A stretch of DNA of 42,931 nucleotides. Origin: a virus. The notes below the pieces were generated by a model, which did no database searches, had not been told where the DNA came from, and worked only from the letters and a program-made list of their open reading frames with translations. The stretch covers positions 1-42,931 of IMG/VR virus record IMGVR_UViG_3300049732_000431; one strand, written 5' to 3'. Position numbers and translations under genes: made by a program. Shown here piece by piece: positions 1-42,931 of the stretch (its first letter is position 1; each line of letters starts with the position of its first letter).

Positions 1-112
1 GGTCGGTGAAAGCCACCCGTACCCCCCCTGGAGAATGTCGTTGGGGCTGAGTCCTTGTAAGGGGGCGAAGAGGCGCTCGTTGACCGTGACGAAGCCCCCG
101 CCCCCCCCCCCC
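1..112. repeat. Terminal direct repeat (left copy): circular overlap
   Basis: The first 112 bases are identical to 42809-42920. Both copies end in a run of 12 C, after which the sequences diverge for the last 11 bases of the window. A coding frame continues cleanly across the joined ends, so this is best read as the overlap of a circularised assembly. A true short phage terminal repeat would look the same and cannot be excluded. Confidence 0.85.
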
Positions 113-315
113 TGCCTCGGCTGGGCCGACCGGGCCGACCGGGCCTCCGGGGACGTGCGGTGGTCCCCCCGCCAGCGCCCGCCCCGGCCCGGGCGCAGGG
201 GCTGGTCGAAGGGGGCGGGGGGCGGGGCGTGGCCCCGGCGGGCGAAGCCGCCCCCGGTTTGCCGCACGCCCAGGCTCCTCGGGGGCGGCCCGGCGCTGGC
301 GCCAGAGGCAGGCAC
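1..315 (-). CDS. M23 peptidase, N-terminal part (gene continues at 42808)
   Basis: On the circle, one minus-strand frame starts at GTG 315 and runs through base 1 into 42808-42071, giving about 350 residues. The GTG is preceded by GGAGG about 9 bases upstream and lies just after the TGA (319-317) of the preceding tail gene. The first ~68 residues are low-complexity (Pro/Arg/Gly) and lead into a poly-Gly linker encoded by the 12-base G run. The conserved lead-in of the peptidase domain follows (residues ~75-108, including NERLF and GYGWL). The other frames are also open here, so the low-complexity N-terminus is uncertain. The peptidase lead-in frame is secure. Confidence 0.55.
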   Translation of the reverse strand, partial: MPASGASAGPPPRSLGVRQTGGGFARRGHAPPPAPFDQPLRPGRGGRWRGDHRTSPEARSARSAQPRQGGGGGGFVTVNERLFAPLQGLSPNDILQGGYGWLSPT

Positions 316-316
316 G

Positions 317-679
317 TCAGGGGGCCTCCGGGGCGGTGGTGGCGCCGAAGGTGCCGTGGCTGTGGACGTGGACGAGCAGCGTGGCCAGCTGCGCCTCGAG
401 GGTGGCCACGCGGGAGACCAGGGCGTCGTGCTGGGCCTGCGTGGGGGCCCCCACGTCCGCGGCGGTGAGCACCACTTCCCCGGTTTCGCCGTTGACGCTG
501 CTGACTCCGGAGCCGGCCCCCGCCACCGGGGCGCCGTTGGTCCCGCCCGAGTGGTCGTGGTCGGCCAGGCGCCGGATGTCCTTCCAGTAGCCCCCGTCGG
601 CGATCAGGCCGTGCGCCCACAGGGGCAACGGGTCGCCGACCTCCGGCTGGGAGAGCTGCATCTCGCCGACGCGGATCAC
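317..679 (-). CDS. Short tail fibre/tail-tip protein
   Basis: A 120-residue protein starting at GTG 679, with a GTGA overlap to the gene upstream. Its first ~45 residues resemble the N-terminus of the larger fibre protein at 951-2201: both have an MQLS-PE-GD opening, a tryptophan-containing patch and an HDH-GG-NG motif. The middle has SSVNGETGEVVLTAADVG, a signature widely found in phage fibre shafts. The C-terminus is a short coiled coil (LVSRVATLEAQLATLL) ending in a His-rich tail. It probably shares an attachment module with the longer fibre and makes a shorter accessory fibre. Function is inferred from motifs and position. Confidence 0.7.
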   Translation of the reverse strand: MIRVGEMQLSQPEVGDPLPLWAHGLIADGGYWKDIRRLADHDHSGGTNGAPVAGAGSGVSSVNGETGEVVLTAADVGAPTQAQHDALVSRVATLEAQLATLLVHVHSHGTFGATTAPEAP

Positions 680-954
680 CGCCCGGGGCCCCCCACGTCC
701 CCCTCACGGCGCCCCACCTTGACCAGGCGCAGCCCGTCGAGGCGCAGCGCCCAGCCCTCGCCGACCGAGCCCCCGGCCTGCTCGAGGAGGGCCGTCCACA
801 CCACGGCCAGCTGCTGCTCGAGGAGGCGCGCCGCGGCCGCCGTCGTCAACGGCCCGACGACGATCACGGTCGGCGCGGCGTCCCGGCTCCCTGGTTCCGC
901 TGGCCTCTCCGCCACCACCCCGTCCCGCGCGGTCTCGGCTGGCCCGGCGGTCAC
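676..954 (-). CDS. Hypothetical protein between two fibre genes
   Basis: A 92-residue protein starting at GTG 954, with GTGA overlaps at both ends (951-954 and 676-679), so it is translationally coupled inside the tail operon. It has a low-complexity acidic/Arg N-terminus, a central Ala/Leu-rich helix (AAAARLLEQQLAVVWTALL) and a basic C-terminus. No family is recognised. Its place between two fibre genes suggests a fibre assembly or baseplate accessory role, as inference only. Confidence 0.6.
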   Translation of the reverse strand: MTAGPAETARDGVVAERPAEPGSRDAAPTVIVVGPLTTAAAARLLEQQLAVVWTALLEQAGGSVGEGWALRLDGLRLVKVGRREGDVGGPGR

Positions 955-2201
955 GCCTGGGCCTCCAGGGCCTCGATCCGCTCCCGGGCGTCCCGCAGAT
1001 CGAGGAGCGCCTGCTGCAGGGCCGCCGCCACGACGGCCACGTCGCTCGAGGGGCTGGCGCTCTGGCGGTCGTCCAGCCCGAAGAGGTCGCTCACCTTGTG
1101 GTCGGGGGAGCCGAGGACGTACCCCCGCTGGTGGCGGGTGTGGGCCGTCTCCGCGAGCATCCGGACGTGGGCCTCCAGGGCCGCCGTCTTGCGCTCGTCC
1201 CAGGCCGCCACCGCCTCCTCCACCGCGCGCTCTGGCTCCGCGTAGACAGGGTCGCGGTAGCGGAACGCCACCCAGTCCGTGTCCAGCACTGCCTGGGCGC
1301 AGGCCGCCGGGTCGAGGGGGGTGATGTCCTGCTTCGCCTCGGCCGCGGAGGTCTGGATGGTGCCGTTGGTGGCGTGGACGGCCGTCCAGCGGGCGTCGCT
1401 GTAGCCCGACGCGTAGGCGTTATCGGAGAGGGGCCCGACGACCCCGTGCCCGGTGTAGAACTGCACCCGCCCAGCGGCCGCGGAGAGGATCAGGTGACTG
1501 CTCGTCTGGAGGGCTGCTAGCCCCGCGTCCGGGGTCAGGGTGAGGGTGCCGCTGGTGTTCAGGACGGCGCGGGTGGTGAACGTCTGGGCGGCCCCCGCCG
1601 CGACCGAGGGGGCGTTCTGGAACGTCCACCCGCCCCCGCCCATGTTCAGGCGGGAGGCCGCGGCCGTCACCACGGCGCGTTGGGTCGCGCCGCCGTCGAG
1701 GTAGCTGTTCTCGACGAGTTCCAGGTGGCTGCCCGTGGGATGGCCGACCACGGCGGCCGTCACCCCCACCTGGGTCGCCCGCCGGTCGGGGTGCCACGCC
1801 GCCGGGTTCACCCCCACCCCCAGGTGGCTGTCCACCCGCAGCGCCCCCGCCCCGGTGCGGGCGAGCGTGGCGTCCGGGGCCGCGGCCGTCCCCTGCTGCC
1901 CGAACTGCAGGGCGTCCCGGATCACGGCGTCCGCCTGGAACTCCTGGGGCCCGGTGAAGGGCTTGCTCCCGTCGACGAAGGCCAGGGGGGTGTAGACGGA
2001 CGGGTGGAGCTTGCTGGGGGTGATGCTCCCGTCGGGGATCGTGGCCGCGGTGAGCGTCTTCCCGTTCAGCCCGCCCGTGTGGTCGTGCTCGCTGAGCCGC
2101 GTCAGGTCCGTCCAGAAGGGCCCGTCCACCTGGATGAAGTACGGCTCCATGCTGTCCCCCGCCTCCGGCTTGGAGAGCTGCATGGTCGGGGTGGGGATCA
2201 T
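951..2201 (-). CDS. Tail fibre/spike with S74-type chaperone C-terminus
   Basis: A 416-residue protein. Residues 1-45 share the MQLS-PE-GD and HDH-GG-NG module with the 317-679 protein. Residues ~60-270 are Ala/Thr/Gly-rich repeats typical of beta-structured fibre shafts, with phrases such as LTLTPDAGLAAL. The last ~140 residues match the peptidase S74/intramolecular chaperone layout: a DARW lead-in, a TSAAEAKQDI segment carrying the Ser and Lys expected at the self-cleavage site, a YVLGSPDHKVSDLF stretch, and a terminal coiled coil (LQQALLDLRDARERIEALEA). In that family the end domain trimerises the fibre and is then cut off. It is likely the main receptor-binding fibre. Confidence 0.8.
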   Translation of the reverse strand: MIPTPTMQLSKPEAGDSMEPYFIQVDGPFWTDLTRLSEHDHTGGLNGKTLTAATIPDGSITPSKLHPSVYTPLAFVDGSKPFTGPQEFQADAVIRDALQFGQQGTAAAPDATLARTGAGALRVDSHLGVGVNPAAWHPDRRATQVGVTAAVVGHPTGSHLELVENSYLDGGATQRAVVTAAASRLNMGGGGWTFQNAPSVAAGAAQTFTTRAVLNTSGTLTLTPDAGLAALQTSSHLILSAAAGRVQFYTGHGVVGPLSDNAYASGYSDARWTAVHATNGTIQTSAAEAKQDITPLDPAACAQAVLDTDWVAFRYRDPVYAEPERAVEEAVAAWDERKTAALEAHVRMLAETAHTRHQRGYVLGSPDHKVSDLFGLDDRQSASPSSDVAVVAAALQQALLDLRDARERIEALEAQA

Positions 2202-2247
2202 CCTCCGCTTCCTCCTCCGAGCTCGTCAGGTGTCGTCTCCGGTGCGG

Positions 2248-4470
2248 TCACCAGGTGGCCAGGTCGTGGAAGGTGCGGTCGTCAAGACTCCCGAACGTCG
2301 TGGCGTTGAGGCGGTCGAAGATCCCGAAGACGGACTGGGTGCGGTACTGCACCGCGGTGAGCGCCAGGTCCCACGCCAGCCCCCGCCGGCGGAAGGCCCC
2401 GTCGGGGGGGACCGTCTCCTGGAACTGGATCAGGGCGAAGCGCCCCACCGTCTCGTCGGGCATCGTCAGGAAGGTGTGCCCCGGGTCCTGGGCCGCGGCG
2501 ACGACCAGGTTGCGCGTCTGCGGGGGCGTCAGCCGGGAGCTGCCCCCGTCCCGCCGGGCGACCTTCCAGTGGGCCATGACCGTCCCGGCGTACTCCAGGC
2601 GGAAGGCCGGGCGGACCTGCTCGCGCAGGGTCAGCGTGGCCACCACCGGGCCAGGCAGGCGGTCGAGGTCGGTGGCCCGCCCCTCGACCGTCCCCGGCGG
2701 GGCGGCCAGCGCCCCCTCCCCCAGGGACACTGGCGCGGGGGCCAGGGTGGCGTAGACCTCGCGCACGTCGATCACCCGGCCCCAGGAGTCGTCGGGGAAG
2801 AGCACCCGCCGGCCGTTCTCCGTCAGCGGCACGGCCACCGTGGACCAGGGGTCGGCCTCGCCGACGGGGTCGATGCGGAACTCCGGGCGCACCGCCCGCG
2901 CCTCGTCGAGGACGGGCCCCGTCGCGGCGAAGGAGAGGAAGGCCTTGATGTCCCCGGGGGCCATCAGGGTGTGCCGCGGCCAGCGGGTGAAGCTGAGCCG
3001 GTCGGTGAAGTCGTCGGGCCCCAGGTGGGCCGCTGGCGAGAAGGGGTTGGCCCCGTCCCGGGGCAGGGCCACGTAGCCGTAGGTGCCGTCGGCGAGCCCC
3101 ACGAAGAGCAGCGGGTTCCCCCGGTCGGTGGCCGTCCAGGGGTTGGCCGGGTCGGGGGCCCCCACCACCGCGGAGAGCTGGGTCACGGCCAGGGCGGTGA
3201 TCCGCTCGCCGGCCAGGTCGAGCAGGGAGCCGTTCCAGGCCGGCGTGAAGCGGAAGCTCCCCGCGTCCGGCGAGGCCTCCTCGGTGGGCACCCAGTTGCC
3301 GTAGCCCAGCAGGAAGGCGGCGCCCTCGCTGGTGTTGTGCACCGCCCCGTAGGCGCCGAAGGCGTCGTAGCCGCAGAAGGCGGTCACCGGCCCCCGCACG
3401 GGCGAGGTGTTGTCCACCAGGCGCTCCGGCCCCACCCGGTCGACCGTCACCCCGGCCCCGCTGCTGGTCAGGCGCCAGAAGCCCGCCCCGGCCGAGAAGT
3501 AGAGGGCGTTGTCCCAGGACGCCGGCCGGCGCCCGTTGGCCGGGTGGGGAGTCACGGCCAGCCCCGGGGCGACGTTGCGCGCCCGGCCGACGTCCGCGCC
3601 CCCCTGGAGCGTCCAGACCGTGCCGTCTTGCTTGAAGACGAAGAGCTGACCCCAGAGCTGCCCCAGGCCGCTGATGGGCACCTCCTCGTCCCCGACGGGG
3701 ATGTCCGCCGTCCAGGAGGCCCCCACGCCGGGGTCGCCCTCGCACTTGGAGACGACGTTCCCGAGGGCGCGCCACAGCTCCACGCCGGTGGTGCAGATGA
3801 AGCGGCAGTCGGGGGCGCTGGTCGTCGCCGAGAGGTCCGTCCAGGTCCCCACCTGGTGGCGCCACAGGTGGGCGTTGCTGTCCGTGAGGTAGAGGCCGTC
3901 GCCCCCGGTGACGCCGGCGGCCGTCCAGCGGGTGGCCGTCTCCACCACGACGCCGGCGCCCAGGTCGAGGGAGAGGGCCTGGTCGGGGTCGTTCAGTCCG
4001 GTGACGCGGCGCACGTACCTGCCGGCCAGGGCGAAGAGGGCCAGGGCCCCGGCGGTGGGGCCCACGGCCTCCACGAAGCCGGCGTGCTCGCCGGCGGCGC
4101 CCCCCACGGGGACGATGGGGTGCCAGCGGGGCCCCTGGCCCCGGTAGGCCCCGTGGTGCCAGGCGTTGCTGGCGTAGAAGGAGCGGGGCGGGTTGCCGTT
4201 GCTCTGCTGCGAGCTGTCCCCCATGCCGGCGTAGGCCCGGCGAAACACGTAGCTCCGCTCGAGGTAGAGGTCGTCGGTGCCGTACTCCTGCACCGGGGCG
4301 GAGTAGTTCTCCAGGGGCAGGATCCGCTTGCCCATCACCCCCTCGCGCAGGCGCAGCCCCTGGCCGTTGAGCAGGACGTCCCAGGGGTAGGGCGCGCGGC
4401 GGGAGGAGACGCTCCCGGCGGCGTGGAGGTTGTCCTCGGGGGTGGCGACGGGGGGCTCGGCCGCGCCCAC
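2248..4470 (-). CDS. Long tail protein, nozzle/tail-tubular B-like
   Basis: A 740-residue protein starting at GTG 4470, directly after the TAG of the upstream gene, with GGAG 9 bases before it. It has many repeated beta-strand phrases ending in Trp/Tyr (GTWTDL, GQLFVFKQDGTVWTL, WGRVIDVREVYATL), suggesting a beta-propeller. Size and order (capsid, small proteins, ~313-residue adaptor, ~740-residue protein, fibres) parallel tail tubular A then B in T7-like podoviruses, where B forms the nozzle. No direct motif proves this; the assignment rests on length, composition and gene order. Confidence 0.55.
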   Translation of the reverse strand: MGAAEPPVATPEDNLHAAGSVSSRRAPYPWDVLLNGQGLRLREGVMGKRILPLENYSAPVQEYGTDDLYLERSYVFRRAYAGMGDSSQQSNGNPPRSFYASNAWHHGAYRGQGPRWHPIVPVGGAAGEHAGFVEAVGPTAGALALFALAGRYVRRVTGLNDPDQALSLDLGAGVVVETATRWTAAGVTGGDGLYLTDSNAHLWRHQVGTWTDLSATTSAPDCRFICTTGVELWRALGNVVSKCEGDPGVGASWTADIPVGDEEVPISGLGQLWGQLFVFKQDGTVWTLQGGADVGRARNVAPGLAVTPHPANGRRPASWDNALYFSAGAGFWRLTSSGAGVTVDRVGPERLVDNTSPVRGPVTAFCGYDAFGAYGAVHNTSEGAAFLLGYGNWVPTEEASPDAGSFRFTPAWNGSLLDLAGERITALAVTQLSAVVGAPDPANPWTATDRGNPLLFVGLADGTYGYVALPRDGANPFSPAAHLGPDDFTDRLSFTRWPRHTLMAPGDIKAFLSFAATGPVLDEARAVRPEFRIDPVGEADPWSTVAVPLTENGRRVLFPDDSWGRVIDVREVYATLAPAPVSLGEGALAAPPGTVEGRATDLDRLPGPVVATLTLREQVRPAFRLEYAGTVMAHWKVARRDGGSSRLTPPQTRNLVVAAAQDPGHTFLTMPDETVGRFALIQFQETVPPDGAFRRRGLAWDLALTAVQYRTQSVFGIFDRLNATTFGSLDDRTFHDLATW

Positions 4471-5412
4471 CTACCGGCTCCTCATCGGGGCCGTCCCTGA
4501 AGGGCCGTTGACCCAGCTCGACGTCAGTGGGGAGGAAGCCGTCACGCCCCCGGCCCCGGGCAGGCCCCACAGGGGGGCGACGCGCCCCTGGCCCCGCCCC
4601 CCGAAGCGCCCCCCGGGCTGGAAGAGCCAGGGGCAGGTGGCGACCGACAGCCGGGTGAACTCCAGCGCCGTCTCCTTCTGCCCCGGCATCCGCTGCTCCG
4701 CGGAGGCGGCCTCGAGCCGGTCGCGGTCGACGGCCCAGGCCATCGCGTGCCCCGCCGCCGCGAGGTAGTCCAGGGGCCCCAGCAGCTCGTCGGCGTCGGC
4801 CGTCGGGCCACCGGCGACGTACTCCCCGTTGACGTAGTCGGCCTGGGCCCGCCGGGCCCACACGGCCAGGCCGGTGTTGCTGGGCGACCCCCGGCGTACC
4901 AGGAAGACGTGCCCGGCCCGGTGCACGGCGTCCCAGTCGGCAACCGGCGCCAGCGTCTCGGCGACGACCACCTCGAGCACCTGCTCGGGCAGACGCAGCC
5001 AGGGGGCCAGGGCGGTCAGGTCGACCGGCCCCGTCGCCGGCGCGCCGGTGAGGGCCACCTCGTCGCGCAGCCAGGTGCGAGCCAGGCCCAGGCGCACCGC
5101 GCGGCGCAGGTCGTCGGGGTGCAGGTGGTGCAGCTCGACGTCCTCGCCGGTCGCAGGCACGCTGTCCTGGTACGTCCGGTCGACCTGCAGGCTCCCTGTG
5201 GGCGCGTCGAAGGCGACCACCTGGGCGACGCGGTCCTCCGCCTGGACGGCCTGGCGGCGCAGGAGGTAGAGGTCCTCGTAGCCCCCGATCGGCAGGGTGC
5301 TGCGCAGGGTGGGCACCACCACGGTGTCCGGGGCGCCCGCGGTGGCGCGCAGGGCGTAGAAGGGCCCCAGGCGGGCGGCCGTAGCCCGCTCGACGTCGGC
5401 GAGGGTGGGCAC
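4471..5412 (-). CDS. Head-tail adaptor/tail-tubular A-like protein
   Basis: A 313-residue protein starting at GTG 5412. The N-terminus (MPTLADVERATAARLGPFY) begins a helical segment common in head-to-tail connector proteins. It is followed by beta-rich sequence mentioning YEDLYLLRRQAV and a helix pair around residues 100-120 (LHPDDLRRAVRLGLARTWL). It lies between a 104-residue helical protein and the 740-residue tail protein, the position held by the adaptor or tail tubular A gene in short-tailed phages. The family is inferred from context. Confidence 0.5.
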   Translation of the reverse strand: MPTLADVERATAARLGPFYALRATAGAPDTVVVPTLRSTLPIGGYEDLYLLRRQAVQAEDRVAQVVAFDAPTGSLQVDRTYQDSVPATGEDVELHHLHPDDLRRAVRLGLARTWLRDEVALTGAPATGPVDLTALAPWLRLPEQVLEVVVAETLAPVADWDAVHRAGHVFLVRRGSPSNTGLAVWARRAQADYVNGEYVAGGPTADADELLGPLDYLAAAGHAMAWAVDRDRLEAASAEQRMPGQKETALEFTRLSVATCPWLFQPGGRFGGRGQGRVAPLWGLPGAGGVTASSPLTSSWVNGPSGTAPMRSR

Positions 5413-5413
5413 C

Positions 5414-5728
5414 CTACCCCCGCCCCCCCCGGGGCTCCGTCCAGGGGACGCCCCCGATGCGGGGCATCAGGCGCCCCTCGCGCAGGGCCTCTACCAGCTC
5501 GCGGGTGCGGGCCTCCCGCTCCAGGGCCTCCAGCGAGGCCTGCAGCAGCAGCTGGGCCTCGACCACCACCAGGCGCTTCAGCACCTGGCCGGTGAGGTCG
5601 ACCTGGGCCGAGTAGGGCACCCGGTCGAGCATCCGCACGATGTCCCCGGCGATGACCTCCCCGACCCGGCGGTTGAGGCCCTCCAGCTCCTCGTTCCCGG
5701 GCAGGTCGGCGACGGCGAAGGTGGTCAT
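5414..5728 (-). CDS. Small helical virion-operon protein
   Basis: A 104-residue protein starting at ATG 5728, ending one base before the next gene. It is almost entirely helical and charged, with long Leu/Glu/Arg heptads from about residue 50 (VLKRLVVVEAQLLLQASLEA). No known domain is recognised. It may be a connector or chaperone of the head-tail joint, judging only from its place between capsid-associated and tail genes. Confidence 0.65.
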   Translation of the reverse strand: MTTFAVADLPGNEELEGLNRRVGEVIAGDIVRMLDRVPYSAQVDLTGQVLKRLVVVEAQLLLQASLEALEREARTRELVEALREGRLMPRIGGVPWTEPRGGRG

Positions 5729-5732
5729 CGCC

Positions 5733-6005
5733 TCACTTGACCTCCTCGGGCGGGAACTGCTTCACCGAGGCCTGAGGGCCCTTGGCCTTCGCCGCCTCCA
5801 TGGCCTCGGCCATCACCTTGTCCACGACGCCCCGCGAGCCGTCGGGCAGTTCGACCTCCACCTGGTCAGCGCCCAGGGGCACCGGCTCGGGGGCGAGGCC
5901 GTGGACGTCGGCCCGGCTGACGAGGGGGGTCTTCTCCTCAGGGGGCGGGATGTTCTCGGCGGCGCTGCCGGTGCCACCGTCGGCGTCGGACTTGCGCGGG
6001 GGCAT
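5733..6005 (-). CDS. Hypothetical acidic protein
   Basis: A 90-residue protein starting at ATG 6005, with AGAGGAG about 8 bases upstream. It opens with a disordered stretch (MPPRKSDADGGTGSAAEN), followed by a short beta segment (VEVELPDGSRGVVDKVMAEA) and a helix. This arrangement is common in small proteins downstream of phage capsid genes, but no family is assigned. Confidence 0.65.
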   Translation of the reverse strand: MPPRKSDADGGTGSAAENIPPPEEKTPLVSRADVHGLAPEPVPLGADQVEVELPDGSRGVVDKVMAEAMEAAKAKGPQASVKQFPPEEVK

Positions 6006-6028
6006 CCTGGGCTCCTCTCTTCGCTGCG

Positions 6029-6430
6029 TCAGGCGTGGCGGCCCCGGACGTACGCGGTCCCGTTCCAGGACACCTCGCCGTCGCGCTGGGTGACGATGTA
6101 CTGCCCCGCCGTCCACTCGGTGGTCACCGTCGGGGCCGGGGCGTCGGCGATGCTGGCCGGGACGATGCACCCGGCCGGCGTCCAGGCCCCGGGCGTCCCG
6201 GCCACCGCGCCGGTGGCGTCGGCGTTGTCGAGGGCCAGGGCGGTGGCGAACGGCGTGTCAGCCACCTGCCCGGCGCGTCCGTCGGGGACGCTCACGCCGG
6301 TGGTCAGGGGCGGGGAGGCCACCGCCGCCCGGGCCGAGGCGCCGTAGGTGCCCGGCGCCCCGAGGTAGGTGGGGGCGTTCGCGCTGGGGGTGGTCGTCCC
6401 CGCGATGGGGGTCGCCCCGATGATGGGCAT
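6029..6430 (-). CDS. Possible capsid decoration protein
   Basis: A 133-residue protein starting at ATG 6430. It is rich in Ala/Thr/Pro/Gly with short beta phrases (TTEWTAGQYIVTQRDGEVSW, then GTAYVRG at the end). Small beta-rich proteins next to the capsid gene are often decoration or head-stabilising proteins. The C-terminal phrase resembles the TAGQYV-like strands of surface proteins. The call depends on composition and position. Confidence 0.5.
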   Translation of the reverse strand: MPIIGATPIAGTTTPSANAPTYLGAPGTYGASARAAVASPPLTTGVSVPDGRAGQVADTPFATALALDNADATGAVAGTPGAWTPAGCIVPASIADAPAPTVTTEWTAGQYIVTQRDGEVSWNGTAYVRGRHA

Positions 6431-6433
6431 CGC

Positions 6434-6571
6434 CTACTTCCCCTTCCGCTTCATGCGCCGCTGGTTCTCCAGGGCGGCGGCGACGGCGTGTTTCTGCGGC
6501 CGGCCGCTCTTGACCATCTCGCGGATGTTCTGGGAAACGGCGGCCTTGCTGCTGGACTTCTTGAGCGGCAT
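6434..6571 (-). CDS. Small basic protein of a widespread phage family
   Basis: A 45-residue protein starting at ATG 6571, with GAGGAGGGG about 7 bases upstream and a TAG stop at 6436-6434. The sequence starts MPLKKSSSKAAVSQNIRE and contains KSGRPQKHAVAAAL followed by a Lys/Arg tail. This layout (basic start, N-I-REM, G+PQK-A-A-A, basic end) is a recurring short phage protein, resembling the DUF6496-like group. It usually lies close to structural genes and its function is unknown. The codons are ordinary for this genome. Confidence 0.75.
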   Translation of the reverse strand: MPLKKSSSKAAVSQNIREMVKSGRPQKHAVAAALENQRRMKRKGK

Positions 6572-6587
6572 GCGCCCCTCCTCTGTG

Positions 6588-6667
6588 CCCCCCCGCGCTC
6601 CCTTCCGGGGCGCCGGCGCGGAAGGGGGAGGCTCCGCGCCGGCGCCGCGTGAGGGAGCGCGGGGGGG
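6588..6667 (-). terminator. Long nested stem-loop downstream of capsid gene
   Basis: The outer arms 6588-6603 and 6652-6667 pair perfectly over 16 bases. The inner arms 6609-6622 and 6633-6646 pair perfectly over 14 bases around a 10-base loop. It lies 15 bases past the capsid stop. No U tract follows on the minus strand, so it is not a standard intrinsic terminator. It may instead block 3' decay or reduce read-through, keeping capsid mRNA above downstream genes. Confidence 0.6.
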
Positions 6668-6682
6668 GGTGTCCCCGCCCCC

Positions 6683-7666
6683 CTACGGCGCGGGCTTCAC
6701 GACCGACCCCGGGTACCTGCTCGCCGCCGTCGGGTTGACGCGGTTGGCCGGGTTGGCCACCTGCCAGGCCAGGCGCATCACCACCCGGACGGCCTTCATG
6801 TCCTGCTGCATGAGGTTCACCAGCACCACGCCGGCGCCGTCGGTGACCACGCCCTCCTTGAACATCTCGAAGCGGATGTCCTCCCGGACGGCGACGTAGA
6901 ACATGCTGGTGTCCAGGACGAAGGCGGTGGCCGTGGGGGTGCCGCTGAAGCCGGCCATGCCCAGCATGGAGACGAAGGCGGGCACGTTCCAGATCGAGCC
7001 CGCCCACCCGGCGTCGGCGCCGCCCGTGTTGGCCGGCCCGGCGGGCGGGTACAGGAACCCCTTGTTCGCGTCGCGGGTGTTGCGGATGACCCCCTTGAAC
7101 TGGGGCGAGATGACCCACCGGCGGGGGGTGTAGCCGTCCGTCTCCACCTGGGTCATGGCCGTGTTCAGGTCGTCGAAGGTGTCCGGGGTGCCGGCGCCCG
7201 GCGCGGTGGCCGTGACCGTGTTGCCGGCGGTCGTGGCCCCGCTGAAGATGCCCACCGGCCAGGTGGTGGGGCGGTTCAGCCCGAAGAAGACGGCGTTGTC
7301 AATCACGGCCGCGACCGCCTCGGTCAGCTCGGGCTTGATCTCCGCCCAGAGGTCGATGCCGCTGTCCGCGACGACGTCGTCCGGGATGGGGACGATGACG
7401 GCGATGGGCTCGGCGTTCAGCGTCAGCGTCGACCACCGGACGTCGGTGGTTTGCTTCAGCCCGGTGTCGTGGGGGTTGACGAAGTAGGCATACGGCTTGG
7501 CGTCCAGCACGGGCCTGGTCTGCTGGAGGCGGGTCATCGTCTTGCGGGTGAACATGCTCAAGACGGCGGACTTCTCGGTCCCGCCTTTGATCACCTCGTT
7601 GACGTGGTCGGGCGGGATCGTGCTGCCGGCATCGACCCGGTCGATGCTGGCGTCGTAGATGGCCAT
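6683..7666 (-). CDS. Major capsid protein, HK97 fold
   Basis: A 327-residue protein starting at ATG 7666, with GGAG 10 bases upstream. It has the usual HK97-type pattern: a helical N-terminus, then a central strand and turn (IAVIVPIPDDVVADSGIDLW), a spine-helix region with EIKPELTEAVAAVIDNAVF, and a P-loop/A-domain segment ending in FEMFKEGV then VVMRLAWQVANP. The length fits a capsid protein without a long delta domain, and scaffold function appears to be supplied by the separate gene at 7747-8790. It assembles the icosahedral head. Confidence 0.88.
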   Translation of the reverse strand: MAIYDASIDRVDAGSTIPPDHVNEVIKGGTEKSAVLSMFTRKTMTRLQQTRPVLDAKPYAYFVNPHDTGLKQTTDVRWSTLTLNAEPIAVIVPIPDDVVADSGIDLWAEIKPELTEAVAAVIDNAVFFGLNRPTTWPVGIFSGATTAGNTVTATAPGAGTPDTFDDLNTAMTQVETDGYTPRRWVISPQFKGVIRNTRDANKGFLYPPAGPANTGGADAGWAGSIWNVPAFVSMLGMAGFSGTPTATAFVLDTSMFYVAVREDIRFEMFKEGVVTDGAGVVLVNLMQQDMKAVRVVMRLAWQVANPANRVNPTAASRYPGSVVKPAP

Positions 7667-7746
7667 GGGCCGTCACTCCACGCTTCGTGACGACCGCCGT
7701 CCTGCACCAGCGGGCGAGGGATGGTTCTCGGTCCCGGTCTCCTGGG

Positions 7747-8790
7747 CTAGCCCACGCGCTGGCCGAATCCCCGTCTGATGAGGGCGTCCATGGGGGACTT
7801 GCCCTGGGGGGGGCGGGCCCCGGCGGAGCGCCGCTCGGCGCCCAGCTCGGGCTCGTCCCCCAGGGGGTCGTCGTCGGGGGCGGCCGGCTCGCCGCGCACG
7901 GCGGCGAGCACCTGCTTGCGGAAGGCCGGGGAGCGGAGCAGCCGGCGGGCCTCGTTGGCCTTGATGCGCTGGATGGCCTGCTCGGTGACGTACTTGCGCC
8001 CGTCCATGCTGGGGGGCATCGCCTCCAGCAGGACCGCGCGCTCTGTCTCCGGCAGGGCCAGCAGCAGCGGGTCGAGGCTCACCCGGTCGTAGGCCTTGAC
8101 CATGTTGGCCAGGAAGGCGTCCTGCTGCTCCATGGCGTAGGCCTGCAGGAACTGCTCGGACGACTGGTAGGCGTCCGTGTCGTGCAGGGCCGCCGCCTGC
8201 GCCTGCAGCGCCTGCCGCTGCTGGAGCCGCGTCTGCTGGCCCCGGTCGGCGAGCTGGCGCTGGGCGACCGCCTGCCGGCGGGTCAGCTCCGCCTCGACCA
8301 GGGCCTTGACCGGCCCGTCGACGTGCGCCAGGGCCTCCAGGTCACCCGGCGCCAGCGCCTTCAGCTGGCCGATGGCCCGTTTGGCCTGCGCGGAGAGCTG
8401 CACCGGCGGTGCGGCCGCGGGCGAAGGGGCGGCGTCCGGGGGCCGCTGCGGCTCTCCGGCGGACGGAGCGGCGGGCGCCTCGTCGGGGGCCTCCGGCTCC
8501 TCCTCGAGGTCGTCAGCGGCGGGTCCCTGCGCCGGCGCGTGCCCCCGCACGATCCGGTCGAGGAAGCGGCCCATGCTCTCCCCGGGGCGGCCGTCGGCGC
8601 CGGACGGGGCCTCCCGTTGCTCCCGCGGAGCGGGGGCCGGGACCTCGTCGGACGCACGGGTGCCCCGCGCCGCCGTCACCGGTGGCGCGGGGGGTGGCGC
8701 CGGCGGAGGGGCGGGATCACCGGGGCGCCAGGTGGGGGGCGGGTTGGCCTCCACCCATTCGGCGCCGGCGGGCCGCGCGTCCGTCGTCAC
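7747..8790 (-). CDS. Scaffold-like protein
   Basis: About 347 residues from GTG 8790. The first ~150 residues are Pro/Ala-rich and disordered. The next ~150 form Gln/Ala/Leu coiled coil (QLSAQAKRAIGQLKALA, then repeated RQ and QA heptads). The C-terminus is Arg/Gly-rich. Placement directly before the capsid gene, acidic-disordered then coiled-coil layout and size match phage scaffolding proteins. The frame stays open upstream to 8943, but that extension is low-complexity Arg/Gly. GTG 8790 fits a TTGACA promoter that would yield a nearly leaderless message. Confidence 0.6.
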   Translation of the reverse strand: MTTDARPAGAEWVEANPPPTWRPGDPAPPPAPPPAPPVTAARGTRASDEVPAPAPREQREAPSGADGRPGESMGRFLDRIVRGHAPAQGPAADDLEEEPEAPDEAPAAPSAGEPQRPPDAAPSPAAAPPVQLSAQAKRAIGQLKALAPGDLEALAHVDGPVKALVEAELTRRQAVAQRQLADRGQQTRLQQRQALQAQAAALHDTDAYQSSEQFLQAYAMEQQDAFLANMVKAYDRVSLDPLLLALPETERAVLLEAMPPSMDGRKYVTEQAIQRIKANEARRLLRSPAFRKQVLAAVRGEPAAPDDDPLGDEPELGAERRSAGARPPQGKSPMDALIRRGFGQRVG

Positions 8791-8796
8791 GGCGCA

Positions 8797-8826
8797 AGTG
8801 TCGAGCCGGCCGGCCCCGCCTGTCAA
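8797..8826 (-). promoter_or_regulatory. Probable promoter of scaffold/capsid unit
   Basis: On the minus strand there is TTGACA at 8826-8821, an 18-base spacer, and GACACT at 8802-8797, followed after six bases by GTG 8790. The -35 is a perfect consensus; the -10 is weak. It sits in a ~200-base gap that also has GC-rich hairpins around 8865-8935 after the stop of the upstream gene, so scaffold and capsid may form their own transcript. Confidence 0.45.
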
Positions 8827-8989
8827 CTCCTGCCAGTTGGCACCCGCTGCCAGGTACGATGCCCGGGGCCGCCGCGGCCCCGCCTGCACGGGACCGCCGC
8901 GGCGGCCCCTCCCGAGTCGCGGGGGGCGCGCCCCAAGAGCCACCAGTGGCGCCTCGAAGAGCGCTGCACGCCGCGTGCCGCTCGGCTGA

Positions 8990-10702
8990 CTACCGGATGT
9001 CCCAATCCGTATAGACCCGCCCGTCCGGGCCGAAGTAGGTCCTCGCCCGCCCGGTGCCCAGGTCGACGGCCTCCCGTCCCGGCGTAGGGAGCAGCCCGCT
9101 CGCGGGCGAGGGGGCGGCGGCGAGCGGCCCGGAGTAGGGGACGCGGGCGATCAGCTCGGAGATGTCCGGCAGGCCGGGGAGGGTGGGGGCCGTGGAGCCG
9201 CTCCGGATCGCCTGGGCGGGGGCGATCGCGGCCAGGGCCCGGTCCCGCGCGGCGCGGGCGATGGTGTCCGGGTCGGGCATCACGGCGACGATGTTCTGGG
9301 GGGAGAAGGCGGCCCCGGTGTAGCCCGGCCCCCGGGGGGCCGCCATCCGTTCCTCGGCGGTGCGTCCGCCGGCGCGGTTGGCCACGGCCGCCACGTTGGC
9401 CCCGTACTGCGCGGCGAACTCCGGGCTGCGGGCGCTCGGGAAGGTGGAGACCAGGGCGGAGCGGGCCTGCTCGCCGTACTGCTGGGCGAGCTGCTCCCGC
9501 TGCTGGTTGGCCTGCTGCACCCGGATGTCCTCCAGGCGGTTGCGCTCCTCGACCTGCTGGCGCTCCGCCCGCTGGGCCTCCTCGGCCTGGGCCCGCAGAC
9601 CGGCCAGGGGGCCGGCGACGTAGGTCTGGAACCAGCCCTGGAACTGCGACGAGGCCTGCTCCGCGGAGAGCACCCCCTGCTCCTGGAGGCCCTTCAGGCG
9701 GTCCAGCTCCTGCTGGGCGCGCCCCTGCAGGCGCTGCGTCTCCTGCTGCAGGGCGGCGTAGGCGTTGGTGGGCAGCTGGCCCCGGCGCCTGGCCTCCAGG
9801 TCGAGGGCGGTGGCCTCGTCGCGCTGCCGGCGCTGGTCGGGGGTTAGGGTGTCGATGCGCTCCGTCGTGCCATCCGGGCGCACCCGCACCAGGTACCCGT
9901 CCTGCTGGACGTCGGTCGGCTTGTTCAGGTTCTGCTGCGCCTGTTGCAGGGCGACCCGGGCCTGCTCGACCTGCACCTGGAGCTGCTCGCGCTTCAGGGG
10001 GTCCGTCTCGGCCGCGAGCTGCGCCTGGGCCCGTTGGAGGGTGACCCGCGCCGTCTCCAGGTCGACCTGGGTGCGCTCGCTGGGCTGGCCCAAGATGCCG
10101 GTGTCGGGCTTGGCGCTGCCCTGCACGTAGCTCCACTGACCGTTCTGGTACCGCTCGGTGATGACCGCCGTGATCCCGTTGTGCTCCACCCGGGTCGTCC
10201 GGGTGTCGCCGTTCTTGGGCTGCGCGGCGGCCAGCCGGTCACGCTCGGCCTTGGCGTCCGCCTCCCGCTGCTTGCGGTCGGCCTCGGCCTGGGCCCGCTG
10301 CTCGTCGGCCCGCCGGTTGTCGGCCTCCCGGTTCTCCTGCTGGCCGATCTGGGACAGCAGCGACGTCTGCTGCGTGGTCAGGGTCGGGATGATCTTCTCC
10401 GCCGGGATGCGCACGCCGTCGTCGCCCGACTGGGCGTCCAGCTTCGCCTTCGCCAGCTGCTGCTCGATCTCCCAGAGCTGGTTGTACTGGCGCTCGAGGA
10501 GGTTCTGCGGGTTGGGGTAGGGCCTCGCGGGCAGGTCGGTGGCCTGAGCCGCGTCCGGGGCGGCCGGCGGCTCCACCCCAACGGCCTCGCTCGGTCCGGT
10601 GGCCCCGTCCGGCGCGGCGGGGGGGGGGGCGGCTCCCGTGGCCTGCGCCCGGCGCCGGGCGATCCACTCAGCGAGCATCGACGCGAACGGCCCCGCAGCC
10701 AT
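8990..10702 (-). CDS. Large Gln-rich coiled-coil virion protein
   Basis: A 570-residue protein starting at ATG 10702, with an ATGA overlap to the gene upstream. Residues 1-70 are Ala/Pro-rich, ~75-180 and ~215-420 are Gln/Glu/Arg/Ala coiled coil (long runs such as ADEQRAQAEADRKQREADA), and a beta hairpin insertion around 165-195 carries HNGITAVITERYQNGQWSYV. The C-terminus returns to Pro/Ala and ends FGPDGRVYTDWDIR. Long Q-rich helical proteins between portal and capsid in short-tailed phages are usually internal virion (ejection) proteins. No enzymatic domain is seen. Confidence 0.6.
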   Translation of the reverse strand: MAAGPFASMLAEWIARRRAQATGAAPPPAAPDGATGPSEAVGVEPPAAPDAAQATDLPARPYPNPQNLLERQYNQLWEIEQQLAKAKLDAQSGDDGVRIPAEKIIPTLTTQQTSLLSQIGQQENREADNRRADEQRAQAEADRKQREADAKAERDRLAAAQPKNGDTRTTRVEHNGITAVITERYQNGQWSYVQGSAKPDTGILGQPSERTQVDLETARVTLQRAQAQLAAETDPLKREQLQVQVEQARVALQQAQQNLNKPTDVQQDGYLVRVRPDGTTERIDTLTPDQRRQRDEATALDLEARRRGQLPTNAYAALQQETQRLQGRAQQELDRLKGLQEQGVLSAEQASSQFQGWFQTYVAGPLAGLRAQAEEAQRAERQQVEERNRLEDIRVQQANQQREQLAQQYGEQARSALVSTFPSARSPEFAAQYGANVAAVANRAGGRTAEERMAAPRGPGYTGAAFSPQNIVAVMPDPDTIARAARDRALAAIAPAQAIRSGSTAPTLPGLPDISELIARVPYSGPLAAAPSPASGLLPTPGREAVDLGTGRARTYFGPDGRVYTDWDIR

Positions 10703-11940
10703 CAGATCGTCCCTCCGCTCAGCACGTCACGGTACCACTGCGGGTCGCCCCCCGAGGCGGCGCCCCCCGGTAGGGCGGTCGCCGGCGATGGGCCGCTGGT
10801 CGTCCGCCCGCCAGGGGCGTCGACGATGTTGAAGAAGTGGCCCGGGCGGTCGAAGACCTCGACGTCCGCGTGGGGACCGGTCGCGTTCCCCGACACGCCC
10901 ACCTGCCCCAGCTGCTGCCCCTGGGCGACGCGCTGGCCCGGGGCGACGCGCAGGCTCCCCGGCTTCTGGTGGCTGATCCGGTAGTAGAGGCCGTTGTCCC
11001 CCTGCAGGAGGGTCATCCCGCCCCACCCGCCGTTGAGGTTCCGGTCGCTCTCGTTCGGGGCGTCGTACACCTGCACGACCGTGCCGCTGACCGGGGCGAC
11101 CAGCGCCGCCCCGTAGTTGGCGGTCAGGTCGGCGCCCACGTTGCTCGCCGGCAGGGCCACGGTCGCCCCGGCGGCGCGGGACTGCACCCCCCCGAAAGGG
11201 TTGTTCACCTTCCCCCACGGTTGCCCGGCCACCGGCCAGACCACGCCGCGGTCGGCCCCGCCGGCCGGGGCGGCGGCCGCGGCGGGCGCGGCACCGGCCC
11301 CCAGCAGCTCGCGGTACCAGGCGGGGGCGCCGTCGGCGGGGGCCTCGGGCAGGTACCGCCGCTCCGGGACGGGCTCCCCGCGCCGTTCCAGCAGGTCCGT
11401 GGCCCCGGTAAGGTCGCGGTACCACGCCGGCGCGTCCGCCCCGCTGCGGGTGTCCTGGGCGACGCCAGCGGGTGTGGACGGGGTGTTCCCGGCCGGGGAC
11501 GCGGGCGCCGCGCTGCGGCTGATGCCCTGGAAGCCGGTGATGCCGACGTTGCGGGCCCCGTACCACTGGCCCCACCCGTGCTGCCGGGCCTGGTCGAGGG
11601 CGTAGTCGGTGGCTGCCCGCCAGGCGTTGGGGTCGCCCGGCTGCCAGCCCGTCTGGGCGGTGAAGGCGTTGCCCATCCCGGCCACCGTGCCGAAGGAGGC
11701 ATACGGGGTGCCAGCGCCCCCGTAGTGCAATTGGAAGGGCCAGAAGCTCTTGCCCGTCGGGAAGGAGCCGGTCCGGTTCGGCACCAGGCCGCCCTCGCTT
11801 CTTGCGACCCGCACCGCGATGTCGGGGTCGATCCCGCGTCGGGTGGCGGCCGTCCGGATGTACCCCTCCACGTCCTCAGCCACGGTCGGCTCCTCGGGAG
11901 TGACGGGGGCCACATCCGCGGCGCCCGCCGTGCCGTACAC
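10702..11940 (-). CDS. Virion muramidase plus M23-like domain protein
   Basis: A 412-residue protein from GTG 11940. Residues ~25-150 resemble a transglycosylase-like fold: IRTAATRRGIDPDIAVRVAR followed by SEGGLVPN (with the likely catalytic Glu), a F-PFQLHYGG phrase and GMGNAFTAQTGW. A Pro/Ala linker follows. Residues ~245-385 form an M23/LysM-like beta domain with VAPVSGTVVQVYD, YRISHQKPG and GPHADVEVFD. In the M23 part the usual zinc ligands are changed: HxGxDL is NVGADL and HxH is HAD, so that domain may only bind. It would open the wall during DNA entry. Confidence 0.7.
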   Translation of the reverse strand: MYGTAGAADVAPVTPEEPTVAEDVEGYIRTAATRRGIDPDIAVRVARSEGGLVPNRTGSFPTGKSFWPFQLHYGGAGTPYASFGTVAGMGNAFTAQTGWQPGDPNAWRAATDYALDQARQHGWGQWYGARNVGITGFQGISRSAAPASPAGNTPSTPAGVAQDTRSGADAPAWYRDLTGATDLLERRGEPVPERRYLPEAPADGAPAWYRELLGAGAAPAAAAAPAGGADRGVVWPVAGQPWGKVNNPFGGVQSRAAGATVALPASNVGADLTANYGAALVAPVSGTVVQVYDAPNESDRNLNGGWGGMTLLQGDNGLYYRISHQKPGSLRVAPGQRVAQGQQLGQVGVSGNATGPHADVEVFDRPGHFFNIVDAPGGRTTSGPSPATALPGGAASGGDPQWYRDVLSGGTI

Positions 11941-11943
11941 TCG
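11935..11943 (+). promoter_or_regulatory. TACACTCGA element upstream of orphan plus-strand gene
   Basis: TACACTCGA lies 69 bases before the ATG of the plus-strand membrane gene at 12012. The same nine bases recur at 15297-15305, at about the same distance from the plus-strand HNH gene. TACACT resembles a -10 box, but no convincing -35 is visible. The leader that follows has a 7-base stem (GCTCCCG with CGGGAGC) and an AGGCC-GGA-GGCCT hairpin. Confidence 0.35.
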
Positions 11944-12011
11944 AAGACAGGAAGGGCTCCCGCGCGGGCGAGGACCGCCGGGAGCGTGGCACCTCAGGCC
12001 GGAGGCCTGCG

Positions 12012-12203
12012 ATGCAGACGAAGCCTAGCACCACCCCCGCGCTCTCGCCCACGGAGCGCACGCTCACCGCGGCCTGGCTGGTTATCCTCATCGGCCTCGT
12101 CCTGGTGGGCAACACCCACAACCACGTCCCGGTCGGCCTGTGGCTGCTGGTCGGGGTCATCGGGGGGACCCTCTTGAGCGAATTCCGGCGCCGCTCACGG
12201 TAG
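12012..12203 (+). CDS. Small two-helix membrane protein, orphan
   Basis: A 63-residue protein on the strand opposite to its late-gene neighbours, overlapping the end of the 1028-residue virion gene by 9 bases. Two membrane segments are clear: residues ~19-33 (TAAWLVILIGLVLVG) and ~41-55 (PVGLWLLVGVIGGTL), with a basic tail FRRRSR. Size and topology would suit a holin or superinfection-exclusion peptide. As an independent plus-strand unit in the virion operon it looks like a moron. No family is recognised. Confidence 0.55.
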   Translation: MQTKPSTTPALSPTERTLTAAWLVILIGLVLVGNTHNHVPVGLWLLVGVIGGTLLSEFRRRSR

Positions 12204-15200
12204 GTCCACCCCGTACTCCTGCTCGATGCGCTTCTTCTTCGCCGCGAGCACGTCGGCGTCGACGGCGTCGCGCAGCGTCAGGCGGGAGAGCTCCGGCTGC
12301 TCCCGGCGGAAGCGGGCCTCCCCCACGTCGCCCCCGTACCGCTTGCGGTAGTCACTGAGCACGCTCTTGGCGTGCGCCGTCTCCAGGTTGCCCCGCCGGA
12401 CCTCGTCCGGCGTCCCCTTCACCCCCAGGTAGCGCGGGACGGCGTCCCAGGCCCGGGCCGCCCGGTCCTTGTCGCTGCGGGCCACGCGGTCGCCGGCGAC
12501 GACGTCGGCGCGGCTGCGGGCCAGCGTCAGCTGCCGGCGCAGCAGCCGCGCCTTCTCCGCGTCGTCGGCCTGCTGGTACGCCGGGCTGGCGAGCACGTCG
12601 CGGGTGGCCTGAGCGACCTCGCTGCCGTAGGCCTGCTGCAGCACGCGCCGCTGGGCGGGCGTCTGTTCGACGTCCTTGTACTTCTCGCCCGGGGAGAACG
12701 CCGGGACGCTGACGTCCTGGCCGGCCTCCTTCAGCCGGGCCACCTCGACGGCCAGAGGAGTCTGCTCGGCCGTGGTGCGCCCGAAGCCCCCGAGGCGCTC
12801 CGCGGGGGTGCCGGCACGGCGCTGTGGTTCGCCCGTCGTGGGGTCGATGCGGGCGGGCAACCCCTGCCGCAATGCGGTGCGCGCCTGGAGCCGCTCGAGC
12901 CCCGTCTCCGTCTCCCGCTCGTAGGGGTCGAGGCCTCCGGCGAGCCAGTTCTGCGCCGCCGAGACGGGGAGCAGCCGGGCGCCGGCTTCCGTGGCCGTGC
13001 GCTCGAGGCTCTCGGTCATGCGCCCGTCCTTCACCGCACCGAGGAGGTCGAAGAAGTTGCGCAGGTAGAACTCGTCGTAGGCCAGCTGGCCCATGCGGTT
13101 GACCACCTTGTCGACCTGCTTGTAAGCCGCCGCGTCCGGCTCCTCGCCGGCGGCCGCCCACGTCTCGGCCGCCGTGGCCAGCGCGTTGAGCTGCATCCCC
13201 AGCGGCCCCAGGAACTCGTAGGAATACCAGTTGCCTCCCACGCGCACGCTGTTGGGGCGCCAGCCACGGGCCTCCCAGCGCTTGCGCTCCGCGGCGTCGT
13301 CCGGGCCACTGCCGGTCAGGTTGCCCTCCCCCACCTGCCACAGCGTCGCCCCGGCGATGGTGGAGTTGACCGCCCACCGCCGGGCCGCCTCGGTCGCGGC
13401 CTTCCGGTTGCCCATCGCCAACTGCCCCACCGCGACGAAGGGGTCGACCGCCGGGGACGCGGCGCGGCGCAGCCCCTGGCGCCAGATGACCTCCGGGACG
13501 CGCGCGAAGGGGGCGTAGACCATCGCCGCCGCCGCCTTGAGCTTGTCCTCCACCCGGGGGCTGTTGATGCCCGCCTTGACGTCGCCCAGCAGCCGGGTGA
13601 TGCGGGACGGCTCGCCCGCCAGGACGGCCTCCCGCACCTGCTCCTTGAGGAACGCCTCCCGCGCCGCGCCGGTCAGGCCCCGCGCGTCGGCCACCGCCTC
13701 GGCCCCGGCGCGGGCCAGGGTGGAGAAGAACGCGTCGGTGGCCCCGGCGATGCGGTTGGCCGGGGTGACGACCAGCCCCTTCGGGCCGGCGAACGCCTGA
13801 GGCGGCAGGTCGGCGGTGGCCCCCACGGCGTCCCCCACCTGGGGTGGGCGCTCGCCCTTCCACAGCGCGTTCCAGAAGGCCTCGCCGACGTCCCCCCGCG
13901 CCCCCCACCAGGCGCCCAGCTCCGTCCACACGTCTCCCGGGCGGCGCTGCACCGTGTAGCGCCCGAACCGCCCGGCGGTCTGCTCGAGCCCCCCCAGGGC
14001 GTTCCCGGCCAGCGAGCGGGGGTTGGACAGGGCATTGCTGGTCATCCAGGCGATGAGCCGGTCCCAGTTCGACGCGCCCGCCGGGTCGCTGGGACGGGGG
14101 CCTCGCAGCAGGTCGAGGTCGGCCTTCGCCAACCCGGCCGCTTCTGGCGCCTCCGCGAGTCCCAGCTGCCTGGTGGGACTGGGCACACGGCGTACGGGTC
14201 CGGTCCCGGCCATGGCCTGCCCCGCCTCGCTCCACCAGCGGGCCTCCTCGGGGGTGATGACCTCGCGCCCCAGGGCCTCGTTGAGCCCGGCGGCGTAGCC
14301 CGCCTCGGCGCCCCGCTGACGCTCCTGCTCTTCCCGGGAGCGCTCGCGCAGCCAGTCGACCCCCTCCCCCAGCGCGGACGCCATCTGGCGCGCCGCGCCC
14401 ACGGGGGGCAGCATCCCGAACGCGCGGGGCAAGACGTCCTCGAGGCCCCTGGTGGCGAGGTACTCCCGCGCCGCCTGCTCGCCCGCCTCGCCCTTGCCCA
14501 CGGCTAAAAAGCGCAGATCGTCGGCGGCGGCCTCCCCCTGTGGCCCCCGGCGCCAGAGGCGAGCGATGGCGTCGAAGACCCGCTGCTCCGCGGCGCCGTC
14601 GGCCGCCCGCTGGGCCTGCTGCTCGGGGCTGAGCCGCGGGAGGGCCCCGCGCTGGCCCCGGCGCAGCCCCCCCGCCAGGGCCGCGCCAGCGTCCAGGTAC
14701 CAGCCGGTGTGTTCGGGGCTGATGGCCTCGCGCCCGAGGGCCTCGTTCAGGCCAGCGGCGTAGGACTCCTCGGCGGCGCGCTGGCGGTTCTGCTCCCGCA
14801 GGGTCCGCTCCCGCAGCCAGTCCACGCCGGCGCCCACCGTGCCCGGCAGCTCGCGGAAGGGCTGCACGGCCGCCCGCGGGAGGCGGCTGGCCAGGGCGCC
14901 CGCCTGCTCGAGTGGGGTCGACGGCTCCCAGCTGGACGGCGCCTCCAGCGAGGGCAGAGGCGCGGCTTGGGCCTGCGCGAAGCCCGAGCGGGCTTCCTCG
15001 CCCAGCCCGCCGAGAGCGTCCCCGAGGCCGCTGATCTGCGCCTGGGCTTGGGCCGCCCAGTCGTGCGCCGCGGCGGCCGCCGGAGCGACGGTCGTCTGGG
15101 GCAGCGCCTGCGCCGTGCGGAGGGCGCCCGACGCGGCATCGCCCAGGTCGCTGATGCGCCGCTGGGCGTCCAGGGCCCAGTTCTGGTGGGCCAACTCGTC

Positions 15201-15281
15201 GACGATCGGCTGGGTCGTCTCCGTCCACTTACGGACGGCGAAGCGACGAAAGTCCTCGAGCCGAATGGGGGGCAACGGCAT
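12195..15281 (-). CDS. Giant internal virion protein with LPD38-like region
   Basis: 1028 residues from ATG 15281, which has GGGAGGG 8 bases upstream; the longer upstream frame lacks such a site. Residues ~125-205 and ~300-370 hold two copies of a ~55-residue unit (GVDWLRER, YAAGLNEALGRE). The central part has SNPRSLAGNALGG and the later part has NSTIAGATLWQVGEGNLTG, GWRPNSVRVGGNWYSYEF and LGPLGMQLNALATAAETW. These resemble the C-terminal module of polyvalent and ejection proteins (LPD38-like). The C-terminus is charged coiled coil. A role in DNA ejection is inferred. Confidence 0.65.
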   Translation of the reverse strand: MPLPPIRLEDFRRFAVRKWTETTQPIVDELAHQNWALDAQRRISDLGDAASGALRTAQALPQTTVAPAAAAAHDWAAQAQAQISGLGDALGGLGEEARSGFAQAQAAPLPSLEAPSSWEPSTPLEQAGALASRLPRAAVQPFRELPGTVGAGVDWLRERTLREQNRQRAAEESYAAGLNEALGREAISPEHTGWYLDAGAALAGGLRRGQRGALPRLSPEQQAQRAADGAAEQRVFDAIARLWRRGPQGEAAADDLRFLAVGKGEAGEQAAREYLATRGLEDVLPRAFGMLPPVGAARQMASALGEGVDWLRERSREEQERQRGAEAGYAAGLNEALGREVITPEEARWWSEAGQAMAGTGPVRRVPSPTRQLGLAEAPEAAGLAKADLDLLRGPRPSDPAGASNWDRLIAWMTSNALSNPRSLAGNALGGLEQTAGRFGRYTVQRRPGDVWTELGAWWGARGDVGEAFWNALWKGERPPQVGDAVGATADLPPQAFAGPKGLVVTPANRIAGATDAFFSTLARAGAEAVADARGLTGAAREAFLKEQVREAVLAGEPSRITRLLGDVKAGINSPRVEDKLKAAAAMVYAPFARVPEVIWRQGLRRAASPAVDPFVAVGQLAMGNRKAATEAARRWAVNSTIAGATLWQVGEGNLTGSGPDDAAERKRWEARGWRPNSVRVGGNWYSYEFLGPLGMQLNALATAAETWAAAGEEPDAAAYKQVDKVVNRMGQLAYDEFYLRNFFDLLGAVKDGRMTESLERTATEAGARLLPVSAAQNWLAGGLDPYERETETGLERLQARTALRQGLPARIDPTTGEPQRRAGTPAERLGGFGRTTAEQTPLAVEVARLKEAGQDVSVPAFSPGEKYKDVEQTPAQRRVLQQAYGSEVAQATRDVLASPAYQQADDAEKARLLRRQLTLARSRADVVAGDRVARSDKDRAARAWDAVPRYLGVKGTPDEVRRGNLETAHAKSVLSDYRKRYGGDVGEARFRREQPELSRLTLRDAVDADVLAAKKKRIEQEYGVDLP

Positions 15282-15296
15282 CTCAACGCCCTCCCG

Positions 15297-15305
15297 ATAC
15301 ACTCG
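15297..15305 (+). promoter_or_regulatory. TACACTCGA element upstream of HNH gene
   Basis: Second copy of the nine-base element, 65 bases before ATG 15370. It is followed by a perfect 8-base stem-loop (CCGGGGTG-TTGGAG-CACCCCGG, 15315-15336). Taken with the copy at 11935 it may mark promoters of the two plus-strand orphan genes. The sequence overlaps the leader of the minus-strand 1028-residue gene, so a role on that strand is also possible. Confidence 0.35.
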
Positions 15306-15369
15306 AGACGCAGCCGCCGGGGTGTTGGAGCACCCCGGCGACCACTTCACCAGAAGGGATGCGCTTCTG

Positions 15370-15903
15370 ATGCCTGACCAGGCTACCGAACGCTGGCGCC
15401 CCGTCGTGGGGTACGAGGGCCTCTACGAGGTCAGCGACCAGGGGCAGGTACGAAGCCTTGCGTGGGGCCCTGGACGCCACACCGGCTGGTCCCTCGGCTG
15501 GACGGATCCTCGAGGCTACCGCCGCGTCAAGCTGCACTGGAACGGGTCCCGCCACCACGCCTTCGTCCACGTGCTCGTCCTCGAGGCGTTCGTCGGCCCC
15601 CGGCCCCCGGGCTACCACGCTGACCACGGGAACACGGTCAAGCACGACAACCGAGTGGTCAACCTCGAGTGGGTGCCACCGGCGGTGAACGCGGCACGGG
15701 CGGAGGCCGCCGGATTGATCCCCCATCACCGAGGCGTCCGCCATCACGCGGCGGTGCTCGCCCCAGCGCAGGTGCAGGACGTTCGCCGCCTGAGCGCCGC
15801 CGGCCTGAGCCAACACGCCATCGCCCGACGGTTCGGGGTCTCGCGGGGCTGCATCTCCAACATCCTCCGAGGCCTCTCGTGGAAGCATCTCCCGCGCCTC
15901 TAG
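15370..15903 (+). CDS. NUMOD4-HNH homing endonuclease
   Basis: 177 residues from ATG 15370 on the strand opposite to the structural genes. The opening ERWRPVVGYEGLYEVSDQGQ is the NUMOD4 motif. HNH_3-type sequence follows: YRRVKLHWNGSRHHAFVHVL, FVGPRPPGYHADHGNTVKHD and NRVVNLEWVPPAVNA, giving the His, Asn and His of the fold. Residues ~135-170 form a helix-turn-helix (LSQHAIARRFGVSRGCISNI) for DNA binding. Its stop codon overlaps the stop of the convergent 693-residue gene (15900-15903). It is probably a selfish free-standing homing gene inserted between virion genes. Confidence 0.88.
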   Translation: MPDQATERWRPVVGYEGLYEVSDQGQVRSLAWGPGRHTGWSLGWTDPRGYRRVKLHWNGSRHHAFVHVLVLEAFVGPRPPGYHADHGNTVKHDNRVVNLEWVPPAVNAARAEAAGLIPHHRGVRHHAAVLAPAQVQDVRRLSAAGLSQHAIARRFGVSRGCISNILRGLSWKHLPRL

Positions 15904-17981
15904 TAGCGCAGCTGGCCGGTGCTGGGGCCGGCGTAACGCGGCGCCGCCGCCTGGAGCTGCTTGAGGAAGTCGTCCTCCGAGTAGCCCGCCGCCCCGTACA
16001 GGCCGACCACCCCCTGCTGCTGACTCGGGGACATGGCCGCCCAATTGCTCAGCGAAAACTGGTTGGGGGAGCGGAGGGCGTAGTCGCCGGCGCCCTGGCC
16101 GGGGGCCTGCGCCGGCGTGCCCCCCGTTGTCGACGTCAGGTCACCGATGCGGCTCTGCAGGGTGGCGGCCCCCGGAGTCCCCTGCGCGGCGCTCCCGGCG
16201 AGCTGGTAGTTACCGGCGAGCGCGCGGAGCGCATCCTGGAGGCCGGCGGGGGTGGACTCGTTCAAGGTCCAGTACCGTTGCCAGTCCCGCGGCCCCTGGA
16301 GACGCGACTGCAGGTCGAGGAGCTGCAGCGCCCCCTGCTGGCCGAGCTGCTGCTGCTGGAACCCCTGGCTCCACAGCTGCTGCTGCTTGGCCAGCGTGTC
16401 CTGCCCGTCCAGGACGCCGGTGAGGCCCGCGGTCTGGGCCTTCTGCTGCCAGGCCTGCTGCGCCTCCTGGAACGTCCGGCTCCACGCCTGCTGCGCTTTT
16501 TCCGCGGCCAGCCGCTCATCCCCCGTGGCCATCTGCCACTCGACGTACGAGGCCTGCATGGCCTGGTTGGCCTGGGCCACCGCGGCCATCGTGGCGTAGT
16601 AGTTCTGCTCCGGCGTGCCCCCGGCCCCCGCCCCGGGCGTCCCCGTGCCCGGCTGCGGGCCCGTCAGGGCGGCCCCGCCGATGTTCTGGGGGGTGTAGGC
16701 CGGATTCTTCTGCCGGAGCATGTCCCACGCCTGGGGGTCGGCGATCCGCACGAGGCCCTGGCGGATGGCGTTGATGAGCCCGTCCCAGTACTGCTGGGGC
16801 GCGCTCCACGCCGCGGTCGAGATGCCGGTGGGGGTATCCGAGCGCATGAACAGGGTGATGAGATAGTCCAGCCCCTGGGTCTGCGGGGCCTGGCCCCAGT
16901 CCTGGCCCAGCTCGGCGGGAGAGTAGCCGGGCCCGGCGGTGAAGAAGCCGCCCCCCGTGCCGTGGGGAACACCCCGGCCCCCCGTGCCGGGGCTGACGGT
17001 GATCGTCGCCGGGTCGACCTCGATCACGCCGCCCCCGCCCCCCCCGCCCCCCCCGCCCCCCCCGCCGTAGGCGTAGTCCGGGGCCTGCCAGACGCTGACG
17101 CCGGGGGAGACGGGGAGCCAGCCCCCGCCGGCGCCCCCGCCGCGGCCCGGGAGGGCCCTGACCCCCCTGGCGTACACGTCGCCCTGGAGCGCGGTGGTGC
17201 TGGCGCCGGGGGCGCCGGTGATCCAGCGCTCGGGGGTCTGCACCTCGTACCCGGTGGTGGGGTCGCCCGTCCCGCCCAGGCCGTAGCGCAGGTTGACCAC
17301 CTCGGGGCTCCCCGAGCCCTTGAGGGGGCCGAAGAGGCCCGGATCGTTGAGCGGGAACTGATTGAACGTCCCCGAGCCGGGGAGGTAGCCGGGGGCCACC
17401 CGGGGGTCGAAGAGGTGGGGGAGGTACTCCTCCCGGATCTTGATCGGGTCCCGCCCGAAGCCGGGCACGCCCCAGCCGTAGGGGATCCCCGCCGTCTGGG
17501 CGCCGATGGTGCCCCAGCCCTCCCGACGCCCCTGGGCGGGGACGGCCGGGTTCCAGGTGCTGGGGGCCACGGTCGAGCCGAAGGGGACGTCGGTCGGGCG
17601 CCCCGGCACGGTCTGCCCGGGGATCGCGGCCGGGTAGACCCCAGGCCCCGGACGGGTGGGGCCGTAGTTGAAGTCCTCTCCCGACCGGCGCGTGCCGATG
17701 GGGCCGGTGGGCGTCCCGGGTGCCGGGACGGGGAGCCCCGGGGGCTCCGGCTCAGGGGCGCCGCTCTGCTGCGCCCACTGCTCGGCGGCGCGCTCCCCGT
17801 AGACGCCGTACCACGTCGCCTGCTGGTCGGCGGGCAGGGCGTAGAAGCCCTGCGCCCGCGGAGGGACCTGGATCCGCTGGGTCTCCGCGCCCCAGAAGTA
17901 GGGGGCCGAGGCCCCGTACCGGGCCCGCCACGTCGCCTGGTCGTCCTCCGGGAGCTGCGCGAAGTCATCGAGCACGGCCAT
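15900..17981 (-). CDS. Pro/Gly/Gln-rich virion protein with short repeats
   Basis: 693 residues from ATG 17981. The N-terminus carries two copies of a motif: LPEDDQATWRARYGASAPYF near residue 10 and LPADQQATWYGVYGERAAEQ near residue 49. A degenerate third copy (MSPSQQQGVVGLYGAAGYSE) lies near the C-terminus. Between them are a long Pro/Gly region with a 13-residue poly-Gly, and a Gln-rich helical stretch (residues ~490-600). No catalytic motif is seen. It is coupled to portal-proximal genes and is probably an ejection or internal head protein. The poly-Gly tract at ~17036-17066 is a likely sequencing-error spot. Confidence 0.6.
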   Translation of the reverse strand: MAVLDDFAQLPEDDQATWRARYGASAPYFWGAETQRIQVPPRAQGFYALPADQQATWYGVYGERAAEQWAQQSGAPEPEPPGLPVPAPGTPTGPIGTRRSGEDFNYGPTRPGPGVYPAAIPGQTVPGRPTDVPFGSTVAPSTWNPAVPAQGRREGWGTIGAQTAGIPYGWGVPGFGRDPIKIREEYLPHLFDPRVAPGYLPGSGTFNQFPLNDPGLFGPLKGSGSPEVVNLRYGLGGTGDPTTGYEVQTPERWITGAPGASTTALQGDVYARGVRALPGRGGGAGGGWLPVSPGVSVWQAPDYAYGGGGGGGGGGGGGVIEVDPATITVSPGTGGRGVPHGTGGGFFTAGPGYSPAELGQDWGQAPQTQGLDYLITLFMRSDTPTGISTAAWSAPQQYWDGLINAIRQGLVRIADPQAWDMLRQKNPAYTPQNIGGAALTGPQPGTGTPGAGAGGTPEQNYYATMAAVAQANQAMQASYVEWQMATGDERLAAEKAQQAWSRTFQEAQQAWQQKAQTAGLTGVLDGQDTLAKQQQLWSQGFQQQQLGQQGALQLLDLQSRLQGPRDWQRYWTLNESTPAGLQDALRALAGNYQLAGSAAQGTPGAATLQSRIGDLTSTTGGTPAQAPGQGAGDYALRSPNQFSLSNWAAMSPSQQQGVVGLYGAAGYSEDDFLKQLQAAAPRYAGPSTGQLRY

Positions 17982-17984
17982 GGG

Positions 17985-18683
17985 TCACACTCCTACCGGG
18001 GGCGTCCCCGGCGGCGGCGGGGGGGGCATCGGCGAGGGCGTGTACACCTGCGGGCCGGGCCCGGGTAGGCCCCCTGGGGGGACGGGTGCGGGCGCCCCCT
18101 CCCGGGCGAGGCCGGGCGGTCCGGGGGGCGCGACCACCGGGGGCGCCGCCGGTGCGGCCGGGACGACGGGGTCGCCCGCGACGCCGGCGGCCCGCTCCCC
18201 GGGGGGCACGCCGGGCTCCACCGGCGGGGGCAGGGTCACCGGCAGGCCGTTGTCCTTGCGCCAGCGGGCGGCGCCCCGCACGGCGTCCACCAGCCCGTCC
18301 GCGCCGGCGGTCTGGTAGAGCTGCTCCCAGGCCCGGGGGTTGGGCATGCCCCCGGCGAAGAACAAGAACTCCGCGTAGTAGGCCGCCTGGCGCTCGAGGG
18401 TGACCCGCGCCGAGAACGGGGCGTAGGCCCCCTCGTACAGCTCCGCCGCGACCGTCTGGGCCGTCGCGTCGATCCACGCCGCGACCTCGAGGGCGATCTG
18501 CTCCCAGTAGCCCTGGGGGTCGACGTGGGCGTCGGCGCGGGGCAGCCTGACCGTGGCCGCCTGGCCGTCGCCGGGGGCGACGTAGCGCGACGGGACGCCG
18601 GTGAGCGGGGGGCGGGGGATCTCCTTGGGGGACTGCGCAGGAGAAGCCCCCACAGGGGGCCCTGGCGCGTAGCCGTCGACCAC
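17985..18683 (-). CDS. Hypothetical portal-proximal virion protein
   Basis: 232 residues from GTG 18683, three bases after the portal stop. The core (~residues 60-150) is helical with many aromatics: GYWEQIALEVAAWIDATAQT, ELYEGAYAPFSARVTLERQA and YYAEFLFFAGGMPNPRAWEQ. It is flanked by Pro-rich tails, with the last 70 residues almost pure Pro/Gly/Ala. Position suggests a portal- or ejection-associated protein. No family is recognised. Confidence 0.6.
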   Translation of the reverse strand: MVDGYAPGPPVGASPAQSPKEIPRPPLTGVPSRYVAPGDGQAATVRLPRADAHVDPQGYWEQIALEVAAWIDATAQTVAAELYEGAYAPFSARVTLERQAAYYAEFLFFAGGMPNPRAWEQLYQTAGADGLVDAVRGAARWRKDNGLPVTLPPPVEPGVPPGERAAGVAGDPVVPAAPAAPPVVAPPGPPGLAREGAPAPVPPGGLPGPGPQVYTPSPMPPPPPPGTPPVGV

Positions 18684-18686
18684 CCG

Positions 18687-20954
18687 TCAGACTCCCGTCG
18701 GCCCCACGCCAGGGATCGGCTGGGCCCCCGCCGGCGGGTTGACGGGCTGCCAGGGCGTGCCCGCGACGTTGCCCGGAGGCGAGCCCCCCTGGCCGCCGGG
18801 GCCCATGCCGGTGACGCTCCCCTGGGGCGTGGGCTGGTTGGGCATGCCCATCCCGGGCGCGAAGGCCTGCCTCGGCAGGGGGCCCAGCCCACCCAAGCCG
18901 GCCATCGCCGGCCCCGCCCCGTTGGCCCCCGGTGGCCCAGGTGGCCCAGCCGGCGGGGCGGCCTCCATCTGCTGCAGCAGGGCCAGGATCTCCGGGGGCA
19001 GGTTGGGGGTGCCGGTGGGGCCGGCGCCGACGGCGGCGAGCTTCTGGGCGTCGAGCATGCCCAGCAGCTGCTGGATCCGCTCCATCAGGCGCTCCTGCAC
19101 CGGCGGGGACTTCTTCACGTTGGCGACGATGATCTGGCGCTCCGTCTCCCCCGGGTCGCCCCCCAGGGCCTCCACGGCCTGGTTCACGGACTCGAAGTTG
19201 TTGCGCACCAGCGACTCGTGGGTCTGCACCTCCAGGGCCCGGTTGGCCGGCACGTCGGGGTCCAGCGTGACCGTGTAGCGGTGCACGCCCCCCAGGTCGT
19301 CCGGGCCCACCCCCAGCCACCCCGAGGGCCCCTTCTGGGCCGTGGCCAGGGCCCGGCGCACCGCCCCGCCCGTCCCCGGGGCCCCCGACCAGGCGTAGAC
19401 CGGCTCCCCCACCCGGGCCTGGATCAGCCAGCTCTCGAAGCCGGTGCGCTGGGAGAGGGCCACCTGGGCGTTCTTCACGATCGGGTCCCAGGCCAGCCGA
19501 GCCAGGTGCGCGGCCTGGTTCAGCGCGTAGCCCGAGGTGTCCCCGGAGACGACGCCCTGCACCGCGGCGGGCAGGGCCAGCTCCACCAGCCCCCGCAGCG
19601 CGGCCTGGCTCTTGTCCAGGTCGACGCCGGCGCGGGGCTGCTCCACCGGCTGGATGTCGTAGGGGTAGATCATCCCCGGCTGCACCCGCTGCGTCTGGGC
19701 GCCCAGGGCGTCCTGCTCGCTCCCGTCCAGGCCGTAGGGGGCCACCCCGCTGGCCGCGCCCCCGCCCAGGGCCGCCGTCAGGCTCTGCGCCGGCGGGGCG
19801 GGGCGCTTGTAGGCCGGGAAGCCGGTCTGGAACGCGGCGTTGCTCTGGATCGTCAGGTAGGCGTCCAGGGCGGGGAACAGGGAGAGGAAGGGGAAGAGCA
19901 CGCCCAGGCCCTCCCGGTCGGGCGTCCGGGCCCCGGAGGTGATCCCGTAGGCGGGGAAGTAGGGGCCCCGGAGGGTGCGGGTGTACGGGTCGCCGTAGCC
20001 GTGCTTGACCGGGTTGCGCACCAGCGTGGTGCCCTCGGTCGACCCGTAGGGCGTGGCCGTGCTCTTCTGGCCGGGGCCCCCCAGGCAGTAGTAGCAGACG
20101 TCCCACCACCAGACCTCGTACAAGGTCAGGGTGGGCAGGCCGCTCATCACCTGCTCCCACTCCCCACGGGGGAGGCCCAGGCCCTCGTGGCGCACCACGC
20201 GCCCGTCCCGGTCCAACCCGGCGCCGTAGCGCTCCAGGGCCTCGAGGTAGGGCACCTCGCTGATCTCCGCGGCGACGCGCAGGCCGTCCAGGGAGCGCCA
20301 GAAGTAGAACTGGTCGGCGGGCACGTCCGTCGACGCGATGGGGTACGGCGCGGTGCGCTTGAACTTCTCTGTGGCCTCGTCGTAGGCGCCCCGCTTCTTC
20401 TCCTCGTCGCCCTTCCGGGCCACCTCGCCGTACTCCGGGTCGTCGGGGTCGTCGAGGCGCTTCTGCAGCGCCTTGCTGTAGGCGGTGTAGCCCCGCCAGG
20501 CGCTCTTGCTGCGCTCGATGGTCTTCAGCACGCCCAGGCCCCGGGCCACCATCGACCAGAGGAAGAGGCGCAGGAGCTGCCGCCCGCTCTCCTGCTCCTG
20601 CCGGCGCCAGGAGGCCTCGAAGAAGGCCTGGCGCAGCTCGGCGTTGAGCTGCCCCGCCGAGCCCCGGCCCACGGGCTCGAAGCTCACCTGGGCCGGGTTG
20701 ACGGAGAGCGCGGCGGCGATGGTGTTGACGATGTTCAGCTGCAGGGGGGAGCGGATCACCCGCGTCGTCGTCTGGTAGGCGTCCGGGATCTCCACCGGGT
20801 AGGTCGACCAGAGGACGCTGTCGGTGTAGCGGTACTGCCGGTCCCGGGTGTCGAACTCGCTCTGCAGCTGGCGGACGGTCTCGCAGACGAGCGCCTCGTA
20901 GTAGGCGTCGTCCTGGCGGATCGGCGCGGAGGGGCTGCGTCGACGCTCGGCCAC
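18687..20954 (-). CDS. Portal protein
   Basis: 755 residues from GTG 20954. Expected portal features are present: an N-terminal helical stem (DDAYYEALVCETVRQLQSEF), a central wing region with ADQFYFWRSLDGLRVAAEIS and YEVWWWDVCYYCL, a long helix region (QAAHLARLAWDPIVKNAQVA), and a Pro/Gly/Met-rich C-terminal barrel tail. It is the next minus-strand gene after large terminase and has the length of podovirus-type portals. It forms the dodecameric DNA gate of the head. A 32-base piece of this gene (20284-20315) recurs near attP at 26158-26189. Confidence 0.75.
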   Translation of the reverse strand: MAERRRSPSAPIRQDDAYYEALVCETVRQLQSEFDTRDRQYRYTDSVLWSTYPVEIPDAYQTTTRVIRSPLQLNIVNTIAAALSVNPAQVSFEPVGRGSAGQLNAELRQAFFEASWRRQEQESGRQLLRLFLWSMVARGLGVLKTIERSKSAWRGYTAYSKALQKRLDDPDDPEYGEVARKGDEEKKRGAYDEATEKFKRTAPYPIASTDVPADQFYFWRSLDGLRVAAEISEVPYLEALERYGAGLDRDGRVVRHEGLGLPRGEWEQVMSGLPTLTLYEVWWWDVCYYCLGGPGQKSTATPYGSTEGTTLVRNPVKHGYGDPYTRTLRGPYFPAYGITSGARTPDREGLGVLFPFLSLFPALDAYLTIQSNAAFQTGFPAYKRPAPPAQSLTAALGGGAASGVAPYGLDGSEQDALGAQTQRVQPGMIYPYDIQPVEQPRAGVDLDKSQAALRGLVELALPAAVQGVVSGDTSGYALNQAAHLARLAWDPIVKNAQVALSQRTGFESWLIQARVGEPVYAWSGAPGTGGAVRRALATAQKGPSGWLGVGPDDLGGVHRYTVTLDPDVPANRALEVQTHESLVRNNFESVNQAVEALGGDPGETERQIIVANVKKSPPVQERLMERIQQLLGMLDAQKLAAVGAGPTGTPNLPPEILALLQQMEAAPPAGPPGPPGANGAGPAMAGLGGLGPLPRQAFAPGMGMPNQPTPQGSVTGMGPGGQGGSPPGNVAGTPWQPVNPPAGAQPIPGVGPTGV

Positions 20955-21050
20955 CGGGCGCTCCCTGGAGCGGACTGGACGTGACGGGTACCGTGCTCCC
21001 CACCGCCGTCCTGCACCGGGGCTGCGCCCAGGATACCCTGCCCAAGCAAG

Positions 21051-21581
21051 ATGAACGACGCATGCTTCGACCGGCGCCTGGAGGAGCGCGGGCTCGCCGC
21101 CTGGGCGGCGCGGCTCGAGGAGGCGGTGCGCGACGCCGCCGGCGGCGTCCGTGGCCCCTGGACGGGCGTCCGGGTGCTCTCCCTGGCCACCTGGGCCGAG
21201 GCGCGGGACGAGGACCTCGACGAGCTGGCCGCCCTGTACGCCCCGGAGCCGGGCCCCTCAGTGGTGGTCATGACGCGCCCGGCGATGCGTTGGCGACGCC
21301 GCGGCGGCTTGGGCGCCAAGGGCGCCTGGGAGGGGACACGGGAGACCATGTACGTCCTGTGCCCCGTGTCGGACGACGTGCCCGTCGAGCCGTGGCTGGC
21401 CGAGTACGTCGTGCGGATGGCGGAGGACGCGTACACCGCGCTGTGTCCCAGCCTGGAGGCGCTCCAGGGCCGGGAGGCGGAGCGCCGGAACCGCCAGGGG
21501 CCCCTGCGGGGGCGGGCTACCCGAAGCGCGCCGGCGCCGGGGAGGCCCGCACCCGGCCGGCGGCGGGCCCCAGGCACATGA
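21051..21581 (+). CDS. Unknown plus-strand protein between portal and terminase
   Basis: A 176-residue frame from ATG 21051 filling the ~560-base gap between portal and large terminase, on the opposite strand. Residues 1-145 look like a real soluble protein with balanced composition (WTGVRVLSLATWAEARDEDL, ETMYVLCPVSDDVPVEPWLA, YVVRMAEDAYTALCPSLEAL). The last ~25 residues are Arg/Pro/Ala and overlap the terminase end by 65 bases. There is no clear ribosome site. It may be a third orphan moron-like gene; no family is recognised. Confidence 0.5.
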   Translation: MNDACFDRRLEERGLAAWAARLEEAVRDAAGGVRGPWTGVRVLSLATWAEARDEDLDELAALYAPEPGPSVVVMTRPAMRWRRRGGLGAKGAWEGTRETMYVLCPVSDDVPVEPWLAEYVVRMAEDAYTALCPSLEALQGREAERRNRQGPLRGRATRSAPAPGRPAPGRRRAPGT

Positions 21582-23052
21582 CCATGGCCCCGGACAGCGC
21601 GTCCACGACGTCGTCGTGCGCGGCCGCCGGGAAGCCGAGCAGCTCCCGCTCCGCCACCGGCCACAGGGGGAGCTGCTTGTCGACGTGCAGCAGCCCGGCC
21701 TCGGCCCGGGCGGCGGGGAGGCGGGCCCGCACCACCTTGTCCGTGGAGACCGGGAGCCCCTGGACGTCCACCGCCAGGCGCCCCAGGAGGCGCGCGCGCA
21801 GGGCGAGCACCAGGCCCCCGACCGCTTCCTGCCGGAACGCCGGCAGCTCCACCCCCACGGCGTGGGGGCGCACCTGGAGCAGGTGCTCGGCCAGGGCGTC
21901 GGCTAGGCCGTCCTCGGTGATCCGCTTGCGGAAGAGGCCGGTGAGGTAGGTCCGGCGCTGCGGGTCCCGGGGGTCGTAGGCCAGCGTCAGCGCCACGGTG
22001 TAGTCCGCCGCCGCACCAGCCGAGAAGGCGGTGTCGACGAAGGTCATGCGCACCGCGCCTGGCGCGATCTGCTCCAGGAAGTGCTCGGGCAGGGGGCGGA
22101 ACCAGGAGGCGTCGCCGAAGACGCCGGCGCCCACCGCCACGGGGTCGCCCATCCACACCGTCGACCACTGCGCGCCCCCCAGGCGCCGGCGTTCGGCCAG
22201 GAGCCACTCCAGGCTCCACCGGGCGGGCCAGAGCGAGCCCTCGCCGGTCTCGGGGTCGCGCTCCCCGCTCGTGAGCCAGTGGTAGTCGCCCAGGGCGGGG
22301 GTGGCCACCAGGCGCCAGCCCTGCGCGAGGAGGTGGGCCCCCACGTCCTCCTCCGCCCAGCGGGTGGTGATCGCGATCGCGCTGCCCTCCGGGTGCAGGC
22401 GCGGCAGCAGCACGTTGTCCAGCTCGCGCCGGACGGTCAGCATCTCCACCGCCGAGAGGCTGGTGGCCTGGTCGACCGGGTCGTCGAGCAGCAGCAGGTG
22501 GCTTCTGGTCCCGACGATCTTGGTCCCGAAGCCGATGCAGCGGTAGCTGGGGTCCTTCACCCCGTCTGGTACCCCGCGCAGGAACAGCCCGTCCCGGCTC
22601 CAGCCCCTGGCCGGCGCGGGCAGGGCCTCGTCCTCCGGGAAGACGGCCCGCCGGGCGGCGTTGGTGCGCAGGGCGAGCTCCACCACCCCGTGGAACTGGC
22701 CCGCCATGCTGTCGCTGCTGGTCACGGCCAGGATGGCCCGGTCGGGCCAGCGCCCCAGGTACCACAGGGCCAGCACGAGGCTGACGACGGTGCTCTTCGC
22801 GCTCCCGGGAGGCGCCACCAGGAGGAGGCGGCCGCCGGGCGTCTCCACCGCCTCCCGCAGGGCCTCGAGCCACCGCCGGTGGTGGGGCGCCGGGACGAGG
22901 CCGTGCGCGACCCTGGCGTAGACCTCGGGGCGCTCCCGCGCGGCCCGCAAGACGAGATCGAGCGCGGCCTCTCGGGCGGCCTCGGCAGCCGGAGCACCCC
23001 CCCGGGGTGCCTCAGTCGCCGAGGACGGCGCGAGCGATGCGGTCGAGCTCAT
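21517..23052 (-). CDS. terL: Terminase large subunit
   Basis: 511 residues from ATG 23052, overlapping the small-subunit gene by 41 bases. The ATPase half has a Walker A variant (APPGSAKST, ~80-88), a Walker B (LLLLDD, ~186-191) and ITTRWAEEDVGAHLLAQGW (~228-246). The nuclease half has FVDTAFSAGAAADYTV, with the first acidic ligand at ~D340, and HDDVVDAL (~479-486). Both motor and nuclease motifs are intact. It cuts and pumps DNA into the procapsid through the portal. Confidence 0.93.
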   Translation of the reverse strand: MSSTASLAPSSATEAPRGGAPAAEAAREAALDLVLRAARERPEVYARVAHGLVPAPHHRRWLEALREAVETPGGRLLLVAPPGSAKSTVVSLVLALWYLGRWPDRAILAVTSSDSMAGQFHGVVELALRTNAARRAVFPEDEALPAPARGWSRDGLFLRGVPDGVKDPSYRCIGFGTKIVGTRSHLLLLDDPVDQATSLSAVEMLTVRRELDNVLLPRLHPEGSAIAITTRWAEEDVGAHLLAQGWRLVATPALGDYHWLTSGERDPETGEGSLWPARWSLEWLLAERRRLGGAQWSTVWMGDPVAVGAGVFGDASWFRPLPEHFLEQIAPGAVRMTFVDTAFSAGAAADYTVALTLAYDPRDPQRRTYLTGLFRKRITEDGLADALAEHLLQVRPHAVGVELPAFRQEAVGGLVLALRARLLGRLAVDVQGLPVSTDKVVRARLPAARAEAGLLHVDKQLPLWPVAERELLGFPAAAHDDVVDALSGAMVMCLGPAAGRVRASPAPARFG

Positions 23053-23521
23053 CGGGCGACACGTGCTCCCGGGCCGCCTCCCGGGCGTCCTGCACCGTGA
23101 TCTCCAGCTGGGCTTTCAGCTGCGCCCGCACGTCGACGGACTGCTGGTCGCGCCAGTCCGCCGGACGGAACTTCCGCACCTGGGCGAGCAGCAGATGATC
23201 GGAGTACTCCCGGTAGGCACCGACGACCACGCCCTGGTAGTAGACGGGCTTCGGCACGCCCTGCACCGCGCGCCGCCAGAGCTCGTACTCGGCGTAGTCT
23301 TTGGCCTCCTCGGTCGCGTTGGCGCAGGCGGCCGCGAACTCCGCGTCCTCGTCCAGCCAGCGGCGGACCGTGTGCCGCTCCGGCCCGGCCTCGACCACCT
23401 GGCCCCGCTCATCGACGATCGCGGCCTCGTCGCAGGCCCGGGTGATGTTCCCGTGCTGGCGGAAGGCCTCCAAGAACCGGTACCGCTGGCGGAGCATAAT
23501 GCTCCGCGCTCTCCGAGCCAT
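23012..23521 (-). CDS. terS: Terminase small subunit
   Basis: 169 residues from ATG 23521. It opens with an HTH-type helix set (MLRQRYRFLEAFRQHGNITR, then ACDEAAI) and an RHTVRRWLDED phrase, the usual start of phage terminase small subunits that bind DNA. The rest is helical (EEAKDYAEYELWRRAVQGVP, QVRKFRPADWRDQQSVDVRA). It is directly upstream of and overlapping terL. Two near-identical palindromes lie at its start (23489-23507 and 23536-23550). It would recognise the packaging site and recruit TerL. Confidence 0.85.
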   Translation of the reverse strand: MARRARSIMLRQRYRFLEAFRQHGNITRACDEAAIVDERGQVVEAGPERHTVRRWLDEDAEFAAACANATEEAKDYAEYELWRRAVQGVPKPVYYQGVVVGAYREYSDHLLLAQVRKFRPADWRDQQSVDVRAQLKAQLEITVQDAREAAREHVSPDELDRIARAVLGD

Positions 23522-23550
23522 GGCTCCCTACGGACGGAGCATTATGCTCC
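23489..23550. promoter_or_regulatory. Paired palindromes at terS start, possible pac/operator
   Basis: GCGGAGCATAATGCTCCGC (23489-23507) lies inside the first codons of terS. GGAGCATTATGCTCC (23536-23550) lies just upstream and overlaps the stop of the GIY-YIG gene. They share GGAGCAT-ATGCTCC arms and their centres are about 45 bases apart. Such a pair at the terS start could be a TerS binding/packaging site or an operator. Function is inferred from position only. Confidence 0.5.
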
Positions 23551-23892
23551 ATCGGGAGGGGGCAGCGGGGCCCCCTCCCGGTAGGCGCGAACGAGCGCCC
23601 GGTCCCGATCCGTCAGTGGCGCGGATCGCGCGGCGTCGACGTCCACACCGCACTGCCCGAGCACCCACCAGACGGCCTCCTCCGGCAGGGCGAACCACTC
23701 CGCATGATCGCGGAACTCCCGCAGCGCGATGTGCAGGCGGAGCTCGTCGGCCCGCCCACCGCGCGCCTCCGCGATGATCCGGATCCGAAGCGGGCTCATC
23801 GCGGCGATGTCGCGCACGCGCCGATCGACTGTGCCCTTCGTCGTCCCGATCTTGAACAACGGCGTCCCTTCCGCCCACAGCACGTAGATCAT
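23542..23892 (-). CDS. GIY-YIG superfamily protein (T5orf172-like)
   Basis: 116 residues from ATG 23892. The first 75 residues match the short GIY-YIG/T5orf172 layout: IYVLWAEGTPLFKIGTTKGT, VDRRVRDIAAMSPLRIRIIA, then GRADELRLHIALREF and HAEWFALPEEAV. The KIG-T and RR positions and the Glu of the DELRLH helix are present. It lies immediately before terS, where phages often carry small nucleases that help packaging or act as homing enzymes. The stop codon is within the 23536-23550 palindrome. Confidence 0.8.
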   Translation of the reverse strand: MIYVLWAEGTPLFKIGTTKGTVDRRVRDIAAMSPLRIRIIAEARGGRADELRLHIALREFRDHAEWFALPEEAVWWVLGQCGVDVDAARSAPLTDRDRALVRAYREGAPLPPPDGA

Positions 23893-23935
23893 CGGTGCTC
23901 ATCCTACGCCCCGGCGGGGCCCCCGCGGTGCCGCA

Positions 23936-24265
23936 TCAGGCCGCCCGTGGCGCGCCGCCCCGCGGCCGGAAGGCGACCACATTCGTCGGCGGCGCCGCGG
24001 GGCCGGTCACCCGGCCCTTCCCCCGCATGGCGTGCTCGAGTTTGGCCACGTAGACCGCCGCCTGGTGCCAGCAGGGGCGCCCAGCGAGCGACGCCTCACA
24101 CGTGCAGAACCAGTTGGCGCCGATCACCCGCACCCGGTGCGTGACGCCCGGCCGGGAGGCGCTCGCGACCTTGTACAGGCCGAAGCGCACGCGCCGCACG
24201 GCCGCCGCCCCGCCGTTGGCCAGGGCGCGGGCGATCGCGCGCCGGCGCCGCTCCTCCGGGGCCAT
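23936..24265 (-). CDS. SWIM zinc finger protein 1
   Basis: 109 residues from ATG 24265, with an ATGA overlap to the gene upstream. The zinc site is WFCTCEASLAGRPCWHQAAV, the SWIM pattern CxC-CxH. It is preceded by a beta strand segment (GLYKVASASRPGVTHRVRVI) and followed by VAKLEHAMRGKGR. SWIM domains bind DNA or proteins, and short phage copies have no known role. A second SWIM protein is encoded at 29317-29709. Here it is the second gene of the packaging operon. Confidence 0.8.
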   Translation of the reverse strand: MAPEERRRRAIARALANGGAAAVRRVRFGLYKVASASRPGVTHRVRVIGANWFCTCEASLAGRPCWHQAAVYVAKLEHAMRGKGRVTGPAAPPTNVVAFRPRGGAPRAA

Positions 24266-24486
24266 CAGGCGGCCCCCTCGAGGGCCCGCCGCCCCGCCTC
24301 GGTGAGGCGCCAGCGCGGCGCGCGGGGAGTGGCCTCCGCCACCGCCGCCAGGAACTCCTCCACCGACACCTCCCGCCCCGCCTCGAAGAACCGGACCTCG
24401 ATCTCCCGCCCTGGGCGGGCTTCGAGGCGACTGGTCGCCCGCCCCACGGGGGCTCCCGTTTGCTGCTGCTTCGTCGTGCGCTTCAT
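24265..24486 (-). CDS. Small protein at head of packaging operon
   Basis: 73 residues from ATG 24486 (ATG 24492 in the same frame is an alternative). The start is basic (MKRTTKQQQTGAPVGRATSR), followed by REIEVRFFEAGREVSVEEFL and a C-terminal helix typical of small phage proteins (PRWRLTEAGRRALEG). It is divergent from the ribbon-helix-helix gene, and its leader holds one copy of the inverted operator-like motif. The message may be nearly leaderless, because TACGAT lies 6 bases before the first ATG. Unknown function. Confidence 0.65.
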   Translation of the reverse strand: MKRTTKQQQTGAPVGRATSRLEARPGREIEVRFFEAGREVSVEEFLAAVAEATPRAPRWRLTEAGRRALEGAA

Positions 24487-24494
24487 ACCCATAT

Positions 24495-24567
24495 CGTACC
24501 ACACGTGTTGCATGTGTTGCACGCAATGAGGTAGAGTTGTGGTGGAGGTGTGGTACATGCAACACGT
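24495..24567. promoter_or_regulatory. Divergent control region with inverted operator repeats
   Basis: CATGCAACACGTG occurs on the plus strand at 24555-24567 and on the minus strand within 24502-24515. GTGTGGTAC flanks both copies (plus 24548-24556, minus 24504-24496). A further TGCAACA copy sits beside the minus-strand site. The region separates the plus-strand RHH regulator from the minus-strand packaging operon and overlaps both starts. This fits autorepression and control of the operon by the RHH protein. Confidence 0.6.
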
Positions 24568-24784
24568 GAGTACACTGTCTGATGTGGCGAGGCGTAAGCG
24601 TCCCGAAGAGACCCGGCTGCCCCGGCTCAACGTCGAGGTCTACCCTGAAGAGCGGGAGCTCGTGCGCCGGCTGCGGATCCTCGCCGCTGAGCGAGAGGTG
24701 CTCCTGCACGACGTCGTCATGCAGGCCCTGGCGATCGGCGTGGAGGCCCTGGAGCAGCGCCGGGACGGGGCAGCTGACGCCTAG
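24557..24784 (+). CDS. Ribbon-helix-helix regulator
   Basis: 75 residues from ATG 24557, with GGAGG 8 bases upstream. After a basic arm (SDVARRKRPEETRLPR) comes the beta strand RLNVEVYP and two helices (EERELVRRLRILAAERE and LLHDVVMQALAIGVEALEQR), the Arc/MetJ/CopG-type fold. Such dimers bind short inverted repeats. The gene start lies within a repeated CATGCAACACGTG element, so autoregulation is likely. It is the only plus-strand regulator inside the late block and is placed to govern the terminase operon that diverges from it. Confidence 0.75.
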   Translation: MQHVSTLSDVARRKRPEETRLPRLNVEVYPEERELVRRLRILAAEREVLLHDVVMQALAIGVEALEQRRDGAADA

Positions 24785-24792
24785 GCGGCGCT

Positions 24793-25401
24793 TCAGGGAT
24801 GCCCCGCGACGTGCCACCCGGCCAGGATGAAGCGTCCGTACTCCGGGCGCCAGGAGCCGATCCCCACCAGGAGCCCAGCGGCTTCTACGGCCTGCCGTAC
24901 GCGGTCCGGCCCCCGCAGATCGTCGGTCACCACCAGCGTGAGCGGCAGGCGCCACCCGGCGGCCAGCGCCGGACGGCGGACGACGCACGCCGGGCCCGTC
25001 CTGGGCGGCCGGCGCCCCCAGACCCGGTGCATGAAGACCTGGCACGGTTCGAAGGCCGCGTCTGCGTCGACGAACAGGGTCGCCTCCAGGTAGGTGCCGA
25101 GGCCCTTCTGTCCCTCTTTCAGGTTGGCCAACTGGCAGGCCCGGACGATGGCCTTCTTCACCGCGCCCTGCGGGGGCCGGACGAAGCTCAGCGTCACCGG
25201 CCCATCGAGCGGAATGGTCGGCGCAGCCGGCAGCCCGTCGCCGTCCGTCCAGACGACCTTCTGGCAGGCCTCGTCGTGACGCTCCTCGGGCGTCAGCTTG
25301 CCGCCGGTCTCGCCTCGGTCGAGCTTGTCCAGCGCGTCCTGCGACCACCCGTTGCAAAGCAACGGCGCCACCCCTTCGAGCACCGCCGCGATGGTGTACA
25401 T
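24793..25401 (-). CDS. Conserved phage protein, possibly RAMP-like fold
   Basis: 202 residues from ATG 25401, which has a strong GGGAGGT site. It starts MYTIAAVLEGVAPLLCNGWS and ends with GLLVGIGSWRPEYGRFILAG. A strand plus G-apLL-N opening and an IG-RP-YGRF ending form a recurring pattern in uncharacterised phage proteins, and loosely recall RAMP/Cas7-type ferredoxin folds. The middle has a helical segment (QGAVKKAIVRACQLANLKEG). The resemblance is from memory and weak. The leader has three GCAAGGGCA repeats, so expression may be regulated. Confidence 0.6.
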   Translation of the reverse strand: MYTIAAVLEGVAPLLCNGWSQDALDKLDRGETGGKLTPEERHDEACQKVVWTDGDGLPAAPTIPLDGPVTLSFVRPPQGAVKKAIVRACQLANLKEGQKGLGTYLEATLFVDADAAFEPCQVFMHRVWGRRPPRTGPACVVRRPALAAGWRLPLTLVVTDDLRGPDRVRQAVEAAGLLVGIGSWRPEYGRFILAGWHVAGHP

Positions 25402-25417
25402 TCGACCTCCCTTGGTG

Positions 25418-25500
25418 TGCCCTTGCCGTGGGCCGCCAGGCCCCGCCTGGCCATGCCCAGCCAAGCCTGGCCAGGGGGGATGCCCTTGCATTGCCCTTGC
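25418..25500 (-). repeat. Three GCAAGGGCA repeats in a leader
   Basis: On the minus strand GCAAGGGCA occurs at 25500-25492, 25489-25481 and 25426-25418. The first two are spaced 11 bases apart, one helical turn. Between the second and third lie CCAGG/CCTGG palindromic pieces (25436-25450 and 25470-25474). They precede the ribosome site of the gene at 25401 and look like regulator binding sites. Confidence 0.5.
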
Positions 25501-25557
25501 ACTGCCGGACTCGGCCAGGCTCAACCGTGCCCTGCACAGCCCGGCCGCGGACGCTCG

Positions 25558-25959
25558 TCAGGCCCGCTCTGGCGAGTCAGGCAACTGCCGCGACACCGGC
25601 AGCGCGCGCACGACCGGGTGGCGGGGCATGGTCACCTGCACGTAGCGCCTGCGCTCCTCGAGGTTCGTCGCCAGCTCCTTCGCCACCCGGTAGTCGAAGT
25701 GGCGCGCCGTTTGCTGCAGGGCCTTGTCCTTGAGCCAGTACCCGACCAGGACGAGGTCCAGGTGCGCACGCGCCCTGCCCTCCGTGTCCCGCCGGCCCGG
25801 CGTCTGCTCGAAGTGCTGGCGCAGCCGGTCGAGGGCGTCCTTCGCGTGCAGCCGCAGGTCTTGCTCCGGCTCCAGCTCCGCCCTCGTCTGCCGCCGCAAC
25901 TCGGCCACCGTGAGGTTCCGGTCGACGGTGTAGGCGAGCTGGCTCGTGCTCTCGGTCAT
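25558..25959 (-). CDS. Hypothetical helical protein
   Basis: 133 residues from ATG 25959, with GAGAGGAG about 7 bases upstream. The body is mostly helical and charged (DLRLHAKDALDRLRQHFEQT, LVGYWLKDKALQQTARHFDY, AKELATNLEERRRYV). No family is recognised. It is the most upstream gene of the minus-strand late block beside attP, so it may be expressed early in lysogenic or late transcription. Confidence 0.6.
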   Translation of the reverse strand: MTESTSQLAYTVDRNLTVAELRRQTRAELEPEQDLRLHAKDALDRLRQHFEQTPGRRDTEGRARAHLDLVLVGYWLKDKALQQTARHFDYRVAKELATNLEERRRYVQVTMPRHPVVRALPVSRQLPDSPERA

Positions 25960-26157
25960 GGCACTCCTCTCCGCTGCTGGCCGGGGCCGGCCGGCCCCGG
26001 CCGCCATCCGCGGTGGCAGGAGCGTAGCCGACCGGCGGTGCCCGGAGGGGCTCCCTCGGGGCCGCGGCGCACCGCCGGGCCGGACTGGGGCGCTCCGGCC
26101 CTGAGGGAGACCCGCTCCCTCACCTGGTGTTGGATCAGCCAGCCCTGGACGGGCGGC

Positions 26158-26189
26158 CCGTCCAGGGAGCGCCAGAAGTAGAACTGGTC
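26158..26189 (-). pseudogene. 32-base fragment of the portal gene
   Basis: Bases 26158-26189 are identical to 20284-20315 inside the portal gene, same orientation. The minus-strand reading gives the portal phrase DQFYFWRSLDG, after which similarity stops at once on both sides. A 32-base exact match is far beyond chance in this genome. It is a relic of an illegitimate event, or a homology patch beside attP. Confidence 0.8.
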
Positions 26190-26330
26190 AGACCCGCGGG
26201 TAACCGTGGCGCCGCCGCTCGCCAATCGGTCGCCAATCCCGCGCGGAACGGAGGGCGTCCGGGCCGCGCCAGAGCGAGGCCCACCAGGAGCGGCGGGGCA
26301 CCGGGGCTGACCGGCGCGGACGGGCGGACG

Positions 26331-26378
26331 GGATTGTGGCTCCAGAGGTTGGGGGTTCGAGTCCCCTCGGTCACCCCA
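26331..26378 (+). other. attP core: 3' half of tRNA-His
   Basis: The segment reads as a tRNA from the anticodon loop to the CCA end. TTGTGGC is the anticodon loop (GTG, His), a five-base T stem encloses TTCGAGT, the 3' acceptor strand is CGGTCAC, and CCCA ends at 26378. The D arm is absent and the 5' acceptor is not convincing, so it is not a functional tRNA. A tRNA 3' half 68 bases from a tyrosine integrase gene is the classic attP design. Integration here would rebuild a host tRNA-His. Confidence 0.85.
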
Positions 26379-26445
26379 GATACACACCCGCTGCTCAGGC
26401 CCTGCTCACGGCCCGCCGGCGAGCGCTGAGTCGCCTTTCGCTTGC

Positions 26446-27666
26446 CTATTCGCCCGCGCCTGGCTCCGCCACGGAGGCGCCCCCGTCGGGCCTCAGGCGC
26501 CCGTAGGCGCGGGCCAGCGCGGCGGGCGCCTCGCCTCCCGAGCCCGGGACGAAGTGGGCGTAGATCGCGAGCGTGATGCCCGCGTGGGCGTGCCCCAGCA
26601 GGTAGGCGACCTCGGTGATCGGCCGCCCTTCCGCCAGCAGGTGGCTGGCAAACGTGTGGCGTAGGAGGTGCAGGCCCTCGCGCGCTCTGCGGGCGACGCC
26701 GGCGCCAGCGCAGTCCCGGCGGAAGACGCGCCCGACGTTGCTGCGCAGGAGCGGCGTGCCCCTCGCGGAGAGGAAGACGACGCCCGCGGTGTCCGGCCAG
26801 GCCGCGGCCCGGACGCGCTCCAGCTTCTGGGCGTGCGCGTGCGCCTCGAGCGCCGCGACCACCTCGCCCGGGACGGGGATGCGCCGGATCCCGGCCCGGC
26901 TCTTGGGGTGGTCGCGCAGCACGGGCAGGCCGTCGGGCCCGTCAACCAGCGCGCGCTGCACCGTCACCAGCCGCGCACCGGCGTCGACGTCGTCCCAGGT
27001 CAACCCCAGCAACTCGCTCTCCCGCATGCCGGTGTAGAGCGCCAGGAGCCACAGGCAGCGCCAGTCGCCCGTGGCGTGGGCCAACAGCGCGGCGACGTCG
27101 CCGGCGGGCAGCGCCCGGGCCTCCCGCCGGGGCACCTTCGGCGGGTCGACCGCGTCGCAGACGTTGCGCACGAGCAGACCGTCCCGCACGGCCTGCTTGA
27201 GCGCCTGGGAGAGCGTCACGTGGGCGAGCTCCAGGCTGCGCGGGGCCAGGCCCCGGTCGGCCAGGACCTGGCGGGCGCGGCGCCAGTCGGCCGGCTCCAG
27301 CTCAGCCAGGCGCACGCCGCCCAGCAGGGGGACGAGGCGCGTCTCGACGCAGACGCGGTAGGACGCCCACGTCGAGGCCTCGACCGTCCCCCGCTTCCCG
27401 TCGAGCCACTCCCGCAGCCAGTCGGCGACCAGCCGCTGCCCCTGCCGCCTGGTGGGCAGGGCGCCGCCGGCCGCGACCCGTTCGAGCTCGCGCCGGCGGT
27501 CCCGGCACTCCCGCTTGGTGGCCCCGGTGACCGCCCGGCGCCGGCGCCGGCCGTCGGCGGTGCGCCCCAGGTCGAAGGCGAGCAGCCACCTTCCCGACGG
27601 CAGCCGGCGCCAGGAGCCCTCGCCGTAGGGGCCGCGCGCGGGCTGCGCCCCCGAGGGGGCGGTCAC
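26446..27666 (-). CDS. int: Tyrosine integrase
   Basis: 406 residues from GTG 27666, with a GTGA overlap to the repressor stop. The N-terminal arm-binding part (~20-85) has WRRLPSGRWLLAFDLGRTAD and basic runs. A core-binding domain follows (~90-185, LVADWLREWLDGKRGTVEAS). The catalytic domain has R in LYTGMRESELLGLTW (~215), Lys in KSRAGIRRIP (~255), H-LLR-H in LHLLRHTFASHLL (~333-336), H in LLGHAHAG (~359) and Y in AIYAHF (~369), all intact. It should recombine attP at 26331-26378 with a host tRNA-His gene. Confidence 0.93.
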   Translation of the reverse strand: MTAPSGAQPARGPYGEGSWRRLPSGRWLLAFDLGRTADGRRRRRAVTGATKRECRDRRRELERVAAGGALPTRRQGQRLVADWLREWLDGKRGTVEASTWASYRVCVETRLVPLLGGVRLAELEPADWRRARQVLADRGLAPRSLELAHVTLSQALKQAVRDGLLVRNVCDAVDPPKVPRREARALPAGDVAALLAHATGDWRCLWLLALYTGMRESELLGLTWDDVDAGARLVTVQRALVDGPDGLPVLRDHPKSRAGIRRIPVPGEVVAALEAHAHAQKLERVRAAAWPDTAGVVFLSARGTPLLRSNVGRVFRRDCAGAGVARRAREGLHLLRHTFASHLLAEGRPITEVAYLLGHAHAGITLAIYAHFVPGSGGEAPAALARAYGRLRPDGGASVAEPGAGE

Positions 27667-28073
27667 GAGGCCGACTCGGGGGGCGGCGTCCTCGGGGCTT
27701 GCGTGCGCTCGATGAGGGTCCGGACGTCGCGGCGCAGTCCGAGCAGCACGCTGTAGAACTCGGCCAGCAGCTCGGACTGCGCCGCCTGCCACTCGCGCAG
27801 GTCGTCGAGCTTCTGCGGCGTCCAGGAAGGCTCCCGGGGCGGGTCGAGCTCGTCGCTGGCGAGCATGGCGCTATGGTCGGGCCATCGGAGCGCCGCCGCA
27901 ATCCGCTCCAGCCTGGCCGCGCTCGGGCTGCGGATCTCCCCGCTCTCCAGCTTGGTGACATAGGAGTGCGACACGCCGGCGAGCTCGGCCAGCGCCCGCT
28001 GGCTGAGCCGGGCGTGCTCCCGCAGCGCCGCGATGCGCAGCCCCGGATGGCTGGCGACGGGCCCCTTATTCAC
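27663..28073 (-). CDS. XRE-family repressor (CI-like)
   Basis: 136 residues from GTG 28073. An N-terminal HTH spans residues ~12-65: GLRIAALREHARLSQRALAE, LAGVSHSYVTKLESGEIRSP and RLERIAAALRW. The C-terminal half is a coiled coil (KLDDLREWQAAQSELLAEFY, LLGLRRDVRTLIER) and probably dimerises. There is no LexA-like protease domain, so induction would not be by self-cleavage. It is divergent from the Cro-like gene across a ~115-base control region and coupled to int. It probably maintains lysogeny. Confidence 0.85.
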   Translation of the reverse strand: MNKGPVASHPGLRIAALREHARLSQRALAELAGVSHSYVTKLESGEIRSPSAARLERIAAALRWPDHSAMLASDELDPPREPSWTPQKLDDLREWQAAQSELLAEFYSVLLGLRRDVRTLIERTQAPRTPPPESAS

Positions 28074-28082
28074 GCTTCACAG

Positions 28083-28112
28083 ATTGTAAACCGCTCCGAA
28101 CGGGCCAACCAA
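28083..28112 (-). promoter_or_regulatory. Repressor promoter
   Basis: On the minus strand TTGGTT (28112-28107), an 18-base spacer, then TACAAT (28088-28083), followed after nine bases by GTG 28073. The message would be leaderless or nearly so, as for lambda cI. AAACCGC occurs at 28088-28094 and again at 28132-28138, with GCGGT at 28116-28120, giving candidate operator half sites between the divergent promoters. Confidence 0.55.
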
Positions 28113-28148
28113 GAAGCGGTAGACATTACGCAAACCGCAGCAGGATAG

Positions 28149-28177
28149 TTGACGAAAGCGCCATCTGCGGCTAGCAT
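28149..28177 (+). promoter_or_regulatory. Early rightward promoter (PR-like)
   Basis: TTGACG (28149-28154), a 17-base spacer, and TAGCAT (28172-28177). The Cro-like GTG start at 28188 follows ten bases later, so transcription would begin just before it. No Shine-Dalgarno site is seen, again suggesting a leaderless message. It faces away from the repressor promoter and is the best early promoter in the window. Confidence 0.65.
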
Positions 28178-28187
28178 ACGGGTCACC

Positions 28188-28475
28188 GTGAGGAGTCCGG
28201 GGGTCAGCCGCTTCGCGGCGCTCATGGAGCGCTGGCGGGCGAGCCGCGGGGTGAGCCACGCCGAGTTCGCGGCCGGTCTGGGCCGGTCGCAGTCGGAGTG
28301 GTCGCACGTGCTGCGCGGGCGCCGTCCGGTCCCGCGCTCGATGGCCGCCGCCGTCCTGGCCACGGCGGACGAGCCCTGGCGCTCGGGGTTCGAGCGGGCC
28401 CTGGTCGACGACCTGGCCGAGGCCGGGTCGGGGGGACGCGCGGCGGGCGCGCAGCACGCAACGCCAGAGGGCTGA
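28188..28475 (+). CDS. Cro-like HTH regulator
   Basis: 95 residues from GTG 28188. The HTH lies at residues ~8-55: FAALMERWRASRGVSHAEFA, AGLGRSQSEWSHVLRGRRPV and MAAAVLATAD. The C-terminal tail is short and acidic, ending in a Gly/Ala stretch. It is the first gene of the early operon, divergent from the CI-like repressor, and is followed directly by a terminator that overlaps its stop codon. A role as lytic-switch regulator is inferred from position. Confidence 0.75.
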   Translation: MRSPGVSRFAALMERWRASRGVSHAEFAAGLGRSQSEWSHVLRGRRPVPRSMAAAVLATADEPWRSGFERALVDDLAEAGSGGRAAGAQHATPEG

Positions 28476-28503
28476 CCCTGTCGGGGGTCAGCCCTCTGAT
28501 TTT
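28466..28503 (+). terminator. Intrinsic terminator after Cro-like gene
   Basis: A perfect 13-base stem: AGAGGGCTGACCC (28466-28478), loop TGTCGG, GGGTCAGCCCTCT (28485-28497), then GATTTTG. The TGA of the Cro-like gene (28473-28475) is inside the left arm, so translating ribosomes would cover the stem. Downstream early genes may need antitermination or translation-coupled read-through. Confidence 0.85.
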
Positions 28504-28526
28504 GCTGGCTAGTAAGGAGCCAAGCA

Positions 28527-28970
28527 GTGACGAGCTTAGCGAAACAGGGGCGGTTCGGGGAAGCGATCGCGGGGCCGCCGCCGGATGCGGTGACCGAAGA
28601 CGAGCTGCCGGGGTGGCCCCCGGGGAAGACCTGGGGGCTGGCGAGGGACGTGGCGGCGGTGCTGGGCTGCGCGCGGCAGACGGTGCACGTGATGCGGGCG
28701 GCGGGGCGGATCCGGGCCCGGGCGCACGGCCTGCGGAGTTGGCGCTTCCACCGGGACGAGGTGCTGCGCCTGGTGCGCAGCCGCGCCGTGGGCGAGGAGC
28801 TTGCCGGCGCCTACGGGGAGGGCCCGGCGCCGGTCGACCGGGCGCTGCACCTGCTGGACGCGCTCACGCCGGTGGAGCGCGACCGGGTCGGCTACGAGAT
28901 CGCCCGCCGGCGCCTCGAGACCCCCTCCTCCGGTGGCGGCCTGGCGGTGGTGCGAGGAGGCCGGCGATGA
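28527..28970 (+). CDS. Excisionase-like/MerR-type HTH protein
   Basis: 147 residues from GTG 28527, with AAGGAG 7 bases upstream. Residues ~35-85 hold an excisionase-type HTH with wing: WGLARDVAAVLGCARQTVHV, MRAAGRIRARAHGLRSWRFH and RDEVLRLV. Residues ~105-130 form another helix pair (VDRALHLLDALTPVERDRVG). It could be the Xis for the integrase or an early regulator. It is the first gene after the early terminator and starts the RTGA-coupled operon. Confidence 0.7.
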   Translation: MTSLAKQGRFGEAIAGPPPDAVTEDELPGWPPGKTWGLARDVAAVLGCARQTVHVMRAAGRIRARAHGLRSWRFHRDEVLRLVRSRAVGEELAGAYGEGPAPVDRALHLLDALTPVERDRVGYEIARRRLETPSSGGGLAVVRGGRR

Positions 28971-29320
28971 ACAAGGCGAACGGCCCCTTCGGCCCCCAAG
29001 AACCGGACGGCTTCGGCCCCGCCTTGCCCGCCTCCCCGCGGACGTCCGTGGTGCCCGCCTCGCACCTGGCGCGGGCACGAGCGGTGCGCGCTCTGCGCGA
29101 CCTGGAGCGGGGGCGCCGGCGCTACCGGATGGCGTACCAGCGCCTGCTGCGCCGCGAGCGCGACCCGGAGAAGAAGCGGGAGGCGCACCGGGAGCTGCTG
29201 GGGGAGCTGCGGCGCCTGGAGGCCGGCTTCGAGGCGGCCATGGAGGCCGTGTTCGAGGCCGAGGCGCGGGAGGCCCAGGAGGCCGTGGCGGTGCGGGCGC
29301 GCCTGGAAGGGTGGCCTTGA
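28967..29320 (+). CDS. Hypothetical helical early protein
   Basis: 117 residues from ATG 28967, with an ATGA overlap. A Pro/Phe-rich lead is followed by two long charged helices (ARAVRALRDLERGRRRYRMA, RREAHRELLGELRRLEAGF-like heptads, then EAVFEAEAREAQEAVAVRAR). This is a probable coiled-coil accessory protein. No family is recognised. It is translated in line with the HTH and SWIM genes. Confidence 0.6.
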   Translation: MNKANGPFGPQEPDGFGPALPASPRTSVVPASHLARARAVRALRDLERGRRRYRMAYQRLLRRERDPEKKREAHRELLGELRRLEAGFEAAMEAVFEAEAREAQEAVAVRARLEGWP

Positions 29321-29709
29321 CCCGCCGGCTCTCCGAGCGCGAGGCCGCGTGGCGCCCGGCCTTGCTGCTGGTGCGGGCAAGCCGCTGGGACCGGATGGTG
29401 GGCCGCGTGGGCGTCGACGGGGTGTGCCTGGTGCCCTCCAGGAGCGTGGTGGACGCGCACCACGAGGTCCGCGTCGTCGACGGCGTCGCGGTCAGCTGCA
29501 CGTGCTGGCCGGCGCGCCGGGGGCGGCCCTGCCTCCACCGCGCGGCCGCGGCCGTGCGCTTGTGGTCGAAGGAGACGACGCTGGACTTCGCCGCACTCCC
29601 GCTGCGGGCGCTGCTGCCCCTGCTGGTGGCGAGCTACCTGGAACCCCCGGCGGGACGGACAGAGCCCGGAGCGGAGCGGGAAGAGGTGCCAGGGAGGAGG
29701 ACGGCGTGA
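29317..29709 (+). CDS. SWIM zinc finger protein 2
   Basis: 130 residues, probably from TTG 29317, which overlaps the previous stop (TTGA) and has GGAAGG six bases before it; GTG 29311 is an alternative. The zinc site is SCTCWPARRGRPCLHRAAAA, a CxC-CxH SWIM pattern. A strand with RWDRMVGRVGVDGVCLVPSR and HHEVRVVDGVAV precedes it, and LLVASYLEPPAG follows. It resembles the late-region SWIM protein at 23936-24265 around the zinc site. Its role is unknown; DNA or protein binding is plausible. Confidence 0.75.
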   Translation: MTRRLSEREAAWRPALLLVRASRWDRMVGRVGVDGVCLVPSRSVVDAHHEVRVVDGVAVSCTCWPARRGRPCLHRAAAAVRLWSKETTLDFAALPLRALLPLLVASYLEPPAGRTEPGAEREEVPGRRTA

Positions 29710-30632
29710 CTGAGGCAGCCATCTACGCACAAGCCCTCACCGGGCAACTGGCGGCCATGCGCGACGTGCTGCGGCGCCGACCGATGGAAGCCATGCGCCG
29801 CGAGGTCTTGCAGACGGCCTCCGGCGCGGCCGACGTCCGTCGCCTCGCTGTCCTGGACCGACTCGACGAGGAAGTGGCGCGGCGGCTGGGCGCCGCGCAG
29901 CCCATCTTCTGGGGCGGTGAGCCCCTGGCGCTCCTGCGCGCCTCTTGGAGGACGGTGCCGGTGTGGACGCTCCGTCGGCACGACGTCGCGGCCGACTCGG
30001 CGTTCGTGTGGTTCAGCGACCCGCTGCCGTTGGACTGGGCCGGCGCCGACTCACCCCACATCCGCGCGCTGCTGTGGTTCCGGCTGGCGGACGAGTCGCG
30101 AGGCGCCAGCTTCGCGCTGATGCCGTGGTCCGTCTGGCCCCAGGATGGCGGTGGCGCGACGGTGCCGGGCGGCCCCAGCTATCCGCTGCTCTGGCCGGAG
30201 GGCCGATCGCTCCCCGAGGTCGAGGCGGACTCCGGCGAGCCTCGGTCGGTCTACGTGGAGCCCATCGGGCGCCTATTCGCCACGTGCGTGGCGCTCCTCA
30301 ATCAGACGATCGTGACCTCCGAGGCGCTGCCAGCCGACCGGGCGACGCGCCGCCGCGCCCAGGCCGAGCTGGGCCTCCCGCGAGACGAGGCGCCGCCGCT
30401 GGTGCGGGTCGTCCTGCTCCGTCGGGTAGAGCCGGCGGGCGGCGGCACCCCCGATGGCGGCGCGCGCGACGCGCCGGACTGGCGCTGGCGGTGGACGGTC
30501 CGCGCACACTGGCGCAAGCAGTACTACCCGGCGAGCGGGGAGCACCGGCCGCTCCTGATCGCGGCCCACGTCAAGGGGCCCGCCGACCGGCCGCTGAAAG
30601 CCTCCACGCCGATCTGGGCGATGACGCGCTGA
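29706..30632 (+). CDS. Conserved mobile-element protein of unknown function
   Basis: 308 residues from GTG 29706, with a GTGA overlap. Balanced composition: an N-terminal helical half (AAIYAQALTGQLAAMRDVLR), a middle with WRTVPVWTLRRHDVAADSAF and MPWSVWPQDGG, and a C-terminal block WTVRAHWRKQYYPASGEHRP followed by HVKGPADRPLK. The last block (R-HWR-Q...HRP..I..H.KGP...PLK) recurs at the end of unnamed proteins on actinobacterial and chloroflexal phages and plasmids. Function is unknown. It lies just before recT. Confidence 0.65.
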   Translation: MTEAAIYAQALTGQLAAMRDVLRRRPMEAMRREVLQTASGAADVRRLAVLDRLDEEVARRLGAAQPIFWGGEPLALLRASWRTVPVWTLRRHDVAADSAFVWFSDPLPLDWAGADSPHIRALLWFRLADESRGASFALMPWSVWPQDGGGATVPGGPSYPLLWPEGRSLPEVEADSGEPRSVYVEPIGRLFATCVALLNQTIVTSEALPADRATRRRAQAELGLPRDEAPPLVRVVLLRRVEPAGGGTPDGGARDAPDWRWRWTVRAHWRKQYYPASGEHRPLLIAAHVKGPADRPLKASTPIWAMTR

Positions 30633-30645
30633 GGGAGCAACGAGG

Positions 30646-31548
30646 ATGGGATCGAGGACCGCGCTGAGTCGGATCGGGCCCGATGGTGGCAAGGAGTCAG
30701 CCTCCATCCCCGGAGGCGACGAGGAGTGGACGGACGAGCGGCTGCGCCTGCTGCGGGACACCCTGGCCAAGGGGGCGTCCGAGCGCCAGCTGGAGCTGGT
30801 GGCGCAGGTGTCCCGGGCGATGGAGCTGTCGCCCTTCGCCCGGCAGCTGCACGCTGTCGTGTATCAGGGGCAGCTGTCGCTTCAGATCGGCATCGACGGG
30901 CTGCGCCTGATCGCGCTGCGCTCGGGCGCCTACCGGGGCCAGGAGGGCCCGCTGTGGTGCGCCCGGGACGGCCTGTGGCGGGACGTCTGGCTCGAGGACG
31001 AGCCGCCCGTGGCCGCGAAGGTGGGCGTGTGGCGGGAGGGCTTCCCCCGTCCGGTGTGGGCGGTGTGCCTGTACCAGGAGTTCAAGGGGAGCTCTAGCCA
31101 GTGGCGCGAGCGGCCGGCCCACATGCTGGCCGTCCGCGCCGAGTCCCACGCCCTGCGGAAGGCCTTCCAGCAGGAGATCGCCGGCGCGGCCCGGCCGGCG
31201 CTGGAGCGGGGCCTGGCCGTCGGCATCGCCGAGGAGGAGCCGGAGGCCCCGGCGGGGCGGCTCGTGGACCGGGAGACCGGTGAGGTGCTCGACGCGGGGC
31301 CCGACCAGAAGTTGCTCCTGGAGGAGCCCGAAGCGGACGCCGGGGAGGTCGTCCCCACCAGGGAGGAGGCCCTGGCCCGCTACCGGGAGGCCGCCCGGCG
31401 GGCGCGGGCGCTGCGCCTGGCCTTCGACGTGCCCACCCGGAGCGCGACCACCGGCGAGCTCGTCGACGCCACAGTGGCGCTCGAGGACCGGATCGCCGAG
31501 GCGGAGCGCGCCGGCGTCCCGGTCGACCGCTCGGCGGGGGGTAGGTGA
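30646..31548 (+). CDS. recT: RecT/Bet single-strand annealing protein
   Basis: 300 residues from ATG 30646. The RecT core spans ~30-190: VSRAMELSPFARQLHAVVYQ, GQLSLQIGIDGLRLIALRSG, AYRGQEGPLWC and VWAVCLYQEFKG, followed by HMLAVRAESHALRKAFQQEI. The C-terminal third is acidic and helical. It anneals complementary single strands during phage recombination and end repair. No neighbouring exonuclease (RecE/Exo) is recognised; the HNH gene downstream is not an obvious replacement. Confidence 0.88.
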   Translation: MGSRTALSRIGPDGGKESASIPGGDEEWTDERLRLLRDTLAKGASERQLELVAQVSRAMELSPFARQLHAVVYQGQLSLQIGIDGLRLIALRSGAYRGQEGPLWCARDGLWRDVWLEDEPPVAAKVGVWREGFPRPVWAVCLYQEFKGSSSQWRERPAHMLAVRAESHALRKAFQQEIAGAARPALERGLAVGIAEEEPEAPAGRLVDRETGEVLDAGPDQKLLLEEPEADAGEVVPTREEALARYREAARRARALRLAFDVPTRSATTGELVDATVALEDRIAEAERAGVPVDRSAGGR

Positions 31549-31982
31549 CCGAGTGGGAACGCCTCCTGGCCCGACGCAAGGAGATCGCGCGCCGCTCCCG
31601 CTGGCAGGACCGGCGCCTGGACGAGGCCACGGCGCGGGCCGTGGAGGCGGTGCTGAACGGGCCCCGGCCACCCAGGCCGGTGGCGGCCCTGGCGGTCGAG
31701 ACCCCAGACGGTTGGGTGGTGTTGGTGCAGCGCGCGGAGGGCAACGGTGAGATGGAACGGCTGACGACGCTGGGGCAGTGCACGCCGTACCTGCGGGAGC
31801 CGATGGCGCTGCCGCGGCGGGAGTGGGCCGGGACCTTTCCACGGCTTCCGGAGGAGCGGCTCCCAACGGAGGTGGAGCCGGCGCACGGTGCGGAGGGGCA
31901 GGTGCGCGAGGCCCTGGACGGCGCGGTGGAGGACGAGGCGGTGCGGAAGGGGGCGCCGGCGAGCACACGGGAGGGGACGTGA
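31545..31982 (+). CDS. Hypothetical early protein
   Basis: 145 residues from GTG 31545, with a GTGA overlap to recT. A basic helical start (WERLLARRKEIARRSRWQDR) leads into a beta segment (VAALAVETPDGWVVLVQRAE) and an acidic tail. No motif is recognised. It is coupled between recT and the HNH gene, so it may act with recombination, by position only. Confidence 0.6.
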   Translation: MTEWERLLARRKEIARRSRWQDRRLDEATARAVEAVLNGPRPPRPVAALAVETPDGWVVLVQRAEGNGEMERLTTLGQCTPYLREPMALPRREWAGTFPRLPEERLPTEVEPAHGAEGQVREALDGAVEDEAVRKGAPASTREGT

Positions 31983-32422
31983 TGAGCGGGACGTCACCCG
32001 GGGCAGTGGCGCTGGCGGATCGATGGCGCCCCCCGCCCGAGTTCGGGCCCTGCACCGCCTGCACGTTCTGCCGGCGACCCCTCTTCGCTTGGGAGCACGG
32101 TCGGGGCTTCTGCCGCGAGTACGAGTGCCGGGAGCGCTCCTGGTGGCGCGGCAGCGGCGACACGCAGCAGGAGCGCGTGCGGTGGTGGATTCGGCGCAGT
32201 CCTCCCCGGGCGGCCACAAAACGCCGGCTGGTCGAACGGGACGGCTACGCCTGCCGCTGCTGCGGCGTCAGCGACCTGTCCCTGTGCATCGACCACGTGC
32301 TGCCCCGATCGCGCGGGGGGCGGAGGGGTGTCGAGAACGCCCAGCTCCTGTGCCACCGCTGCAACGCGAGCAAGAGCGCCGGCGCCGCGTGCCGAGTCCA
32401 CGGTCGGGTGGCGGCGCCATGA
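31982..32422 (+). CDS. HNH endonuclease with N-terminal zinc ribbon
   Basis: 146 residues from ATG 31982 (TGATG junction). Residues ~20-50 hold a zinc ribbon, CTACTFCRRPLF then FCREYEC. Residues ~80-135 hold the HNH domain: CRCCGVSDLSLCIDHVLPRS, RGGRRGVENAQLLCHRCNAS and K, with the D-H, the Asn and the paired CxxC that bind zinc. There is no RuvC part, so it is not an IscB. Between recT and the replication initiator it could be a recombination or resolution nuclease, or a homing gene. Confidence 0.88.
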   Translation: MSGTSPGAVALADRWRPPPEFGPCTACTFCRRPLFAWEHGRGFCREYECRERSWWRGSGDTQQERVRWWIRRSPPRAATKRRLVERDGYACRCCGVSDLSLCIDHVLPRSRGGRRGVENAQLLCHRCNASKSAGAACRVHGRVAAP

Positions 32423-33546
32423 GCGCCCGCGCCAGCGCCTGGGTGCTGCAGCTGGAGCGGGCGCCCAACGGGGAGGCCCTCACGTCCAGCGAGGTCCACG
32501 TCCTCAAGGACCTCGCGATCCGGCACCACCAGGACTACGGCTTCTCCTGGCCCCACCTGGAGCGGCTCGCCCGCGAGTGCCGGCTCTCCGTGCGCTCCGT
32601 GCAGCGACTGATCAACGAGCTGGAGCGCAAGGGCGTGCTCCACGTCGGCTACGCCCGGACGCCGGTGCGCACCAAGGACGGGCGCCGGCAGTGGGGCAAC
32701 GTGTACCGCTTCGTCGGGCTCGACGCGATCCCGGACGACGCCCCGCCCCGGCGCCGCGCCGGCGGCCGGCCCGCCGCTCGCCGATCAGCTGCCACCACGT
32801 CATCTCACCGGCCAACGGGATCAGATGACTCCGGGGGCGGGTCAGATGCCACAGAGTCATCTCATCTGGCCGATCAGATGACTCTGGCGCCGCGATCAGA
32901 TGACTCTGGCGCCGAGATGAGATGCCATCCACGACGCGCTACCAGATGGCGTAAAGAGTCAAGGGAAACGAAAGGGGAAGGTCCCCCCCGGCGGCCGCTG
33001 GTCCCCGGTCCACCAGCCGTGGGCCGGGCGCCGCTGCCGGGGGAGGGGTGGTCGCTGTCGCTCCCCGAGGACGGACTGACCGCCAGCTTCGCGAAGATCG
33101 ACGGCCGGCTCCCGGAGGTGCCGGACGTCCTGCTGGCCTACCGCTCGATGCACGACCAGCTGACGGCGGCGGGCATCGACGGGGAGGAATTCTGGCGCCG
33201 GGCCCGGGAGCTGCGCCGGAGGAACCCCACCTGGCGGGTGGTCAACGTCCGGTGCGTCTTCAACCAGGGCCACCTGGTGGCCAGGCCGCCTCTGGCGCCC
33301 AAGCCGGCGTCTTCCCTAGCTGGTGATATACCGGCCAGTAATACACCGGCTAGGGAATCGCCTCCCCGACCCGAGGCACCCTCGGGCGCCACGCCGCCGC
33401 CCCGGGAGCCGCCGGAGGGCCCGGCCTTCGAGGCGCAGCGGGCGGCGGCGGCCAGGGCCAGGGAGGGGCTCCTGCAGCGGTTCCCCCGCCTCGGCCTGTC
33501 CCCACCCACCCGGCCGCCCCGGCTGCTGGCCCTGGGGGCCGGCTGA
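32419..33546 (+). CDS. Replication initiator, winged-helix (O/DnaD-like)
   Basis: 375 residues from ATG 32419, with an ATGA overlap. The N-terminal winged helix (~10-105) has SSEVHVLKDLAIRHHQDYGF, LARECRLSVRSVQRLINELE and RKGVLHVGYAR. A Ser/Asp-rich linker follows, encoded by an iteron cluster (32799-32950). A C-terminal helical domain is at ~220-300 (PDVLLAYRSMHDQLTAAGID, WRRARELRRRNPTWRVVNVR). Initiators with a DNA-binding head and origin repeats in their own coding sequence are known from lambda O. It likely binds the repeats and loads the host helicase; no phage helicase gene is seen. Confidence 0.75.
   Translation: MSARASAWVLQLERAPNGEALTSSEVHVLKDLAIRHHQDYGFSWPHLERLARECRLSVRSVQRLINELERKGVLHVGYARTPVRTKDGRRQWGNVYRFVGLDAIPDDAPPRRRAGGRPAARRSAATTSSHRPTGSDDSGGGSDATESSHLADQMTLAPRSDDSGAEMRCHPRRATRWRKESRETKGEGPPRRPLVPGPPAVGRAPLPGEGWSLSLPEDGLTASFAKIDGRLPEVPDVLLAYRSMHDQLTAAGIDGEEFWRRARELRRRNPTWRVVNVRCVFNQGHLVARPPLAPKPASSLAGDIPASNTPARESPPRPEAPSGATPPPREPPEGPAFEAQRAAAARAREGLLQRFPRLGLSPPTRPPRLLALGAG
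32799..32980. other. Iteron cluster, candidate replication origin
   Basis: Ten copies of AGATGNC or AGATGAG occur within ~150 bases: AGATGAC at 32823, 32876 and 32898 on the plus strand and 32799-32805 and 32856-32862 on the minus. Variants are at 32844, 32861-32867 (minus), 32915, 32920 and 32944. Bases 32871-32892 are repeated exactly in tandem at 32893-32914 (22-base period). The cluster ends in a purine-rich, relatively AT-rich stretch (32951-32980), unlike the rest of the genome. It lies inside the initiator gene, as in lambda. Confidence 0.75.
33312..33357. repeat. Inverted repeat in initiator 3' part
   Basis: TTCCCTAGCTGGT (33312-33324) and ACCGGCTAGGGAA (33345-33357) pair with one mismatch around an AT-rich centre (GATATA, AATA). 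Inside, CCGGCCAG and CCGGCTAG form a partial direct repeat. The AT content stands out against the coding context. It may be a second initiator/replication site or a regulator site. Confidence 0.45.
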
Positions 33547-33782
33547 TGGCGGCCCCCGTCTCCGGCGCCGCGGAGCGCCACCGCCGGCACCTGGAGCGCT
33601 TCCTCCGGGAGGGGTACCTGGTGGCCCTCACCCCTCGCTACGCCGTCGTCGAGCGCGACGTGACCCCGGACGAGTCGCGCCGGGCGATCGGCTGCCTGGC
33701 CTGCGGGGCGCTGTCCTGGAACCCGAACGATGTCGAGGCCCATTTCTGCGCCCGGTGCAAGCGGTGGCACGAGGATGGCTGA
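33546..33782 (+). CDS. Small zinc-ribbon protein
   Basis: 78 residues from ATG 33546 (TGATG). The second half has CLACGALSWNPNDVEAHFCA followed by RCKRWHED, i.e. CxxC and CxxC separated by about 15 residues, a zinc ribbon. The first half is helical (AAERHRRHLERFLREGYLVA). It lies directly after the initiator and may assist replication. Confidence 0.7.
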   Translation: MAAPVSGAAERHRRHLERFLREGYLVALTPRYAVVERDVTPDESRRAIGCLACGALSWNPNDVEAHFCARCKRWHEDG

Positions 33783-34146
33783 GCCGCCGCGGGGCGGCGC
33801 CAGCCGGGCGACGGGGCCCACGGGAGGCGGTGGTGGGGAGCCGGGTGAGGTGCGCATCGGCGCCACCAGCGGCTACGGGGCGAACTCCCGCCTCCCGTAC
33901 GTGGACGTGTTCTTCGCGGATGCGGCCAGCGGGGAGGTGCGCTACCAGATTAGCCCCGAGGAGGCCCGGCGGGTGGCGCTGATCCTCCTGGAGTGCGCCG
34001 AGGCCGCGGAGCAGGACGCCAACTTCGTGCGCTTCATGACCGGCACGGTGGGCCTGGAGCTGGGCCAGGTGGCGCAGGTGCTGCGGGAGTTCCGGGGGCT
34101 GCGCGACCAGCGCCGCCGGGCGGGCTCGGAGGCGGCGGATGCCTGA
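33775..34146 (+). CDS. Hypothetical early protein
   Basis: 123 residues from ATG 33775, overlapping the previous gene by 8 bases. A Gly/Pro-rich start is followed by strands (RLPYVDVFFADAASGEVRYQ) and a long helical region (ISPEEARRVALILLECAEAA, VGLELGQVAQVLREF). No family is recognised. The beta-then-helix layout is common in small early proteins. Confidence 0.6.
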   Translation: MAEPPRGGASRATGPTGGGGGEPGEVRIGATSGYGANSRLPYVDVFFADAASGEVRYQISPEEARRVALILLECAEAAEQDANFVRFMTGTVGLELGQVAQVLREFRGLRDQRRRAGSEAADA

Positions 34147-34402
34147 GGCGCCGGCGCCCGGCCTGATTGCCGCCGGCTGGCAGGACTTCCGGCGCCTGAG
34201 CCTGCTCCCCATCGGCGCCGGCGCCGTGCAGACCACCGAGTGCCGGCGGGCCTTCTACGCCGGGGCGATCCACCTCTTCCACGCCCTGCTCAGCCAGATG
34301 GACAGCGATCGGGAGCCGACCGAGGCCGACCTGGCCGTGCTGGACGGGGTGAAGGCCGAGATCGAGCACTACGTGGACGACCTGAAGCGGGGGAGGGCCT
34401 GA
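34139..34402 (+). CDS. Hypothetical early protein
   Basis: 87 residues from ATG 34139, overlapping the previous gene by 8 bases. Mostly helical: IAAGWQDFRRLSLLPIGAGA, CRRAFYAGAIHLFHALLSQM, ADLAVLDGVKAEIEHYVDDL. Short helical proteins with the ECRRAFYAGA motif occur in many phages in early operons, with unknown role. Confidence 0.65.
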   Translation: MPEAPAPGLIAAGWQDFRRLSLLPIGAGAVQTTECRRAFYAGAIHLFHALLSQMDSDREPTEADLAVLDGVKAEIEHYVDDLKRGRA

Positions 34403-34404
34403 CG

Positions 34405-34512
34405 ATGCCTGACTGGTGGCTCGACCCGGTGCAGGTGGGGCTCAGCGTCGTCCTGGTGGGGACGCTGGTGTTCCTGGCCGTGCTGCTCCTGGTGGGGAAG
34501 CGGCGGTCATGA
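34405..34512 (+). CDS. Single-helix membrane peptide interrupted downstream by HEARO
   Basis: 35 residues from ATG 34405. A membrane helix covers about residues 11-30 (VGLSVVLVGTLVFLAVLLLV), then GKRRS. The stop TGA is part of ATGA (34509-34512), the left border of the HEARO element. Before insertion this TGA probably overlapped the start of the next gene, as at many other junctions here. Small membrane peptides of this type have no known function. Confidence 0.65.
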   Translation: MPDWWLDPVQVGLSVVLVGTLVFLAVLLLVGKRRS

Positions 34513-34904
34513 ACCTCTCCCTGAAGGAAGAGGCTTGTCCCTGGCGCCACGGGCGTACCAGCAAGGTGCCCCCTGCTGGGGGTTCGCGCCCGCGTCCGAG
34601 ACCTTGAGATGCCGAAGCATCCCGTTTGGCTGCATGACGACAGCCCCGACGGCGGCCGGAGCCGCCGTCTCGTGGGAGACAGCACCATGGTGCTGACTGC
34701 AAATGCTTTACCCGGGAGCAGTTTCCCTCCCGGAACCGGCAGCATTCGGTTCTTACGGCCGCGAACCGGGGCTCCCCGGCGGGGAGTGCCTTGGGCCACC
34801 AGGAGCGTACCGGGTGGGGGTTGTGGGCCAGTTGTGGGGGAGTGGAGCGGGGGTGTCCCGGTTCCTCCCCGCCCTGAAGGACGGGGCTTCCCCGGGAGGG
34901 TCTG
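34513..34904 (+). ncRNA. HEARO (IscB omega RNA) without IscB
   Basis: A ~390-base non-coding element. It has border hairpins with the same CCCTGAAGGA loop (34514-34533 and 34867-34886), GGCTG/CAGCC (34628-34645), a 9-base stem GACGGCGGC/GCCGCCGTC (34648-34669), CAGCACCATGGTGCTG (34680-34695), CCGGGAG/CTCCCGG (34712-34733), and the strings GGGAGACAGCACC, TTCTTACGGCCGCG and TACCGGGTGGGGGTTGTGGG. I recognise these as HEARO/omega RNA. It lies exactly between ATGA and GTGA, the preferred HEARO site as I recall. IscB should follow, but a pol beta-like gene does. Its last bases (GGGAGGG) serve as that gene's ribosome site. Identification is from memory, without a covariance-model search. Confidence 0.8.
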
Positions 34905-35630
34905 GTGACGACGAAGACCCGGATCCCCCGCCAGCACGCCCTCGAGGTGGCCCACGAGGCGATCGCGCTGCTGGCCCCGGCCTGCGAGCGGATCGAGATC
35001 GCCGGCTCACTCAGGAGGGGACGGCCCGACGTCGGCGACGTGGAGCTGGTGGCGGTGCCCAAGACGCACGCAGAGCCGGCCGATCTGTTCGGCGAGCGCA
35101 CCAGGGAGGTCGACGAGCTCCACGACCTGGCCGCTCAGCTGCTCGCCGCCGGCACGCTGGCCCACCGGCCCGACGCACGGAGCCGGATCGCCTTCGGGGG
35201 CCGGTTCAAGCGGCTCACCTTCCGAGGCGTCGCCCTCGACCTGTTCGCCGTCAGAGAACCGGCCGTCTCGTGGGGCGTGATCTTCCTGCTGCGCACCGGG
35301 CCAGCGGCCTTCAGCAAACGCCTGGTCACTCCCAGGTACTACGCCGGCGCGCTGCCCCTGGGGTACCGGGTCAAGGACGGGGCGCTGTGGAACGGGGGCG
35401 AGCTCGTGCCCACTCCGGAGGAGGCCGACTACTTCGCGGCCCTGCAGGCGCCCTACCTGCGCCCGGAGCAGCGCACGGACACGGTGCGGCTGTCCCTGAT
35501 CGCCAGGGGGCGCGATGGACAGGGGCGCGTGGCGGGGGAGCCGGGGAGGCCGGCCGAGTGGGCCTGGTACGACGGCGACGCGAAGGGGGGCTGGTGGGCG
35601 GTGGAGCCCCACAAGGAGGACGGCGGATGA
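34905..35630 (+). CDS. Pol beta-type (family X) nucleotidyltransferase
   Basis: 241 residues from GTG 34905; GTGA is the right border of HEARO and GGGAGGG (34894-34900) lies in the RNA. The N-terminal ~65 residues contain the palm motif GSLRRGRPDVGDVEL (GS and D-E in place of D-D). A third acidic position follows in VALDLFAV, then the fingers/active-site helix WGVIFLLRTGPAAFSKRLVT. The end has GYRVKDGALW and PTPEEADYFAALQAPYLRPE, matching the pol beta C-terminus. The 8-kDa lyase domain is missing, so it is a minimal polymerase or nucleotidyltransferase. Confidence 0.85.
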   Translation: MTTKTRIPRQHALEVAHEAIALLAPACERIEIAGSLRRGRPDVGDVELVAVPKTHAEPADLFGERTREVDELHDLAAQLLAAGTLAHRPDARSRIAFGGRFKRLTFRGVALDLFAVREPAVSWGVIFLLRTGPAAFSKRLVTPRYYAGALPLGYRVKDGALWNGGELVPTPEEADYFAALQAPYLRPEQRTDTVRLSLIARGRDGQGRVAGEPGRPAEWAWYDGDAKGGWWAVEPHKEDGG

Positions 35631-37240
35631 CCGCACGACCAGGCCGCACGCCCCGGACGACCGCCGTCGACGACGTCCTCCGGGCCCCCCGCACCAGGAC
35701 CGGCGCCGGCGCCGGGCGGGTGATCGGGCAGCGGGTGGGGGGCGGCAGCCCGGACGACGACCGGATCCAGCAGCTCCCGCTGGACGACGTCGCGCCCTCG
35801 CCGGACAACCCCCGCCGGGCGTTCGACGAGGCGGCCCTGGCCGAACTCGCCGAGTCGATCAAGGCGCACGGCGTCCTGGAGCCCGTCCTGGTGCGGCCCT
35901 GGCCGGCGCTGGGAGCGGCCGGCGCCCGCCGGCGAGGCCTCGCCGGGCACGTCCTGATCGCCGGGGAGCGGCGCTGGCGGGCGGCGGGCCTGGCCGGGCT
36001 CAAGCACGTCCCCGCCATCGTCAAGCACGGGCTCACGGACGAGGCCGCCCTGCGCCTGGCGCTCATCGAGAACCTCCAGCGAGTCGACCTGGATCCCATC
36101 GAGGAGGCCGAAGGCTACCGCCGCCTCCAGCAGCTCGGGATGCGCCAGCGGGAGATCGCGGCGGCGGTGCACGTCAGCCAGTCGACTGTGGCGCACCGGA
36201 TGGCCCTGGTCGACCTGCCTGATGCCGTACGGCATAAAGTCGCCTCTGGCGCGCTGTCCGCCAGCCACGGCGAGGCGCTGGCCTCGCTGAAGGGATTCCC
36301 GGCGCTGCAGGAGCACCTCGGCCGGCTGGTCGTCGAGGGCGGGTCCACCTCGGCGCAGCTCGAGAAGGGGGCGCAGCAGGGGGGGCTGCTCGGCCAGTAC
36401 GCGGTGCAGGACGAGCTCCAGAAGGCCGGCGTCGTCCGCGTGCTGAGCCACCACGAGGCGTTCGACGTGAAGACCACCTGCGCCGCGCCGGGGGCCTGCC
36501 CGTTCGGCGCCTACCGGGCCACGGCCTACGGCACCGGGCTCTGCCTCAAGCCCGAGCACTACCGCGAGCTCGCGGCCGCGGCGGAGCGCGCGCAGGCCGA
36601 GGAGGCGAAGGCGGTGGTGGCCGAGGCGACGGCGGCCGGTGCGCCCGTCCCGCGTCTCGACGACCTGCCCTACGACAGCGTCCAGCGGCTCTACCACGGC
36701 GTGGCGATCCCGGAGGGGTGCAGCGAGGCGTGCCCCTGCCGGGCGACGGGACTCACCGCCCGGGGCGAGGCGGTGCCGGTCTGCACCGACCCCGACCGCT
36801 TCCAGCGCCTCGAGCGCGCCCAGAAGCGGGCGCGGAAGCTCGTGCGCATCCAGGACGCCCAGGACGCCATGGACGCCCTCGAGGCCCGCCTGGAGGGCCT
36901 CCCCGAGGTGGCGGGCCGGGAGCTGGCCCTGTTCGTGGCCGAGGCGGTCTATCGGGCCACGGCAGGCCGCAGCGAGGGGGCGAGGGAGGCGCTAGAGGCC
37001 GCGGCCGTGCGCTGGTGTCCGGCGGACGCGGCGGCCATCACCGCGGCCCGGCTGTGGGAGTACGACGGGTACGAGCGGGCGGACGCCCTGGCCGCGGTCG
37101 AGCCCCTCCGGCTGGTGCGGTTCGCGCTGTGGGCCGTCCTCTCGCAGGAGCTCCGGCAGCGAATCGCGTACGACCACGGGCGGCCAGGGCGCGCAGAGTG
37201 GTACCTGGGGCGCGGACAGCAGCCGGAGGCCTCGACGTGA
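35627..37240 (+). CDS. ParB-like nuclease/DNA-binding protein
   Basis: 537 residues from ATG 35627, with an ATGA overlap. A disordered basic start precedes the ParB N-domain (~60-150): LPLDDVAPSPDNPRRAFDEA, IKAHGVLEPVLVRP and LIAGERRWRAAGLAGLKHVP, then IENLQRVDLDPIEEAEGYRR. An HTH with RQREIAAAVHVSQSTVAHRM follows. The C-terminal half has clustered Cys (CAAPGACPFGAY, CSEACPCRATG) and a helical end. The length suggests a ParB-like protein with extra zinc-type domains, common in early phage operons; partition or replication roles are possible. Confidence 0.8.
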   Translation: MTARPGRTPRTTAVDDVLRAPRTRTGAGAGRVIGQRVGGGSPDDDRIQQLPLDDVAPSPDNPRRAFDEAALAELAESIKAHGVLEPVLVRPWPALGAAGARRRGLAGHVLIAGERRWRAAGLAGLKHVPAIVKHGLTDEAALRLALIENLQRVDLDPIEEAEGYRRLQQLGMRQREIAAAVHVSQSTVAHRMALVDLPDAVRHKVASGALSASHGEALASLKGFPALQEHLGRLVVEGGSTSAQLEKGAQQGGLLGQYAVQDELQKAGVVRVLSHHEAFDVKTTCAAPGACPFGAYRATAYGTGLCLKPEHYRELAAAAERAQAEEAKAVVAEATAAGAPVPRLDDLPYDSVQRLYHGVAIPEGCSEACPCRATGLTARGEAVPVCTDPDRFQRLERAQKRARKLVRIQDAQDAMDALEARLEGLPEVAGRELALFVAEAVYRATAGRSEGAREALEAAAVRWCPADAAAITAARLWEYDGYERADALAAVEPLRLVRFALWAVLSQELRQRIAYDHGRPGRAEWYLGRGQQPEAST

Positions 37241-37317
37241 GCCCGGAGTTGTGGCCGCTGGTCGTGTTCGTCCTGCTGCTGGCGGTCGTGGTCGGCGTCA
37301 CGTGGGGGGAACGATGA
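37237..37317 (+). CDS. Single-helix membrane peptide
   Basis: 26 residues from GTG 37237, with a GTGA overlap. The sequence is SPELWPLVVFVLLLAVVVGV then TWGER, almost entirely a membrane helix. Its stop overlaps the next start (ATGA at 37314). Extremely short; supported mainly by exact RTGA junctions on both sides. Confidence 0.5.
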   Translation: MSPELWPLVVFVLLLAVVVGVTWGER

Positions 37318-37679
37318 GGACCCAGGCGGAGCGCTTCCTGCGGCTCTACGGGGCCCACCTCGTGGGGGACTTCTTCGTGCAGGACGAGTGGCAGGCGCGC
37401 CACAAGGCCGACCTGCGCTCCCCGGCCCTCGCCGTCCACGCCGGCCTCGTCGCCTGGCTCACGTGGACCGTGGCCCCGTGGTGGCTGGCGCTGCTGCACG
37501 GTGTGGCGCACGCCGCGATCGACAGCCGCCGGCCCCTCGCGTGGTGGCGCGGGTGGGCCCGGCAGACCACCACGGGTCCGGCCGCGCTGCCGTTCGCGCT
37601 GGCGCAGGACCAGGCGGCCCACGTGCTGACACTCGTCGCCCTGGCGTGGCTGTGGGCGCGCCAGGAGGCCTCGACGTGA
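37314..37679 (+). CDS. DUF3307-like membrane protein
   Basis: 121 residues from ATG 37314. It contains LYGAHLVGDFFVQDEWQARH and KADLRSPALAVHAGLVAWLT, then WWLALLHGVAHAAIDSRR, matching the DUF3307 pattern (GDF-Q-W-A-HK, then H, then H-D). At least three membrane helices are present. Family members are found in phages and bacteria; their activity is unknown. Confidence 0.75.
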   Translation: MRTQAERFLRLYGAHLVGDFFVQDEWQARHKADLRSPALAVHAGLVAWLTWTVAPWWLALLHGVAHAAIDSRRPLAWWRGWARQTTTGPAALPFALAQDQAAHVLTLVALAWLWARQEAST

Positions 37680-37876
37680 CCCCCCAGCAGGTGCAGGACT
37701 TCCTGTGGGCCCACGAGGCCTCCGTGCACTACCGCCACACGCCGGACGGGACGCGCCTGGTCACGGTCAAGATCACGGGGCTGTACCCGGCGACCGCCCG
37801 CACCCTCCGCGACGCCGTGGTCGCGCTGTCGGGCAACGTCGAGAGCCTGCGGCGCCCGGTGAAGGAGCCCGGCTGA
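37676..37876 (+). CDS. Hypothetical small protein
   Basis: 66 residues from GTG 37676, with a GTGA overlap. Beta-rich with YRHTPDGTRLVTVKITGLYP and a helix TARTLRDAVVALSGNVE. No family is recognised. The stop overlaps the next start. Confidence 0.6.
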   Translation: MTPQQVQDFLWAHEASVHYRHTPDGTRLVTVKITGLYPATARTLRDAVVALSGNVESLRRPVKEPG

Positions 37877-38055
37877 TGCGGATCTTCCTCGAGGACGACC
37901 GCCGAGTGGACGAGACGTGGCTGGAGCTGACCCTCCAGGACCTGTGGGACGTGGTCAAGCGGGTGCGCCGGCGCAGCGGCCGGCGAGAGGAGCGCTACAC
38001 GCTGCAGTTCGACGCGACCGTGGTGGAGATCACGGTCAGGCGGCTGCAGCCGTGA
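37876..38055 (+). CDS. Hypothetical small protein
   Basis: 59 residues from ATG 37876 (TGATG). Alternating strand/helix: MRIFLEDDRRVDETWLELTL, then LWDVVKRVRRRSGRREERYT and VVEITVRRL. It looks like a small nucleic-acid-associated protein because of its basic centre, but no family is recognised. Confidence 0.6.
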   Translation: MRIFLEDDRRVDETWLELTLQDLWDVVKRVRRRSGRREERYTLQFDATVVEITVRRLQP

Positions 38056-38303
38056 CCACGGGACTCCGCCTGGTGCCCTACGAGCTGCGCCTGGTGCGCC
38101 TGGCGCTCGGCTACGCCCTGTTCGCCGGGCGGATGCACCCGCCTGGGGAGCCCTGGCGCGGACTCGACGGCGACGGCTGCCCGGTGCCCTGCGCCGGCGA
38201 CGTGCGGCGGCGGGCCCACGCCCGCGACCTGGCGGCGCGGATCGACCTGTTCCTGGCCCGGCACGACCGGGCCCGACACGCACGAGAGGAGCACACGCGG
38301 TGA
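38052..38303 (+). CDS. Hypothetical small protein
   Basis: 83 residues from GTG 38052, with a GTGA overlap. Helical, with LRLVRLALGYALFAGRMHPP and HARDLAARIDLFLARHDRAR. Its Cys pair (GCPVPC) is isolated. The sequence ends in the basic His-rich AREEHTR. No family is recognised. Confidence 0.6.
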   Translation: MTTGLRLVPYELRLVRLALGYALFAGRMHPPGEPWRGLDGDGCPVPCAGDVRRRAHARDLAARIDLFLARHDRARHAREEHTR

Positions 38304-38653
38304 AGGAGCTCAGCGCGAGGATGTTCAGGGAGTGGCTGGACGCGTGCCCTCCCCAGGGGAGCGTCGGCACGGCCCGCCGGCAGACCCGCTGCCCGCTGGC
38401 CACCTACCTGGGGCCGGGCTGGAAGGTGCACAAGGCGACGGCCCGCTACGTCGAACCCGGGCGCTTCCCGGGGAAGCGCGGGCCGGAGGTGCGGCGCGTC
38501 GTTCTGCCGGCGTGGGCGCGCCGCTTCGTGGCCGCCGTCGACGAGCTGCCCGGGACGGGCCGCGACGGCACCCGGCGGGTGTGGCCGCCGACGGCGCTGG
38601 TCCTGCTCGATGAGGTGGAGGGCACCCTCGCGCTCGAGCGGAGGAGGCGATGA
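38300..38653 (+). CDS. Hypothetical early protein
   Basis: 117 residues from GTG 38300, with GTGA and ATGA overlaps at the ends. Contains FREWLDACPPQGSVGTARRQ, YLGPGWKVHKATARYVEP and VVLPAWARRFVAAVDELPGT. A Cys and several Trp are scattered. It resembles small conserved phage proteins, but no family is assigned. Confidence 0.6.
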   Translation: MKELSARMFREWLDACPPQGSVGTARRQTRCPLATYLGPGWKVHKATARYVEPGRFPGKRGPEVRRVVLPAWARRFVAAVDELPGTGRDGTRRVWPPTALVLLDEVEGTLALERRRR

Positions 38654-39336
38654 CGGTCGAGACCGCCCTGGAGGTGCCCCGGCGGCTGCGCGGGCGGCCG
38701 ATGGAGCGGGGCTTCGTCGTGCCCTGGTTCGTCCCGCAGGTGGACGGCCGCTACGACTTCCGGCTCTCCGACCAGCGCCGGCTGGTGGAGGCCGTCCGGG
38801 AGCAGCGCTGCTGGATCTGCGGGGGACCCCTGGGCCGGTTCCTGGTGTTCACCGTCGGGCCGATGTGCGCGGTCAACCGGGTGAGCAGCGAGCCGCCGGC
38901 GCACCGGGAGTGCGCCGAGTACGCCGCGCGGGCCTGCCCCTTCCTGACGCAGCGGCAGGTGCGCCGGCGCCCGGGCGGGCTGCCCGAGGAGGCGGCGCCG
39001 GCGGCGGGCCACATGCTGGCCCGGCAGCCGGGCGTCGCGCTCCTGTGGGTCACCCGCGCCTTCCGCGTCGTCCCCGTCCAGGCGCGCCCCGACGAGGGGA
39101 TCCGGCCCGGCGTCCTCTTCGAGATGGGCGACCCGGTGGAGACGGTGTGGCTCCGGGAGGGCCGCCCCGCGACGCGGGCGGAGGTGGAGGCCTCCATCGA
39201 CTCCGGCTACCCGTCCTTGCTGGCCATGGCCGAGGCCGACGGGCCGGAGGGGGTCGCGGAGCTGACCCGGGCCCGGGCGGCCGTCACGGCGCTCTTGCCA
39301 ACCGACGACGAGGGAGGGAACGGGCCCCATGCCTGA
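38650..39336 (+). CDS. Zinc-binding conserved phage protein
   Basis: 228 residues from ATG 38650, with an ATGA overlap. Residues ~55-105 have CWICGGPLG, then FTVGPMCAVNRVSSEPPAHR and ECAEYAARACPFLT: Cys pairs, His and a late Cys consistent with a zinc site. This CWICG-GPM-NR-S-EP-H-CA-CPF pattern recurs in phages of Gram-positive-type hosts. The C-terminal half is alternating strand/helix (AFRVVPVQARPDEGIRPGVL). Confidence 0.7.
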   Translation: MTVETALEVPRRLRGRPMERGFVVPWFVPQVDGRYDFRLSDQRRLVEAVREQRCWICGGPLGRFLVFTVGPMCAVNRVSSEPPAHRECAEYAARACPFLTQRQVRRRPGGLPEEAAPAAGHMLARQPGVALLWVTRAFRVVPVQARPDEGIRPGVLFEMGDPVETVWLREGRPATRAEVEASIDSGYPSLLAMAEADGPEGVAELTRARAAVTALLPTDDEGGNGPHA

Positions 39337-39712
39337 GATCCGGGAGGTCACGGTGGAGTTCCGGAAGACCGTCAGCGATGGCTCGTACGGCAACGAGACG
39401 TACAGCGTGCGGTTTACGGCCACGCCGGACGCTGACGAGCCCTGGACGGGGGTGGCCTTCCGGCTCGCCCACAAGGCCCACGACACGGTGCTCAGCCGGC
39501 TGCGGGGGTCGACGAACGAGCAGATCCAGTACGCCCTGATGACGCCGGAGGAGCGGGAGGCCCGGCGGGAGCGGGAGCGCGCCGAGCGCGAGGCGGAGCG
39601 GGAGCCGTGGCGCCTGCAGGCCGAGGAGGACGCGGCGGAGCGGCAGGCCGCCGAGGACGAGGGGGACGACCACGACCAGCTGAACCACGCTGAACCACGT
39701 CAAGGACGATGA
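39329..39712 (+). CDS. Hypothetical protein with charged coiled-coil tail
   Basis: 127 residues from ATG 39329, overlapping the previous gene by 8 bases. Beta-rich first half (EIREVTVEFRKTVSDGSYGN, YSVRFTATP), then LAHKAHDTVLSRLRGSTNEQ and a Glu/Arg coil (MTPEEREARRERERAEREAE). It is the last gene of the early operon; a minus-strand cassette follows. Confidence 0.65.
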   Translation: MPEIREVTVEFRKTVSDGSYGNETYSVRFTATPDADEPWTGVAFRLAHKAHDTVLSRLRGSTNEQIQYALMTPEEREARRERERAEREAEREPWRLQAEEDAAERQAAEDEGDDHDQLNHAEPRQGR

Positions 39713-39744
39713 CCGCATCGAGAACCTCACGGTCATGGAGACGG

Positions 39745-39762
39745 GAGAGCACTCTCGTCTTC
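39745..39762. terminator. Weak hairpin between convergent operons
   Basis: GAGAG (39745-39749), CA, CTCTC (39752-39756), then GTCTTC. It lies in the short gap between the early operon and the convergent membrane-gene cassette. The stem is short and the T run poor, so a bidirectional terminator is only possible. Confidence 0.25.
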
Positions 39763-39768
39763 ATCGGC

Positions 39769-39981
39769 TCACCGAGGGGAAGGCGCATCGCCAACGAGGC
39801 CCCGGAGGGCGCTTCGTCGCGTCGGTAAACGGGTCATCGTGAGATCAGCCGAGTTTAATCCGAGCGCGTAGGCCAGGACGCCGACCCCGACGCCGTTGAG
39901 CCAGAAGGGCAGCCGGTAGCCCTCGACGAGCACGTCCGCGAAGAGCAGGAGCAGCCAGGCCAAGACGAAGAGGACGGCCAC
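39769..39981 (-). CDS. Two-helix membrane protein, holin-like
   Basis: About 70 residues if started at GTG 39981; the frame is open further upstream within the neighbouring gene. Helix 1 is VAVLFVLAWLLLLFADVLVE and helix 2 is NGVGVGVLAYALGL, followed by a basic tail (TRLPTRRSALRGLVGD). Size, two helices and basic tail fit class II holins. It is the most downstream member of the membrane cassette that contains the M23 peptidase. Confidence 0.5.
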   Translation of the reverse strand: MAVLFVLAWLLLLFADVLVEGYRLPFWLNGVGVGVLAYALGLNSADLTMTRLPTRRSALRGLVGDAPSPR

Positions 39982-40004
39982 GGTCTCCCGGACGAGGAAG
40001 ACGG

Positions 40005-41327
40005 CTAGTGCCGCTCGGTCGCCACCCGGACGATCGCCAGCAGCAGGCCCAGGAGCAGCGACCCCGCCAGCAGGGACGCCTTCAGCCACGCCTCTAGCCT
40101 GACACGTCGAGCAGCAGCGGCACGCAGGGCGACACGATCAGCAGGAACGTCTCCGCAAGCACAATCGCCGTCAGGGCCAGCACCAGCAGGCGCAGGGCCA
40201 GGATCTCGTCCAGGGGTGGGCGGTAGCCCCGGCGCCACAGCCAGCGGGTCAGGCGTTGCCGTGACCACCTCCACCACCACACGGGTGACCTCCACGGTGA
40301 CGGCGGCGGGAAGTCGTGCCTCAGGTGCGGGTCGATCTGGTCCATCGGGTGGAGAGGGTTGGCCCTCGGGCTGCGGAGTGAGGAGTGGGGGAGTCGGCTC
40401 AGGCGGGCTCGCCGGGGGGGTCGGGGAGGGAGGGCGCCCACCATCCGTGAGAGCGTCCGTCGTCGTGCTGGTGGTCGTCGTGGGGGTCGTCGGCGTGGCC
40501 GTAGATTCCGCCTCGGTAGGCCCGCTCGTCGCGGTGGGCGTGGGGGTGAACGTGTCGGTAGACGACCTGTCGGGCGTCGGTGAGGGGCTCACGGTCGGCG
40601 TCGGGGTGCTTGTGGCGGTGGCCGTGGGAGTGGGTGACGGTGTGGGTGACGGTGTGGGTGGTAGCGAGGAGGGCGCCGTCTGGGCCGTGGGACTGGGAGA
40701 CGGAGTGGGTGAGGGGCGGGGCGTAGGAGTCCGAGTCGGGCTGGGGGCGAACGGGCAGCACGCCCCCGGCCCCGGCGCGGACGTAGCGGACGGTGAAGTC
40801 GAAGGCCTCGGGGTCGTAGTTCCCGGCGAAGCGGGGGTGACGGTCGCGGTCGAAGTCCCCGACGAGGGTGGCGACGCACCGGCCGAGGGGGTCGTAGACG
40901 CGGCACTCGAAGCCGTCGGCAACGGCGTCGAAGTGGAGGATGGCGACGGCGTGGGCGACGGCGTGGGCGAGGGCGACGAACTGGGGGTCGATGGGGTCGA
41001 GGGACTCGTCGTCGGCGTCGGGGTGCTGGTGGGCGGGGTCGGCGTCCATGTCGCGGTGGGGCTCCCTGTGGGAGTCAGCGTAGCCGGGCCGTCCGGGCAC
41101 ACGCCACCCGGGGGGTCGAGCAGGTCGAGGGGGTGCGAGCGGTGGGCCTCGACGGCGGCCGGGGGCAGCACCAGGCGGACGTAGCGCCCGCCCGCCAGGT
41201 GGCAGACGACGACCCGGGCGGGCTGGGCTACGGCTGCGTCTGGAGCCCGTACAGCCAGAGCCGCCACAGCCCATAGCCCAGCAGCCCCCAGAGCAGCAAG
41301 CGCAGCCAGCGCACGCCGTCGCCCCAC
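40005..41327 (-). CDS. Secreted Thr/Pro-rich protein with C-terminal anchor
   Basis: 440 residues from GTG 41327. A signal peptide (~residues 4-34, ALAALAALGAAGLWAVAALA, cut near AVA) precedes VVVCHLAGGRYVRLVLPPAA and GGVCPD, a CH-G...H...GG-CP block. Long Thr/Pro/Ser repeats follow. Near the end are EVTRVVVEVVTATPDPLAV and a final membrane helix (LLAGSLLLGLLLAIV). This style is typical of Chloroflexota exported proteins. The middle third (about 40735-40960) has strong G/C third positions in a different frame, so a frameshift pair or overlapping gene is likely. It is perhaps a surface or lysis-related protein. Confidence 0.6.
   Translation of the reverse strand: MGRRRALAALAALGAAGLWAVAALAVRAPDAAVAQPARVVVCHLAGGRYVRLVLPPAAVEAHRSHPLDLLDPPGGVCPDGPATLTPTGSPTATWTPTPPTSTPTPTTSPSTPSTPSSSPSPTPSPTPSPSSTSTPLPTASSAASTTPSAGASPPSSGTSTATVTPASPGTTTPRPSTSPSATSAPGPGACCPFAPSPTRTPTPRPSPTPSPSPTAQTAPSSLPPTPSPTPSPTPTATATSTPTPTVSPSPTPDRSSTDTFTPTPTATSGPTEAESTATPTTPTTTTSTTTDALTDGGRPPSPTPPASPPEPTPPLLTPQPEGQPSPPDGPDRPAPEARLPAAVTVEVTRVVVEVVTATPDPLAVAPGLPPTPGRDPGPAPAGAGPDGDCACGDVPADRVALRAAAARRVRLEAWLKASLLAGSLLLGLLLAIVRVATERH
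40094..40345 (-). CDS. Membrane protein overlapping the Thr/Pro-rich gene
   Basis: 83 residues from ATG 40345 in a different frame from the 440-residue protein, inside its 3' part. It has a Trp/Arg-rich start (VWWWRWSRQRLTRWLWRR) and one membrane helix (LLVLALTAIVLAETFLLIV), then PCVPLLLDVSG. Third codon positions here are almost all G or C, stronger than in the overlapping frame over 40094-40240. It may be the true gene of this stretch, or both are used. Confidence 0.5.
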   Translation of the reverse strand: MDQIDPHLRHDFPPPSPWRSPVWWWRWSRQRLTRWLWRRGYRPPLDEILALRLLVLALTAIVLAETFLLIVSPCVPLLLDVSG

Positions 41328-41338
41328 CCAGGCCCCAT
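41228..41338 (-). CDS. Tiny membrane peptide overlapping signal-peptide region
   Basis: 36 residues from ATG 41338 (TGAGATG junction with the gene upstream) to TAG 41228. Sequence style is Trp/Leu/Gly: VRWLRLLLWGLLGYGLWRLW then LYGLQTQP. Third positions are nearly all G/C, better than those of the overlapping signal peptide frame. It is one of several short membrane peptides in the cassette. It is too short to assign to a family. Confidence 0.45.
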   Translation of the reverse strand: MGPGWGDGVRWLRLLLWGLLGYGLWRLWLYGLQTQP

Positions 41339-41339
41339 C

Positions 41340-41573
41340 TCACCCGCCCCCTGCGTGTGCGAGACGCTCCAGGGCAGCGAGGGCGTCGCGCCGCAGCCGG
41401 TAGCGTGCGGGGAGGGTCTGCCGGTCGGGCCCGTCGCTGTGCCACCAGCGCCCCCAACGCTCCACCCACCCCAGGAACCGCCCGCCCCGGCTCACCTTGT
41501 AGCGGTGGGTGCCTCCGGGGACGGACTCCAGGAGCAGCCCGCCCGGGGCGTCCTCCACGGTCTGCGCCCGCAT
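41340..41573 (-). CDS. Hypothetical small basic protein
   Basis: 77 residues from ATG 41573, with an ATGA overlap to the repeat-bearing membrane gene. Contains SVPGGTHRYKVSRGGRFLGW, VERWGRWWHSDGPD and YRLRRDALAALERLAHAG. Rich in Arg and Trp; no membrane segment. It probably belongs to the membrane/lysis cassette by coupling. Confidence 0.6.
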   Translation of the reverse strand: MRAQTVEDAPGGLLLESVPGGTHRYKVSRGGRFLGWVERWGRWWHSDGPDRQTLPARYRLRRDALAALERLAHAGGG

Positions 41574-42052
41574 CAGCCGCCCACGCCCAGGCCCAGGCCC
41601 AGGCCCAGGCCCAGGCCCAGGCCCAGGCCCAGGCCCAGGCCCAGGCCCAGGCCCAGGCCCAGGCCCAGGCGCTCCAGGGTGAACCCCAGCGCCCCCAGCG
41701 CCAGGAACGCCAGGGCCAGGCTGAGCAGGTTCACCGGGGGCGGGTTGGGCGGGCGGTAGATGGCCGCCAGGAAGCCCAGGATCGTGGAGACGGCAAAGCA
41801 GATGGTCGCCAGGATGTTCATCGATGTTTCACGCTCGTCCCGCAGCCGGGCGTCCCGCAGCCGGGCGTCCCAGTCTTCCCCCTCTCCGCCCAGGGCCACC
41901 AGCACCCGGCAGTGCCTGCGGTGGGCCAGGAAGAGCGCCCACGTCCGGGCCCGGAGCCCGCAGGCCAGACAGGTGTGGCTCGCCAGCCCGAGGGGCCCGG
42001 TGGCCCGCCACGGGGGGCGCCGGAAGTGGTCGTCGGCCACCGTCCTGGGCAC
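41573..42052 (-). CDS. Membrane protein with zinc-finger head and (Leu-Gly)n tail
   Basis: 159 residues from GTG 42052. Residues ~25-50 have HTCLACGLRARTWALFLAHR then RHC, a C2H2-like spacing. Residues ~60-76 repeat DARLRDARLRDE. From ~78 there are two membrane helices (MNILATICFAVSTILGFLAA and LLSLALAFLALGALGF). The C-terminus is Leu-Gly repeated about 14 times, coded by the hexanucleotide repeat 41585-41668. An internal ATG at 41821 would give just the membrane part. Near the M23 peptidase it could be a holin or anchor. Confidence 0.55.
   Translation of the reverse strand: MPRTVADDHFRRPPWRATGPLGLASHTCLACGLRARTWALFLAHRRHCRVLVALGGEGEDWDARLRDARLRDERETSMNILATICFAVSTILGFLAAIYRPPNPPPVNLLSLALAFLALGALGFTLERLGLGLGLGLGLGLGLGLGLGLGLGLGLGVGG
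41585..41668. repeat. Hexanucleotide tandem repeat, 14 x GCCCAG
   Basis: Fourteen perfect copies of GCCCAG in tandem. On the minus strand they encode Leu-Gly repeats at the C-terminus of a membrane protein. Because the unit is six bases, copy-number changes keep the reading frame, so length variation would change only the tail. Confidence 0.95.
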
Positions 42053-42070
42053 CCCCCCAGTCCGGGGGCA

Positions 42071-42920
42071 TCACCCATTCCAGCTCACCGGGTGGTGTTC
42101 GAGCCAGCACGCCACCCCCAACTCGAAGACCTGGAACTTCCCGGCGGGCTTGTCCTCAGAGGCGGGGATGTCCTCCTCCCCGCTCAGGGGGCGGCCCCGG
42201 TAGCGCCCCGCCTTCCACTCGTCGCGCCACGCCGTGGGCAGGGCGAAGTCGGCCATGGCCGGGTTCCAGTAGTCGCCCCAGAGCGCGGCCTGCACCGCGG
42301 CCTGCTGAGCGCCGTTCAGGATCATCGTGATGACCTCCGGGGACGGGGGCGTCACCCCTCCCGCTTCCGCGAACACCAGCGCGGTGGCCGCGTCCCACCA
42401 GGCATGGGGATTGTGATAGGCGGCCTCGACTTGGGCTCTACTCCACGAGTAGGGCCATGTGTACCACCCATTCGGAGGCGACCCCTTCGTCAGTTCGACG
42501 TGGGCATGGGCGCAGGCCCATCCGCCGCTCGACGAACAGGTGCCAATCGGTTCGCCCGGGGCCAGGCGCTGATTCTCGCTGACCGAGATGATCCCCAAGT
42601 GATCGACGTGGAAGAACGTCGGCCCCGGGCAGCAGGGATCGTCCAGTTCCACCCAGACGTGGTTCCCCTCCCCCGGGGTGACCTGGTTCCAGAAGAGTGT
42701 TGCGCGGACGATCCCGGCCAGGGGCGCCACGACCAGGTTGCCCTCGTCGGCCGAGCAGCCCCCCTGGGTGTTGAGGTCCAACCCGGGGTGCAGAGTCATG
42801 CCGTTATCGGTCGGTGAAAGCCACCCGTACCCCCCCTGGAGAATGTCGTTGGGGCTGAGTCCTTGTAAGGGGGCGAAGAGGCGCTCGTTGACCGTGACGA
42901 AGCCCCCGCCCCCCCCCCCC
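42071..42920 (-). CDS. M23 peptidase endolysin, catalytic part (continues at 315-1)
   Basis: Minus-strand M23 metallopeptidase; on the circle the gene starts at GTG 315. The metal site is intact: H and D in LHPGLDL (~112 and 116 of the ~350-residue product), FHVDHLG (~172-175), and HAH in CAHAHVEL (~206-208). Extra Cys (GGCSADEG, PCCPG, GTCSSS, WACAH) suggest disulphides in an exported enzyme. The C-terminal ~100 residues (YSWSRAQVEAAYHNPHAWWD) are helical and may bind the cell wall. It follows the fibre genes and precedes small membrane proteins, fitting a lysis cassette. ATG 42799 is too short a start, since NERLF/GYGWL lead-in motifs lie upstream. Confidence 0.8.
42809..42920. repeat. Terminal direct repeat (right copy): circular overlap
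   Basis: Exact copy of bases 1-112. The 11 bases after it (42921-42931) do not match bases 113-123 and follow a 12-base C run, which suggests that the assembly or sequencing broke down at this homopolymer. Joining the copies gives a circle of about 42,808 bases. Confidence 0.85.
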
Positions 42921-42931
42921 GGCCGCGGCGG

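Follow-up and report, generated by a model that had tools for sequence, protein, structure and literature searches.

A probable gene-less IS200/IS605 element carrying a candidate TnpB-type omegaRNA scaffold between two phage genes

The window analyzed here is an entire viral record of 42,931 nucleotides (IMG/VR record IMGVR_UViG_3300049732_000431). Between a short open reading frame and a gene for a PolX-type protein lies a non-coding, hairpin-rich element of about 0.4 kb, whose features are listed in Table 1. This arrangement had been recognized in the original prediction, which correctly described the next gene as pol beta-type (PolX-type by PF14791 and PF14792) and correctly reported that the record encodes no IscB: the profiles for IscB (PF14239), TnpB (PF07282) and the Y1 transposase (PF01797) have no match anywhere in the record, and a domain search within the element gave no TnpB, IscB or TnpA. 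The same prediction identified the element as an orphan HEARO, the omega RNA of IscB, starting at 34513. The element itself is real, but we place its boundary at 34506 and its conserved RNA on the minus strand.

Table 1. Features of the element and its flanks (positions in the window)
Feature	Position	Strand	Basis
Upstream 35-aa ORF; its final codon and stop, TCA TGA, are supplied by the element	34405-34512	+	sequence reading
Predicted 16-nt guide CGCCGCUUCCCCACCA, outside the element, at the 3' end of the 34405-34512 phage gene	34490-34505	-	TnpB guide rule
Whole element, gene-less and PATE-like (IS200/IS605), 399 bp	34506-34904	-	both ends match tnpB element ends; no coding content
Candidate TnpB-type omegaRNA (reRNA) scaffold, 141 nt	34506-34646	-	R1 match; strand-specific fold; G045-like fold
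3' pseudoknot strand CAUGAC, the RE terminus	34506-34511	-	pairs with 34633-34638
Stem 4, the RE subterminal hairpin GCCUCUUCCUUCAGGGAGAGGU	34512-34535	-	end-hairpin repeat; R1 match
Stem 2 (GUCUCGG ... CC.GGGAC) around enlarged stem 3	34537-34602	-	folds
Extra UUCG-capped hairpin GGGAUGC/GCAUCUC	34606-34623	-	folds; not present in G045 relatives
Stem 1 hairpin GGCUG(U)/(G)CAGCC	34628-34645	-	motif GGGCnGnnGTCANnCnGCC conserved in 53 tnpB 3' ends; covariation
Pseudoknot strand GUCAUG in the stem-1 loop	34633-34638	-	partner of CAUGAC 34506-34511
Middle of element, with several strong hairpins; immediately precedes stem 1 on the minus strand	34648-34865		homologue search; fold
LE subterminal hairpin CCCCGUCCUUCAGGGCGGGG, then AGGAA as in tnpB LEs	34867-34886	-	similarity to tnpB LEs
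Shine-Dalgarno-like GGGAGGG within the element end, its GGAGG 5 nt upstream of the PolX GTG	34894-34900	+	sequence reading
Insertion target/TAM, GTGA (+) or TCAC (-); includes the PolX start codon GTG	34905-34908		spacing rule in tnpB relatives
PolX-type gene (DNA polymerase beta palm/thumb), starting exactly at the insertion target	34905-35630	+	PF14791 E=8e-6; PF14792 E=5e-4

The two ends of the element carry hairpins in a direct-repeat-like arrangement (34514-34536 and 34867-34889, 83% identical), and the end-hairpin pattern occurs at these two places only in the window, against an average of 0.27 matches in shuffled sequence. In the orientation of a tnpB gene, position 34904 is the left end (LE) and 34506 the right end (RE). 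The left end of the element as it stands in the window, GTCATGAACC..., reads in tnpB sense as ...GGTTCATGAC up to the boundary, which is the RE terminus found in tnpB elements such as L217, L225, L206 and L324; the match to tnpB ends at the RE closes with ...TTCATGAC, and that at the LE reads TCAC, the boundary, 18 nt and then the hairpin. The LE region shares 89% identity over 47 nt, target site included, with that of an Acidiphilium tnpB element, and 85% over 47 nt with the phage tnpB locus L225. The right-hand hairpin matches the ends of plasmid and phage IS200/IS605 elements, those with tnpB and those with iscB alike. Both families also share a spacing, in which the hairpin is followed after about 16-19 nt by the target tetranucleotide (RTGA in the plus sense of the window, TCAC/T in tnpB sense); IscB right ends likewise abut RTGA. 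In 12 of 14 tnpB relatives the LE hairpin is preceded by TCAC/T at a distance of 8-24 nt, compared with 9% expected by chance, and the 18 nt of the window fall within this range. Because the left-end sequence is that of a tnpB RE terminus and the right end shows the hairpin/GTGA spacing, we set the bounds at 34506 and 34904. The target tetranucleotide is present at the LE, and no duplicated flank was seen. Rfam also gives weak matches to HgcC, sot0042 and CRISPR-DR9 on the LE hairpin (34861-34891, minus strand). We rejected all three as identities, since the scores lie below gathering and the IS605 end accounts for them; it may be that the HgcC and sot0042 families consist in part of IS605-end RNAs.

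The target coincides with the junction of the two flanking genes, both of which stay readable because the element supplies the TCATGA stop to the upstream frame and GGGAGGG before the GTG of PolX. An empty site would end the upstream frame in CGG CGG TGA, and its junction would read ...GGGAAGCGGCG/GTGACGACG... (the slash marking the joint), with stop and start overlapping in GTGA; shorter and alternative renderings of the predicted empty allele are ...AAGCGGCG/GTGACG... and ...GGGGAAGCGGCG/GTGACGACG.... Among sister phages sought through the PolX and ParB genes there was no usable empty-site relative, and searches for a second copy of the element gave none; the insertion and its mobility are for this reason deduced from the ends. 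Exact-motif scans of viral and genome contigs returned 31 chance matches to a 16-mer and afterwards zero. Two BLAST matches (L205 and L207) were likewise taken as chance, their sequences reading as a hairpin of terminator type and as aroC-like coding DNA. The ParB-N/HTH_ParB protein encoded at 35627-37240 has relatives of 33-44% identity in six viral contigs (L335-L340), and none of the six shares the PolX neighborhood.

In 301 genomes searched from a single phylum we found a tnpB locus, L206, whose 3' end is collinear with the left end of the element on the minus strand (59 nt, then 22 nt at 95%). Further tnpB loci were gathered from plasmids, phages and viral contigs. Their 3' ends carry a conserved motif, GGGCnGnnGTCAnnCnGCC, of which the GTCAnn pairs with the RE terminus. 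The pairing takes many forms in the window and its relatives, among them GTCATG/CATGAC, GTCAAC/GTTGAC, GTAAAC/GTTTAC, GTAATC/GATTAC and GTAACC/GGTTAC. Pseudoknot and stem pairs covary across 53 sequences (A4) with a score far above shuffles and slid controls; these sequences were picked partly for a findable pseudoknot and hairpins, which inflates the percentage of pairing, and it is the variety among the pairs that is informative. Of the 53, two (L206 and L324) come from a genome, G045, that was found through its similarity to the window.

A covariance model, R1, was built from these 53 tnpB 3' ends with the window excluded. It matches the minus strand at 34506-34663 with 51 bits (E=5.9e-16, filters off); across the 42.9 kb the LE hairpin of the element itself scores 16.9 bits, and the next match otherwise scores 10 bits. 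The 51 bits lie inside the range of tnpB loci (25-91 bits) and above every antisense match to IscB loci (at most 42 bits). In a tree of end modules the window groups with the two G045 elements, L206 and L324, with a support of 0.997. G045 also carries truncated tnpB copies. As a side observation, this one bacterial genome, from the phylum searched, holds 13 TnpB-type omegaRNA copies (L341, L343-L354), one of which (L354) stands behind an apparent group II intron reverse-transcriptase fragment rather than tnpB.

The plan of the minus strand runs, 5' to 3', from stem 1 with a pseudoknot strand in its loop through an added UUCG hairpin, stem 2, an enlarged stem 3 and stem 4 to the RE terminus, and it matches the folds obtained independently for most G045 tnpB copies. 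In the relatives stem 3 holds an equal position with a different sequence (CUCCGGG/CCCGGAG, UACGGCC/GGCCGUA). The 141-nt segment folds on the minus strand at -72.9 kcal/mol (z=-3.99), better than every one of 200 shuffles, compared with z=-1.27 and 20 of 200 shuffles for the plus strand; over the whole element the plus-strand fold is unremarkable (z=-0.94). Unlike the omegaRNAs of intact elements, this one overlaps no tnpB 3' end; what is left is a legible C-terminal tail of TnpB (GAVVMQPN..KVSDAG..GARDKPLPSGRGS, then stop), and no TnpB domain. We call the omegaRNA an orphan because this tail, and no tnpB gene, accompanies it. On the letters of the sequence, then, the candidate RNA is a TnpB-type omegaRNA scaffold on the minus strand.

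The middle of the element (218 nt) gave no homologues in repeated searches and folds with z=-2.0 on the minus strand; its hairpins may insulate the 5' end of the RNA. A perfect 9-bp hairpin, GACGGCGGC/GCCGCCGTC, lies within it directly upstream of stem 1. A scan for promoters and terminators was empty, and no sigma-70-like promoter was found on the minus strand.

Both palindromic ends are present and a transposase gene is absent, as in the palindrome-associated transposable elements (PATEs) of IS200/IS605. Very probably the locus is a gene-less IS200/IS605 element of this class, derived from a tnpB-bearing one and inserted beside a GTGA target where the stop codon of one phage gene overlaps the start of the next, and it has kept both ends and a complete minimal TnpB omegaRNA scaffold on its minus strand. 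The original prediction of a stand-alone, non-autonomous omega RNA thus holds as to a nuclease-less element of the omegaRNA type, of IS200/IS605 kind; the type is that of TnpB and not of IscB. The element is a new example of a kind already known. The 271-nt PATE of Halanaerobium hydrogeniformans consists of the LE hairpin, the last 58 nt of tnpB and the whole RE (PMC7290912); ours shares the LE hairpin, the lack of tnpA, the last tnpB nucleotides and the entire RE, and differs in being in a phage, in its length of 399 bp, in some 220 nt of structured sequence that is not tnpB and in its enlarged omegaRNA stem 3. A comparable viral PATE of 489 bp lies between two viral ORFs in the Halorubrum tailed virus HRTV-DL1 and gives strong, almost exclusively antisense RNA from one end during infection (PMC10544981). 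The position between two viral ORFs is common to both, whereas HRTV-DL1 is an archaeal virus whose PATE is shared with its host and has demonstrated expression, and the present element, known from sequence alone, was found as a single copy in a GC-rich temperate phage. The omegaRNA of ISDra2 TnpB comprises stem 1, pseudoknot, stem 2, stem 3a/3b, stem 4 and a guide at the 3' end, the region 5' of stem 1 being disordered in the structure (PMC10097598). The scaffold resembles it in stem 1 with a pseudoknot to the RE terminus, in stems 2 and 3, in a stem 4 with a UUNA loop and in a predicted 3' guide, but it lies outside any tnpB gene, has the extra hairpin between stems 1 and 2, and has a TCAC-like TAM rather than TTGAT.

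In IS200/IS605 TnpB systems the guide starts at the first base beyond the RE (PMC10711439). If the minus strand is transcribed, the first bases past the RE (CGCCGCUUCCCCACCA...) would therefore serve as guide. The guide had been predicted to come from the 34405-34512 gene; that side is right, but it would form a 3' extension of the minus-strand RNA, from 34505 downwards, and not a 5' one. The window holds no further protospacer for it. Use or mobilization in trans, as originally proposed, is the most plausible reading, with TnpA and TnpB of the host as putative partners. A Y1 TnpA acting in trans, from the host or from co-resident elements, would excise and insert the element as single-stranded DNA. 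The insertion would be tolerated through the stop codon and Shine-Dalgarno sequence that the element ends provide. On the genomes of sister phages, a host TnpB loaded with the RNA would cleave TCAC plus guide, the sequence of the empty site, and recombination would then restore the element there. Phages are known to use TnpB-derived RNA-guided proteins, TldR (PMC13418256). Taken furthest, this becomes a phage-borne, guide-only selfish element through which, in a lysogen, the host TnpB with the omegaRNA of the element attacks sister phages that co-infect the cell and have no insertion, cutting at TCAC plus CGCCGCTTCCCCACCA. We think this unlikely; if it were true, a guide-only element of 399 bp would act as superinfection exclusion or as a homing device. 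What had been an orphan-HEARO call becomes a testable one: the phage would carry a TnpB-type guide-RNA element free of genes, for which strand, guide, TAM and predicted empty site are defined.

A serious alternative is that the element is a decayed deletion remnant, in which the ends and the 3' tail of tnpB survive the loss of the gene and the RNA has no current function. On the identity of the element this account and ours coincide; they part only over its present function. The still readable TnpB tail fits it, as do the truncated tnpB copies in G045 and the fact that copies, a promoter and relatives of the whole mini-element were not found. All omegaRNA stems are nevertheless intact, stem 3 is enlarged yet paired, a UUCG hairpin has been added and the fold of the RNA strand beats all 200 shuffles. 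These features argue only moderately against a silent remnant. The scaffold may be no more than a recent leftover that is not under selection, and we regard a silent remnant as possible rather than probable.

The TnpA of IS200/IS605 elements uses end hairpins together with a flanking tetranucleotide. The element has both, so that its hairpins might matter as single-stranded DNA for TnpA, the RNA-like stems being incidental. Stems 1-3, however, extend as far as 140 nt inward from the end, and the RNA pseudoknot is kept and covaries across tnpB elements, which makes a role at the DNA level only quite improbable.

There remains the original identification of a plus-strand omegaRNA of the HEARO/IscB type. 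Orphan IscB omegaRNAs are on record (cited in PMC9581776), and the element does have the transposon end (antisense) and RTGA flank of HEARO (RF02033). Its 5' end, GUCAUGAACCUCUCCCUGAAGGAAGAGGCUUG, looks like a HEARO start and is 88% identical over 35 nt to the left ends of Halomonas/Vreelandella IscB elements, and IscB elements have the same RE/RTGA flank. A HEARO-like GUCA...CCUGAAGG...GGCUUG is present in the window, but is not diagnostic, as tnpB right ends show the same antisense. The Infernal search with the Rfam HEARO model that had been proposed as a check gave no significant match, a result the prediction itself had named as telling against it: cmscan was silent at the gathering score, over the 700-nt locus when the cutoff was relaxed to E<=10, and with RF02033 directly, while of six plasmid IscB loci the same scan recovered HEARO in five. 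No iscB lies directly downstream of the element. We also built a model from 25 IscB omegaRNAs, R2, to separate the IscB from the TnpB class. On ten held-out IscB loci that gave a full-length or partial match it scores 68-244 bits on the plus strand in eight cases, with partial matches of at most 21 bits in the other two (L098 and L160), and on tnpB loci read antisense it scores 25-30 bits. The plus strand of the window scores 25.8 bits, confined to the end hairpin, and the IscB-type core downstream of the 5' hairpin is absent. Because this score is at the level of tnpB loci read antisense and comes from the end hairpin alone, we conclude that the window behaves as a tnpB end. With Rfam HEARO silent beside a positive control, R2 seeing the end hairpin alone, a plus-strand fold close to random and tnpB elements as nearest relatives, a plus-strand HEARO is highly improbable; the preferred TnpB-type element lacks the HEARO core and has the opposite strand and a 3' rather than a 5' guide. 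An IsrB-type omegaRNA, suggested by the size and the NTGA TAM (PMC9581776), was set aside when tnpB homologues were found.

TnpB and IscB omegaRNAs are easily confused, as one and the same transposon end forms the 3' terminus of the TnpB RNA on one strand and the 5' terminus of the IscB RNA on the opposite strand. R1 scores 21-42 bits on IscB loci read antisense, and because these matches fall at IscB left ends we conclude that the two omegaRNA classes share one transposon end on opposite strands. It seems that a single ancestral end is used in this way by the TnpB and IscB nuclease families. At the level of individual loci, the 5' end of the IscB omegaRNA read antisense matches the TnpB 3'-end model at most loci tested (L033-L161), and conversely. 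One further locus, in Acidithiobacillus caldus (L036, 795-2228), encodes an RRXRR+HNH protein 24% identical to a reference IscB; the region upstream of it has no Rfam HEARO match and is likely a divergent class of IscB omegaRNA.
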